From positions 1-37,345 of the IMG/VR virus record IMGVR_UViG_3300017917_004287: DNA of 37,345 nt; one strand, given 5' to 3'. Of this stretch, positions 1 through 37,345 are shown piece after piece (the first letter of the stretch is position 1; every line of letters starts with the position of its first letter). The DNA is from a virus. A program made the position numbers and the translations under genes. The notes beneath the pieces were generated by a model. That model was given only the letters and a program-made list of their open reading frames with translations, was not told where the DNA came from and searched no databases.

Positions 1-17
1 TCAATATTGACATTCAT
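1..17 (-). CDS. 5' end of a gene running off the window
   Basis: An ATG at 15-17 (minus strand) opens a frame that stays open to the window edge; a second ATG at 11-13 is possible. It lies 7 nt after the stop of the preceding small gene, matching the tight spacing seen elsewhere. Only five codons are visible, so nothing can be said of its product. Confidence 0.3.
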
Positions 18-24
18 TTGTGGT

Positions 25-228
25 TTATTGTTCATTGTTTTCTTTTTTATGTTTTTTCCAATCTAAATAAAATCCGGTAGCAACTAATATGTTCATACCA
101 AAAGACGCTATTATTTCTTTAATATCATCATACACATTCATAGTTAGATGAATATGTCCTACTGCCCAAAATGGAATAGATAAATTACTAGCCACCCACA
201 TTATGAAAAATAGGACAAATTTCCTCAT
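25..228 (-). CDS. Small predicted membrane protein (67 aa)
   Basis: I do not recognise the family. The N-terminal segment (about residues 4-24, rich in F, I, W, V and L) and a second hydrophobic stretch (about residues 38-55, IIASFGMNILVATGFYL) could each span the membrane, followed by a basic and acidic C-terminal tail (KKHKKENNEQ). This suggests a small inner-membrane protein with its charged tail in the cytoplasm. It follows the 248-865 gene by 19 nt and is probably on the same transcript. A lysis or superinfection role is possible but has no direct support. Confidence 0.5.
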   Translation of the reverse strand: MRKFVLFFIMWVASNLSIPFWAVGHIHLTMNVYDDIKEIIASFGMNILVATGFYLDWKKHKKENNEQ

Positions 229-247
229 ATAACTCTTTTACTTGAAA

Positions 248-865
248 TTAACTTAAATAGTTTGAAAGATTTTTTGCTGCTAAAGCTGCTTCATTTAAGT
301 TTTCAATTGTTTTTTTTCCTTTTAACTTAAAGGGAATATACCTACTAATACCGTCTCTACGAATATCTTCTGCCCACCATGTATCTCCTTCTGACTCTGC
401 TTCATCAATTCCCTTATTATATTCTTCTACCCAACTACCCCACTGTTCTGGAGTGTAGTCTTCTTTATTTGGTTCATAATTTTTATCAAATAATCTATCT
501 CCTATTTTAAATATTTGGGCTCCTCTATGTGTATATCCACAATATCCTTCTAATTCTCCATCTTCATTATATGATTCTGCTACCCCATGAGGATAAGGCT
601 CATATACTTTCAGTTTATGTTTTTTATACCATTCCGCCCTATCAAAAGCACCAATATACTCACCTCCTTGGCTCATAAATGAATTTTCTAATACACCATG
701 GGAAATGATATCATCTTCATTAGAAGGTTTTATTCTACTAGTAAATGAACCTTCTGTTCCTTTAACAACCCACCATTCATGAATTCCAATTTTACCCCCA
801 GTAATTTTTTCAATAATAGCTACTTCTTCAAAAGAAGGTGATTTTTTTCCGATACTTTTTTCCAT
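248..865 (-). CDS. Hypothetical protein (205 aa)
   Basis: The product is unrecognised. The open frame extends upstream to an ATG at 955, but those first 30 codons overlap the end of the GIY-YIG gene and look like its shadow. I therefore chose the ATG at 863-865, 7 nt after the endonuclease stop. The protein is soluble, acidic and rich in W, Y and G (for example EQWGSW and GDTWWAED), with a C-terminal A/L/N-rich helix. No catalytic motif is visible. It sits downstream of clamp loader gp44 where T4 has the small clamp loader subunit gp62, but I see no similarity to gp62. Confidence 0.6.
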   Translation of the reverse strand: MEKSIGKKSPSFEEVAIIEKITGGKIGIHEWWVVKGTEGSFTSRIKPSNEDDIISHGVLENSFMSQGGEYIGAFDRAEWYKKHKLKVYEPYPHGVAESYNEDGELEGYCGYTHRGAQIFKIGDRLFDKNYEPNKEDYTPEQWGSWVEEYNKGIDEAESEGDTWWAEDIRRDGISRYIPFKLKGKKTIENLNEAALAAKNLSNYLS

Positions 866-872
866 ATTATTC

Positions 873-1517
873 TTATTTATATTCCCAAATATACGACTGA
901 GAGGTGTATTTTCCAAATTTACTTTTATCTCTTTGACGAGAAATATTTTTAGCATTATTTCTACAACAATTATTTATAGCTGTATAATTTAAGTTTAGTT
1001 CTTGGGATGCTTGTTTTCCACTATTCCATTCTTTAATTATATTACCTTCTAAATCCTTTTGGAGAACTTTTCTACCAAAAGATTCTGTTGAAGATTTACT
1101 TAAATTTTTCTTCCATTCTTCTGTTTTAGAATGCCCTAACATAGCATCACTAATAGCTTGTTTATGTTCTTTACTTAAAGGAATATCTTTATGTGCCATA
1201 GACATTTTTTGTTTTGTTTCTTCAGTAATTGGATCAAATTTTCTTCCTTCCCAAGACCCAAATGCTTTATTGGTTCTATTATAAAATTCTTTATTATTTT
1301 TGACATCATAATAATTTAACCAATATTCTTCTCTTTTCCAAAGTTCTTCTTTATTATTACAAACTTCTAAAATAGTTTTTTTAAAGTTTTCAGCACCATA
1401 TTTTTTAATAGCCTTTTTTAAATCTAAACCACTTCCTAAATATTTGGGATTATTTTGTACATCTTTTCCTAAATATTTTTTACCGTTTATTTTATTTGTA
1501 GTTAAATATATTACCAT
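873..1517 (-). CDS. GIY-YIG homing endonuclease (214 aa)
   Basis: The N-terminus carries a GIY-YIG nuclease signature (VIYLTTNKINGKKYLGKD, residues 2-19). About residues 105-140 hold NUMOD3-like DNA-binding repeats (SKEHKQAISDAMLGHS), and the C-terminus has a NUMOD1-like helix-turn-helix segment beginning VLQKDLEGNIIKEW and ending SYIWEYK. This is the architecture of free-standing SegA-type or I-TevI-type phage homing enzymes, which cut a site in related phages and copy themselves in by recombination. It sits immediately downstream of the clamp loader gene and a second GIY-YIG gene sits upstream of it. An AATATTTATAA motif 21 nt before the ATG may be its promoter. Confidence 0.85.
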   Translation of the reverse strand: MVIYLTTNKINGKKYLGKDVQNNPKYLGSGLDLKKAIKKYGAENFKKTILEVCNNKEELWKREEYWLNYYDVKNNKEFYNRTNKAFGSWEGRKFDPITEETKQKMSMAHKDIPLSKEHKQAISDAMLGHSKTEEWKKNLSKSSTESFGRKVLQKDLEGNIIKEWNSGKQASQELNLNYTAINNCCRNNAKNISRQRDKSKFGKYTSQSYIWEYK

Positions 1518-1538
1518 AATGAGTTATTTCCTTATCTA

Positions 1539-1549
1539 TTATAAATATT
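1539..1549 (-). promoter_or_regulatory. AATATTTATAA motif before the GIY-YIG gene
   Basis: On the minus strand this reads AATATTTATAA and ends 21 nt before the ATG at 1517. The same motif precedes at least seven other genes here, including three tail genes and the other homing endonuclease. It may be a late-promoter element or an A/T-rich translation leader. Confidence 0.45.
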
Positions 1550-1575
1550 ATCAAAATAGATAAAGAAATAATCTT

Positions 1576-2511
1576 TTACAAAATTCTTTTTGGAAGAATT
1601 AAAGATAAAATCCTACTAATAAGAGCAGCACAATTGATTTCTTTATCGATCCTGAAGTTAGAATGATATTGATACTCTTCAATATAAATTACTACTTCAC
1701 CAACACTTAATGGAGCATATTTTTCTACATTGTCATATAAGTATCTAAATAAGTCCTCATAATCACTCACATTTGAATCAGCAATTATTTGTCTAATGTT
1801 ATTAAACGACTTTGTTGTGGGTTTGCATAATTCCATGAGTACTTTATTTTTGTAGTTATTAGACACTAATATGCTTTTATCTACAGTGATTTCAGTACCA
1901 TTAACACTCATTTGTAGTGTGTTAAGCATTTTACGAATATCAGGATAATGTTGATTAATAACTAATTTTAAATCATCAGCACTACACTCAACTTCCTCTT
2001 TTTTAAGAATATTCATAATATGGAAAGCAACCTCATTTTTAGATGGAGGAACAATCTTTAGTACTTGACAACGTGATTGTAAAGGATCAATAATACGTTC
2101 AATATAGTTACAAGTTAAAATAAAACGAGTTGAGCGAGAATAAGTTTCAATTACATTTCGAAGTGCTGCTTGACCCTGGATTGTAATAAAATCTGCTTCA
2201 TCTAAAATGACTACTTTAAATGGTTTAAATGAGGCAACAGAAGCAAAACTTTTAACTTTTTCTCTAATTGTATCAACTCCATTTTCATCACTAGCATTAA
2301 TATAAATGTAATCACAATCTAAATTATTAATAATAAGTTTAGCTAATGTTGTTTTTCCACATCCTGGAGGCCCATAGAATAGGAAATTTTGAATATCGTT
2401 TTGATCTAAATATTTTTGGATTGTGGTTTTAATTTGTTCATTACCTACATAATCTTCTAAAATATTAGGTCTAAATTTTTCAACCCAAAGTGTGTGTTCT
2501 CTTTTACTCAT
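1576..2511 (-). CDS. 44: Clamp loader ATPase subunit, T4 gp44-like
   Basis: This is an AAA+ ATPase of the RFC-small-subunit/gp44 family, which opens the sliding clamp and loads it at primer-template junctions. Visible motifs are Walker A GPPGCGKT (residues 47-54), Walker B ILDEAD (about 102-107), sensor 1 in LTCNY (about 132-136) and the SRC motif (145-147) that completes the neighbouring subunit's active site. The length (311 aa) is close to T4 gp44. In T4 it works with gp62, which I cannot find in the window. The gene has its own promoter-like site (2516-2547) placing the -7 box only 4 nt before the ATG, so the mRNA may be leaderless. Confidence 0.95.
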   Translation of the reverse strand: MSKREHTLWVEKFRPNILEDYVGNEQIKTTIQKYLDQNDIQNFLFYGPPGCGKTTLAKLIINNLDCDYIYINASDENGVDTIREKVKSFASVASFKPFKVVILDEADFITIQGQAALRNVIETYSRSTRFILTCNYIERIIDPLQSRCQVLKIVPPSKNEVAFHIMNILKKEEVECSADDLKLVINQHYPDIRKMLNTLQMSVNGTEITVDKSILVSNNYKNKVLMELCKPTTKSFNNIRQIIADSNVSDYEDLFRYLYDNVEKYAPLSVGEVVIYIEEYQYHSNFRIDKEINCAALISRILSLILPKRIL

Positions 2512-2515
2512 GTAT

Positions 2516-2547
2516 TAAATATATAAATTATTCTTTATATTTCCAAA
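2516..2547 (-). promoter_or_regulatory. Promoter of the clamp loader gene (YTTGG-N19-TATATTTA)
   Basis: Minus-strand TTTGG at 2543-2547, exactly 19 nt spacer, TATATTTA at 2516-2523, then 4 nt to the ATG of gp44. One of seven matching sites in the window. The -33 element lies inside the last codons of the upstream GIY-YIG gene. Confidence 0.7.
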
Positions 2548-3121
2548 TATACCCACCAGATGATTTATATATTTGATTTTTATATCCACTAGCCACTTCA
2601 AATATATTTTTAGCTCCTGTTATTTTTTTAGCCTCATTTAAAGATTCGTACTCAGCTATAAAATTACCCTTTTTATCAAATTGTAGAACTGGTTTGCCCC
2701 ATGTTATTTCTCTTCCTATTAAAGATTTACTTATTTTTTCTTTGGTTTCTTTACTTAGTTGCCTTTCTTTTCGAGTACATTTACCTTTTCTATCTTCTGA
2801 TAGCTTTTTCTTGAATTCTTCAGTATGGGTATAACCTATACTTCCTTCACCTCCTGAGCTTCTATTTACTAAAGTACCTCCTTCATCAATTTGTCTTCTA
2901 CCTAACTCAGCGATTAAATTAATTTCTATTTTTTCTGCTTGTTTTCGAGTTAAATTTTCAACTATTAATTCTACTTCAAAACCATATTTACTAACATAAT
3001 TACTCCAAAATTTATTTCTTCCAGCCCATTGGTTCCAAGCTCTATTACCTTTACCTATACCAACATAAAATACTTCTTTAGTGTTTGGATTAAGATGAGT
3101 ATAAACATAATATTCATTCAT
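2528..3121 (-). CDS. GIY-YIG homing endonuclease (197 aa)
   Basis: The N-terminus has the GIY-YIG fold signature (YYVYTHLNP near residue 4, VFYVGIGKGNRAW at about 17-29) and the conserved glutamate region (LIAELGRR). A NUMOD3-like segment (GYTHTEEFKKKLSEDRKGK) and a C-terminal NUMOD1-like segment (PVLQFDKKGNFIAEYES through GGYIWKYKE) follow. It is a free-standing homing enzyme inserted just upstream of the clamp loader gene, mirroring the one downstream. Its last codons contain the TTTGG element of the clamp loader promoter, so either insertion kept that promoter or the element supplied it. An AATATTTATAA motif lies 2 nt before its ATG. Confidence 0.88.
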   Translation of the reverse strand: MNEYYVYTHLNPNTKEVFYVGIGKGNRAWNQWAGRNKFWSNYVSKYGFEVELIVENLTRKQAEKIEINLIAELGRRQIDEGGTLVNRSSGGEGSIGYTHTEEFKKKLSEDRKGKCTRKERQLSKETKEKISKSLIGREITWGKPVLQFDKKGNFIAEYESLNEAKKITGAKNIFEVASGYKNQIYKSSGGYIWKYKE

Positions 3122-3123
3122 AG

Positions 3124-3134
3124 TTATAAATATT
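3124..3134 (-). promoter_or_regulatory. AATATTTATAA motif before the second GIY-YIG gene
   Basis: Minus-strand AATATTTATAA ending 2 nt before the ATG at 3121. If it is a promoter -10-type element, the transcript would have to start at or inside the start codon. Confidence 0.4.
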
Positions 3135-3167
3135 ATGGTCCTGCTTAAAGAAACACGCTAGACCTTA

Positions 3168-3434
3168 TTATAAAGTGTAATCTCCGTAAATTGAATATTT
3201 TTTAGGTTCTGGTTCTTGAACTTCTACTTCGTTACTAACAATAGCATAAAGTCTACCTGAAATTAAATCTAATCTAAAAGCTTGTGGCTTAATAGTAGCT
3301 TTTTGATACCATGCTTCTAAAGCATCTGTTAATGAAGGTTGAATTTTTTCAGTACCATGTACTTTCCAATTATCACCTGGAGATTGACGAATTGCTACCT
3401 CGATTAATTTTTCTTGAATTTCTGTTTTGCTCAT
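3168..3434 (-). CDS. Hypothetical protein (88 aa)
   Basis: An unrecognised soluble protein. It has an amphipathic N-terminal helix (KTEIQEKLIEVAIRQ), a central segment with W and Y residues (DALEAWYQKA), and an acidic, proline-containing C-terminal linker (VEVQEPEPKKY). Its ATG overlaps the stop of the 62-aa gene by 4 nt, so it is translationally coupled downstream of groL. Last gene of the chaperonin transcript before the homing endonuclease. Confidence 0.6.
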   Translation of the reverse strand: MSKTEIQEKLIEVAIRQSPGDNWKVHGTEKIQPSLTDALEAWYQKATIKPQAFRLDLISGRLYAIVSNEVEVQEPEPKKYSIYGDYTL

Positions 3435-3619
3435 AACTTGATTTGGTTTTGAAAATAAGGAATTAAATCATCAATAGGATAGTTTATGTAGGTATGATCC
3501 GCTGCGGCCATACCTACATAAATCCTATCAGTACCAGGAACAAAATATAATGTTTTGACAGTAAGTAATTTACCATCAATATTAATAAGTTTTCCAATTA
3601 ATGATACTGCGTCTTGCAT
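3431..3619 (-). CDS. Hypothetical protein (62 aa)
   Basis: A short unrecognised protein. The pattern of alternating hydrophobic residues and glycines (LIGKLINIDGKLLTVKTLYFV) suggests a small beta-barrel-like fold. It lies 11 nt after groL and overlaps the next gene by 4 nt, so it is probably expressed with the chaperonin operon. No role can be assigned. Confidence 0.55.
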   Translation of the reverse strand: MQDAVSLIGKLINIDGKLLTVKTLYFVPGTDRIYVGMAAADHTYINYPIDDLIPYFQNQIKL

Positions 3620-3630
3620 ATTTGCTAAAT

Positions 3631-5247
<1,617 letters not shown>

Positions 5248-5538
5248 TTATTTGTTTACTTTTCCTAATACTTGATTTTCAGGACCAATCCAATATTCTT
5301 CACCTTCAAATTCTAGTTTGCTAAAACCCATTGTTGGCAAAATAATAGTGTCTCCTTCTTTAAGAACAGTTTCAATCCAAGTTCCAGTTAATGAATAATA
5401 ACCTTTACCTACTGCTACTACTTCTCCAAGTTTGTTTTTTTCATTTCCCAAATCGGGAACAATAATTCCACCATATGAGGTTTCTTCAGCCTCTATTGGT
5501 TTTACGATAACTGCGTTGTATAATGCTTCTAGTTTCAT
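5248..5538 (-). CDS. groS: Co-chaperonin GroES (Hsp10), phage-encoded
   Basis: A 96-aa protein of GroES size. The N-terminus (LEALYNAVIVKPIEAEETSYGGIIVPD) has the conserved first strand and the mobile loop whose GGI-type hydrophobic tip docks on GroEL. LGEVVAVGKGYY and EGDTIILP are the usual following strands. Unlike T4 gp31 it looks like an ordinary bacterial GroES. It overlaps the upstream 107-aa gene by 4 nt and lies 3 nt before groL, so the two are co-expressed from the promoter-like site at 5873-5904. The heptameric lid would cap either the phage or the host GroEL. Confidence 0.95.
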   Translation of the reverse strand: MKLEALYNAVIVKPIEAEETSYGGIIVPDLGNEKNKLGEVVAVGKGYYSLTGTWIETVLKEGDTIILPTMGFSKLEFEGEEYWIGPENQVLGKVNK

Positions 5539-5858
5539 ATTCCTGTGTTTGTTAATTCTTTAATTGTGTTTTCCATTTGTTTATATGTTTCCAAGTACTC
5601 AGTAATTGAATTATAGTTTTTCTTATCATTAGTCTTATTTCTAGCAATTGCTTTTAGACATTGACCAAAATTACTATAATGACCTAAAGGTTTAACATAG
5701 TCTTTACCTGGCTTATTGGCTTCAGTGTAACGGATGTCAGGTGTTACTGTCTCATAAACTGTATAACAGTGAGTGTCTTTACCAATAAAATAAGGTTCAA
5801 TTTTAATGTCCCTGATAAATGTTGTTGATGATGATTCTTCTTTTTCTTTTGTAGCCAT
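5535..5858 (-). CDS. Hypothetical protein upstream of groES (107 aa)
   Basis: First gene of the chaperonin operon. I do not recognise a named family. After a hydrophilic start (MATKEKEESSS) there is a compact aromatic region (IKIEPYFIGKDTHCYTVYE), then GKDYVKPLGHYSNFGQ, then a helical C-terminus (ITEYLETYKQMENTIKEL). It reads like a small soluble accessory protein. It starts 14 nt after the -7 box of its promoter and its end overlaps groES by 4 nt, which suggests coupled translation with the chaperonins. Confidence 0.6.
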   Translation of the reverse strand: MATKEKEESSSTTFIRDIKIEPYFIGKDTHCYTVYETVTPDIRYTEANKPGKDYVKPLGHYSNFGQCLKAIARNKTNDKKNYNSITEYLETYKQMENTIKELTNTGI

Positions 5859-5872
5859 AACGTTTATTTATT

Positions 5873-5904
5873 TAAATATAACATTTTTTTATTAATTTTC
5901 CAAG
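5873..5904 (-). promoter_or_regulatory. Promoter of the groES-groEL operon (YTTGG-N19-TATATTTA)
   Basis: Minus-strand CTTGG at 5900-5904, 19-nt spacer, TATATTTA at 5873-5880, then 14 nt to the ATG at 5858. The -33 element is inside the last codons of the upstream 71-aa gene. Confidence 0.7.
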
Positions 5905-6107
5905 TGTTCTTCAATAAGTGGTTGCTCATCTTCTATAATTTGAGCTTCTTCTACTATTCTAACAAACCAATATAAACCATTTTTCCTAAACACATTAGTT
6001 GAATTAGATGATATTCTAAAAACTTCAGTATCAATTCCTGTATGTTCGGGAATAGTTCTTATTATTTGGTATAGATCATCTTTAATAGTTATAAATTGAG
6101 GATTCAT
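5892..6107 (-). CDS. Hypothetical protein (71 aa)
   Basis: An unrecognised small protein following the sliding clamp gene, with which it overlaps by 1 nt (stop and start share a base). It has a central aromatic strand (GLYWFVRIVEE) and an acidic C-terminus (IEDEQPLIEEHLEN). The coupling suggests it is made with polymerase and clamp, but nothing visible points to a replication role. Confidence 0.55.
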   Translation of the reverse strand: MNPQFITIKDDLYQIIRTIPEHTGIDTEVFRISSNSTNVFRKNGLYWFVRIVEEAQIIEDEQPLIEEHLEN

Positions 6108-6847
6108 TAATTTTCTTTTTGGATTATATAATACTCACTTCTTAGATTTCCACTACTAAACTCAAGTTTCATAACACCATCTAAATTAATACTCATTTTA
6201 CCTCCAGCTACATCTTTATTACAATACATAATTTCTTTAACTGTATCTGAATAGTAATGTGCTTGGAAGTTGTTAGGTAAATTATGGGTTTGAATATCAG
6301 ACAAATAAAATGATACTTTATTTGAATATTCAATATTACCTCCAAATTGCATTTCTAATTGTAAATCACCATCATCATTAGTAAATGGTTTAAATACAAC
6401 TGTATCACTATCCGCTAAGGCAGATTTAGCTTTTACAATAGCATTAATACTTTCATTATCTAAATCAGCAGTAATATTATAAACTCCATCACCAATGTAT
6501 TCTCCTGCTTTAGGAATAATCATAGTATCAGCTAAGGCATAATTAAGAGTAAACTGATTATCTGCGATTATTAATTTTGTGATTAGTTTATGTTGTTTAA
6601 CATATTCTAAATTTAGATAACCATTTGTAATATTAATTAATTTGTTTAATTGAGAAGTACTACTAATTCCAATAGTTGAATCTTCTAAATCAACACCATC
6701 ATAAGTTACACTTCCAATCATGGTATTGTTAGAAGTTGTAAATTTGATAATAAGTTTTTTGTCTTTAATTTCCCATTTAACAGCTTCATTTAAACCATTC
6801 AAATGATACTTGGAAATAATAGATACTAGATCTGCTTTATTAATCAT
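6107..6847 (-). CDS. 45: Sliding clamp, T4 gp45-like
   Basis: A 246-aa protein (T4 gp45 is 228 aa) with the regular strand-helix alternation of DNA clamps and the position expected for gp45, 20 nt after the polymerase gene and near gp44. The segment SVTYDGVDLEDSTIGISSTSQL and later FKPFTNDDGDLQLEMQFGG fit the two-domain clamp fold. It would form a trimeric ring that tethers the polymerase gp43 and, in T4, also activates late transcription with gp55 and gp33. The identification rests on fold-like pattern, length and context rather than on a strict motif, since clamps have none. Confidence 0.85.
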   Translation of the reverse strand: MINKADLVSIISKYHLNGLNEAVKWEIKDKKLIIKFTTSNNTMIGSVTYDGVDLEDSTIGISSTSQLNKLINITNGYLNLEYVKQHKLITKLIIADNQFTLNYALADTMIIPKAGEYIGDGVYNITADLDNESINAIVKAKSALADSDTVVFKPFTNDDGDLQLEMQFGGNIEYSNKVSFYLSDIQTHNLPNNFQAHYYSDTVKEIMYCNKDVAGGKMSINLDGVMKLEFSSGNLRSEYYIIQKEN

Positions 6848-6867
6848 AACTTGTTTATTATATATAT

Positions 6868-9462
6868 TTAAAATTTAAAAAATTTACTAATGTTTGTATT
6901 AAGAACTAAAGCTCCCCATCCTAAATCTGAATATAATGATTCTAATTTGTTTTTCATAACACTATCAAACAAACCATCTCTATCAATATACTTTTCAGCA
7001 AATTCTAAAAGTTCAGGAGCATCATCATAACCATTTAAAGCCATAACATCTATTCGATAAGGATTAGGTTTTAAATAAACAATATAAATTTTATCACCTA
7101 CTTGAGGTACAGGATATTTTTTATCCAAACCTCTAAACCTTAAAATATCACCTGTGTATATAGCAGCTTTAGTATTGATAGGACATTTATTACCTAATTT
7201 AGAAAATATTTCACCTGCTCTAGGTTCACTTGCTAAATACTCTTTCATTTTCTTTAGTCCAGTAGGTTTTAATATTTTTTTCCAATCAATTGTTCTTATT
7301 GATGTTCTAAAGTCAAGAATTTGTTTATCAATGTCTTGTTTTGGTTTACCAAACATAATTTCATTGATAATATGTTCTCCAAAATTCCTAAACAAAGGTG
7401 GAAAATTTGATTTCATCAAATCTAATCCTTTAACATCCAATTCATCTACTGGTACTCCTTCTTTGTTAACAATATGTTGGGCGTATCTCCTCTTACCTGC
7501 AAAATAACCTCTATCAAGTACAACTTCTTGTTTTAGTTCAAAATAATGAAGTCCATCATCTCCTAAATTAAAAGCACTTCTAGCAAACTCACCAATAAAT
7601 TTATTAGCCATTGATTGTAATTCAGTAGCAATTACTAATATTTTATTAATTACATCTTCCCTATTACTAAAATCAATATTTGGATGTCTTGCTATTAATA
7701 GATCTTTACATTGGATAAACAATGAATCTGTATCACTAGTAACAATATAATCTTTATGAGTTTCATTACCTAATTCTTTATTTAGATATTCATTCATATT
7801 CCTAATACTTTCTTGTAATAGTCTTTGACCTGTTAAAGTAATAGCTTTACTAATAAATTTATTTCCATCAGTATACCTCCAACCGTTAATAGCAAATACA
7901 CCATAAACATCATTCAATTTAATTTTATAAGCATGTTGTCGTCTATCATAAAAGGCGCCCATAACAGGATCATTATCTACCTTATATGCTTTCTTCATCA
8001 ACTTCTTATATTCTTGTCTTTTAGCAAACCAGTCAGATAAAATTTCACAAACAACACTTGATTTATCTTTACGAAACATTACTCCAGGAGCAGAAATAAT
8101 TAAATCATTAGTTTCAATAATATTAATTAAGTCTTTAACTTTAATTTCAGTTCTAGACAATCTTCTATCTTTCCTAACTTTTTCAATATAAATTATTTTA
8201 TCAGGATCTAAAGATTTAAGTTCATTTAAAGACCATTGATTATCGTATTTATCTTTATTGACAACACGTCCTACCAATGTTTCAATACCCATGTTAAGTG
8301 AGCGGATAATAGACGGATATAGTGAGGTAAAATCCAAATCAATAACCCATTCATACAAACCAGGTGTAGGATCTTTTAAATAACCTCCAGCATATTCCTC
8401 TTGTAATGTTTTTAATGCTGGATTGTAAGTAGTTGGTTTATTAGGTGAAACTATTCCTTTACGTTTTAAATAAGTTAAAATAGCACCCTCATTTAACATT
8501 GTGGAGAAATAAATTGCCTCATAATCAGTATGACATAGATGACAAATTGTAACCGTTAGTTCAATAAATTTCATTCTGTTCTCTAACTCAACAATAATTT
8601 CTACATCTCGTAAGTTATACTCAATAAACTTATCTACATCCTCAGCAAATAATTTATCTAATGAACCTTGATATTCAATTTTTTCTAATTTAGCATATTT
8701 TTTACCTATGTCACCTAAACGATAAGATGGTTCTTGTTTCATGATATACTTTTTAAATAAAAGCATATAGTCAAGATGATTAATACCTGCTAAATTAACT
8801 GGTTGTTCTGGGAATTGAGGTGTAAAGCTAATCTTGTTTATAGGAGATAATGAGTTAGCTAATGGTTCTCCTAATACTTTTTTAATACGATAATATAAAT
8901 AAGGTATATCAAAAAAACCACTATTCCAACCTGTAATAATTGTTGGGTCTAATTCATACCATTTATCTAAAAATCCACTTAACAATTCTTTTTCTGATGG
9001 GTAAGGCATAATAACTTTACCTTCAGACTCAGCTTTAGACATTTTACCTTCTTTATCTAAAACTAAACAAAAATATTTTTTAGAATTATGGTCATATAAA
9101 GCAACAGCTGTTATTTCACCTTTAGGATCTTTAATGTTTTCCTCAGTTAATGCTCCTGCTATCACACACTCTATATCTAGATAAACAATGTTGTGAGATT
9201 TAGGAGTATCATCTGTTTCATAATATTGGTCAACTAATAAACGAGTAATTTTATCTACATCTTTTTCAAAGTATTTAGGATCTTTCCAATCATCCATTTT
9301 TCTAACAGGTGATACTTTAGTACCTTCTAAAGTTTCAAATTCACCATCTTCATCAGCTACATAAAGTGTAGGCCAATGTTGAAATGATTTGAACCCAGTC
9401 CATCTATCATCTCTCAAATAGTACTGTCTTTCATCTCGATCGTAATAAACTGCTTGATACAT
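6868..9462 (-). CDS. 43: Family B replicative DNA polymerase, T4 gp43-like
   Basis: An 864-aa polymerase with an active-looking 3'-5' exonuclease: Exo I YLDIE (Asp96, Glu98), Exo II GWNSGFFDIPY, Exo III YNLRDVE. Polymerase motifs follow: motif A DLDFTSLYPSII (about residue 378), motif B KLNDVYGVF, and motif C SDTDSLF (about residue 575). The C-terminus ends in SKFFKF, resembling the clamp-binding tail of T4 gp43. It is the replicative enzyme. Its promoter's -7 box ends 4 nt before the ATG, so translation may start on a leaderless mRNA. A second, family A-like polymerase gene lies at 26093-27382. Confidence 0.97.
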   Translation of the reverse strand: MYQAVYYDRDERQYYLRDDRWTGFKSFQHWPTLYVADEDGEFETLEGTKVSPVRKMDDWKDPKYFEKDVDKITRLLVDQYYETDDTPKSHNIVYLDIECVIAGALTEENIKDPKGEITAVALYDHNSKKYFCLVLDKEGKMSKAESEGKVIMPYPSEKELLSGFLDKWYELDPTIITGWNSGFFDIPYLYYRIKKVLGEPLANSLSPINKISFTPQFPEQPVNLAGINHLDYMLLFKKYIMKQEPSYRLGDIGKKYAKLEKIEYQGSLDKLFAEDVDKFIEYNLRDVEIIVELENRMKFIELTVTICHLCHTDYEAIYFSTMLNEGAILTYLKRKGIVSPNKPTTYNPALKTLQEEYAGGYLKDPTPGLYEWVIDLDFTSLYPSIIRSLNMGIETLVGRVVNKDKYDNQWSLNELKSLDPDKIIYIEKVRKDRRLSRTEIKVKDLINIIETNDLIISAPGVMFRKDKSSVVCEILSDWFAKRQEYKKLMKKAYKVDNDPVMGAFYDRRQHAYKIKLNDVYGVFAINGWRYTDGNKFISKAITLTGQRLLQESIRNMNEYLNKELGNETHKDYIVTSDTDSLFIQCKDLLIARHPNIDFSNREDVINKILVIATELQSMANKFIGEFARSAFNLGDDGLHYFELKQEVVLDRGYFAGKRRYAQHIVNKEGVPVDELDVKGLDLMKSNFPPLFRNFGEHIINEIMFGKPKQDIDKQILDFRTSIRTIDWKKILKPTGLKKMKEYLASEPRAGEIFSKLGNKCPINTKAAIYTGDILRFRGLDKKYPVPQVGDKIYIVYLKPNPYRIDVMALNGYDDAPELLEFAEKYIDRDGLFDSVMKNKLESLYSDLGWGALVLNTNISKFFKF

Positions 9463-9466
9463 TACT

Positions 9467-9498
9467 TAAATATAATAAAAAGAGCCTGGTTTCCCAAG
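9467..9498 (-). promoter_or_regulatory. DNA polymerase promoter (YTTGG-N19-TATATTTA), overlapping a terminator
   Basis: Minus-strand CTTGG at 9494-9498, 19-nt spacer, TATATTTA at 9467-9474, then 4 nt to the ATG of gp43. The -33 element is part of the left arm of the terminator hairpin at 9474-9503, so the two signals share bases. Confidence 0.7.
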
Positions 9499-9503
9499 CT
9501 CTT
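9474..9503 (-). terminator. Rho-independent terminator with GAAA tetraloop
   Basis: On the minus strand AAGAGCTTGG and CCAGGCTCTT form a 10-bp stem (one G-T wobble) closed by a GAAA tetraloop, followed by TTTTTATTAT. It lies 19 nt after the stop at 9523 and would end the long operon that starts near 17490. Confidence 0.85.
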
Positions 9504-9522
9504 AATCTAAAATGAATAAAAA

Positions 9523-10020
9523 TTATTTTTTATAAGCGGTATTTAAACCTTGCCATTGACCATCATACTGTTCTCCTACTTCATCAACTTTCCAGAAAGC
9601 AATTTGAGCGATACGAGCATTTTTTTCAATAACAATAACACTTGTTACAATCATTGTTGTATTCATAACATCACAATAAAATCCTGGATCCCACCAAGGT
9701 GATTCAATAATTGTTCCTGTGCGGTACAAAGATGAACGGTGGGTGATTTTCGCAGCAGCGTCAGCTGGTACTTTAATACCTTCATTAAATGTGACTGAAT
9801 ATACACCTTTTTCAAGTCTCCAACATTCTCTACCGTCTATAAGTTGAGTTGGAAGTTCATGGTAACCTGTAGCGTCAATGTGGGTTTTGTCTTTATAAAC
9901 AACAGAACCAACATCAATACGTTCAATTTTACAAACTGATAGGTCAATACCAATTTGAGCACGTTTAGAGAAATCTGATTCAATAACGTGATTTGCGATT
10001 TGATTTGAATTTAATAACAT
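9523..10020 (-). CDS. dUTPase / dCTP deaminase family protein (165 aa)
   Basis: A member of the trimeric dUTPase/dCTP deaminase superfamily. The conserved HRSSLYRTGT motif (about residues 93-102) and the following SPWWDPGFYCDVMNTT segment form the nucleotide-binding and active-site region. NARIAQIAFWKV is the usual later strand, and GEQYDGQWQG the C-terminal part. The glutamate that deaminates dCTP in Escherichia coli Dcd is not evident, so dUTP hydrolysis looks more likely, though this is a guess from motifs. It would keep uracil out of DNA and feed dUMP for dTMP synthesis. It is the last gene of the modification operon, just before the terminator. Confidence 0.85.
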   Translation of the reverse strand: MLLNSNQIANHVIESDFSKRAQIGIDLSVCKIERIDVGSVVYKDKTHIDATGYHELPTQLIDGRECWRLEKGVYSVTFNEGIKVPADAAAKITHRSSLYRTGTIIESPWWDPGFYCDVMNTTMIVTSVIVIEKNARIAQIAFWKVDEVGEQYDGQWQGLNTAYKK

Positions 10021-10191
10021 TTATTTTAATTTATTTAATATTTTATCCCAAAACAAGTCTAACTTGTCTTTTCTAGCTTTACATCCACAATCATCATAAC
10101 CCATTTTTTTAGCTATGAATAAAGCAATTCGGTGGCCTTGTCCAAAAGTAATCACACGAATTAATATTTCAACAAAACCACCTAGCTTCAT
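10021..10191 (-). CDS. Small Cys-containing hypothetical protein (56 aa)
   Basis: A short gene between the 50-aa gene and the dUTPase-like gene. ATG at 10189-10191, stop at 10021-10023 directly abutting the next ATG. The sequence starts MKLGGFVEILIRVITFGQG and has a CGC motif in GYDDCGCKARKDKLD. The vicinal cysteines could bind a metal, but there are too few ligands for a classical zinc finger. Its start shares one base with the upstream stop (TAATG), so it is translationally coupled. The family is not recognised. Confidence 0.6.
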   Translation of the reverse strand: MKLGGFVEILIRVITFGQGHRIALFIAKKMGYDDCGCKARKDKLDLFWDKILNKLK

Positions 10192-10343
10192 TAGATTTTT
10201 CCGTATTGGATTTGAATTACTTTAGCACCACGAGATTCTACAACACGTCTTGCATCTTGTTCACTCTCAGCTTGAACATGAGTTTTTGTAGTTGAAATAC
10301 TATTTCGTTCTTTAACAGTGATTGTGTATGTTCTTTTTTCCAT
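10191..10343 (-). CDS. Small hypothetical protein (50 aa)
   Basis: ATG at 10341-10343, 2 nt after the FolE stop; stop at 10191-10193 overlapping the next start. The product (MEKRTYTITVKERNSIS onward, with ARRVVESRGAKVIQIQYGKI at the end) has a beta-alpha-beta look, with a middle helix (SEQDARRVVESRG). This resembles small phage domains with a strand-helix-strand pattern, but I cannot name it. Tight coupling with folE suggests expression with the modification genes. Confidence 0.6.
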   Translation of the reverse strand: MEKRTYTITVKERNSISTTKTHVQAESEQDARRVVESRGAKVIQIQYGKI

Positions 10344-10345
10344 AA

Positions 10346-11038
10346 TTAGATCTGATGTCCTCCATTGTTAATTTTCAAGCTGTCAAAAAATTCTTTACGT
10401 GCTTGATTTTCATTTTGTAAAAATACTCCTGATGCCTTAGTAGTAACCATTGATGCACCTTGGTGTTTAACACCCCTACATGACACACATGAGTGATTGG
10501 CAACTACTGTTACAATTACACCTTTATTGTTTTCACAAATTTTATCTACTGCTTGATGAATTGCTGAAGTGAGTTGTTCTTGAATAGCTCCTCTACGACC
10601 AAAATGTTCTACAATACGGTTCAATTTAGACAAACCAATTACAGAACCATTTTCACCTACAATGTAACCAATATGAACTACACCTCCAATTGTTTGATGG
10701 TGATGAGAACACATTGATGTAAGTGGAATGTTTCGTTCAATAACAATACCATCATACCCATCACTTGGGAATGAAGTAATATCAGACATAGCTTCATAAC
10801 GACCTTTCCATAAATCAAACACATAAGCTTTAGCTACACGACGAGGTGTATCTGAACTGTTTGGATCATTTCTCCAATCGCATTGTAAAGCATCTAAAAA
10901 TTTACCATATGCCTCAGCAGCCTCATCTACCATTGCCCATTTTTCTTTTTCAGTAAATGGGAAACCAGGTGCGATCCCATTAGCATAACCTGTTTTTACA
11001 CACTCTAAATCGAGTGTAAATGTTTTTTTATTTTCCAT
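10346..11038 (-). CDS. folE: GTP cyclohydrolase I (FolE)
   Basis: The first enzyme of 7-deazaguanine synthesis, converting GTP to dihydroneopterin triphosphate. The zinc and active-site motif CSHHHQT (about residue 110) and the later NHSCVSCRGVKHQGASM segment are present. DTPRRVAKAY, ERNIPLTSMCSHH and GLSKLNRIVEHFGRRGAIQEQLT are classic family blocks. The length (230 aa) is normal. It is one of four pathway enzymes in this operon, with QueD, QueE and a QueC-like protein, which argues for DNA modification rather than folate synthesis. It lies 42 nt downstream of the phosphoribosyltransferase gene. Confidence 0.96.
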   Translation of the reverse strand: MENKKTFTLDLECVKTGYANGIAPGFPFTEKEKWAMVDEAAEAYGKFLDALQCDWRNDPNSSDTPRRVAKAYVFDLWKGRYEAMSDITSFPSDGYDGIVIERNIPLTSMCSHHHQTIGGVVHIGYIVGENGSVIGLSKLNRIVEHFGRRGAIQEQLTSAIHQAVDKICENNKGVIVTVVANHSCVSCRGVKHQGASMVTTKASGVFLQNENQARKEFFDSLKINNGGHQI

Positions 11039-11080
11039 AACGTATGTTGTAATATAATAATAATTTTTTTAATAAACAAA

Positions 11081-11596
11081 TCAAATAGAATAAACGTTTG
11101 ATAAGTTTCTATGATGTCCATTTTCATCATCTAACCCATAACCTACTAACCATTCTTCATCAACATCAAATCCATTATAATGAATTCCATCTACTGGTAG
11201 AATTAGGCTTGGGGATGATTTTCGTTTAAATAAAGTGACCACTGAAATTGTTTTTGCTCCTTTAAAGTCCAACTCAGCAATCAAGTGTTGGATTGTTTTT
11301 CCTGAGTCAGCAAAATCATCAATAAGAAAAACATGTTTGTCTTTAATATCACATTCAATGTCTTTAGTAATTTCAATTTTACCTTGCTTTTTACCAGTAT
11401 ATGATTTTGCTCTAATAAAATCACACTCAACAGGAATTGTTAAGTATTTTACAAATTCAGTAAATACCATAAACCCTCCATTAAGGATCCCTACCATTAT
11501 AAATTTACTATCATCTAAATAATGGGCATCATTTACTTCTTGAGCTAACTCATGAATACGATTTTCAATTTGTTTATGATGGAGATACAATTTCAT
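11081..11596 (-). CDS. hpt: Hypoxanthine/guanine phosphoribosyltransferase-like protein
   Basis: A 171-aa type I phosphoribosyltransferase. The PRPP-binding motif VFLIDDFADSGKT (about residues 90-102) is clear, and GILNGGF and the flexible loop region DFIRAKSYTGKKQG match hypoxanthine-guanine enzymes (the loop normally reads SSYG). It should join a 6-oxopurine to PRPP to give the nucleotide. Placement inside the 7-deazaguanine operon suggests that it recycles guanine released by DpdA or handles a 7-deazaguanine base; this is inference. Its ATG lies 23 nt inside the upstream thioredoxin-like gene. Confidence 0.85.
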   Translation of the reverse strand: MKLYLHHKQIENRIHELAQEVNDAHYLDDSKFIMVGILNGGFMVFTEFVKYLTIPVECDFIRAKSYTGKKQGKIEITKDIECDIKDKHVFLIDDFADSGKTIQHLIAELDFKGAKTISVVTLFKRKSSPSLILPVDGIHYNGFDVDEEWLVGYGLDDENGHHRNLSNVYSI

Positions 11597-11825
11597 ATAA
11601 AACTTTTTTAATTTCTTTTACACCTTCAAATTTATGTTTACCATTTTCATCTTCAATTACTAGAGTAGGTACCCATTCAATATCATAATCCTCAGTAATT
11701 AAAACATTATCATAAGTGTTAATTAATTTAATACCTAATTCTCTTTGAAATTCAAAAACAATAGGTTTTAGTTCAGCACATTTACCGCATTCATCAGTAA
11801 AGAAAAAAGTTAATTGTGGTTTCAT
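11574..11825 (-). CDS. Thioredoxin-like protein with CGKC (83 aa)
   Basis: A short thioredoxin-fold protein with a redox CXXC motif in FFTDECGKCAELKP (residues 8-21) and the cis-proline strand WVPTLVIED. The active dipeptide GK differs from thioredoxin (GP) and glutaredoxin (PY). It could supply electrons to the phage ribonucleotide reductase or serve a thiol step elsewhere. It is the second thioredoxin-like gene in this operon (the other is at 13495-13740). An AATATTTATAA motif lies 3 nt before its ATG. Confidence 0.8.
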   Translation of the reverse strand: MKPQLTFFFTDECGKCAELKPIVFEFQRELGIKLINTYDNVLITEDYDIEWVPTLVIEDENGKHKFEGVKEIKKVLYEIVSPS

Positions 11826-11828
11826 TTT

Positions 11829-11839
11829 TTATAAATATT
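11829..11839 (-). promoter_or_regulatory. AATATTTATAA motif inside the modification operon
   Basis: Minus-strand AATATTTATAA ending 3 nt before the ATG at 11825 and overlapping the stop of the thioesterase gene. It could allow separate, later expression of the thioredoxin-like, phosphoribosyltransferase and folE genes. Confidence 0.4.
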
Positions 11840-12239
11840 AAAGTTTAGAATCAGGAGTTTTAAACATTCTTTTAACTTGTTCAGAAATAGGAATAGGAAC
11901 ACCTTCTTCATCTACACGAACAAAAGTCATATTAGTAGCTAATAAAACAACCTCATCTCCTCTAAATACATTGTATGCTCTTGCTTCTACATTAAATGTA
12001 GCAGATGTGTTTCCTATTTTAACTAATTTAGCATAGATTTTAACAAGTTGTTTTTCTTTAGCAGGTTTTTTAAATACACATTGATCCATAGCAATAGTAA
12101 TCATGTTTTGACTTCTACATTTTTCCATTGCGTAGGCAGCAACCGCGGCATCTAACCAGCTGAGCAATTTGCCGCCGAATAGATTGCCGTGGAAACCTAA
12201 ATCTGATTTTTTAACTGGATGTGTAGATAATAAGTCCAT
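11838..12239 (-). CDS. Acyl-CoA thioesterase-like hotdog protein (133 aa)
   Basis: A hotdog-fold thioesterase of the YciA/acyl-CoA hydrolase type. HGNLFGGKLLSWLDAAVAAYA (residues 17-37) contains the family's N/G-G-x-L-x-x-x-D active-site helix, and the following strands (QCVFKKPAKEKQLVKIYAKL and TSATFNVEARAYN) fit the fold. Such enzymes cleave acyl-CoA thioesters. It shares one base with the end of queE (TAATG coupling), so it is made with the pathway enzymes. A thioesterase is unexpected in a phage modification operon. Whether it acts on CoA esters or on another thioester or amide-like intermediate is unknown. Confidence 0.85.
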   Translation of the reverse strand: MDLLSTHPVKKSDLGFHGNLFGGKLLSWLDAAVAAYAMEKCRSQNMITIAMDQCVFKKPAKEKQLVKIYAKLVKIGNTSATFNVEARAYNVFRGDEVVLLATNMTFVRVDEEGVPIPISEQVKRMFKTPDSKL

Positions 12240-13024
12240 TAAACAGCTCTCTTTTGATCATATGAAATGATATGATCTCTACCAGTCCAATTATAACCCA
12301 TTTCAAATGCTTTTTCTAATGAAATAGGATATTGTTTAATCAATTCTTCTCTATTATCACCTGCTGGCATTAACCATGTTTTGTTTTTAGGAATATTCAT
12401 TTCAACCCTAAATGCCTCAATTTCATCCATTGTAGCTTGAGTACCATCATAAACTGGTTTATAATGATAATCAGTATGGTAATCTAAAGTTTTACGAATT
12501 GCTTCTTTATTTAAACGAAGTTTATTATGTTGATCGATCATTTTCTGATCCACCAACTTACCCATTGGAGTGGTAACGTCAAGGCGAGGAACAGAATTAC
12601 TAAACTTTGGAGATAAAGATACCAACCCAAATGGATAATCGGTTTCAATAAAGTGACTACCTTCTGTTTCAATGGTTATACATATACCACGTTCATGAGC
12701 AAAATGAGTTAGTTCATTACATAAATCAGGAACCATTGTTGGTGAACCTCCTGTCAACATCATTTCTGTAATTTCAGGATTTTCATCATAGATTTTAATG
12801 ATATCATTGAATGTGTAAATTCCTTTTTCGGGGTGGATACTTGTATACCAAGAATCACACCAACCCCCTGCTCCAAACCAACATCTGTGAGTACAACCTG
12901 TAACCCTAATAGCTACTGTTGGACGACCTTGTCTTGAACCTTCACTTTGAATACAAGTGTAAACTTCAAGTACAGGTAATTTTTTGTTATAGTCGAGAAT
13001 ACGACCTGGTTTTTTATTTTCCAT
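12239..13024 (-). CDS. queE: 7-carboxy-7-deazaguanine synthase (QueE), radical SAM
   Basis: A radical-SAM enzyme that rearranges 6-carboxytetrahydropterin to 7-carboxy-7-deazaguanine. SEGSRQGRP and the cluster loop GCTHRCWFGAGGWCDSWY are typical of QueE, with cysteines 44, 48 and 56. The spacing is C-X3-C-X7-C, against the usual C-X3-C-X2-C, so the cluster loop is lengthened by five residues. MLTGGSP (about residue 89) is the SAM-binding GGEP-type motif and TIETEGS a later one. The length (261 aa) slightly exceeds the family norm. It starts 1 nt after the queD stop and overlaps the thioesterase by 1 nt. Confidence 0.92.
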   Translation of the reverse strand: MENKKPGRILDYNKKLPVLEVYTCIQSEGSRQGRPTVAIRVTGCTHRCWFGAGGWCDSWYTSIHPEKGIYTFNDIIKIYDENPEITEMMLTGGSPTMVPDLCNELTHFAHERGICITIETEGSHFIETDYPFGLVSLSPKFSNSVPRLDVTTPMGKLVDQKMIDQHNKLRLNKEAIRKTLDYHTDYHYKPVYDGTQATMDEIEAFRVEMNIPKNKTWLMPAGDNREELIKQYPISLEKAFEMGYNWTGRDHIISYDQKRAV

Positions 13025-13025
13025 A

Positions 13026-13502
13026 TTAATTTTCTGTATAAATTGAACTGTTTTTATCTGCTTCCCAACACTCTACTTTTGTTACTTTTACTCGACCACC
13101 ACCTTGTTTAGAAAACACATCATTGAATTTATCATAAACCAATTTAGCAGCTGACTCAGCACCAATTTTATCCATTACTCTCAAATGGCATACTGTTGGA
13201 TTCATTGACTCAAACAAGTCCAAATATGGATCATCTTTTTCAATCAATAAAGTATGATCCCACATATAATCCATCCAATCTTTTAAACCATTTCCTACAG
13301 GAACAGATTTAAACCCACCATAATCTTGAATCCAATTCATTTCATCTAACTGGTTTTCTTCTAATGGTTCCACTGATTCAAACCATACTTTAAATTTTAA
13401 AGCATAGCCATGTAATAATTGACAATGTGAATGCTGTGCTTTCCATTGTCTAATAGCAACTGAATAGTTGTCAAATAGTTTTGTTGATTGATACTTACCC
13501 AT
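13026..13502 (-). CDS. queD: 6-carboxytetrahydropterin synthase-like protein (QueD)
   Basis: A pterin synthase of the PTPS/QueD family, converting dihydroneopterin triphosphate to 6-carboxytetrahydropterin. The segment AQHSHCQLLHGYALKF (residues 22-37) holds the catalytic cysteine (Cys27) and zinc histidines. The usual HGH pair reads HGY here, so the third zinc ligand is changed or supplied by another residue such as His26. MNWIQDYGGFK, WDHTLLI and VECWEADKN match the remaining active-site blocks (Asp, His, Glu). The gene lies directly upstream of queE and overlaps the thioredoxin gene by 8 nt. Confidence 0.9.
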   Translation of the reverse strand: MGKYQSTKLFDNYSVAIRQWKAQHSHCQLLHGYALKFKVWFESVEPLEENQLDEMNWIQDYGGFKSVPVGNGLKDWMDYMWDHTLLIEKDDPYLDLFESMNPTVCHLRVMDKIGAESAAKLVYDKFNDVFSKQGGGRVKVTKVECWEADKNSSIYTEN

Positions 13503-13740
13503 TAATAAATTGCATTACTTGTTCATAACTTTTAATACCTACAAATCTACGAACTTCTTGTCCGTTTTCTACAAGTATTACTGTTGGCACACTAGATACA
13601 TTTGCTGATCGAGCTCTATCTATTTCATAATCAACATTAATTTTTTCAACAAACATTTGTTGAGATACTTGATCCATAATAGGACCTAAAGTTTGACATG
13701 GTACACACCATGGAGCTGAAAAATACATAATTTGTTTCAT
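13495..13740 (-). CDS. Thioredoxin (81 aa)
   Basis: A small thioredoxin with the active site APWCVPCQTLGP (Cys12 and Cys15) and the cis-proline strand VSSVPTVILVENG. It is shorter than bacterial thioredoxin (about 105 aa), having lost the first strand and helix, as T4 thioredoxin NrdC also is short. It probably reduces the phage class II ribonucleotide reductase, whose C-terminal cysteines need a thioredoxin. It overlaps queD by 8 nt and the upstream membrane protein gene by 4 nt. Confidence 0.92.
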   Translation of the reverse strand: MKQIMYFSAPWCVPCQTLGPIMDQVSQQMFVEKINVDYEIDRARSANVSSVPTVILVENGQEVRRFVGIKSYEQVMQFING

Positions 13741-13949
13741 ACTAGTTCTTCAATGATTCCAATAATTTCACTAATAATTAAGATAAAAACACCCAACCCA
13801 ATACTATATACTAGTGCTCCATATCCAGTTAATCTAACTGCTGATTTAAGGAAACTAACTAATTGATGTTTTTTAGGATCAGGATGTTGTTGTTTTTTGT
13901 TAATGATCTTATAATGAAGATCAGGATTAATAATGCTTTCGTTTTTCAT
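13737..13949 (-). CDS. Small single-span membrane protein (70 aa)
   Basis: An unrecognised protein with a basic N-terminal half (NKKQQHPDPKKHQLVSFLKS) and a hydrophobic C-terminal segment (about residues 42-66, GYGALVYSIGLGVFILIISEIIG). It probably sits in the inner membrane with the basic half in the cytoplasm. It overlaps both neighbours by 4 nt (ATGA), so it is co-translated with thioredoxin. A membrane protein between queC and queD is unexpected; no function is assigned. Confidence 0.55.
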   Translation of the reverse strand: MKNESIINPDLHYKIINKKQQHPDPKKHQLVSFLKSAVRLTGYGALVYSIGLGVFILIISEIIGIIEELV

Positions 13950-14161
13950 ATAATTTCTTCTTCTTTAATTAACTCGGCTCCAAAATTTTCTTCTAAGAGC
14001 CGAGTTGTATTTTCTTTAAATAATGGTTTAGCTTGAGACCAATCATAAGACCATTGAATAGATCCTTTTACTAATCCTGTAAACACCTCACCATGTTGGT
14101 TAACCACAACATACATTTGTGGATAGTCTTTTGATTTTCTATACTGTCTTCGAATGCTCAT
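13946..14161 (-). CDS. Hypothetical protein (71 aa)
   Basis: A short, unrecognised soluble protein starting MSIRRQYRKSKDYPQMYVVV and containing a W/Y-rich middle (GSIQWSYDWSQAKP) and an acidic end (AELIKEEEII). Its start lies 22 nt inside the 3' end of the queC-like gene, and its end overlaps the membrane protein gene by 4 nt. Context places it in the modification operon only by position. Confidence 0.55.
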   Translation of the reverse strand: MSIRRQYRKSKDYPQMYVVVNQHGEVFTGLVKGSIQWSYDWSQAKPLFKENTTRLLEENFGAELIKEEEII

Positions 14162-15008
14162 CTAGTATTGAAGATACGTATTCTTTTACATATTCCCAAG
14201 CTACTGGTCCAAATTCATCAGCATATTGTACAGGGTCTTTACGACCTAGTTTAATAAATGCTTCTACTCGTTCAACAGATGATGCTGATTTGTAATCACT
14301 AAACCATTCTTCTGATTCAACTGTATCTTCTCCTTCATTATAGTAAACTTTTAATTTAATGGGTTTGTAAGATGTATTTGTTTTAGCATATACCTTGTCA
14401 AATTTCAAATGTAAATACTCACAACATCTTTCTCCATCTTTCAAAATATCAAATTTATCACCTAACAAGTAAGGAGTATAAAGATATACTTTTTCAGAAC
14501 CCCAGTTACCTAATTTAAAGGCCTCAAAATCAGCATCTCTAAATTCTTGTCTACAGTCAGGATAAATTGAATGATCACCAGCATGGATTCCCATAGCAAT
14601 AGCACATTTTTTACCTGTTTGTTCTGTAATTGATAAGGCAGCTGCTTGAATAATTGAACTAAAGATTTTGTTACGATTAGGAACAACTGTTGCTTTCATA
14701 TTTTCCTCAGCGTAATGACCTTCAGGAACATCATCTCCGCCTTTTACAAGTGCTGAATTGAGTAATTTGTCAAGTCCTTTTAAAGTAATTACCTGATGTT
14801 TTACTTTAGCATAGTATTGTTCATCCTCATAACGAGAATGAGCATTTAAATACTTTACTAATTCCTTAGCTCGTTGTAGTTCAATATTATGTTTTTGCCC
14901 ATAATCAAAGGATAGTGCTGTAACTTCATAGCCATCGGCGAGTAGATGAAGCAGCAAGGTGGAGCTATCCATACCTCCACTTAATGATAATACTGCTTGT
15001 TTTGTCAT
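14139..15008 (-). CDS. queC: QueC-like 7-deazaguanine enzyme lacking the zinc cysteines
   Basis: A PP-loop ATPase of the QueC family, which normally turns 7-carboxy-7-deazaguanine into preQ0 using ATP and ammonia. The ATP loop LSGGMDSS (residues 9-16), SFDYGQKH (34-41), VVPNRN (108-113) and YPDCRQEF (149-156) are intact. The zinc site is not. Ordinary QueC has TCY or SCY followed by CGxCxxC, while here the matching positions read TSY (212-214) and SDYKSASSVERVEAF (237-251), with no cysteine after residue 196. At 289 aa it is also longer than usual (about 220-240). It may still activate the carboxylate but make a different product; a diverged 7-carboxy-7-deazaguanine decarboxylase-type enzyme (DpdL has been proposed in such phages) is one option. 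Confidence 0.88.
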   Translation of the reverse strand: MTKQAVLSLSGGMDSSTLLLHLLADGYEVTALSFDYGQKHNIELQRAKELVKYLNAHSRYEDEQYYAKVKHQVITLKGLDKLLNSALVKGGDDVPEGHYAEENMKATVVPNRNKIFSSIIQAAALSITEQTGKKCAIAMGIHAGDHSIYPDCRQEFRDADFEAFKLGNWGSEKVYLYTPYLLGDKFDILKDGERCCEYLHLKFDKVYAKTNTSYKPIKLKVYYNEGEDTVESEEWFSDYKSASSVERVEAFIKLGRKDPVQYADEFGPVAWEYVKEYVSSILDEHSKTV

Positions 15009-15343
15009 TAGAATGATATTGTTGAAAGTGTTCTAATAGATAGATCAGACATTTCGTAATCAGCTAAATCTTTGTCTCTAGCTACTTGGAAATCTACTGA
15101 TTGTCCGTTTTTAGTTTCTACCCAAAGTTCTTTAATGAATTCGGTCTTTGTGATTTTGTCATCTTTGTCTCTTGTGACTTTGAAAACTGCTACTTTATTT
15201 TGCATAATTGTATTGTTTGTTAGGTTATAAATTCCTGTTGTTAATGTACTAGAGGTTGTTATAGTTCCAGAACCAGACAATCTAAGATCACCACTGGTTG
15301 TTGGAATGTATGGTGTTGTTCCTGTATATCTAAGTGGTTCCAT
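15008..15343 (-). CDS. Hypothetical protein with Ser/Thr-rich N-terminus (111 aa)
   Basis: Unrecognised. I chose the ATG at 15341-15343, directly after the upstream stop at 15345; a TTG start at 15367 would overlap that gene. The first 45 residues are rich in S, T and G (SGDLRLSGSGTITTSSTLT). From Met47 (MQNKVAVFKVTRDKDDKITK) the protein is compact and charged, so translation from that internal ATG (near 15205) is possible. Its stop shares a base with the queC-like start (TAATG). Confidence 0.5.
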   Translation of the reverse strand: MEPLRYTGTTPYIPTTSGDLRLSGSGTITTSSTLTTGIYNLTNNTIMQNKVAVFKVTRDKDDKITKTEFIKELWVETKNGQSVDFQVARDKDLADYEMSDLSIRTLSTISF

Positions 15344-15344
15344 A

Positions 15345-15476
15345 TTATAATCTTGTTTTATTAGCAAATCTACGTAAAAGTTCTACATTAGCCAAGCTTA
15401 AGCGATGTCTATTTTCCCATAGAGCGTCTAATGTTTTTTTAATTTCTGTTTCCCAAGCGGAATTAATTTCCATCAT
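15345..15476 (-). CDS. Very small hypothetical protein (43 aa)
   Basis: The open frame extends to 15530, but the upstream part overlaps the previous gene. Two adjacent ATGs at 15474-15476 and 15471-15473, just after that gene's stop, are the likely start. The product is an amphipathic helical peptide (ETEIKKTLDALWENRHRLSLANVELLRRFAN) with a regular leucine spacing. No family is recognised. Confidence 0.45.
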   Translation of the reverse strand: MMEINSAWETEIKKTLDALWENRHRLSLANVELLRRFANKTRL

Positions 15477-15480
15477 TGGT

Positions 15481-15702
15481 TTAGAAGGGGAGTGTTTCGT
15501 ATTCATCATTTGTTTTATTAAAATATTCATCTAACCATGTTTTAGGATACATTAAAATGTTTCCTTTATATTTTGGATTTGATACCTGCTTGGTATCAAT
15601 TTTGATTTTATCAGCATTAGCAGCCGCTGCTACTTGTTTACCTAACTCTGGACCAGCTGGTTTTTTTAGGTAATCATAAAGAGAGATCATTTCAATTTCC
15701 AT
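15481..15702 (-). CDS. Hypothetical protein (73 aa)
   Basis: An unrecognised soluble protein. It begins MEIEMISLYDYLKKPAGPEL, continues with an alanine-rich helix (GKQVAAAANADKIKI) and has a well-ordered second half (KQVSNPKYKGNILMYPKTWLDEYF). The pattern is conserved-looking rather than random. It lies 4 nt after the glycosylase-like gene in the modification operon. No function is assigned. Confidence 0.55.
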   Translation of the reverse strand: MEIEMISLYDYLKKPAGPELGKQVAAAANADKIKIDTKQVSNPKYKGNILMYPKTWLDEYFNKTNDEYETLPF

Positions 15703-15706
15703 AACT

Positions 15707-16192
15707 TTATTTTTTTATATATATTTTTTCTTTAGTTCCTGCTGTTTGATCATACCACTGTTCCTTATTCATATCATACCATCTGTAAGGTAATTCAGGA
15801 TCATCATTCCAACCATGAGCACCATAATAAATAGCATCTTTTCTTAATAAATTTGCTCTATGTGACTTATGAAAATCATCATCTCCAAACCAAGAAGGCA
15901 TAGTAATTTTTTCTTCAATTACTTCTTTTTTCATGGTATTGTTTTTACCTCTTGCAACCCAAACGTCTATAGAGTCGTTTAAATATTTTTTTAACGCGGG
16001 TATGTTATCTCTAAACATCTGGCTTATAGGGTGGTTTATGCGGCCTTTAGAATATGGTTTACCGGTTAATGTTGGTCTACCTTCTAGACCAGCTATTAAT
16101 TGATAAGTTTCTACTCTTTGTTTACCTAAACGTTTGTCATCTAGAGATTCAAGTGACTTTTTAAAATCTGGATATGGTAAAAATACTTGCAT
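15707..16192 (-). CDS. Pyrimidine-dimer glycosylase-like protein (161 aa)
   Basis: The N-terminus MQVFLPYPDFKKSLESLDD followed by KRLGKQRVE, then NHPISQMFRD, MPSWFGDDDF and HKSHRANLLRKD matches the widespread small-protein family often annotated as pyrimidine dimer DNA glycosylase (endonuclease V/DenV-like, Pyr_excise superfamily). True T4 DenV has a different N-terminus, so the activity is not certain. The start shares one base with the dpdA stop (TAATG), so it is strictly coupled to the DNA transglycosylase. It may act on DNA or on modified bases; it could also be plain UV repair. Confidence 0.65.
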   Translation of the reverse strand: MQVFLPYPDFKKSLESLDDKRLGKQRVETYQLIAGLEGRPTLTGKPYSKGRINHPISQMFRDNIPALKKYLNDSIDVWVARGKNNTMKKEVIEEKITMPSWFGDDDFHKSHRANLLRKDAIYYGAHGWNDDPELPYRWYDMNKEQWYDQTAGTKEKIYIKK

Positions 16193-16968
16193 TATTTTAA
16201 TAGTTTTCTAAACATTCTTAAATTCCAATCAAGTAAGTTATAATCTATATCTGTGTTATAAAAATTATCATTCATATTTGATTTTGGTTTTTCAGTTAAA
16301 CCATTTCTACCATATTGAATGCCATCTAAAGTTGCCATAATGGGGTTTGATGTATCAATAGTTTCAATAAAAGGCATATCTTTATACCAACTAAATTCTT
16401 GAGGTACTTGACATCCTAGTAAATGTACTCTATCTTTATCAGCAATTAATCCTATATGATACATTCTACCTATTACCTCAATCCTACCTAATGCTTTAGC
16501 TATATTTTCATTAGGATGATTAGAATGATCTAAATAATACTCAGCTCCATAAGAAAATGCAATCTTTTTATAACCTAAGTCTTTGTATGTTTGATAACAC
16601 AAAACAGCATCTAAAAAGTTTTGAGCTTGAACAACTGCTATTTTAGTAACACCTTTAGGCAATTCAATTTTAGCCCATTTTCTAGCATTAACAATAGAAG
16701 CAGTTGTATCTTGCCAAACATCAGGCACAATAAATTCATTTGGTTTTAATTCATCAATCCAATACAACAAACGATCTTCACCATATGCTACTCCTAACTC
16801 ATGTAATGAGTTATCCATAATATTATAAATGCCTTGTTGTTTTACTTTATAAAAAAAGTCTTTATAATCCTCATCTTTATCTAATAGGTGAGGTAGGCAA
16901 TACTGGTAGTCATTAAAATCTAGGCTGTCTTCTAATAGACAAATAGGTACTTCATGTGATATCTTCAT
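16192..16968 (-). CDS. dpdA: DpdA-like DNA guanine transglycosylase
   Basis: A 258-aa protein of the tRNA-guanine transglycosylase-like DpdA group, which swaps guanine in DNA for a 7-deazaguanine base. Visible features are the N-terminal DYQYCLPHLL block, IMDNSLHELG, IVPDVWQDTTAS (with the expected active-site aspartate region), KIAFSYGAEYY, HLLGCQVPQEFSWY and IETIDTSNPIMATLDG, in the order expected for the TIM-barrel. The long zinc-binding tail of tRNA enzymes is not evident. Companion folE, queD, queE and queC-like genes in the same operon strongly support DNA modification. It overlaps the upstream gene by 4 nt (ATGA). I cannot assign a DpdA subfamily by eye. Confidence 0.88.
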   Translation of the reverse strand: MKISHEVPICLLEDSLDFNDYQYCLPHLLDKDEDYKDFFYKVKQQGIYNIMDNSLHELGVAYGEDRLLYWIDELKPNEFIVPDVWQDTTASIVNARKWAKIELPKGVTKIAVVQAQNFLDAVLCYQTYKDLGYKKIAFSYGAEYYLDHSNHPNENIAKALGRIEVIGRMYHIGLIADKDRVHLLGCQVPQEFSWYKDMPFIETIDTSNPIMATLDGIQYGRNGLTEKPKSNMNDNFYNTDIDYNLLDWNLRMFRKLLK

Positions 16969-17453
16969 ATAACTTGTTTTTTAGGTCTTCCACGTCGTTT
17001 AGGAGCTACTCTCCTAACATTGTATTTTGTATTAGCATAAATATAATAATCTTTTATAGATAAGCCAAATGATTTAATTTCTTCTTCAACCTTTATTTTA
17101 TCAACTTCAAAATGATCATAAATAGCATCTACAAAATTGTTTAATTTATCATCATCATCTTGATAATGGTCTTTCATTAAACGTTCATATTTACTTAATA
17201 ACAACCCACCACGTTTAGCTCTTTCAAAATCTTCTAAACCAGCATTATCATTGTCATACTTTTCCCATAAGGCGGATTGAGCCATCCAAAAATATGGAGA
17301 TGGGTCAAAATCACCATTATTTATTCTTTTTTCAATATGGGCAGATTTAGGTAATGTTTTAGGAATATTATAATTCCTCCACCATCTGAATGGACTATAA
17401 TTTAATTTTTGTAATCCTTTTAAATGTTTTTGAATAACTTCTCTTGAATGCAT
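16965..17453 (-). CDS. AT-hook-tailed hypothetical protein coupled to dpdA (162 aa)
   Basis: First gene of the modification operon. The family is not recognised. The body is helical with many aromatics (SPFRWWRNYN, PYFWMAQSALWEKYDN) and an acidic run (YQDDDDKLNNF). The C-terminus ends in a basic AT-hook-like motif, APKRRGRPKKQV, which commonly binds the minor groove of A/T-rich DNA. Its stop overlaps the dpdA start by 4 nt, so the two proteins are made together, which suggests a DNA-binding partner for DpdA; this is inference. The promoter-like site lies 37 nt upstream. Confidence 0.65.
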   Translation of the reverse strand: MHSREVIQKHLKGLQKLNYSPFRWWRNYNIPKTLPKSAHIEKRINNGDFDPSPYFWMAQSALWEKYDNDNAGLEDFERAKRGGLLLSKYERLMKDHYQDDDDKLNNFVDAIYDHFEVDKIKVEEEIKSFGLSIKDYYIYANTKYNVRRVAPKRRGRPKKQVI

Positions 17454-17490
17454 ATTAAAAACTTATTTTCTTATAACCTTTATTATGCTA

Positions 17491-17522
17491 TTAATATAGC
17501 ATTAAACTTCAACTAAGCCAAA
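17491..17522 (-). promoter_or_regulatory. Promoter of the DNA-modification operon, with inverted repeat
   Basis: Minus-strand TTTGG at 17518-17522, 19-nt spacer, TATATTAA at 17491-17498, then 37 nt to the ATG at 17453. A perfect inverted repeat (7-bp arms ATGCTAT/ATAGCAT, 4-nt centre, 17485-17502) covers the -7 box and could be an operator. Confidence 0.72.
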
Positions 17523-17529
17523 CAGGAGA

Positions 17530-18654
17530 TTAAAAATATGTAATAGTATCGTCTTTTTTATTTTTTATTGATTTTTCATAGGCTTTTATCCTATCAATTT
17601 CTTCATCAATTTTTCTTTTTTTACTAAAAAAGTCATCATAACCATCATTTATTTCATTAATCTTATCTAAAGATTTAATAAATTCTTCATTAATGTCATT
17701 TACAGGAGCATCAGGTGTTTCACCATATATGTTTTGTTTATATTCTGGTTCTGAGGTTTTATTAGAGTTTGTCAAATTGGTTTCTTCAATTTTGTCTTCT
17801 AAATCATCAAATGCATCAACTACTTTTCTCATGTCCTCTACTTTTTCTTCTAATGGTGTTTCTTTACGTTTAGTAAGTTGGGCAAAAGCAAAGTTAGCGG
17901 CTACCACTAAAGCAATAGCTAATGGATCAAATACAAATATAATAACTAATATATACCAGTTAATGATTCGGTCCATAGCTATTCCTGTAAGTGAGCTTAA
18001 ATACTTTAAAGGACCTAATTCACTTTCTCCAACTGCTGTAGTTTTAATTTCTAGCATTTTAGTTTCTAAAGCAAATATAGAGTCATTTACAATATCTAAT
18101 TTAGTAGATAATTTTTCATCTGATTTAGATGCGTTTTCTATCTGTTTAATAGAGGCATTGTTTGATCTTACTACTAGATTACCTTTACGGTCTGTAAATT
18201 GAGTTGTAGTACCTTTAGATAAAGTACCTTTTAATTCTGATAAAGATTGTTTTTCTTGTAAAATACCATTTCTAGTATTTTCATACAACTTCTTTTTTGT
18301 TTCTAAAGATGCTACTTTAGAGTCAATAATAGAAGTTTGGTCTGCTGTTTTCTGATAAGCTGAAGATAAATAACCATAGATACCTGCTGATGTAATTAAG
18401 ATTAATACTATAGCAGCTATAGTTAAATATGTTCTTAATATTTTATTTAATTTGTCCCAATATTGGTATAATAAAGAAGCAATTACCAGTTTTGCTACTT
18501 CTAAAGAAGCGGCCATAATCATTACAGCAGTACTAGCCCCAGCAAATAACATGCTGAGACCAGTAACACTATAAACCGCCGCGGAAGCACTTACAGATAG
18601 TGCGGAAAGCGCAATTATAAAAGGAAATATTTTTTCTTTAATATTTTTAAACAT
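17530..18654 (-). CDS. Membrane protein with long coiled coil (374 aa)
   Basis: Unrecognised. Hydrophobic spans lie at about residues 9-29, 32-60 and 76-96 (YLTIAAIVLILITSAGIYGYL), and a fourth near 230-260 (WYILVIIFVFDPLAIALVVA). Between the third and fourth lies a periplasmic-side or cytoplasmic coiled coil of roughly 120 residues (charged K/E/S/L heptads around KVASLETKKKLYENTRN). The C-terminal third is charged and disordered-looking (PLEEKVEDMRKVVDAFDDLE) with a final basic helix. It could be a membrane-anchored scaffold for replication or host takeover, but nothing proves this. It follows the 61-aa gene by 27 nt. Confidence 0.6.
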   Translation of the reverse strand: MFKNIKEKIFPFIIALSALSVSASAAVYSVTGLSMLFAGASTAVMIMAASLEVAKLVIASLLYQYWDKLNKILRTYLTIAAIVLILITSAGIYGYLSSAYQKTADQTSIIDSKVASLETKKKLYENTRNGILQEKQSLSELKGTLSKGTTTQFTDRKGNLVVRSNNASIKQIENASKSDEKLSTKLDIVNDSIFALETKMLEIKTTAVGESELGPLKYLSSLTGIAMDRIINWYILVIIFVFDPLAIALVVAANFAFAQLTKRKETPLEEKVEDMRKVVDAFDDLEDKIEETNLTNSNKTSEPEYKQNIYGETPDAPVNDINEEFIKSLDKINEINDGYDDFFSKKRKIDEEIDRIKAYEKSIKNKKDDTITYF

Positions 18655-18672
18655 AATTTTAAAAATTAAGCT

Positions 18673-18696
18673 GGTGAGAGCTTATTTGCTCTCACC
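18673..18696 (-). terminator. Hairpin at the end of the 61-aa gene, weak terminator
   Basis: GGTGAGAGC and GCTCTCACC form a perfect 9-bp stem with a 6-nt loop that contains the stop codon of the 61-aa gene. On the minus strand the tract after it (AGCTTAATTTTTAAAATT) is only partly T-rich, so it may attenuate rather than end transcription into the membrane protein gene. Confidence 0.5.
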
Positions 18697-18867
18697 TGTG
18701 CTTTTTTTCTTTTTGTAATACTTACGCTTTGTTTTTGGTTTTGAAACAGGAGCTTCTTGATTAGCTACCATTTCTTGAACAGTTAGTTTTGTTTCTACAG
18801 GAGCAGGAACTTCAACTACTTCATTTTTACCAAAAATCAAATTTCTTAGTTTTTGTATAATGTTCAT
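18682..18867 (-). CDS. Small basic hypothetical protein (61 aa)
   Basis: An unrecognised protein in two parts: an N-terminal helix (MNIIQKLRNLIFGKN) that could touch membrane, a proline- and valine-rich linker (EVVEVPAPVETKLTVQ), then a strongly basic tail (KPKTKRKYYKKKKSTGESK). It resembles nucleic-acid-binding or membrane-peripheral peptides. Lies between the ribonucleotide reductase and the membrane coiled-coil gene, with an AATATTTATA motif 3 nt before its ATG. Confidence 0.5.
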   Translation of the reverse strand: MNIIQKLRNLIFGKNEVVEVPAPVETKLTVQEMVANQEAPVSKPKTKRKYYKKKKSTGESK

Positions 18868-18870
18868 AAG

Positions 18871-18880
18871 TATAAATATT
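18871..18880 (-). promoter_or_regulatory. AATATTTATA motif before the 61-aa gene
   Basis: Minus-strand AATATTTATA ending 3 nt before the ATG at 18867 and overlapping the ribonucleotide reductase stop codon. Member of the recurrent AATATTTATAA family. Confidence 0.35.
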
Positions 18881-20735
18881 AAATTACCTCACAAGCTCCA
18901 CCGGCGCAAGCTGCTTGATCCATTAATGCTGTGTTATCACTCATTTCAACAACTCGTGACAAATCTACTTCATGTAATGATTTTACTGCTTCATTAAACT
19001 GTTCTTCAGTAATTGTTTCAAAAGGTGCTTGTTTGTAAGTACCTAGATCTTCAGGCAAGAAAGATAATGCTGTAAAGTAATCTTTGTTTTCATACAACCA
19101 TTCTCCAACTGCTGGCCATTCATCTTGCTTAATAGTTACAGTAGCGGATACGTTATGCATATTAGCACCTTTTCTATGACCTGGCTTAATCCAGTTTTTG
19201 TTAATTGTTTTAATACGCTCTAACAAATCCATGGCTGATTCTTTACGAGTAATAGCACCTTCTGGAGCACGTTGAGGAACAGAAACGATTGATTGAAGAT
19301 TTGGTTTAAAGAAATCATCTTCCAACATTTCAGGATGATAAATACTTAAGTAAGTATACAATGCTTCATTTTTACCTAAGCGAATACGGCGGAGATAAAA
19401 ATCATCATGCCAAGCATGAATACCTGAACTAGTACCTAATACTAATGAAGTAGTACCTGAAGGTTTAACTGTTGTTACACGAGCTGCTTTATTAATACCT
19501 AATACTTTAGCTACACGTTCATTTTCTTCAACTGCTACTTTAGCTGCTTCTTTCATATTCAATTTGAATACAGCTCCAGAAGCAATACCTGTCATTCCGA
19601 TACCTAACAATGCTTCTTTTTCAGTTGTTTTTCTCCAAACATCTCTCAAATAATGGAAATCAGTATATGAAGCTTGTAATGTACCAATAAATGCAGCTGC
19701 TTTAGCTCTTGCATTATATTCTTCTTGTGTTTCAATATCTGAAGCGTTAATTTCACACAAATTACAGAATTGGTTAGCTTTCAAATTAATTTCAGCACAT
19801 GGATTAGTTCCAGCGTCTTTATCATTTGTAAACAAAAATCCTGGTTCACCGCTGTTAGATGCTTCAATTTTACCCCACAAATTCATAAATGTGTCTTTAT
19901 CGATCATGTTACGAAGCAATACTGCTGAGTTGTTAGCACGGCCACGTTGTGGATTATTTTCCCACCAAGGACCAAATTTACAAGTCAACATATCCTCATC
20001 ATGAAGATTAAACAAAGCAATCAAAGCAGCTCTACGAATACCTCCGGACAATACAGCATCTGCTAAATGACAAATAATGTCATGACATTCTAAGGTAGTT
20101 AATTTTTCACCATCATTTTTACGGTCTAAAATAGCTTGCATATGAATCAAAGCAATTTTCAATGGTTCAGGACCAGGTGCTTTACCACCAACTGTAATCA
20201 ATGAGGCACCTTTAGCTCTGATGTCTCTAAAGTCAAATAAAGGAGCAGTTGATGTTTGTCCAAAATATGCTTTAGTCAACATACGAACAGCATCAGCCCA
20301 TCCTTCAATAGAATCACCTACTAGATAACGCTTTGATTTCAAAGGTTTTCTAATTTCGGGTAGTTGTTCAACATGATGAGTTTGAACAGAATATCCTACT
20401 CCACAACCTGATAACAACAAGAACATAATTTCAGAGAATGCTCTGTAGTCATCAATTGGTAAGTAAGAACAGTTAAAAATACGAGCGTTGTTTATTTCAA
20501 TAGGCTTACCAGCAAATTGCATTGAACGCATTGATGGTAATACTTTCTTGTCATAAACATACTTGTACGCGGCTTCAATTTCTTCAGCCAAATGTGGAAA
20601 CTTTTTTAAGTGCATTTCCTTGTTTCGAGTTACTAGCTCGTCCCATGTTTCTCTCCTGTTTTTTTCAGGTACGAACTTAGCGTATTTGAGATGGGTAGTA
20701 ATTTCAGACAAAATTTGTGATTCTGTAGTTAGCAT
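18879..20735 (-). CDS. nrdJ: Adenosylcobalamin-dependent (class II) ribonucleotide reductase
   Basis: A 618-aa monomeric-type class II reductase that makes deoxynucleotides using vitamin B12 coenzyme. Conserved blocks include LPSMRSMQFAG (66-76), ARIFNCSYLP with redox Cys89, GCGVGYSVQ, GGIRRAAL, NPCAEINL with the thiyl-radical Cys313 and Glu315, and Cys324 eleven residues later as in the Lactobacillus enzyme, plus VKPSGTTSLVLG. The C-terminus ends CAGGACEVI, the swinging cysteine pair reduced by thioredoxin. It needs no NrdB partner and works with or without oxygen, but depends on host or environmental B12. It lies 15 nt after the helicase gene. Confidence 0.94.
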   Translation of the reverse strand: MLTTESQILSEITTHLKYAKFVPEKNRRETWDELVTRNKEMHLKKFPHLAEEIEAAYKYVYDKKVLPSMRSMQFAGKPIEINNARIFNCSYLPIDDYRAFSEIMFLLLSGCGVGYSVQTHHVEQLPEIRKPLKSKRYLVGDSIEGWADAVRMLTKAYFGQTSTAPLFDFRDIRAKGASLITVGGKAPGPEPLKIALIHMQAILDRKNDGEKLTTLECHDIICHLADAVLSGGIRRAALIALFNLHDEDMLTCKFGPWWENNPQRGRANNSAVLLRNMIDKDTFMNLWGKIEASNSGEPGFLFTNDKDAGTNPCAEINLKANQFCNLCEINASDIETQEEYNARAKAAAFIGTLQASYTDFHYLRDVWRKTTEKEALLGIGMTGIASGAVFKLNMKEAAKVAVEENERVAKVLGINKAARVTTVKPSGTTSLVLGTSSGIHAWHDDFYLRRIRLGKNEALYTYLSIYHPEMLEDDFFKPNLQSIVSVPQRAPEGAITRKESAMDLLERIKTINKNWIKPGHRKGANMHNVSATVTIKQDEWPAVGEWLYENKDYFTALSFLPEDLGTYKQAPFETITEEQFNEAVKSLHEVDLSRVVEMSDNTALMDQAACAGGACEVI

Positions 20736-20750
20736 TTGTTTTTTAATAAT

Positions 20751-22115
20751 TTAGTTAGATAGTTCGAAAAATCGTTGTTTAATAAGTGCCTTGTCTGATG
20801 AATCTATACCTCCAAAAGTAGTAGATTTAGTTGGTGTTGATGATGTTTCTTCGTCTTCCTCTAAATAGGATGATACCTCAAAATGCCCTGTAGAGGTATC
20901 TACTTTGACAGAATAGGTCATACCGTCCATTCCGTATCGATTTTTCATAATGTGAAATCTTCCTGTCCCATTTACTTTATCTTGACGTTTCCTTGATAAG
21001 GATATAGCAACATCGGTAACCATCATTTTATCATAGCTACCCGCTGCTTTATCACCTTCAATAATATCATCTTTTGCACCAGCTCGGTTTACTTGAGACA
21101 CTGACCAAATAGGTAGATTCAATTCTCTAGCAAGACCCTTAGTACTAATATAAATATCATCTATCTCATCCTTACGCTCACGATTATTCTTTTTTGAACG
21201 AAGAAGATCTACATAGTCAATAATAATTAAATCTGGTTTGAAATCTAAATCAATACATTTCTTAATATGGGATTCAATTGTTGAAATAGATGCTTTACCT
21301 GTTGGATATTCTTTGATAATTAATTGTCCTTCTAATGTATTAACAACTTCTTCAATTTTATTTTTATGTTGAGTAATATCTTGAACAGATATGTTAGTGA
21401 AAAAAGCGTCATATCTTCGTCCTACATAATCAGATCCTAACTCAAGTGTATAATGTAAAACATTATAACCTAATTTAACAGCATAGCCACCTAAAGCAAC
21501 TAGTGACCAAGATTTACCACCCCCAGGACTACCAAAAATCAATCCAAAGTCTCCATTACCTAATCCACCTTGTAGTAGTTCATTAAATGATTCCCAAGGT
21601 GTAGGAACAATAGTTCTGTGATTTTCTCTATATCTAGACTCAGTATCTTTATTATACTCGTGGCCTAAATTTTTGTCTTGACCCGCTTTAAGTGCGTTAT
21701 CAATCATGAACCTAATAGAGTCATAATCTCCGGCGTTTAGAAATTCTACGCTTGTTAATAACGCTTTTTTAAGCTGTTGGTTTTTACAAAATCCTGAAAA
21801 TTCTTCTTCAACATACTTAAGATCTTCATCTGATGCTCTATATGCTTCCCTAAGTTGTTCTTTGATTGATACTTGTAAAACTTCATTATCAATTTTCTTT
21901 AACTCTACTTTCAATACATCCATTGAAGGTGTAGTATGGTATTTTTGATAATATTTTAAAATTTCTTTAATAATCCATTTGTGTGCTTGGTTATCAAAAT
22001 ATTCTTCACTTAACACATCTTGAATATTCAATAGAAATTCTTTATGTGTTAATAGTGAAGACAGTACTTTGACCTGGAATCCTGTTCCATAGGCGCTTAA
22101 ATTGTTGAGTGTCAT
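20751..22115 (-). CDS. 41: Replicative DNA helicase, DnaB/T4 gp41-like
   Basis: A hexameric RecA-fold helicase (454 aa) that unwinds the fork and would partner a primase. The N-terminal helical domain is about 140 aa; the motor domain has Walker A GSPGGGKS (195-202), Walker B LIIIDYVDLL, the catalytic-glutamate region HYTLELG, and the later WSVSQVNRAGA (motif H3/H4) and RFHIMKNRYG (arginine-finger region). Length and layout fit gp41. The acidic, serine-rich tail ends KQRFFELSN. It starts 5 nt after the exonuclease gene, with the reductase following. Confidence 0.92.
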   Translation of the reverse strand: MTLNNLSAYGTGFQVKVLSSLLTHKEFLLNIQDVLSEEYFDNQAHKWIIKEILKYYQKYHTTPSMDVLKVELKKIDNEVLQVSIKEQLREAYRASDEDLKYVEEEFSGFCKNQQLKKALLTSVEFLNAGDYDSIRFMIDNALKAGQDKNLGHEYNKDTESRYRENHRTIVPTPWESFNELLQGGLGNGDFGLIFGSPGGGKSWSLVALGGYAVKLGYNVLHYTLELGSDYVGRRYDAFFTNISVQDITQHKNKIEEVVNTLEGQLIIKEYPTGKASISTIESHIKKCIDLDFKPDLIIIDYVDLLRSKKNNRERKDEIDDIYISTKGLARELNLPIWSVSQVNRAGAKDDIIEGDKAAGSYDKMMVTDVAISLSRKRQDKVNGTGRFHIMKNRYGMDGMTYSVKVDTSTGHFEVSSYLEEDEETSSTPTKSTTFGGIDSSDKALIKQRFFELSN

Positions 22116-22120
22116 ATAAC

Positions 22121-23158
22121 TTATTTTCTAAAACTGTTTAATACTTTAAATGTGTTGTTAATTGTCAATTCTGGATCTTTCATTAATCTACCTAATCCAT
22201 CTTCATTATAAAGTAACATAAATGCTTTAGTATTCAAAACTGGAGGTAATTCTTGTGTAAACTCTGTTAGATATTCTTTTTCATTATTATCTACTAATGG
22301 ATTAGCTAAATCCATAATCTTGTAATTAGTTTTTAGTCTTTCAGCGTCATGTAATATCCTAGCATAAACTACATGTTCTTTAAGTTTACTTTTACAAATT
22401 TCAAGTAAATCATCAAAAGTCAAAACACGTTCTGCTAATTCAGGAAACTTTTTAGCTACACCTTTTTCACCTAAGCCTTTAATACCTTCTACTTTATCTG
22501 ATTGGTCTCCTAAAAGTGTTTTATAAAGAATAAAATTCTCAGCTAAAACACTAAAATTATCTTTTACTGTTTGTTTTGTATAAAATTCTTTTTCTGATGG
22601 TCTAAATAATGTTACATCTTTATTTATCAATTGAACAAAATCTTTATCATTAGATACAATAAATACTTTAGAACCATATTTACTAGGCATTATATCACTT
22701 AAGTAAGCTATAATATCATCAGCTTCTACTTTATCTATACCAATTGTTTTTACTGGTAGGCATTTTAGATAATGAACTATTCTTACAATTTGATTAACCT
22801 TAGCGTCATGTTCATCTTCTAAAGAATCAAATACATCCCAGTTAGTAATTCTAGCTAAGTGACGACCTGATTTGTATTCAGGTACTAAGTTTTTTCTATT
22901 AACAGATGAACCAGCACCATCAAATACAACATAAACAGATGTTGGTTGAATATGATTAACTAGATAATTTAATGAACGAATAAAACCTCCTAAACCACCA
23001 ACATGAGCTCCATCTTGGTTTACATTTTTCATCATTGCAAAGTTTCTAAAAAATAAATTTAATCCATCAATCAATAATACTCGCTCATGAGGATTAGTCA
23101 GTATTTCTTCTTCTTGACTAACTTTGTTTAGGAGGTTTAATAGTTCGTTCTTTTTCAT
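22121..23158 (-). CDS. rnh: 5'-3' exonuclease / RNase H, T4 Rnh-like (FEN family)
   Basis: A 345-aa flap nuclease that removes RNA primers and displaced 5' ends. The N-terminal block LLIDGLNLFFRNFA has the first metal-binding Asp; VYVVFDGAGSSVNRKNLVPEYKSGR is the helical-arch region; VEADDIIAYL and FIVSNDKDFVQLI supply the acidic metal ligands; LGDQSDKVEGIKGLGEKGVAKKF is the H3TH DNA-binding motif. I chose the ATG at 23156-23158; a TTG at 23176 is a less likely alternative. The -7 box of its promoter ends 6 nt before the ATG, giving a nearly leaderless transcript. The helicase gene follows. Confidence 0.92.
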   Translation of the reverse strand: MKKNELLNLLNKVSQEEEILTNPHERVLLIDGLNLFFRNFAMMKNVNQDGAHVGGLGGFIRSLNYLVNHIQPTSVYVVFDGAGSSVNRKNLVPEYKSGRHLARITNWDVFDSLEDEHDAKVNQIVRIVHYLKCLPVKTIGIDKVEADDIIAYLSDIMPSKYGSKVFIVSNDKDFVQLINKDVTLFRPSEKEFYTKQTVKDNFSVLAENFILYKTLLGDQSDKVEGIKGLGEKGVAKKFPELAERVLTFDDLLEICKSKLKEHVVYARILHDAERLKTNYKIMDLANPLVDNNEKEYLTEFTQELPPVLNTKAFMLLYNEDGLGRLMKDPELTINNTFKVLNSFRK

Positions 23159-23164
23159 CTTAAA

Positions 23165-23196
23165 TAAAGATAACAAATAATTTCAGATAAGCCAAG
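23165..23196 (-). promoter_or_regulatory. Promoter of the rnh-helicase-nrdJ operon (YTTGG-N19-TATCTTTA)
   Basis: Minus-strand CTTGG at 23192-23196, 19-nt spacer, TATCTTTA at 23165-23172, then 6 nt to the ATG at 23158. A short inverted repeat (ATAAGC-TTG-GCTTAT) overlaps the -33 element right after the uvsX stop. Confidence 0.68.
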
Positions 23197-23197
23197 C

Positions 23198-24292
23198 TTA
23201 TTCTTCATCCATTAATTCTAGAGGAATATCTCTAGTTGATTCATTCCAGTCTGAATTATCTTCGATAACTTCAAATTTTCCATCTCCAAGAATATTTTTC
23301 CATTCATGAGAATGTGCTTTCTTGTAAGTGTCAATTTCCTTTTTATCATCTTCAATAAAACCATGAATTGTTGCAAGTACAACACTTTTTGTTTGTAATC
23401 CTGTAACGTGGTTTTTATCACATGATACTTTAGTACGAACAGCAAATTCAACCTCTTTACCATCTTTAGTTGCTTTAATTTTACTAGTACCACTATTAGT
23501 AATATTACCAAAAGTCAATACAATTGAAGCATCCAAAAACATAGTCTCACCATTTTTCATTTTCATTTTAGGTTGTGACATAATATTTTCAGCGGGAGCA
23601 ACCCAAATTTTGTTAATAGCAACCATTGAGTTGGTGTAAGGTGCATTTTCTTTTCTAGATAAAGGAAAACGTTGGTTAATAAAGTTACCAAATTGTTGAG
23701 ACATAGCTCCTGCATTCCACATAGGATTGTTTTTATTTGCTTCAACACTCATTTTACATGGAATTGAACCAATTGAATCCCAGAAGAAACACAAATCATA
23801 AGGCAAATTACCTTTTTTCTGTTCATCCAACAAATCAGCAATAAACTCAGCTACATCTTCAATAGTGCCCAAAGTAGTTCTGTCACGATAAATGAAGAAA
23901 CCATTATGGTCAACTACTTCTCCTGTAACTTCATCAACTACATCATCAAGTTGGAAACCCATTGTACGAGCGTGTTCCCATGACCATTTCATTTCTGTAA
24001 TAATGAATACAGGTAAAATATTCATTTTTTGAGCGCTGATTGCTAACTCAAGTAATGCTGTTGTTTTACCTGTATTACTATGACCTCTTAATAATGTGAT
24101 GTGACCTACTGGAGCGCCTGTAACTGAAATTGAATTTTGTAATGCTTTTGAAAATGGAATCCATTTTTGTTCTTTGAATTTAACATTTCCATTAAGCAAT
24201 TTTTTCTCTTTGAACTTCTCTAAGCTAAAGTTAGCTTTAAGTTCAGCTGAGACAGCTTCCGTTAGCGAATCGCTTTTTTTAGGTTTTGGCAT
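23198..24292 (-). CDS. uvsX: RecA-like recombinase, T4 UvsX-like
   Basis: A 364-aa RecA-fold protein (T4 UvsX 391 aa) for strand exchange and recombination-dependent replication. Walker A is GHSNTGKTT (70-78), Walker B lies in CFFWDSIGSI, and VAINKIWV plus AGAMSQQFGNF match UvsX blocks. The N-terminal residues are basic and the C-terminus is acidic (IPLELMDEE), a feature that regulates filament assembly in T4. It lies 24 nt after the gp32-like gene, so recombinase and single-strand binding protein are co-expressed. Confidence 0.94.
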   Translation of the reverse strand: MPKPKKSDSLTEAVSAELKANFSLEKFKEKKLLNGNVKFKEQKWIPFSKALQNSISVTGAPVGHITLLRGHSNTGKTTALLELAISAQKMNILPVFIITEMKWSWEHARTMGFQLDDVVDEVTGEVVDHNGFFIYRDRTTLGTIEDVAEFIADLLDEQKKGNLPYDLCFFWDSIGSIPCKMSVEANKNNPMWNAGAMSQQFGNFINQRFPLSRKENAPYTNSMVAINKIWVAPAENIMSQPKMKMKNGETMFLDASIVLTFGNITNSGTSKIKATKDGKEVEFAVRTKVSCDKNHVTGLQTKSVVLATIHGFIEDDKKEIDTYKKAHSHEWKNILGDGKFEVIEDNSDWNESTRDIPLELMDEE

Positions 24293-24316
24293 AAATAACT
24301 TTTATTGTTTTTTTAA

Positions 24317-25153
24317 TTAGAAAGGCAAATCGTTGTCCTCATCTTCGTCAAACAAAGCATCAAATTTTTCAGCTTTGTTAGCTTTAGTAGCTAATGGTGT
24401 TTTCAAAGCATAAGCTTTAACCGGAGCTACTTCTACTGGTGTTTCTTCTACATCCTCATCAACATCACCTTCTGCTTCTTCTGGTGCCAACCAATTTTGC
24501 AATACTTCCTTAATTGCTTCAAAATCCATTTTACGTTGAATTTCTAACAATACAGGTTGTTCATTAAGGAATGTTTTAATCAAAGAAGCATCATCACTCA
24601 AGGCAGTTGTTTTAGGTTTAATCCTGATTGATGATTTAAGACCTTGTCTTCCACCGATGTCGCCTTTAACTACATCTACTGTGAAGTCTCTACCTTCATG
24701 AATGTCGGTGTAGTCTCCATAATCCTCATCTTCAGCAATACCTAAAAGCTGCATGTAAATTTCTTTACCAAATTCCCAAAGACGTACTCCTTTTTCTTCT
24801 TCACCTCTAACAATTACAGGAGCAAAAACTCGCATTTTAGGATCTAACTTTTTAGCTAGAACCCAATTGTCCTTTTCATTAGTTTTTCTTAGTTGTGAAG
24901 CAAATTCTACGATTGGGTCTTTTTCACCCCAGTTAGTTAAGGCGTAGATAGGGAATTTTGAAAATCCATAGTGTACAAAAACCTCTTGAAATGGGTTTTG
25001 TGGATTCAATTTTGAAGGAACAATACGAATTTGGTACTTTCCTTCTTCTTTTGGTTTCCAGTAAACTTTTGAGTAATCAATTTTTTCTTTCTTGCCTGGT
25101 GTGTTCGTCGACTGTAATGTGTTTAGTCGCTGTTTGATAGCATTAATGTCCAT
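24317..25153 (-). CDS. 32: Single-stranded DNA-binding protein, T4 gp32-like
   Basis: A 278-aa gp32-type protein. The N-terminal basic helix (MDINAIKQRLNTLQ) would mediate cooperativity. The core (YWKPKEEGKYQIRIVPSKLNPQNPFQEVFVHYGF and WVLAKKLDPKMRVFAPVIVRGEEEKGVRLWEFG) is an OB-fold pattern shared with phage gp32 proteins. No cysteine is present, so the zinc site of T4 gp32 is absent. The C-terminus is long and acidic, ending in EDEDNDLPF, close to the bacterial SSB tip (DDDIPF) that recruits partners. A hairpin and promoter lie in its 96-nt leader. Confidence 0.9.
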   Translation of the reverse strand: MDINAIKQRLNTLQSTNTPGKKEKIDYSKVYWKPKEEGKYQIRIVPSKLNPQNPFQEVFVHYGFSKFPIYALTNWGEKDPIVEFASQLRKTNEKDNWVLAKKLDPKMRVFAPVIVRGEEEKGVRLWEFGKEIYMQLLGIAEDEDYGDYTDIHEGRDFTVDVVKGDIGGRQGLKSSIRIKPKTTALSDDASLIKTFLNEQPVLLEIQRKMDFEAIKEVLQNWLAPEEAEGDVDEDVEETPVEVAPVKAYALKTPLATKANKAEKFDALFDEDEDNDLPF

Positions 25154-25180
25154 GATTTTTTATTTATTTGTTTAATGTCG

Positions 25181-25212
25181 GAAATATAAGAACGAGGTGT
25201 TGTATAACCAAG
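25181..25212 (-). promoter_or_regulatory. Promoter of the gp32-uvsX genes (YTTGG-N19-TATATTTC)
   Basis: Minus-strand CTTGG at 25208-25212, 19-nt spacer, TATATTTC at 25181-25188, then 27 nt to the ATG at 25153. It lies just downstream of the hairpin at 25220-25240. Confidence 0.65.
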
Positions 25213-25219
25213 TTAAGGT

Positions 25220-25240
25220 GAGCCCTCTTTTGAAGGGCTC
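25220..25240. terminator. GC-rich hairpin between the 131-aa gene and gp32
   Basis: GAGCCCT and AGGGCTC form a 7-bp stem around a 7-nt loop. On the minus strand no T-tract follows (CACCTTAACTTGG), so as a terminator for the 25250-25645 gene it is weak; on the plus strand TTATTATTTTT follows. It may limit read-through, protect an mRNA 3' end, or block antisense transcription. Confidence 0.5.
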
Positions 25241-25249
25241 TTATTATTT

Positions 25250-25645
25250 TTAATTTACTTTTGTAAAATATCCTTTAGAATACAAAGCATCAACCCATTT
25301 TTTAGGCATAGAGACTATAGCTTCGTCGGCAATTGGTCCTAACGCTTTTATGAATTCTTCTGGTCTGTTTATATTTTTTAAAGTGTACTCTTTACCCTCA
25401 AATTCTTTAAATTCATTGGGCAATACTTCAAAAACATCTCCAACTTGTGGTTGAATTTTTCTATCGTAGAATGCAGAAATTGCACTTTTTAAATACTGCA
25501 TTATTTTAGAGTCTGGGGATTTTGTTACTTTGAACTTATCTCCTATTTCAAAATTAGATATTGAATTTTCATTTAAACGAGATTGAGTAGTAATTTTGTT
25601 TTCTACTAACCATTGTTTAGCATTAAAGTTATCTGCTTTTCTCAT
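25250..25645 (-). CDS. Hypothetical protein (131 aa)
   Basis: Unrecognised, soluble and charged. Residues 5-25 (DNFNAKQWLVENKITTQSRLN) form a conserved-looking N-terminal helix with the ENKxTxxSRL pattern; the rest (IGDKFKVTKSPDSKIMQYL, then QPQVGDVFEVLPNEF) suggests small beta structures with W and Y near the end (KKWVDALYSKGYF). The gene has both a possible AATATTTATAA element 4 nt before its ATG and read-through from the polymerase-like operon. No function is assigned. Confidence 0.6.
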   Translation of the reverse strand: MRKADNFNAKQWLVENKITTQSRLNENSISNFEIGDKFKVTKSPDSKIMQYLKSAISAFYDRKIQPQVGDVFEVLPNEFKEFEGKEYTLKNINRPEEFIKALGPIADEAIVSMPKKWVDALYSKGYFTKVN

Positions 25646-25649
25646 GTGA

Positions 25650-25660
25650 TTATAAATATT
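25650..25660 (-). promoter_or_regulatory. AATATTTATAA motif before the 131-aa gene
   Basis: Minus-strand AATATTTATAA ending 4 nt before the ATG at 25645; its first base is shared with the stop codon of the 25660-26124 gene. Confidence 0.4.
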
Positions 25661-26124
25661 TAAAGTTCAACAATCTTATAAACTTTTGTATTCAATTGTT
25701 TCAACTCATTATGGTTGGTTAACAAAATACAGTTTTTATAGTGTTGCCAGTTTACACGGTAAGATGGATCAACCACACCACCGTTCAATTTTTTAATCAA
25801 ATCATTCAAAGCATTAATTGTATATAAGGTATTTGTTTCTTTTTTCCTATGAACCAAAATAGTGTTCATTGGAATACCTTCTACATTGCCTTGTTCAACA
25901 TTGTATGTGACAACATATTCATCTGTGCTCTTAACATAAAGCACAAACATTTTATTATACATTATAGTATATGCCCTTGTTAATTCGCTTATTAAACTTT
26001 CCAAGTTTTCTAAGGGCGTAAAAGTGCAAAACAGTTTATTATTCAAATCTATTGTATTAAAGGGTTCAAAATCGTATCCCTCATACATATAGTCATTCTC
26101 CTGTAAAATCATATGTTTTTCCAT
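25660..26124 (-). CDS. Hypothetical protein coupled to the family A-like polymerase (154 aa)
   Basis: Unrecognised. An open frame begins at a TTG (26157), but the ATG at 26122-26124 (MEKHMILQENDYMYEGYDF) is the better start; a second ATG lies four codons on. It overlaps the polymerase-like gene by 32 nt. The protein has two clusters of hydrophobic strands (KMFVLYVKSTDEYVVTYNV and NTILVHRKKETNTLYTINAL) and ends with a helix (NHNELKQLNTKVYKIVEL). Tight overlap suggests joint expression, perhaps as an accessory to the polymerase-like protein, but this is only position. Confidence 0.55.
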   Translation of the reverse strand: MEKHMILQENDYMYEGYDFEPFNTIDLNNKLFCTFTPLENLESLISELTRAYTIMYNKMFVLYVKSTDEYVVTYNVEQGNVEGIPMNTILVHRKKETNTLYTINALNDLIKKLNGGVVDPSYRVNWQHYKNCILLTNHNELKQLNTKVYKIVEL

Positions 26125-27382
26125 AACTTGTTTTTGTTTGTAATTTATATTTATCAAATATTTGTTTTATTTCATTTTCTATGCTCTCTTCCCCCTCACC
26201 TAACTCAAATAAGAAACTATCATAAGTGTAAAGCACAATCTTAGTTTTCCTACCCTTCAACAACTTATGTATATCCATCAATATATAAGTGTTCATAGCA
26301 CTCTCCACATTCTGCAACATATAGTTAAAAAGTTTCTGTGGATTCATATTTTCCAGCTCACTTTTTTTAAGACAATAACCTGAAACCGGTATAGTAACTT
26401 GACCGGAGTTATTGAATGCCTCCCAGTTATTGTCAATAAATTTCTTTACTTGTTGAAAAAATTCAAGGTGTTCATACTCTTTAAATATGCCTCCGTATAG
26501 TTGCTTAAACGTGATTTCTTTTGCTTCTTTATAACTCGTACCGTAGAGGTTTGCGAAGGCTTGGTGAACATCCACATCGCCAAAATCGTAGGCAAGCAAG
26601 CGACCAACAATATTAGGATGGTATGCACTAATATCGAACTCCACAAACCCATGACTCGATATGAAGCTTCTCCTTGAGCCATTTTCTTTGTTTATTGCTG
26701 CGAAATTAACGCCATTAAAAGAGTTACTTGGTCTACGTGTTGTTGTAGCCAAATTGTAACTTGTGTAAATCCGATCATCTTGGATTGAATAAAATTCATT
26801 ATTGAGTTCATAGTGTTTATCAAATTCATATTTGTTTATTTTTAATCCGTTTTTTTCAATTCCAAAAAATGCTAATACTACCTTATTGTTATAAAAATCA
26901 AAATATGGTGGTAATTCCTTTGGTATTACACTACGAACTTGATTATAAATATGTTCACATTTTTCGTAGTGCTTGCTTAGTGGTATTAGTTTATTTACCT
27001 TTGGATAATTCTTTTGGTAGTTATAAAAATGATTATGGGCCGAAGTATCGGATTGTATATACGTAGGATTGAGTATGGAAAGGTCGAGCAAGCTTTTAAT
27101 TTGAAAATAATATAAAGCTGTTTTCTTATCACGTACCCATACTTTATTTATCTTACGTAATAAACCGTCTATAGCCGTCTTATTAACACTAAATGTCTCA
27201 CTATGGTCAATACATAACATATAACCTTTAGTGTCGTTAAACGGTCTAATATACACTAAAGACAACCCATTTAAAGCAGGGTGAATACTATCATGATAAG
27301 GAATTATTTCAACGAATGCCTCTTGTATTGTTTTATGAGTTAAATACTCTAGTGCTTCTTCTGTTTCTATTATCCAAAACAT
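26093..27382 (-). CDS. Divergent family A DNA polymerase-like protein (429 aa)
   Basis: The C-terminal two thirds carries the family A polymerase order: YNLATTTRRPSNSFNGVNFA (209-228, TGR-like block with Arg216), motif A FVEFDISAYHPNIVG (Asp250), motif B KEAKEITFKQLYGG with Lys288, Phe292 and Tyr296 at the O-helix spacing, LQNVESAMNTYILM (Q-helix region), and motif C VLYTYDSFLFEL (Asp388), where the usual HDE reads YDS. The first about 150 residues look like a 3'-5' exonuclease domain (HPALNGLSLVYIRP) but the DxE active site is gone. The length is short for family A (T7 polymerase 704 aa). It has its own promoter. A repair or auxiliary polymerase is likely; a structural relic is possible. Family B gp43 is encoded separately. 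Confidence 0.75.
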   Translation of the reverse strand: MFWIIETEEALEYLTHKTIQEAFVEIIPYHDSIHPALNGLSLVYIRPFNDTKGYMLCIDHSETFSVNKTAIDGLLRKINKVWVRDKKTALYYFQIKSLLDLSILNPTYIQSDTSAHNHFYNYQKNYPKVNKLIPLSKHYEKCEHIYNQVRSVIPKELPPYFDFYNNKVVLAFFGIEKNGLKINKYEFDKHYELNNEFYSIQDDRIYTSYNLATTTRRPSNSFNGVNFAAINKENGSRRSFISSHGFVEFDISAYHPNIVGRLLAYDFGDVDVHQAFANLYGTSYKEAKEITFKQLYGGIFKEYEHLEFFQQVKKFIDNNWEAFNNSGQVTIPVSGYCLKKSELENMNPQKLFNYMLQNVESAMNTYILMDIHKLLKGRKTKIVLYTYDSFLFELGEGEESIENEIKQIFDKYKLQTKTSYGKTYDFTGE

Positions 27383-27399
27383 AACCTTTATTTGTGTTA

Positions 27400-27431
27400 T
27401 TAATATAACATTATAAGATTATGAGGCCAAA
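27400..27431 (-). promoter_or_regulatory. Promoter of the family A-like polymerase gene, with inverted repeat
   Basis: Minus-strand TTTGG at 27427-27431, 19-nt spacer, TATATTAA at 27400-27407, then 17 nt to the ATG at 27382. An inverted repeat (TGTTAT/ATAACA around a 4-nt centre, 27395-27410) covers the -7 box as at the modification operon promoter. Confidence 0.7.
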
Positions 27432-27432
27432 T

Positions 27433-28065
27433 TTATTGATAATATTTGGTCCAATCAAATTTTAAGTAATCAGACAATCTTGGAAGTTTTAAACGTGATG
27501 AAGTTAACTCAGTATTTTTCTTATTTACTGTCGCTACTTGTTCTTTAGTACCTGTTAATTGCCAATCTAAGTAAAATGGAAAATATAATGACCATTGAAT
27601 ATTAGGATCTTTTGAAGCTAATTGATCAAATGTATTTTTATTTATTTCAACATATTGAACCTCATTTGTTTTTTTACAAAAATATCTTTGGAATACTCCG
27701 TTTTGATAATCTTGTTGTGTAGGTTGGGTTGGGTTGTAATAAGGTAAGAATTTAACTGATGGATTATATTTTGGATACTCTCTATAGTTAAAATCATTTG
27801 GGTATGAAAAATTAGCAAACCCTTCATTAGTACTAATTGAGTATCCTGGAGGCGAATTGAATGTGTTTTTTGATGGATATAATGTAGGTGTTTCTAATGT
27901 TAATTCAATATTAGGTAAATCTTGAGGTGTTTTACCGGAAAAATATTGTCCATTAGATAATTTGTAATAATATCCAATATAAGATTCACCTGTTGACTTA
28001 TCATAAAGTTCAAACCCATTAGTATATAGGTTAGTAGTTATTTGGGATAAAGGATAATAAGCCAT
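27433..28065 (-). CDS. Putative virion structural protein (210 aa)
   Basis: Unrecognised by family. It is rich in Y, N, P, S and T (for example PYYNPTQPTQQDYQNG, STNEGFANFSYPNDFNY) with few charges, as expected for an extended baseplate or fibre-associated protein. A motif-like opening (MAYYPLSQITTNLYTNGFELY) and a C-terminal segment (SSRLKLPRLSDYLKFDWTKYYQ) frame it. It is the last gene of the tail module, 14 nt after the hub-hydrolase gene, before transcription switches to the polymerase-like gene. Confidence 0.6.
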   Translation of the reverse strand: MAYYPLSQITTNLYTNGFELYDKSTGESYIGYYYKLSNGQYFSGKTPQDLPNIELTLETPTLYPSKNTFNSPPGYSISTNEGFANFSYPNDFNYREYPKYNPSVKFLPYYNPTQPTQQDYQNGVFQRYFCKKTNEVQYVEINKNTFDQLASKDPNIQWSLYFPFYLDWQLTGTKEQVATVNKKNTELTSSRLKLPRLSDYLKFDWTKYYQ

Positions 28066-28079
28066 GTTTTTTATAATTA

Positions 28080-30962
28080 TTATTCAACTACTCTAATTAT
28101 TCCACCAATACCATTTAAATATTTCTTAGCATAAGCTTCAGTTCTTTTAGCTTGGTATTTAACACTACCTCCTTGATTTACTCCATAATTGCCATCTATA
28201 GATTCAAACCCATTATTGTCTGTTACTCCAGCTATTGAAATGTGACTACAGTTATAAAAAACCATATCACCTGGTTTAATTATAGTTTTTCCAGGTATAT
28301 AAGCTTCAGCATAACCTAATTTTCTCATGTTAGCAAAGGTTGTAGGACAATGTCCTGTTAAAGGCATATTATTAGGATTAAAACTTTTAAAGGTGTTTTG
28401 GAATATGCTTTGAATTTTAGCATTTTTAGCTCCTACTTCTTGGTATGCTTCTTTCCATACTAAATCAACAAAATAGTTACACCAAGCATTACCGCTTCTC
28501 CATCCTACAGATTGCATTTTAGATTGGAAATTAGCGTTTACAAATCCTTTATCACCATCTAAAGCTACTTGTCCTATATAAGATCTAGCTATTCTTACTA
28601 TAGCGTTTCTAATGTCCGAAAGTTTAGGGTCATTAGTATAAGATAATGGAGTTTGAATTGGTTCTTGTCTTCTTGTTTTTTGGCTTGGATTAGGTTTTAC
28701 ATATTTTGTTCCTATTGGGTATTTAGGAATAGCAACTGATGTGATGTTTGTTACCCAAATATTATTTTGAATAGAATGAGATATATTCATAATAACAAAC
28801 TCCATAGAATCAGGATAATTTTCTGGTAAGAATTTAGAATCAATAAAGAATTTGTTATAAATTTTCATACCTGATAACCCATCCATAGTTAGGGTTAAGT
28901 TAAAAGGTAAAAACCCACTATTAGGAGATGCCGCGTAAGGATTATCTATATTTCTAGCAGAGGTAGTAGATTGTTTTTGATCATATTCTAAAAGTTGTCT
29001 TTGAGTACTTGTAAAATTAGTAAAAGCATCTTCATTCCAGGTAGGTAAAACTTCACTAGGACCAGTATTAGAAGTTGAAACAGTTATTGTAGATAAAAAA
29101 GTATAAAAAGCATCAACAGCTTCTTGATAAGTATCTACAATTTCTTTATTTTCTTTTTCACTATTTAATTTTGTTGAAGTTGGACTAGATATAATTGGTT
29201 TAATTCTATCTTGTGTTCCTTTAGTTAAATTCGAAATAGCAATAGCATCTGTTCCTGTAACATAACCCGCGGATGTAGCTCCTATAGTAATCATATTAGC
29301 TAAATCAGGAGTTATTTCTGTTTTAAGTTGCATATCTCTAATAAAACTTCCTCCTACTATTGATCCAGACACAGTTTCTAAACCATAAACATTAAATTGA
29401 GTTGAATTTTTATTTATAATTAAAGATTCTCTATCAGGTAAAGCGGTTTTATCTATAAAAATTATAGTATTAGTGTTGTAATCTAATTTAGGAGTAATAC
29501 TATTAAAATTACCTGTTGATTTGCAAAAACCATTCATTAAACTATTTAATAAAGAAACAATAGAAACTCTACCATCTTTATCTTTTAAATCTTCTAATAA
29601 TTGTAATATAAAAACCATGTTAAAATAACAAAACATTAGTTTTCCATATTGGTTTTCACCTTGTTTAACTATAAAATCAGAAATACTAGGGTAAATTATT
29701 CTTCCTTCTGTTTCTTTTTTAAAGGCACATATTCTAGGGTCTGAAGGTATTTGTCTAGGAGGGGAGTAAATTAATATTTTGTCACTATTTGTATCTCCTA
29801 CTTTTATTATTTTTTCATTTCCATTTTCTATTACAGGAATTGCTATATCTTCTAGTAATTTTAAAAAGGTACCAAACCTAACAAAATATTGAGTTTGTCC
29901 GGATGTGTATTTTTGAGAAAAATAATCAACAAAAGATGATCCTTCTAAAGAATAAGTATTTAATCCTCCATTAGCTTTAGTAAAAAGACCATCAAACGGA
30001 ATTAATTTTTGAATTTCAGCAAATTTAGCTCCTATAGTACTACTTTGAGCAAATGCTACTATAGTTTCTTCTGCTGTTTTAGAAGCATTAGGAGCATTTT
30101 CTGTTGTGGTAGCAGTAGTAGGAAGAGCTCCAGGAAGAAGAATATTTGTTTTTAAGGCTTCAATAACATCCCCTGCACTTCTTAATATTATTGTTATAGT
30201 ATAAGAACCATCTCTATTAAATACCCAACTATAATTTACTACTTTACCTATTAAAGCATCATAATTACCATTAGTATACTTTTGTTGAATTGATACAGCG
30301 GTTAATAAATTATTGTAAGTCACTACATCTGTACCTAATTCTGTTTTTATATAACCAAAATTATATTTTTTACTTAAAAAAGAATCAGCTAAACTAGTTA
30401 TATTATCTGTTGTATAGACTCCATCATTATTAAAGTATGAGGTATTACCCCATTCTAAAAGCATTGTATAACCTATTCTTAAATATAAAGTACTAATTAT
30501 ATCAAATTGATTTTTATTATTTGCTTTAATTTGAACAGTACCAGTTCTTAAAGAACCCATAGTTTCACTTCTAACATCAGCAGATATAATACCTGGCATA
30601 GGTTGAAGTCCCCATTCTGTGCCTCCTAAACCATATGCTCCCATATTAACAGAAGCATTTCTTGTATCTATACCTGATCGTTGGAAGTTTTCAATTCCTG
30701 GATTAGTGGTTGGTATTTCATCTGTTACACCATTAAATAAAACATATTTTTCGGCTAATTGTTTTCCTTCTGTAAATCCACCACCAAAACTACCTGTAAG
30801 GTTTATTATGTCAGCAGATGATACTAGTTTAACAAAACTTGTTTTACTATTTTCCCAAACAATTTGTTCAGGAGATTTATTAACAGAACCTAAGATTCTT
30901 TGTCTTGTGTTAATTTGTTCATTAACAAATGGATCAAAACCTTCCCCTATTATATTTGACAT
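28080..30962 (-). CDS. Tail/baseplate hub protein with C-terminal CHAP-type peptidoglycan hydrolase (960 aa)
   Basis: The first roughly 780 residues look like a tail protein (GSLRTGTVQIKANNKNQF, YTMLLEWGNTSYF, repeated ATTTENAPNASK-type linkers). The last about 160 residues resemble a CHAP or NlpC/P60 cysteine hydrolase: the RIARSYIGQ entry helix, the catalytic cysteine in GNAWCNYFVDLVW (about residue 827), then GDMVFYNCSHISIAGV with the catalytic His (about 907) and SIDGNYG. It would sit at the tail tip and open the peptidoglycan during injection, as T4 gp5 lysozyme does but with a different enzyme class. Overlap with its neighbours is nil (2 nt gap to the LysM-like gene). Confidence 0.8.
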   Translation of the reverse strand: MSNIIGEGFDPFVNEQINTRQRILGSVNKSPEQIVWENSKTSFVKLVSSADIINLTGSFGGGFTEGKQLAEKYVLFNGVTDEIPTTNPGIENFQRSGIDTRNASVNMGAYGLGGTEWGLQPMPGIISADVRSETMGSLRTGTVQIKANNKNQFDIISTLYLRIGYTMLLEWGNTSYFNNDGVYTTDNITSLADSFLSKKYNFGYIKTELGTDVVTYNNLLTAVSIQQKYTNGNYDALIGKVVNYSWVFNRDGSYTITIILRSAGDVIEALKTNILLPGALPTTATTTENAPNASKTAEETIVAFAQSSTIGAKFAEIQKLIPFDGLFTKANGGLNTYSLEGSSFVDYFSQKYTSGQTQYFVRFGTFLKLLEDIAIPVIENGNEKIIKVGDTNSDKILIYSPPRQIPSDPRICAFKKETEGRIIYPSISDFIVKQGENQYGKLMFCYFNMVFILQLLEDLKDKDGRVSIVSLLNSLMNGFCKSTGNFNSITPKLDYNTNTIIFIDKTALPDRESLIINKNSTQFNVYGLETVSGSIVGGSFIRDMQLKTEITPDLANMITIGATSAGYVTGTDAIAISNLTKGTQDRIKPIISSPTSTKLNSEKENKEIVDTYQEAVDAFYTFLSTITVSTSNTGPSEVLPTWNEDAFTNFTSTQRQLLEYDQKQSTTSARNIDNPYAASPNSGFLPFNLTLTMDGLSGMKIYNKFFIDSKFLPENYPDSMEFVIMNISHSIQNNIWVTNITSVAIPKYPIGTKYVKPNPSQKTRRQEPIQTPLSYTNDPKLSDIRNAIVRIARSYIGQVALDGDKGFVNANFQSKMQSVGWRSGNAWCNYFVDLVWKEAYQEVGAKNAKIQSIFQNTFKSFNPNNMPLTGHCPTTFANMRKLGYAEAYIPGKTIIKPGDMVFYNCSHISIAGVTDNNGFESIDGNYGVNQGGSVKYQAKRTEAYAKKYLNGIGGIIRVVE

Positions 30963-30964
30963 AA

Positions 30965-31264
30965 TTAAGAATTTATTGTGTTAAAAGCGCTTACTATTCC
31001 AGCATAAAAAGCAGGTATTCTAATTTGTAATCCTTCAGGTATAACTAAAGAATTTTGAGGTAATTGGTCTGTGTTTGCTATAGATATAACCCACCATAAA
31101 GAACTATTTTTGTAATATTGTTGAGCTAAAACATCAAATCTATCTCCTTGAACACTATAAACATAGATATCATCAGAAGTAATAGGTACTTCAGGATAAC
31201 GAGAAGTAACATATACTAGTTTTTTATCAATTTTAGTTTTAGGTATGTTTTGATATCTATTCAT
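30965..31264 (-). CDS. LysM-like baseplate wedge protein, T4 gp53-like (99 aa)
   Basis: A short protein with a LysM-type pattern: VYSVQGDRFDVLAQQYYKNSSLWWVIS then NTDQL and VIPEGLQIRIP, which is the usual D-x-L-x-x-I-A-x-x-Y to W-x-x-I-x-x-A-N to I-x-P-G-x-x-L-x-I-P order. LysM modules bind peptidoglycan in bacteria, but a similar fold occurs in phage baseplate proteins such as T4 gp53. Its place between the tail structural gene and the hub gene favours a baseplate role. It sits 2 nt from both neighbours. Confidence 0.75.
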   Translation of the reverse strand: MNRYQNIPKTKIDKKLVYVTSRYPEVPITSDDIYVYSVQGDRFDVLAQQYYKNSSLWWVISIANTDQLPQNSLVIPEGLQIRIPAFYAGIVSAFNTINS

Positions 31265-31266
31265 TT

Positions 31267-33129
31267 TTAAGCGTTTCTAGGTTGAGGCACAGCAGGTGTA
31301 CCATAAGTAGTTAAAGCTAAAGGATCAGAAGCATCAGCTAAAGATATAAACCTTTGAGCCCCATATCCATTAGTAAACCCATAATCATCATTTGTATCTT
31401 GAGTACCCTGATTATTAGTAAATGTAAGATATTGTTTAGAAGGTATAAAATCTTGAATTGGTATAAAATTAAAAGATGATACTCTTATTATGTGAGGTAA
31501 TTGTTTCACTGTCTCATCTACCCCTCCAGCGGTATTTATTCCTATTTCCCAAGGTGAATCTTCTTGAATATCATAAGTTAAACCTGTTATAATACCTGGT
31601 TGTTCATAAACATATCCTCCAACGGTTAATTGAGCTATATTACCTCTCATATATCCTTGAGGACTATAGTCAGGAGCTAAAGTAGATGCTAAGTAGTTTA
31701 ACTTTTTATACATTGGAATAAGCTCTTCTTTTGATTGAGCCGCTACTGTCCAAGATAATGACATTTGTCTAGTAAAACCATTATAGGTGTAAAAGTTTTC
31801 TCCTCTACCTAAATATTTAAACGATGTCCAATCCGCTTGATAAGCATCAGACATTCCTCCTAAAAATGCTCTAAAATGTAAAAATGTTTTAAATGTAGGA
31901 GCACTATTATCAATAATAGCTATTCTAAAATCAACTAAATCAGTTAATTGAGAATCTTTACTAACTTGTTCACTTCTATATATTGGTACAGAATTTATTC
32001 TGTCTAAACCTGAAGGAGATGAACCTAATCCAGGGATTGTTGTTGGTGTGTAAACTGTGCCTCCATTAACATATCTAACTCCATTGTCATAATTAGCGTA
32101 ACTTTTACCTGCTCTTTGACCAGGGAATCCTAAGTTGGTTCTTTTTTCGTAGTTATTTGTAGTATAGTCTGGGGCTTCAGGTGTAGCTCCACTTTCAGTT
32201 GATGTTCTTCCATCTTGTTTTAGATTACCTGTTTGTTTTCTTAATAGTTTTCTAAAATCTTGTATATTAGGAGAAGCTATACCTCCCTCATTATTTGGGG
32301 AATTTTGAGCAGGTTGTTGAATTAAAGCAGAAAGAGGAGAAACAGAACTAAAAGGTCCAAAAGGATCAAAAGAAACAGGATCAAATGAAGTTAAGGTAGA
32401 CTCAAAAGGAGTATTAACTAAAGTAGAATTATAGACCCAAGTGTTGTTAGCAAAAGAAGAATTTTTACTAGGTTGTGATAAAAATGTTTTTGATGTTTTA
32501 GAATATCTTATACCTGTGTTTCCTACTCCTAATATAGAACCTGGTCCTCCAGTATATGTTAATACATTAATACCATTATTAAGCGTTATACCATTTCTTA
32601 CTATGGGTTGTTGTTCAATATTCGCTTCTAGTAAATTAATTAATCGGTTTACATCTTTTTTAGGATTAGTTGCTGTAGGTGTTACTCTAACACTATATAA
32701 ATTTTCATTATTAGCATAAGCACCTGTATCAGCAAATGGGTTTAAACCTTGTTTAACTAAATGACCACCAAAAGCTACTACACCCGCTTCAGTTAATGTG
32801 TTTAAAGGTGAATAACTGCCTTCATTTAAAATACCACTTGTTTGTGTACGAACAGCTGTGCGAGATAATAATTGTTGTTTAGCTGTAAATAAGATACCAT
32901 TTGGTGATTTAGTATCTTCAAACATTTTTGCTAAACGTTGAACATCAGCTGCTGTATCTCTTACAGCATTAATTCCACCTCTTAATAAAAAATCAGTTGT
33001 ACCTATATAAGGACCTATCCTATCAGGAATGGCAGTGGTGATGTATGGTTGTCCACTATCAGCACCTCCAATCCTGTCGTTCCCATATCTTAGGGACTTA
33101 AGGTCAGTTTTTAGGTTTATTAATCCCAT
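31267..33129 (-). CDS. Large tail/baseplate structural protein (620 aa)
   Basis: No single named domain is certain. The first half is G/S/T/N-rich and probably extended (MGLINLKTDLKSLRYGNDR, TPTTIPGLGSSPSGL). The segment MSLSWTVAAQSKEELIPMYKKLNYLASTLAPDY, followed by GYVYEQPGIITGLTYDIQEDSPWEIGI, resembles the fold of tube-like baseplate proteins (T4 gp48/gp54 style), in which similar strands wrap the tail tube end. Its stop is 2 nt before the LysM-like gene. Its start overlaps the repeat protein by 1 nt. It is likely the baseplate-tube connector, at moderate confidence. Confidence 0.6.
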   Translation of the reverse strand: MGLINLKTDLKSLRYGNDRIGGADSGQPYITTAIPDRIGPYIGTTDFLLRGGINAVRDTAADVQRLAKMFEDTKSPNGILFTAKQQLLSRTAVRTQTSGILNEGSYSPLNTLTEAGVVAFGGHLVKQGLNPFADTGAYANNENLYSVRVTPTATNPKKDVNRLINLLEANIEQQPIVRNGITLNNGINVLTYTGGPGSILGVGNTGIRYSKTSKTFLSQPSKNSSFANNTWVYNSTLVNTPFESTLTSFDPVSFDPFGPFSSVSPLSALIQQPAQNSPNNEGGIASPNIQDFRKLLRKQTGNLKQDGRTSTESGATPEAPDYTTNNYEKRTNLGFPGQRAGKSYANYDNGVRYVNGGTVYTPTTIPGLGSSPSGLDRINSVPIYRSEQVSKDSQLTDLVDFRIAIIDNSAPTFKTFLHFRAFLGGMSDAYQADWTSFKYLGRGENFYTYNGFTRQMSLSWTVAAQSKEELIPMYKKLNYLASTLAPDYSPQGYMRGNIAQLTVGGYVYEQPGIITGLTYDIQEDSPWEIGINTAGGVDETVKQLPHIIRVSSFNFIPIQDFIPSKQYLTFTNNQGTQDTNDDYGFTNGYGAQRFISLADASDPLALTTYGTPAVPQPRNA

Positions 33130-33449
33130 TAACGAGGAGGATTATCTAAATATTTGTTAGGAGTTCTACCATCTAAATCTAATTGTGATTTAGATAAACC
33201 TTCTGGGTATTTGGAAACTTTATTATATTCCAATGGCTTTTTTCCATTTAAATCCAATTGTGATTTAGCTAAACCTTCTTGATAACTAGAAACTTTATCA
33301 TACTCTAATGGTTTTTTCCCATCTAAATCTAATTGAGATGTTTTTAAACCATTTACATAATTAGAAGTTCCACTATATTTTTTAGGGGTACCACCATCAA
33401 CATTAGTTAATGTTGATCCTTGTGTTTGTAATTTATCTAAAAGATTCAT
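33129..33449 (-). CDS. Short tandem-repeat protein (106 aa)
   Basis: Built almost entirely of a 25-residue repeat: SQLDLDGKKPLEYDKVSSYQ starts one copy at residue 38, a second copy starts at residue 63, a partial third at 88 (SQLDLDGRTPNKY), and a diverged first unit precedes (DGGTPKKYSGTSNY). Residues 1-12 are a short hydrophobic lead-in. Located between the tape measure gene and a baseplate gene and coupled to the latter (TAATG). Repeat copy number could vary between related phages. Not recognised as a family. Confidence 0.7.
   Translation of the reverse strand: MNLLDKLQTQGSTLTNVDGGTPKKYSGTSNYVNGLKTSQLDLDGKKPLEYDKVSSYQEGLAKSQLDLNGKKPLEYNKVSKYPEGLSKSQLDLDGRTPNKYLDNPPR
33189..33338 (-). repeat. 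Two 75-bp tandem coding repeats
   Basis: Two adjacent 75-bp units (33264-33338 and 33189-33263) encode near-identical 25-residue repeats; a truncated third unit follows below 33189. Differences are mostly silent or conservative. Confidence 0.75.
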
Positions 33450-33469
33450 ATTCTGATTTATTATACATA

Positions 33470-35713
33470 TTAACTTGTAACACCTTCATTTAAAGCATAA
33501 GTATTCATTGCTGTTGCTGTGTTTAATTCTGTTGTTCCTAAATATATTTTAGGTCGATTATTTGACACCATTAGAATTTTTTCAAGTAATGCTACCATCT
33601 CATCTGTTCTACCTAATTTAGTACCGCCAGCTCCTACTACTGTATCTTCAGGAAGTGATTTAATTACATAGTCTTTAACAGGGATGACACCTTCTTTAAC
33701 AGCTTGTTTATCAATAATATCCCCAAGAAAACCACTCATAGCAAATCCACCTCCAGCTAAAGCAGTATTCACTACAGCTTGTTTTTCTTCTGATTTGTAT
33801 TTTTTATCATAGTTTTCTGCTATAGCTTTTCTTCTTTTAAAGAAATTTTCTGCTTCTTCTAATTTAGCTAATTCTTCAGAAGATAAATCAGATTTTTTAA
33901 CACCCTCTGTTTTAACTCTTTCATTAAAAGCTCCTATAATTTGTTTAGCTTCTTTTTCTTTTTGTTTTTCTAAAGCTTTTTCAAATCTTTCAGGTAATGA
34001 AAAAATAGAACCACCTTCAGATAAAGCATCAGCTAAAGCCTTTAATGATGTTGCTATTTTATCTAAAACCCCACCATTAACTAGATCAGTAAATATTTCT
34101 TTAGCTTGATCTAAAGCTAAATTAAATTTTTCTTGAGCATCTAGTCGTGTATTAGCAGATTTAATATCTGCTTCTGTTAATTTTCCTTCAGCTAATTTTT
34201 GAGCTAATCTATCTTGACCTGCTTCTTTAAACCTATTATATTGCTCTTTTTGGTTATTTAATATTAATTGTTCCTGTACAAGAACATCTGCTAATTCATC
34301 ACCAGTCATTCCTACCGCTTTAGCTAATGCTCTTTGTTGTATAGGTAATAATTTCTGGAATTCTGCTAATCCTCCTATGTTTTCAAGGGCGGCTTTAGTA
34401 GCTTCAACATAATCTCCTTGTAAAGCTAAGGCTCTAGCTCTATCTAAATTTAAATCTTTACCAGTTAATAATTCAGCTTCTAATTCAGCACTAATTGATT
34501 CTTCAAAATTTAATAAAGAATCAGATATTCCTTTAGTTTTTTCTAAAGTAGTGCCTAATTTATTAGCTTCTAAAGCGGCTTCAAATAAAGCTTTAGAACT
34601 ACCTTTAAAAGATATTAATAATTGACCACTAGTTTTAGAAGCTTGACTTAATATTTTTTGAGCACTAAATAAGTATTTATTTTGATTAGCATATTGAGCT
34701 ACTGTTTCATAAGCATTATCTAAAGCATCTGTGTTTTTTTCATTATTTACTTCAAAAATTTTATTTAAATTACTAGCCTCATCTGATGATAATTTTAATT
34801 CTTTGGTTAAAATAATTTGAGTATCTAATGCTTCTTTAGAATAAAGATTAGATAAAGCAGATAATTCAGAAAGTTCAGATTGGGCTTGATAGATTTCTTT
34901 AGTAAGTTTAAATTGAGTCTCAAGACTACCTTTAATAGACTTAAAATAACTATCAACACCTTGGGCTTCTTCTTTAGATATTTGAAGATTTCTTGATAAA
35001 GCAGTAATTCGTTTATCTGCTTCAAACATAGCTTCTACAAAAAACTTAGCTACTTTAATTATAGAAGTAATAATAGCTAAAGGATCTATTAAGTTTTTCG
35101 CTATAGATGAACCAATACCTTTAATACCTTCATTAAATACACTAAATTTTGTTGCTCCTTCTTCAGCTGTTTTCTTTTGTACTCTAGCTAAAACAGTTTC
35201 AGAATCAATTAATCCTCCTAAAACTGGAATTTTATTAATTCCTTTAATTATAGTACCTGTAGCTCCTAATTTTTTATTAAATTGGTCTGCTAATTTAGCT
35301 TGTTCTTTTAAATCAGCAACAAACTCATTTTCATAAGCTAAAGCTTGACTTAATTGTTCATTAGCCGCTTCATCAGTAATTAATCCTGCATTTTTAGCAA
35401 TATTAATTTGTTGTTGGATTGTAGCTACTTTAACTGTACGATCAAAAATTTGTTTTTCAATTTGAGCACGAGTTAAATTACCCGCTTTTAATCGTTCCTG
35501 ATTACTTAGTAATGTTGTACTAGTTCTAGCTAGGTTATTAATTCCTTTAGTGATATCACCAGTAATTGTTTTACTAAAAGTAGAAGTAGTGTCAAGAGCT
35601 TCTTTGAATATATCACTAATTTGTGAGGATATATTACGCAGAGCGTCTTCAACTATTTCAGCTGTTTCTACTGCTCTTCTTCTAACGTCTTCAGGATTAA
35701 GGTCTTTAGCCAT
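33470..35713 (-). CDS. Tail tape measure protein (747 aa)
   Basis: A long, mostly alpha-helical protein with A/E/K/L/I heptad-like runs and two hydrophobic patches (FFVEAMFEADKRITALS and IPVLGGLID); near the end GGGFAMSGFLGDIIDK looks like a membrane-active segment. It has the size, composition and place expected of a tape measure protein: directly downstream of the tail tube and gp26-like/chaperone genes and upstream of baseplate genes. At roughly 0.15 nm per residue this would give a tail near 110 nm. T4 gp29 is 590 aa, so the tail may be somewhat longer. An AATATTTATAA motif lies 4 nt before the ATG. Confidence 0.85.
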   Translation of the reverse strand: MAKDLNPEDVRRRAVETAEIVEDALRNISSQISDIFKEALDTTSTFSKTITGDITKGINNLARTSTTLLSNQERLKAGNLTRAQIEKQIFDRTVKVATIQQQINIAKNAGLITDEAANEQLSQALAYENEFVADLKEQAKLADQFNKKLGATGTIIKGINKIPVLGGLIDSETVLARVQKKTAEEGATKFSVFNEGIKGIGSSIAKNLIDPLAIITSIIKVAKFFVEAMFEADKRITALSRNLQISKEEAQGVDSYFKSIKGSLETQFKLTKEIYQAQSELSELSALSNLYSKEALDTQIILTKELKLSSDEASNLNKIFEVNNEKNTDALDNAYETVAQYANQNKYLFSAQKILSQASKTSGQLLISFKGSSKALFEAALEANKLGTTLEKTKGISDSLLNFEESISAELEAELLTGKDLNLDRARALALQGDYVEATKAALENIGGLAEFQKLLPIQQRALAKAVGMTGDELADVLVQEQLILNNQKEQYNRFKEAGQDRLAQKLAEGKLTEADIKSANTRLDAQEKFNLALDQAKEIFTDLVNGGVLDKIATSLKALADALSEGGSIFSLPERFEKALEKQKEKEAKQIIGAFNERVKTEGVKKSDLSSEELAKLEEAENFFKRRKAIAENYDKKYKSEEKQAVVNTALAGGGFAMSGFLGDIIDKQAVKEGVIPVKDYVIKSLPEDTVVGAGGTKLGRTDEMVALLEKILMVSNNRPKIYLGTTELNTATAMNTYALNEGVTS

Positions 35714-35717
35714 ATAT

Positions 35718-35728
35718 TATAAATATTA
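35718..35728 (-). promoter_or_regulatory. AATATTTATAA motif before the tape measure gene
   Basis: Minus-strand AATATTTATAA ending 4 nt before the ATG at 35713. Confidence 0.45.
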
Positions 35729-35735
35729 AAAGGCA

Positions 35736-36059
35736 TCATTTTTTAGATGCCTTTGTAACATATGTAGGTACTTGTACTTGTTTATTTTTAGAAGCTTCTT
35801 CTTTTACACTACCTTTAGTCCAACTGTCTTCATTTGGGTTTTTATTAGACTGATCATACCAGTCCTTTAATTTATGAAAAGTATAATTTCTTAACCAAAT
35901 AGGCATGTTATAAATTACATCATAACTATAACCACCTTGCCCATGAAATACTATTTCATGAATTTGATTAAATATAGATAATCTAAATTCAGAAGAATTA
36001 TTAAAAGTCAGGCCAAAAAAAGTTAAGATTAATAGGAATATCAATGTCCTCCTCAACAT
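35736..36059 (-). CDS. Tail assembly chaperone extension, probably reached by frameshift
   Basis: The informative part is SEFRLSIFNQIHEIVF through GQGGYSYDVIYNMPIWLRNYTFHKLKDWY, a compact domain with the MP-x-x-LR pattern of phage tail assembly/hub proteins. The frame opens at an ATG at 36059, but its first 20 residues (MLRRTLIFLLILTFFGLTF) overlap the end of the gp26-like gene in another frame and look like a shadow, and no other ATG precedes the domain. A +1 slip at 36001-36006 would join it to the gp26-like protein, giving a 331-aa fusion. Its position just before the tape measure gene matches the frameshifted gpG/gpGT pair of other tailed phages. Confidence 0.55.
   Translation of the reverse strand: MLRRTLIFLLILTFFGLTFNNSSEFRLSIFNQIHEIVFHGQGGYSYDVIYNMPIWLRNYTFHKLKDWYDQSNKNPNEDSWTKGSVKEEASKNKQVQVPTYVTKASKK
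36001..36006 (-). other. Candidate +1 programmed frameshift site (TTT-TAA)
   Basis: The gp26-like gene ends GAC TTT TAA with four T in a row. A tRNA-Phe on TTT can re-pair one base ahead on TTT, escape the slow stop codon and continue as AAT AAT TCT into the 35736 frame. A run of seven T lies 9 nt upstream and could also slip. Confidence 0.5.
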
Positions 36060-36732
36060 TATTAATCATTACTTTAGCTACTAAATCAACATCAGGAGAT
36101 ACTGATTTAATGTATGTTCTTAAAGCTCGTGAATCTGAAGCTAGTAAATAATTATCAATAAAATCTTTAATAGCTGTTTTATCTTCTTTACCATCAATAG
36201 AAACAATCTGATATTTTAATCTTGTTGTTACATCTGTAGATGAATCTTTATTAATCTTTTTTAAACCTTCAATTTCTTGTTTAATTTTTTCCTCATCTTT
36301 TTCATTTAAAAGTTTAAATTCAACTAATGTTCCTGAATTAGGAAGGGTAAAATTAAATGTACCTTTATTAGATATTAAGGAGTCATTAAATGGTTTATTT
36401 TCTAACTTACTTAAATCAACATTATATTCTGTTCCACCATAAGAAAAAGAGTAATCCTTACCATAACCTAAAACACGAGATGCTACTAAAATAGCGTTTT
36501 TATCTCCAGTTATTAGGTCTTTAATATCAAATTTACCTAAAGTTAATGATTCTAACAACTTATCTAACACAATACCTTTTGAAATAAAGTTTTGGTTTGA
36601 TAAAATGTCTTCTTCTTTAGCGGTCATGTACTTCATTTCAACCTTGCCGCTTCTTAAAATGTGGTCTGGGGGATAGACTAAACCTTTTGAGGGTAATTCT
36701 ACAACTTCTGTCGGAAACTTAAATTCGCTCAT
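36001..36732 (-). CDS. Baseplate hub / tail assembly chaperone protein, T4 gp26-like (243 aa)
   Basis: The opening FKFPTEVVELPSKGLVYP, then GKVEMKYMTAKEEDILSNQN and later LITGDKNAILVASRVLGYG follow the pattern of a family of T4-like phage proteins usually annotated as baseplate hub subunit or hub assembly proteins (gp26-like). The second half has a K/E-rich linker (LNEKDEEKIKQEIEGLKK) and ends DIPINLNFFWPDF. It sits between the tail tube and tape measure genes, the slot of the tail assembly chaperone in other tailed phages, and its stop lies in a possible +1 frameshift site. I am sure of the family pattern but less of the exact role. Confidence 0.68.
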   Translation of the reverse strand: MSEFKFPTEVVELPSKGLVYPPDHILRSGKVEMKYMTAKEEDILSNQNFISKGIVLDKLLESLTLGKFDIKDLITGDKNAILVASRVLGYGKDYSFSYGGTEYNVDLSKLENKPFNDSLISNKGTFNFTLPNSGTLVEFKLLNEKDEEKIKQEIEGLKKINKDSSTDVTTRLKYQIVSIDGKEDKTAIKDFIDNYLLASDSRALRTYIKSVSPDVDLVAKVMINNVEEDIDIPINLNFFWPDF

Positions 36733-36744
36733 AAACTTATTTTG

Positions 36745-36755
36745 TTATAAATATT
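36745..36755 (-). promoter_or_regulatory. AATATTTATAA motif before the gp26-like gene
   Basis: Minus-strand AATATTTATAA ending 12 nt before the ATG at 36732 and starting 4 nt after the T-tract of the tail tube terminator, as a late promoter restarting transcription would. Confidence 0.5.
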
Positions 36756-36759
36756 ATAG

Positions 36760-36790
36760 AAAAAAAGAAGCTCGCAAAAAATGCGAGCTC
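36760..36790 (-). terminator. Rho-independent terminator after the tail tube gene
   Basis: On the minus strand AGCTCGCA-TTTTT-TGCGAGCT gives a perfect 8-bp GC-rich stem, followed by TC and seven T. It is 23 nt after the tail tube stop. Tail tube protein is made in high amount, so separating it transcriptionally from the low-copy hub protein makes sense. Confidence 0.88.
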
Positions 36791-36813
36791 TTTCAATGGT
36801 AATTGTAATTTTA

Positions 36814-37302
36814 TTAAAAATTCAACACACAGTAATCTGGTTGAACGGTCATTGTAATGTTAATAGCTGTATCTACAGTATCCCAGTTATAATCACCAAA
36901 GTTAGCATCAGTAATTAATGCACCTTTAATAATCCATTCTGATACGATATCACCTACAGGTCCTAATACATCAAATGTTAAGTCTTTCTTATAGAAATCG
37001 CTGTAACCATCACGACCTGTTACTGATTCGTGGTGTAAACGTACCCATTCCATTACCGCCTGAGCTCCTGAAGGAGTAATAGGGTCAAATAATGTAAACT
37101 GAATAGGTCCCCAAGTAGTTTTACCTTTAACAAAGCGTTGAACGTTTATATGATTTAAAGGTACAGTACCTTGAGTTAAGTTTACAGCACCAACACCTTT
37201 AATCTCATACGCAGGTATACCGTCAATATACATAATGAATCGGTTAGCCTGTTTTGGTTCAAAGGCTGTGAAAAATATTTCGTTTGGATCTAATACTGCC
37301 AT
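36814..37302 (-). CDS. 19: Tail tube protein, T4 gp19-like
   Basis: A 162-aa protein (T4 gp19 is 163 aa). The opening MAVLDPNEIFFTAFEPKQ, NRFIMYIDGIPAYEIKG, then FVKGKTTWGPIQFTLFDPI and the final INITMTVQPDYCVLNF follow the tail tube pattern of conserved strands in contractile and siphovirus tubes. Hexameric rings of it stack to form the DNA channel inside the sheath. It ends at a strong terminator and is preceded by an AATATTTATAA motif 21 nt upstream of the ATG. The sheath gene (gp18) would be expected just outside the window. Confidence 0.93.
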   Translation of the reverse strand: MAVLDPNEIFFTAFEPKQANRFIMYIDGIPAYEIKGVGAVNLTQGTVPLNHINVQRFVKGKTTWGPIQFTLFDPITPSGAQAVMEWVRLHHESVTGRDGYSDFYKKDLTFDVLGPVGDIVSEWIIKGALITDANFGDYNWDTVDTAINITMTVQPDYCVLNF

Positions 37303-37323
37303 TTTATTTATTTATTTGTTTTG

Positions 37324-37334
37324 TTATAAATATT
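37324..37334 (-). promoter_or_regulatory. AATATTTATAA motif before the tail tube gene
   Basis: Minus-strand AATATTTATAA ending 21 nt before the ATG at 37302, followed by an A/T-rich leader with a repeated ATAA unit. Confidence 0.5.
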
Positions 37335-37345
37335 CTGTTTTTAAA

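Follow-up and report, generated by a model that had tools for sequence, protein, structure and literature searches.

A minus-strand run of 19 ORFs occupies positions 9523-17453 of the window, by which we mean the entire 37,345-nucleotide stretch of viral DNA analysed here. All 19 ORFs were found at the positions given in the original prediction, and the 19-gene run with overlapping genes was therefore borne out: 99.2 % of it is coding, and the ends of adjacent ORFs either overlap by no more than 50 bases or are separated by 0-42 bases. The folE, queD, queE and queC-like genes were likewise confirmed by profile matches (Pfam/PHROG). A DNA polymerase gene follows the operon and a ribonucleotide reductase is encoded close by in the window. 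When the window was compared with 50,697 phage records, no near DNA match was found.

Table 1 Features of the operon and its terminator
Feature	Position	Strand	Basis or remark
Intrinsic terminator	9480..9503	-	After last gene; 10 pairs, then T-run
dCTP deaminase/dUTPase-like protein, accessory	9523..10020	-	Profile match
56-aa ORF	10021..10191	-	ORF call
50-aa ORF	10191..10343	-	ORF call
FolE, GTP cyclohydrolase I	10346..11038	-	PF01227, 2e-42
HGPRT-type purine phosphoribosyltransferase; proposed guanine salvage	11081..11596	-	Profile and PDB sequence matches
Thioredoxin-like protein	11574..11825	-	Profile match
Hotdog (4HBT) thioesterase, accessory	11838..12239	-	Profile match
QueE-like radical SAM 7-carboxy-7-deazaguanine synthase	12239..13024	-	PHROG 2076, 1.3e-43
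QueD-like 6-carboxytetrahydropterin synthase	13026..13502	-	PF01242, 1.7e-10; PHROG 2389, 4.6e-32
Thioredoxin-like protein, conserved	13495..13740	-	Profile match
70-aa putative membrane protein, conserved	13737..13949	-	ORF call and locus comparison
71-aa ORF	13946..14161	-	ORF call
QueC, subfamily without zinc cysteines	14139..15008	-	PF06508, 1.4e-38
119-aa ORF, TTG start, poorly conserved	15008..15367	-	ORF call and locus comparison
61-aa ORF	15345..15530	-	ORF call
73-aa protein	15481..15702	-	Relatives close to queC in many loci and in immuto
Pyr_excise/MSMEG_6728-family protein, accessory	15707..16192	-	Profile match
DpdA-type DNA-guanine transglycosylase, 258 aa	16192..16968	-	Homology to immuto DpdA, and fold
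162-aa helical protein	16965..17453	-	Overlaps dpdA by 4 bases

The terminator was also supported. Six relatives were tried, and in all four from which the gap between dcd and polB could be excised a hairpin lies at the same position as in the window; the letters of its stem differ in most of these sequences. In the case of the promoter-like site, the sequence (17493-17521) does exist, yet such sites occur in the region at chance level (51 against 55.6 expected from shuffles), and the sequence at this position differs in close relatives. The start of the operon is therefore tentative.

Pathway enzymes and the probable modified base

FolE scored 145 bits against PF01227 (cut-off 27), and its C110, H113 and C184, which we take to correspond to the Cys/His/Cys metal ligands of GTP cyclohydrolase I, are invariant in 8/8 sequences. 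The QueD-like protein reached 41 bits against the PTPS family PF01242 (cut-off 22.4) and stayed under the cut-off of the NCBIfam QueD equivalog. A sequence profile search of the PDB gave no match for it, and only one of the three zinc histidines aligns with E. coli QueD, for which an approximate sequence was used. The QueE-like protein was recognized by the PHROG QueE family, its scores against Pfam radical SAM and NCBIfam being under the cut-offs.

SGGxDS, YxQxHxxE, VPxRN and YPDC are all present in the window QueC, as is the zinc-region Tyr. Canonical QueC, which is cluster 1 in the available part of PMC13329287, carries the zinc motif C(x)8CxxCxxC, and this motif is absent from 27/27 aligned QueC copies reaching that site. 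As judged from the alignment, the window QueC is a variant that has kept the catalytic signature and lost the four zinc cysteines, an absence missed in the original prediction. QueC relatives in phages, archaea and Planctomycetes likewise lack these cysteines; among them are Poseidoniales archaea, in which folE and queE adjoin queC. A phage-only invention was ruled out, as 78 of the 80 best genome-contig relatives lack the four-cysteine pattern (regular expression). The zinc-cysteine motif, held to be a hallmark of QueC, may thus be dispensable in a large natural subfamily. We also considered a zinc-sparing pathway, since neither QueC nor DpdA has its zinc motif, the histidines of QueD are altered and locus L033 has FolE2. 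However, it is incomplete because FolE keeps its metal ligands.

For the transglycosylase, no match was found in Pfam or NCBIfam, and the PHROG families matched (19058 and, weakly, 20335) are both of unknown function. The protein shares 33 % identity over 98 % (E-value 8e-37) with the annotated DpdA of Flavobacterium phage vB_FspM_immuto and 37 % identity with a relative of equal length in Campylobacter phage CP220. D52 (xDNSxxEL) and D205 (xDTSNP) are invariant in 20/20 DpdA rows, are retained in immuto and CP220, and are candidate catalytic aspartates. A sequence profile search of the PDB with the DpdA alignment gave chance-like matches only. The best PDB match of the AlphaFold2 model (pLDDT 83.7) is 7UI4, the DNA preQ0 insertase DpdA (Foldseek E-value 2.7e-5; VIA: Z 17.4, rmsd 3.3, 226 aligned), and the remaining VIA rows shown are TGTs. 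The zinc motif of tRNA TGT is CxCxxC...H; as CxCxxC is absent from the window protein, an identity as tRNA TGT was rejected. The possibility that the predicted dpdA-like product groups with unrelated proteins was examined, and it sided with DpdA and the TGTs; its closest grouping by sequence is with the transglycosylases of immuto and CP220.

Homology, fold and the conserved gene set support the predicted DpdA-type insertion of a 7-deazaguanine into phage DNA, and the operon very probably encodes a modification pathway that replaces guanine in the viral DNA by such a base. PreQ0 and its amide ADG are the most likely candidates for the inserted base, because QueF was found in 0/21 related IMG/VR records, many of them fragments. 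The lack of QueF in these records also speaks against the genes raising queuosine in host tRNA while phage DNA stays unmodified. The route to preQ0 is common to both, and the available part of Hutinet 2019 (PMC6884629) offers a queuosine role for phages without DpdA; the transglycosylase found here, however, is nearest to DpdA 7UI4 and not to tRNA TGT, and belongs to the same family as the annotated enzyme of immuto, so that a queuosine role is highly improbable.

The intervening genes had been proposed as tailoring or targeting factors, and for most of them this did not hold when 84 loci having both DpdA and QueC (L056-L214) were compared. The thioesterase recurs in 15, the dCTP deaminase in 16 and the Pyr_excise/MSMEG_6728-family gene in none of the 84 loci, and we concluded that these three are too poorly conserved to be core tailoring steps. 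Two small proteins, the 70-aa putative membrane protein (57/84) and the 162-aa helical protein (55/84), recur more often and are candidate partners in the pathway. At E ≤ 0.001 no fold match was obtained for the helical protein, which does not indicate a new fold; its C-terminal KRRGRPKK stretch resembles an AT-hook.

A purine phosphoribosyltransferase linked to FolE

The phosphoribosyltransferase (PRTase) was left unnamed in the original prediction. Nearly all PDB sequence matches of its product are purine PRTases, the best being HG(X)PRT, and its best NCBIfam match by far is the HGPRTase TIGR01203 (4e-40, 137.3 bits). Since this score is under the cut-off of 150, we use the name HGPRT-type only. 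D93, D94, D97, S65, Y66, K124 and D156 are invariant in 10/10 stand-alone HPRT sequences; presumably they form the PRPP motif (D93, D94, D97), the SY loop (S65, Y66) and the base-binding Lys/Asp pair (K124, D156).

Linkage to the pathway was tested from several directions, as in the other locus comparisons with non-dereplicated sets that include apparent near-identical pairs at these genes (e.g. L008/L009 and L023/L024). Among viral loci selected by DpdA and having queE and folE, a PRTase was present in 13/13, of the HPRT type in 12 and of the Gpt type in L031. A Gpt-type enzyme is also found in L033, beside FolE2, and in immuto; in distant relatives the slot beside folE or folE2 holds the Gpt type instead of the HGPRT type. 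The reverse tests used the best 80 of 326 HPRT relatives and the best 80 of at least 461 Gpt relatives (79 without the already known L031), samples biased to the kin of the query. A pathway gene was present in 76/80 HPRT and 79/79 Gpt loci, FolE or FolE2 lay within 1 kb of the PRTase (midpoint to midpoint) in 63/80 and 66/79, and dpdA occurred in 53/80 and 48/79, respectively. In a forward test the best 80 FolE loci were taken, PRTase not being a selection criterion. A PRTase lay within 2 kb in 37 of the 54 fully flanked loci and within 6 kb in 6 more. None was found within 6 kb in the other 11, eight of which had no PRTase detected in the entire record, two of these records being about 160 kb long.

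Some isolate phages carry the PRTase as a fusion. A compact Gpt-like domain matched 33 isolate-phage records other than immuto, 30 times inside a FolE-annotated gene and three times in unannotated sequence. Four such sequences were inspected; all are N-terminal fusions to FolE and retain the RGG, DD..D[ST]G, K and PW elements. PF00156 was absent from 7/7 control records of well-known deazaguanine phages, one of which carries the fusion in its compact form, undetected by Pfam, and gave no match in CP220, although this phage has the same DpdA type. Of all operon genes, the PRTase is the one best linked to the pathway, and it looks like a guanine salvage enzyme rather than a tailoring enzyme.

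The PRTase might instead serve general purine salvage for phage DNA synthesis and neighbour FolE only through a shared block of nucleotide metabolism genes, consistent with the dCTP deaminase and thioredoxins of the operon and the ribonucleotide reductase close to it. This appears unlikely: the dCTP deaminase is present in 16/84 DpdA and QueC loci as against FolE within 1 kb in 129/159 PRTase-selected loci, the slot is occupied by either of two PRTase types, fusions to FolE exist, and few isolate phages match either type (HPRT 18, Gpt 26 of 50,697 records). It is also improbable that the PRTase, above all in its compact fused form, is not a working enzyme and acts as a sensor of guanine, GMP or PRPP that regulates FolE. 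The short fused domain (about 115 aa), its weak scores against PRTase profiles and the fact that GMP is not the substrate of FolE would suit a sensor, which, however, would not need the PRPP motif, SY pair and base-pocket Lys/Asp that are invariant in the stand-alone HPRT set.

A proposed guanine-recycling loop

Phages are known to protect their DNA from restriction by 7-deazaguanine modification. In the proposed mechanism, FolE, QueD, QueE and QueC would turn GTP into the 7-deazaguanine base, and the immuto/CP220-type DpdA would insert it in place of guanine once the phage DNA is complete, which would shield this DNA from restriction enzymes. As a DpdA-type gene is present in PRTase-bearing operons, such a post-replicative exchange is expected, and each exchange would free one guanine. 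The HGPRT-type enzyme, with this released guanine as its main substrate, would combine it with PRPP to GMP, and host kinases would convert GMP to GTP, the substrate of FolE, which would close the loop. We give a probability of roughly 0.6 to the PRTase recycling DpdA-released guanine to GTP for FolE. Against it count the absence of PF00156 matches in CP220 and in most of the control phages, the 11 flanked FolE loci lacking a PRTase within 6 kb, and the fact that GMP is not a FolE substrate, so that the fusion would not allow direct channelling.

A different route, in which the PRTase makes a nucleotide of the 7-deazaguanine base that is then reduced, phosphorylated to a modified dGTP and incorporated by the phage DNA polymerase, is improbable. 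The polymerase gene behind the operon, the nearby ribonucleotide reductase and the thioredoxin common in the operon are compatible with it. However, DpdA makes this route needless, the PRTase adjoins FolE and not a kinase, and the invariant D97 matches what we take to be the HPRT Asp contacting purine N7, an atom that 7-deazaguanines lack. A dNTP route has nevertheless been proposed for Campylobacter phages, according to the available part of Hutinet 2019 (PMC6884629).

Returning to guanine recycling, replacing every guanine would release some 2.5 million of them, or about 4 mM in 1 fL (30.8 % GC; assuming a 160-kb genome and a burst of 50). The solubility of guanine is low. Phage 7-deazaguanine modification in general has perhaps an even chance of being a cycle, in which a PRTase (HGPRT, Gpt or FolE-fused) refills the GTP pool and makes genome-wide replacement affordable. 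In the literature covered, which comprised the available parts of PMC6884629, PMC7472734, PMC12783734, PMC11309003, PMC11097641 and PMC13329287, no statement of guanine recycling by a PRTase was found and the fate of the displaced guanine is not addressed. The two PRTase types beside or fused to FolE suggest a testable answer.

Comparison with known systems

Flavobacterium phage vB_FspM_immuto (MW353176) has FolE, PRTase, QueE, QueD and DpdA in common with the window, and its QueC is 62 % identical to the window QueC, both being without zinc cysteines. Unlike the window, immuto carries QueF, a formyltransferase-like gene, a Gpt-type PRTase and a family A DNA polymerase, and its queC sits apart from the remaining module genes. 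CP220 (Firehammervirus) shares the DpdA relative, QueD, QueC and FolE; its QueC, however, has the zinc cysteines, no PRTase was found in it, and its genes are scattered. Crippen and colleagues reportedly found in 2019 that CP220 DNA is fully dADG-replaced, and Cui et al. are said to have described in 2023 a DpdA3 subfamily, occurring in Campylobacter and Flavobacterium phages, that permits complete guanine replacement. The window DpdA is homologous to the enzymes of these phages and is a candidate member of DpdA3.

Escherichia phage CAjan and Mycobacterium phage Rosebush have the same FolE-QueD-QueE-QueC-DpdA minimal set, leading to dPreQ0, with other DpdA types than the window (Hutinet 2019, PMC6884629, available part); the term "phosphoribosyl" does not occur in the main text of that paper. 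In Sphingomonas phage MMDA13, Nipunavirus NP1, Vibrio phage VpKK5 and others, a Gpt-like PRTase is tied to FolE and a transglycosylase gene is present in the operon. Unlike the window, these phages have a compact, fused PRTase and transglycosylases that the window DpdA profile does not find. For the unexplained N-terminal domain of FolE in several cultured phages, a function as guanine salvage PRTase is therefore suggested.

Operon structure and identity of DpdA

The 37,345-base window is an entire IMG/VR virus record. Its PHROG profile matches included DNA polymerase, GroEL, ribonucleotide reductase and DnaB-like helicase, and no tRNA genes were found in it. The original prediction of a 19-gene minus-strand operon was borne out, with 19 ORFs covering 99.2 % of its bases. 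The proposed terminator at its end was also confirmed, as the hairpin is kept in 4/4 relatives with an extractable gap (six were tried), mostly with changed stem letters. The promoter-like site proposed as the other boundary did not hold up: its frequency is not above chance and close relatives have no conserved copy. A TTATATT-like motif recurs directly 5' of start codons in the window and in the related loci L029 and L033, where it lies in the gap preceding the dpdA neighbour gene, and could be a candidate phage promoter element.

Features of the operon and its surroundings (window coordinates)
Feature	Position	Remark
TTATATT-like motif	~9465-9475	before polB
Operon	9523-17453	minus strand
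PRTase	11081-11596	purine phosphoribosyltransferase
QueD-like	13026-13502	
QueC	14139-15008	
MSMEG_6728-family (Pyr_excise) gene	15707-16192	
DpdA	16192-16968	258 aa
dpdA neighbour	16965-17453	

Profiles supported the predicted folE, queD, queE and queC-like genes (as FolE, QueD-like, QueE-like and QueC). The 'dpdA-like' product had no match in Pfam and NCBIfam and fell into PHROG 19058, labelled 'unknown function'. Its 18 matches among 50,697 phage records came from Campylobacter (14) and Flavobacterium (4) phages. The four Flavobacterium homologues are annotated as DpdA and the top structural match of the predicted model (pLDDT 83.7) was the DNA preQ0 insertase 7UI4 (Foldseek 2.7e-5; VIA Z 17.4), followed by archaeal and bacterial TGTs; these two results uphold the dpdA-like identity. 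Two motifs, MDNSLHEL and IDTSNP, contain invariant aspartates that are also present in Flavobacterium phage immuto and Campylobacter phage CP220, and the CxCxxC zinc motif is absent. Judged by its sequence, the protein should belong to the DpdA3 subfamily, reportedly named by Cui et al. 2023 and said to permit complete guanine replacement. Campylobacter phages are listed among those without DpdA in Hutinet 2019 (PMC6884629); however, CP220 does encode a relative of the window DpdA in our homology search.

When compared with the related loci L003-L022, QueD shows two sharply distinct alleles (91-98 % or about 45 % identity), and two alleles were also observed for the PRTase, at 92 % or about 44 %, as well as for the dpdA neighbour, at 69-93 % or about 26 %, as if they had been swapped as cassettes among otherwise close relatives. 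In a subset of close relatives, the MSMEG_6728-family gene directly follows dpdA. The QueD-like protein reads LHGY in all aligned copies, where E. coli QueD presumably reads LHGH, and another zinc histidine is missing from all of these copies as well.

QueC without zinc cysteines and the probable modified base

Canonical QueC is defined by SGGxDS, YxQxHxxE, VPxRN, YPDC and C(x)8CxxCxxC, several residues of which are needed (PMC13329287). The window QueC keeps the first four motifs and the essential Tyr, and in the alignment S, D, S and S stand in place of the four zinc cysteines. These cysteines are lost in 27/27 aligned copies reaching the site. An additional set of 100 viral copies lacks them in 98 cases (the exceptions are L186, with four cysteines, and one copy that is too short), whereas 8/8 other phage QueCs retain them. 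Among the 80 genome-contig relatives that match best, 78 likewise lack the pattern, which rules out a phage invention. A few of these pattern-less contigs encode a relative of the window DpdA close by and are probably of viral origin. Many zinc-less QueC ORFs of the archaeal Poseidoniales (contigs in L229-L300) run on into an extra C-terminal stretch, which we take to resemble methionine sulfoxide reductase B, and the extended gene sits in a folE-queE-queC cluster.

Of 23 records searched for QueF, only that of immuto gave a match; the other 22 were CP220 and 21 IMG/VR records, which include many fragments. The window QueC also lacks an amidotransferase domain. By the logic of Hutinet 2019 (PMC6884629), this combination points to dPreQ0 or dADG as the modified base. 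Zinc-less QueC occurs together with QueF in immuto, L107, L111 and L184, which suggests that it can yield preQ0.

Linkage of the PRTase to GTP cyclohydrolase

The top PDB sequence matches of the PRTase were HG(X)PRTs, its NCBIfam HGPRTase score was 137 bits (slightly below the cut-off), and the PRPP, SY, Lys and Asp positions do not vary across 10/10 rows. We therefore assign it, from sequence, as a predicted HGPRT-type PRTase. All 13 DpdA-selected loci with both queE and folE contain a PRTase, which is of the HPRT type in 12 and of the Gpt type in L031. In L033, a Gpt-type PRTase is followed by FolE2 (GTP cyclohydrolase IB; 14704-15744 of that locus; 273 bits, above the cut-off) in the FolE slot of its relatives, and in immuto a Gpt-type PRTase adjoins FolE. 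From these cases we infer that both partners were exchanged for other forms while the pairing was kept. Guanine is the substrate that HPRT-type and Gpt-type PRTases share.

When the best 80 of 326 HPRT relatives were examined, 76 lay in loci with at least one pathway gene and 70 in loci with two or more; for 79 new Gpt relatives the numbers were 79 and 70. FolE or FolE2 lay within 1 kb of the PRTase in 63/80 and 66/79, respectively. Among the HPRT exceptions, QueE is elsewhere in the record (L061, L063), FolE is about 12 kb distant (L057), or neither was found in the record (L062). In the forward test, 80 FolE loci were taken with no selection on PRTase, 54 of them with 2 kb on each side. A PRTase was found within 2 kb in 37 of these 54 and within 6 kb in 6 more; none was found within 6 kb in 11, three of which have one elsewhere in the record. 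The 50,697 isolate-phage records gave HPRT-type matches in 18 (many unannotated or resembling bacterial DNA) and Gpt-type matches in 26.

Several Gpt-type matches were located within genes annotated as GTP cyclohydrolase. The first 115 residues of Gp31, a FolE fusion of Sphingomonas phage MMDA13, matched 37 records, of which four are the stand-alone gene of immuto. The remaining 33, including some GenBank/RefSeq duplicates, are Pseudomonas, Vibrio, Stenotrophomonas, Sphingomonas, Variovorax and Xanthomonas phages; the match is inside a FolE-annotated gene in 30 and without annotation in three. In the four sequences inspected (NP1, VpKK5, MMDA13 and Bhz54), FolE is preceded by an N-terminal region in which PRGG, DD[IL]xD[ST]G, K and PW occur. 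The fused domain is compact and gives weak profile scores (best, a xanthine PRTase model, 1.1e-8, VpKK5). The word 'phosphoribosyl' is absent from the main text of the MMDA13 paper (PMC7472734).

Proposed guanine recycling and comparison with known systems

DpdA works by base exchange, according to PMC6884629. Such exchange would release one guanine per modified site, which the PRTase would convert to GMP beside, or fused to, a GTP-consuming enzyme. Because a guanine-to-GMP enzyme is kept adjacent or fused to a GTP-spending one, the PRTase may most simply be read as a recycling step. With assumed genome and burst sizes, full replacement was calculated to give millimolar guanine. Against recycling, a PRTase was not found in CP220 or in the records of 8/54 flanked FolE loci, and PF00156 was absent from 7/7 control phage records. 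Thus recycling, if real, would be helpful and not obligatory.

Among other phages, FolE and a PRTase are adjacent in Brevundimonas phage MaInes, and a gpt-annotated PRTase adjoins queE in the jumbo Pseudomonas phage Callisto (L218), whose record has no match to the window DpdA profile. Our literature search, with incomplete coverage of key papers, found no paper linking the DpdA/QueE pathway with guanine or xanthine PRTase or salvage. The DNA 7-deazaguanine operon is an already known kind of system; what is new in the window operon is its PRTase component and zinc-less QueC.

Follow-up and report, generated by a model that had tools for sequence, protein, structure and literature searches.

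A divergent family A DNA polymerase of the divPolA1 type encoded alongside a gp43-type family B polymerase in an IMG/VR virus record

Why would a phage that encodes a complete replicative DNA polymerase carry a second, strongly diverged polymerase gene of another family? The question is raised by IMG/VR virus record IMGVR_UViG_3300017917_004287, of which the whole analyzed stretch of 37,345 nucleotides is called the window here. A preliminary description of its sequence had placed at 26093-27382 a second polymerase, similar to family A and with its exonuclease domain dead, in addition to a separate full family B gp43 at 6868-9462, and had suggested a specialized repair, gap-filling or modified-base-tolerant enzyme. 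The family B gene is indeed complete, with both the exonuclease and the polymerase Pfam domains and the LDIE, SLYPS and DTDS motifs. The reading frame of the second polymerase occupies exactly the positions given, on the minus strand, with an ATG start and 429 codons. The genes that matter for the argument are as follows.

1576..2511, minus strand: AAA+ clamp-loader ATPase (gp44-like), accessory to the regular polymerase (PF00004, 2.6e-19; DNA_pol3_delta2, 1.2e-11; Gp44_lid, 0.0024)
3631-5244: GroEL, in the region of the window's family B polymerase
5248-5538: GroES, in the same region
6868..9462, minus strand: gp43-type family B DNA polymerase (PolB), the regular, proofreading, replicative enzyme (PF00136, 4.5e-34; PF03104, 5.3e-19; phrog_262, 1.1e-153)
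10346-15008, minus strand: 7-deazaguanine gene set (QueC, QueE, PTPS/QueD-like protein, GTP cyclohydrolase I), between an RNR gene and PolB
15707-16192, minus strand: DenV-like pyrimidine dimer DNA glycosylase (PF03013, 1.5e-16)
20751..22115, minus strand: DnaB-like (gp41) replicative helicase (phrog_19, 1e-82; 66 of 66 loci)
22121..23176, minus strand: 5'-3' exonuclease, homologous to T4 RNase H and to the 5' nuclease portion of bacterial Pol I (PF02739, 8.9e-33; 76 of 76 loci)
23198..24292, minus strand: UvsX/RecA-like recombinase (phrog_97, 1.4e-19; 93 of 94 loci)
24317..25153, minus strand: gp32-like single-strand DNA binding protein, SSB (PF08804, 2.6e-11; 111 of 111 loci)
25250..25645, minus strand: 131-residue protein between the 142-residue protein gene and SSB, a poorly conserved, cargo-like slot (22 of 125 loci)
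25660..26088, minus strand: 142-residue protein of no reliable family, immediately downstream of divPolA1; conserved neighbor and candidate partner
26093..27382, minus strand: divPolA1, a 429-residue divergent DNA polymerase of family A (predicted structure with Foldseek, profile-profile match, homology to the immuto protein), with an exonuclease-like domain at about 1-160, a vestigial thumb at about 183-205 and the palm and fingers at about 206-429

Assignment of the 429-residue product to family A depended on its relatives. Searched alone, the window protein matched no Pfam family, PF00476 included, gave only weak polymerase matches in a single-sequence PHROG search and retrieved nothing significant among PDB chains; T7 gp5, entered as a lone sequence in the profile comparison, gave no match. 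The protein is too diverged for the standard libraries, so that its detection needs relatives. PF00476 was matched by five of the 62 divPolA1 relatives (best E-value 4.6e-11), and the protein of Flavobacterium phage immuto scored 43.9 bits, above the cut-off of 34.3. Since the window protein itself does not reach the PF00476 gathering score, its placement among the family A polymerases (PolAs) rests on alignment-to-alignment comparison and on fold. In the former, a profile of 60 divPolA1 members matched a profile of eight regular PolAs with a probability of 97.4, an E-value of 1.2e-11 and a score of 97, whereas the highest score of 100 column-shuffled profiles was 24.8 and that of the reversed profile 17.9. 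Without the three most distant members the E-value was 1.8e-10, and a search of the PDB with a 62-member profile found Klenow fragment (1.9e-4).

The fold leads to the same assignment. The AlphaFold2 model, for which the window and the fetched loci were the only input sequences, had a pLDDT of 91.6 and a pTM of 0.89. Foldseek returned 216 PDB matches at E<=0.001, and the 50 listed are all family A polymerases, with Klenow at a TMq of 0.74-0.76; in a viral structure library the model matched phage PolAs. Palm, fingers and a vestigial thumb can be recognized in the predicted fold. The product of 26093-27382 is thus almost certainly a divPolA1 family A polymerase, and the preliminary claim of a second, family A-like enzyme besides PolB withstood two of the checks proposed with it, structure prediction and profile search, the latter by way of relatives.

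The divPolA1 family was described in 14 phages, including immuto, as an extra PolA carried besides the regular DNA polymerase (DNAP), with a dead exonuclease and a short thumb; its role was inferred only as far as 'involved in replication' (Yutin et al., 2024, Virol J 21:200; PMC11348598). The family is therefore already published, and the window protein, which has every feature given by these authors, is a further member and not a new discovery. In the same study, two DNAPs of different families were found in only two phage subtrees among 18,382 genomes, in agreement with the earlier remark that a T4-like phage with both families would be unusual. The immuto homologue (YP_010114413, annotated 'DNA polymerase family A') is 36.6% identical to the window protein at 90% coverage (tblastn E-value 2e-77; profile match 420 bits). 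The two proteins are homologous over their full length, come in addition to a regular DNAP, have lost the exonuclease acids and have a truncated thumb, and the replication genes downstream of them stand in identical order. The regular DNAP lies near GroES/GroEL in both phages, but in immuto it is a PolA, where the window has PolB.

Other PolAs are more distant. The divPolA2 protein of barbaviruses (AUR84708) is likewise an extra PolA-related protein of about 430 residues beside a regular PolB and has no working exonuclease, but it has a different N-terminal domain (PMC11348598) and no sequence relationship to divPolA1; identity with divPolA2 was rejected, as AUR84708 scored 0 bits against the divPolA1 profile. 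Among solved structures, Klenow fragment and apicoplast PolA share with divPolA1 the exonuclease, palm and fingers fold and the core catalytic residues, at an identity of only 15-18%. A literature search, in which the name divPolA1 turned up only in the article of Yutin et al. and in its preprint, found no biochemistry of any divPolA1. The text of Yutin et al. (PMC11348598) does not discuss the substitutions in the nucleotide pocket, the candidate partner gene or the wide distribution, which are described below and added here.

Within the first 160 residues no exonuclease was found by sequence profile, and the exonuclease claim therefore rests on fold and on the published relatives. Residues 196-429 alone could yield a TMq of at most 0.55 by arithmetic; since the value obtained with Klenow exceeds this ceiling, the N-terminal exonuclease-like domain must superpose too. 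Where DTE would be expected, its first strand has VEIIP and holds no DxE pair (EII, residues 25-27), and an invariant Lys86-Lys87 pair probably falls at the position of the exo II helix, in a pairing read from secondary structure. The domain is thus present with its catalytic acids replaced, and the error-correcting 3'-5' exonuclease part appears dead, as the preliminary description had it. The thumb is likewise reduced: in the model it comprises about 23 residues (183-205), which lie between the iEkNGi tether and the TxTxR motif and include a single short helix, as compared to about 100 residues in Klenow.

In the polymerase domain, profile alignment pairs Asp250 with Klenow D705, Lys288 with K758, Phe292 with F762, Tyr296 with Y766 and Asp388 with D882. 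The residues earlier assigned to motifs A, B and C were all correct, numbering included, and motif C indeed reads YDS in place of HDE. Among the 60 members, R217 (Klenow R668), D250, K288, F292, Q357 (Q849) and D388 are invariant, and Y296 (59/60), N353 (N845; 59/60) and H273 (H734; 58/60) are nearly so, and the catalytic palm residues are thus conserved. Four further positions differ from Klenow. His255 occupies the steric-gate position of E710 in all 60 members, whereas all eight regular PolAs have Glu; Tyr replaces R754 in 59 members (Y284) and H881 in every one (Y387), and the position of E883 is Ser or Ala throughout. The regular PolAs all retain E710, R754 and H881, and two of them differ at E883.

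These positions have known functions. The sugar is gated sterically by Glu710 in E. coli Pol I and by Glu480 in T7 polymerase (PMC13228545; Astatke 1998, as cited in PMC13228545 and PMC4882331). R668, Q849 and H881 have been reported to form the fidelity switch of PolA, and R668 weighs more in Pol I catalysis than D882 itself (PMC11122685). By the alignments, the divPolA1 active site is uniformly re-plumbed, with an unusual pocket that is fully conserved across the family. The changes at E710, R754, H881 and E883 all fall within this nucleotide pocket and could make the activity very weak or altered. The uniform loss of proofreading, thumb and sugar steric gate poses a sharp biochemical question.

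The gene order around divPolA1 is equally uniform. In nearly all loci divPolA1 is followed by the 142-residue protein gene, SSB, UvsX, the 5'-exonuclease and DnaB, an order that holds at 28% identity; the window too has the downstream replication genes in the order typical of divPolA1. The 142-residue protein gene adjoins divPolA1 in 127 of the 128 loci that are long enough, including those of immuto, Mel-JY01 and LR756508, and a reverse scan from SSB found divPolA1 in 51 of 52 loci, the exception being a contig that starts inside the 142-residue protein gene. The 142-residue protein is conserved about as well as divPolA1 or better. Searches gave no reliable family match for it; PHROG 'tape measure' matches (best 8.8e-5) were judged unconvincing, and its AlphaFold2 model was poor (pLDDT 53), with a fold that is not usable. 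It is encoded by a core gene of divPolA1 phages, down to the Microcystis and 484-kb phages, and its constancy makes it a concrete candidate partner of divPolA1.

The slot ahead of SSB is variable. Small genes found in it (window 25250-25645, minus strand; L004:9738, L020:9780 and L212:1439) encode a common N-terminus, M[RK]KADNF[ND]xxxWLxENKITTQSR, followed by unrelated sequence. This N-terminus is possibly a packaging or processing tag.

Phages with two DNA polymerase families are rare among sequenced isolates, but at least 594 IMG/VR stretches match divPolA1, along with a few bacterial MAG contigs, and the gene apparently belongs to the core of a large group of phages, most of them aquatic. 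It is present in the complete Microcystis phage Mel-JY01, where it is annotated 'hypothetical protein', and at about 28% identity in a 484-kb phage (LR756508); a close relative, on a 165-kb contig (G001), is 94% identical to the window protein. The family is thus far larger than the published 14 phages. The dN/dS values of 0.08-0.22 obtained against twelve relatives show that the gene is under purifying selection. One copy, at about 40% identity, lies in a Rickettsiaceae MAG bin (L181; JAIOYD010000025.1) and may reflect a binning error or an unusual host.

For the function of divPolA1 we favor, with a probability of about one half, exo-minus, low-processivity gap filling together with the neighboring SSB, recombinase and 5' nuclease, a role of which we infer the activity, the substrate and the partners; the repair or gap-filling function suggested in the preliminary description is thus plausible. 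Genome copying would not be its task because the PolB, of gp43 type, proofreads, has a clamp loader and fills that job. Instead, divPolA1 would synthesize short patches, with low processivity and no proofreading, on recombination intermediates or on gaps coated by gp32, in concert with the neighboring UvsX, 5'-3' exonuclease and helicase. The nuclease at 22121-23176 corresponds by homology to the 5' nuclease portion of bacterial Pol I, so that it might serve together with divPolA1 as a 'split Pol I' in Okazaki-fragment maturation and gap repair. The retained core catalytic residues, purifying selection, the fixed gene order, the coexisting regular polymerase and the DenV-like glycosylase all count in favor of this role. 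It counts against it that the neighborhood is a replication module and not a dedicated repair operon, and that T4, to our knowledge, matures its Okazaki fragments and repairs its DNA without an enzyme of the divPolA1 type.

The altered pocket allows other readings. With His at the steric gate, the enzyme might admit ribonucleotides or extend RNA-containing primers, for instance by elongating primase products or by making mixed RNA/DNA patches before gp43 takes over. The uniform exchange of a residue that gates the sugar in both E. coli Pol I and T7 polymerase, together with Ser or Ala at E883, fits such a change, but the sugar-checking helpers Phe292 and Tyr296 are retained and His is itself bulky and may serve as a gate. 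Moreover, long divPolA1 relatives have a separate zinc-finger/Toprim primase, so that primer synthesis is not vacant; on the same ground a need for divPolA1 as primase was rejected. We consider an altered sugar choice unlikely. A wider proposal, in which the rebuilt sugar/triphosphate pocket changes substrate choice (e.g., toward ribonucleotides or mixed primers) and the 142-residue neighbor acts in place of the lost thumb, as a partner devoted to processivity, strikes us as rather improbable. The loss of the exonuclease acids, the thumb, R754 and H881 would also suit a catalytically silent or regulatory polymerase relative, which would play a structural part by binding to primer-template or gapped DNA and bringing in recombination or replication proteins; DNA may be bound by the invariant Lys86-Lys87 pair, which the model places next to where the exonuclease site used to be. 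However, the residues essential for nucleotidyl transfer, whose loss would be expected in a silent protein, are invariant down to 28% identity, which leaves such a factor a doubtful explanation.

A gap-filling role also has to be weighed against the converse assignment, in which divPolA1 is the main replicative polymerase and PolB accessory. Regular DNAPs sit in less conserved neighborhoods, and divPolA1 among replication genes (Yutin et al.; PMC11348598); divPolA1 also varies less within the group than does the regular DNAP, a PolA in immuto and PolB here. In addition, PolA, PolB and PolC were looked for and not detected in a 140,278-base record with divPolA1 (G013, locus L223), which either is incomplete or comes from a phage that has no other polymerase than divPolA1. 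Against this, divPolA1 has no proofreading and almost no thumb, so that its fidelity and processivity should be low for a genome of more than 150 kb, and the intact PolB has both its proofreading motifs and a clamp loader. A gp43-type PolB is present in eight of nine IMG/VR relatives tested, in Mel-JY01 and in the 484-kb phage, and a regular PolB was found by Pfam in seven of eight further records. A main replicase is a very unlikely reading. The modified-base tolerance suggested in the preliminary description, here for 7-deazaguanine DNA, fared worse still. The window does contain QueC, QueE, PTPS-type (QueD-like) and GTP cyclohydrolase genes, but QueC occurs in only seven of 11 divPolA1-bearing records and was not detected in the complete Mel-JY01, the 484-kb LR756508 or the 165-kb contig, and records that have QueC do not differ in their pocket residues from those that lack it. 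The idea is weakened by these relatives and is now scarcely probable, the comparison of the 11 records showing no special link between divPolA1 and the 7-deazaguanine pathway.

The PolB genes of several divPolA1 phages, at LR756508:259402-267257 (L003) and in G014, G011 and G017, occur in pieces or shortened frames, as by an intein, an intron or a gene split.
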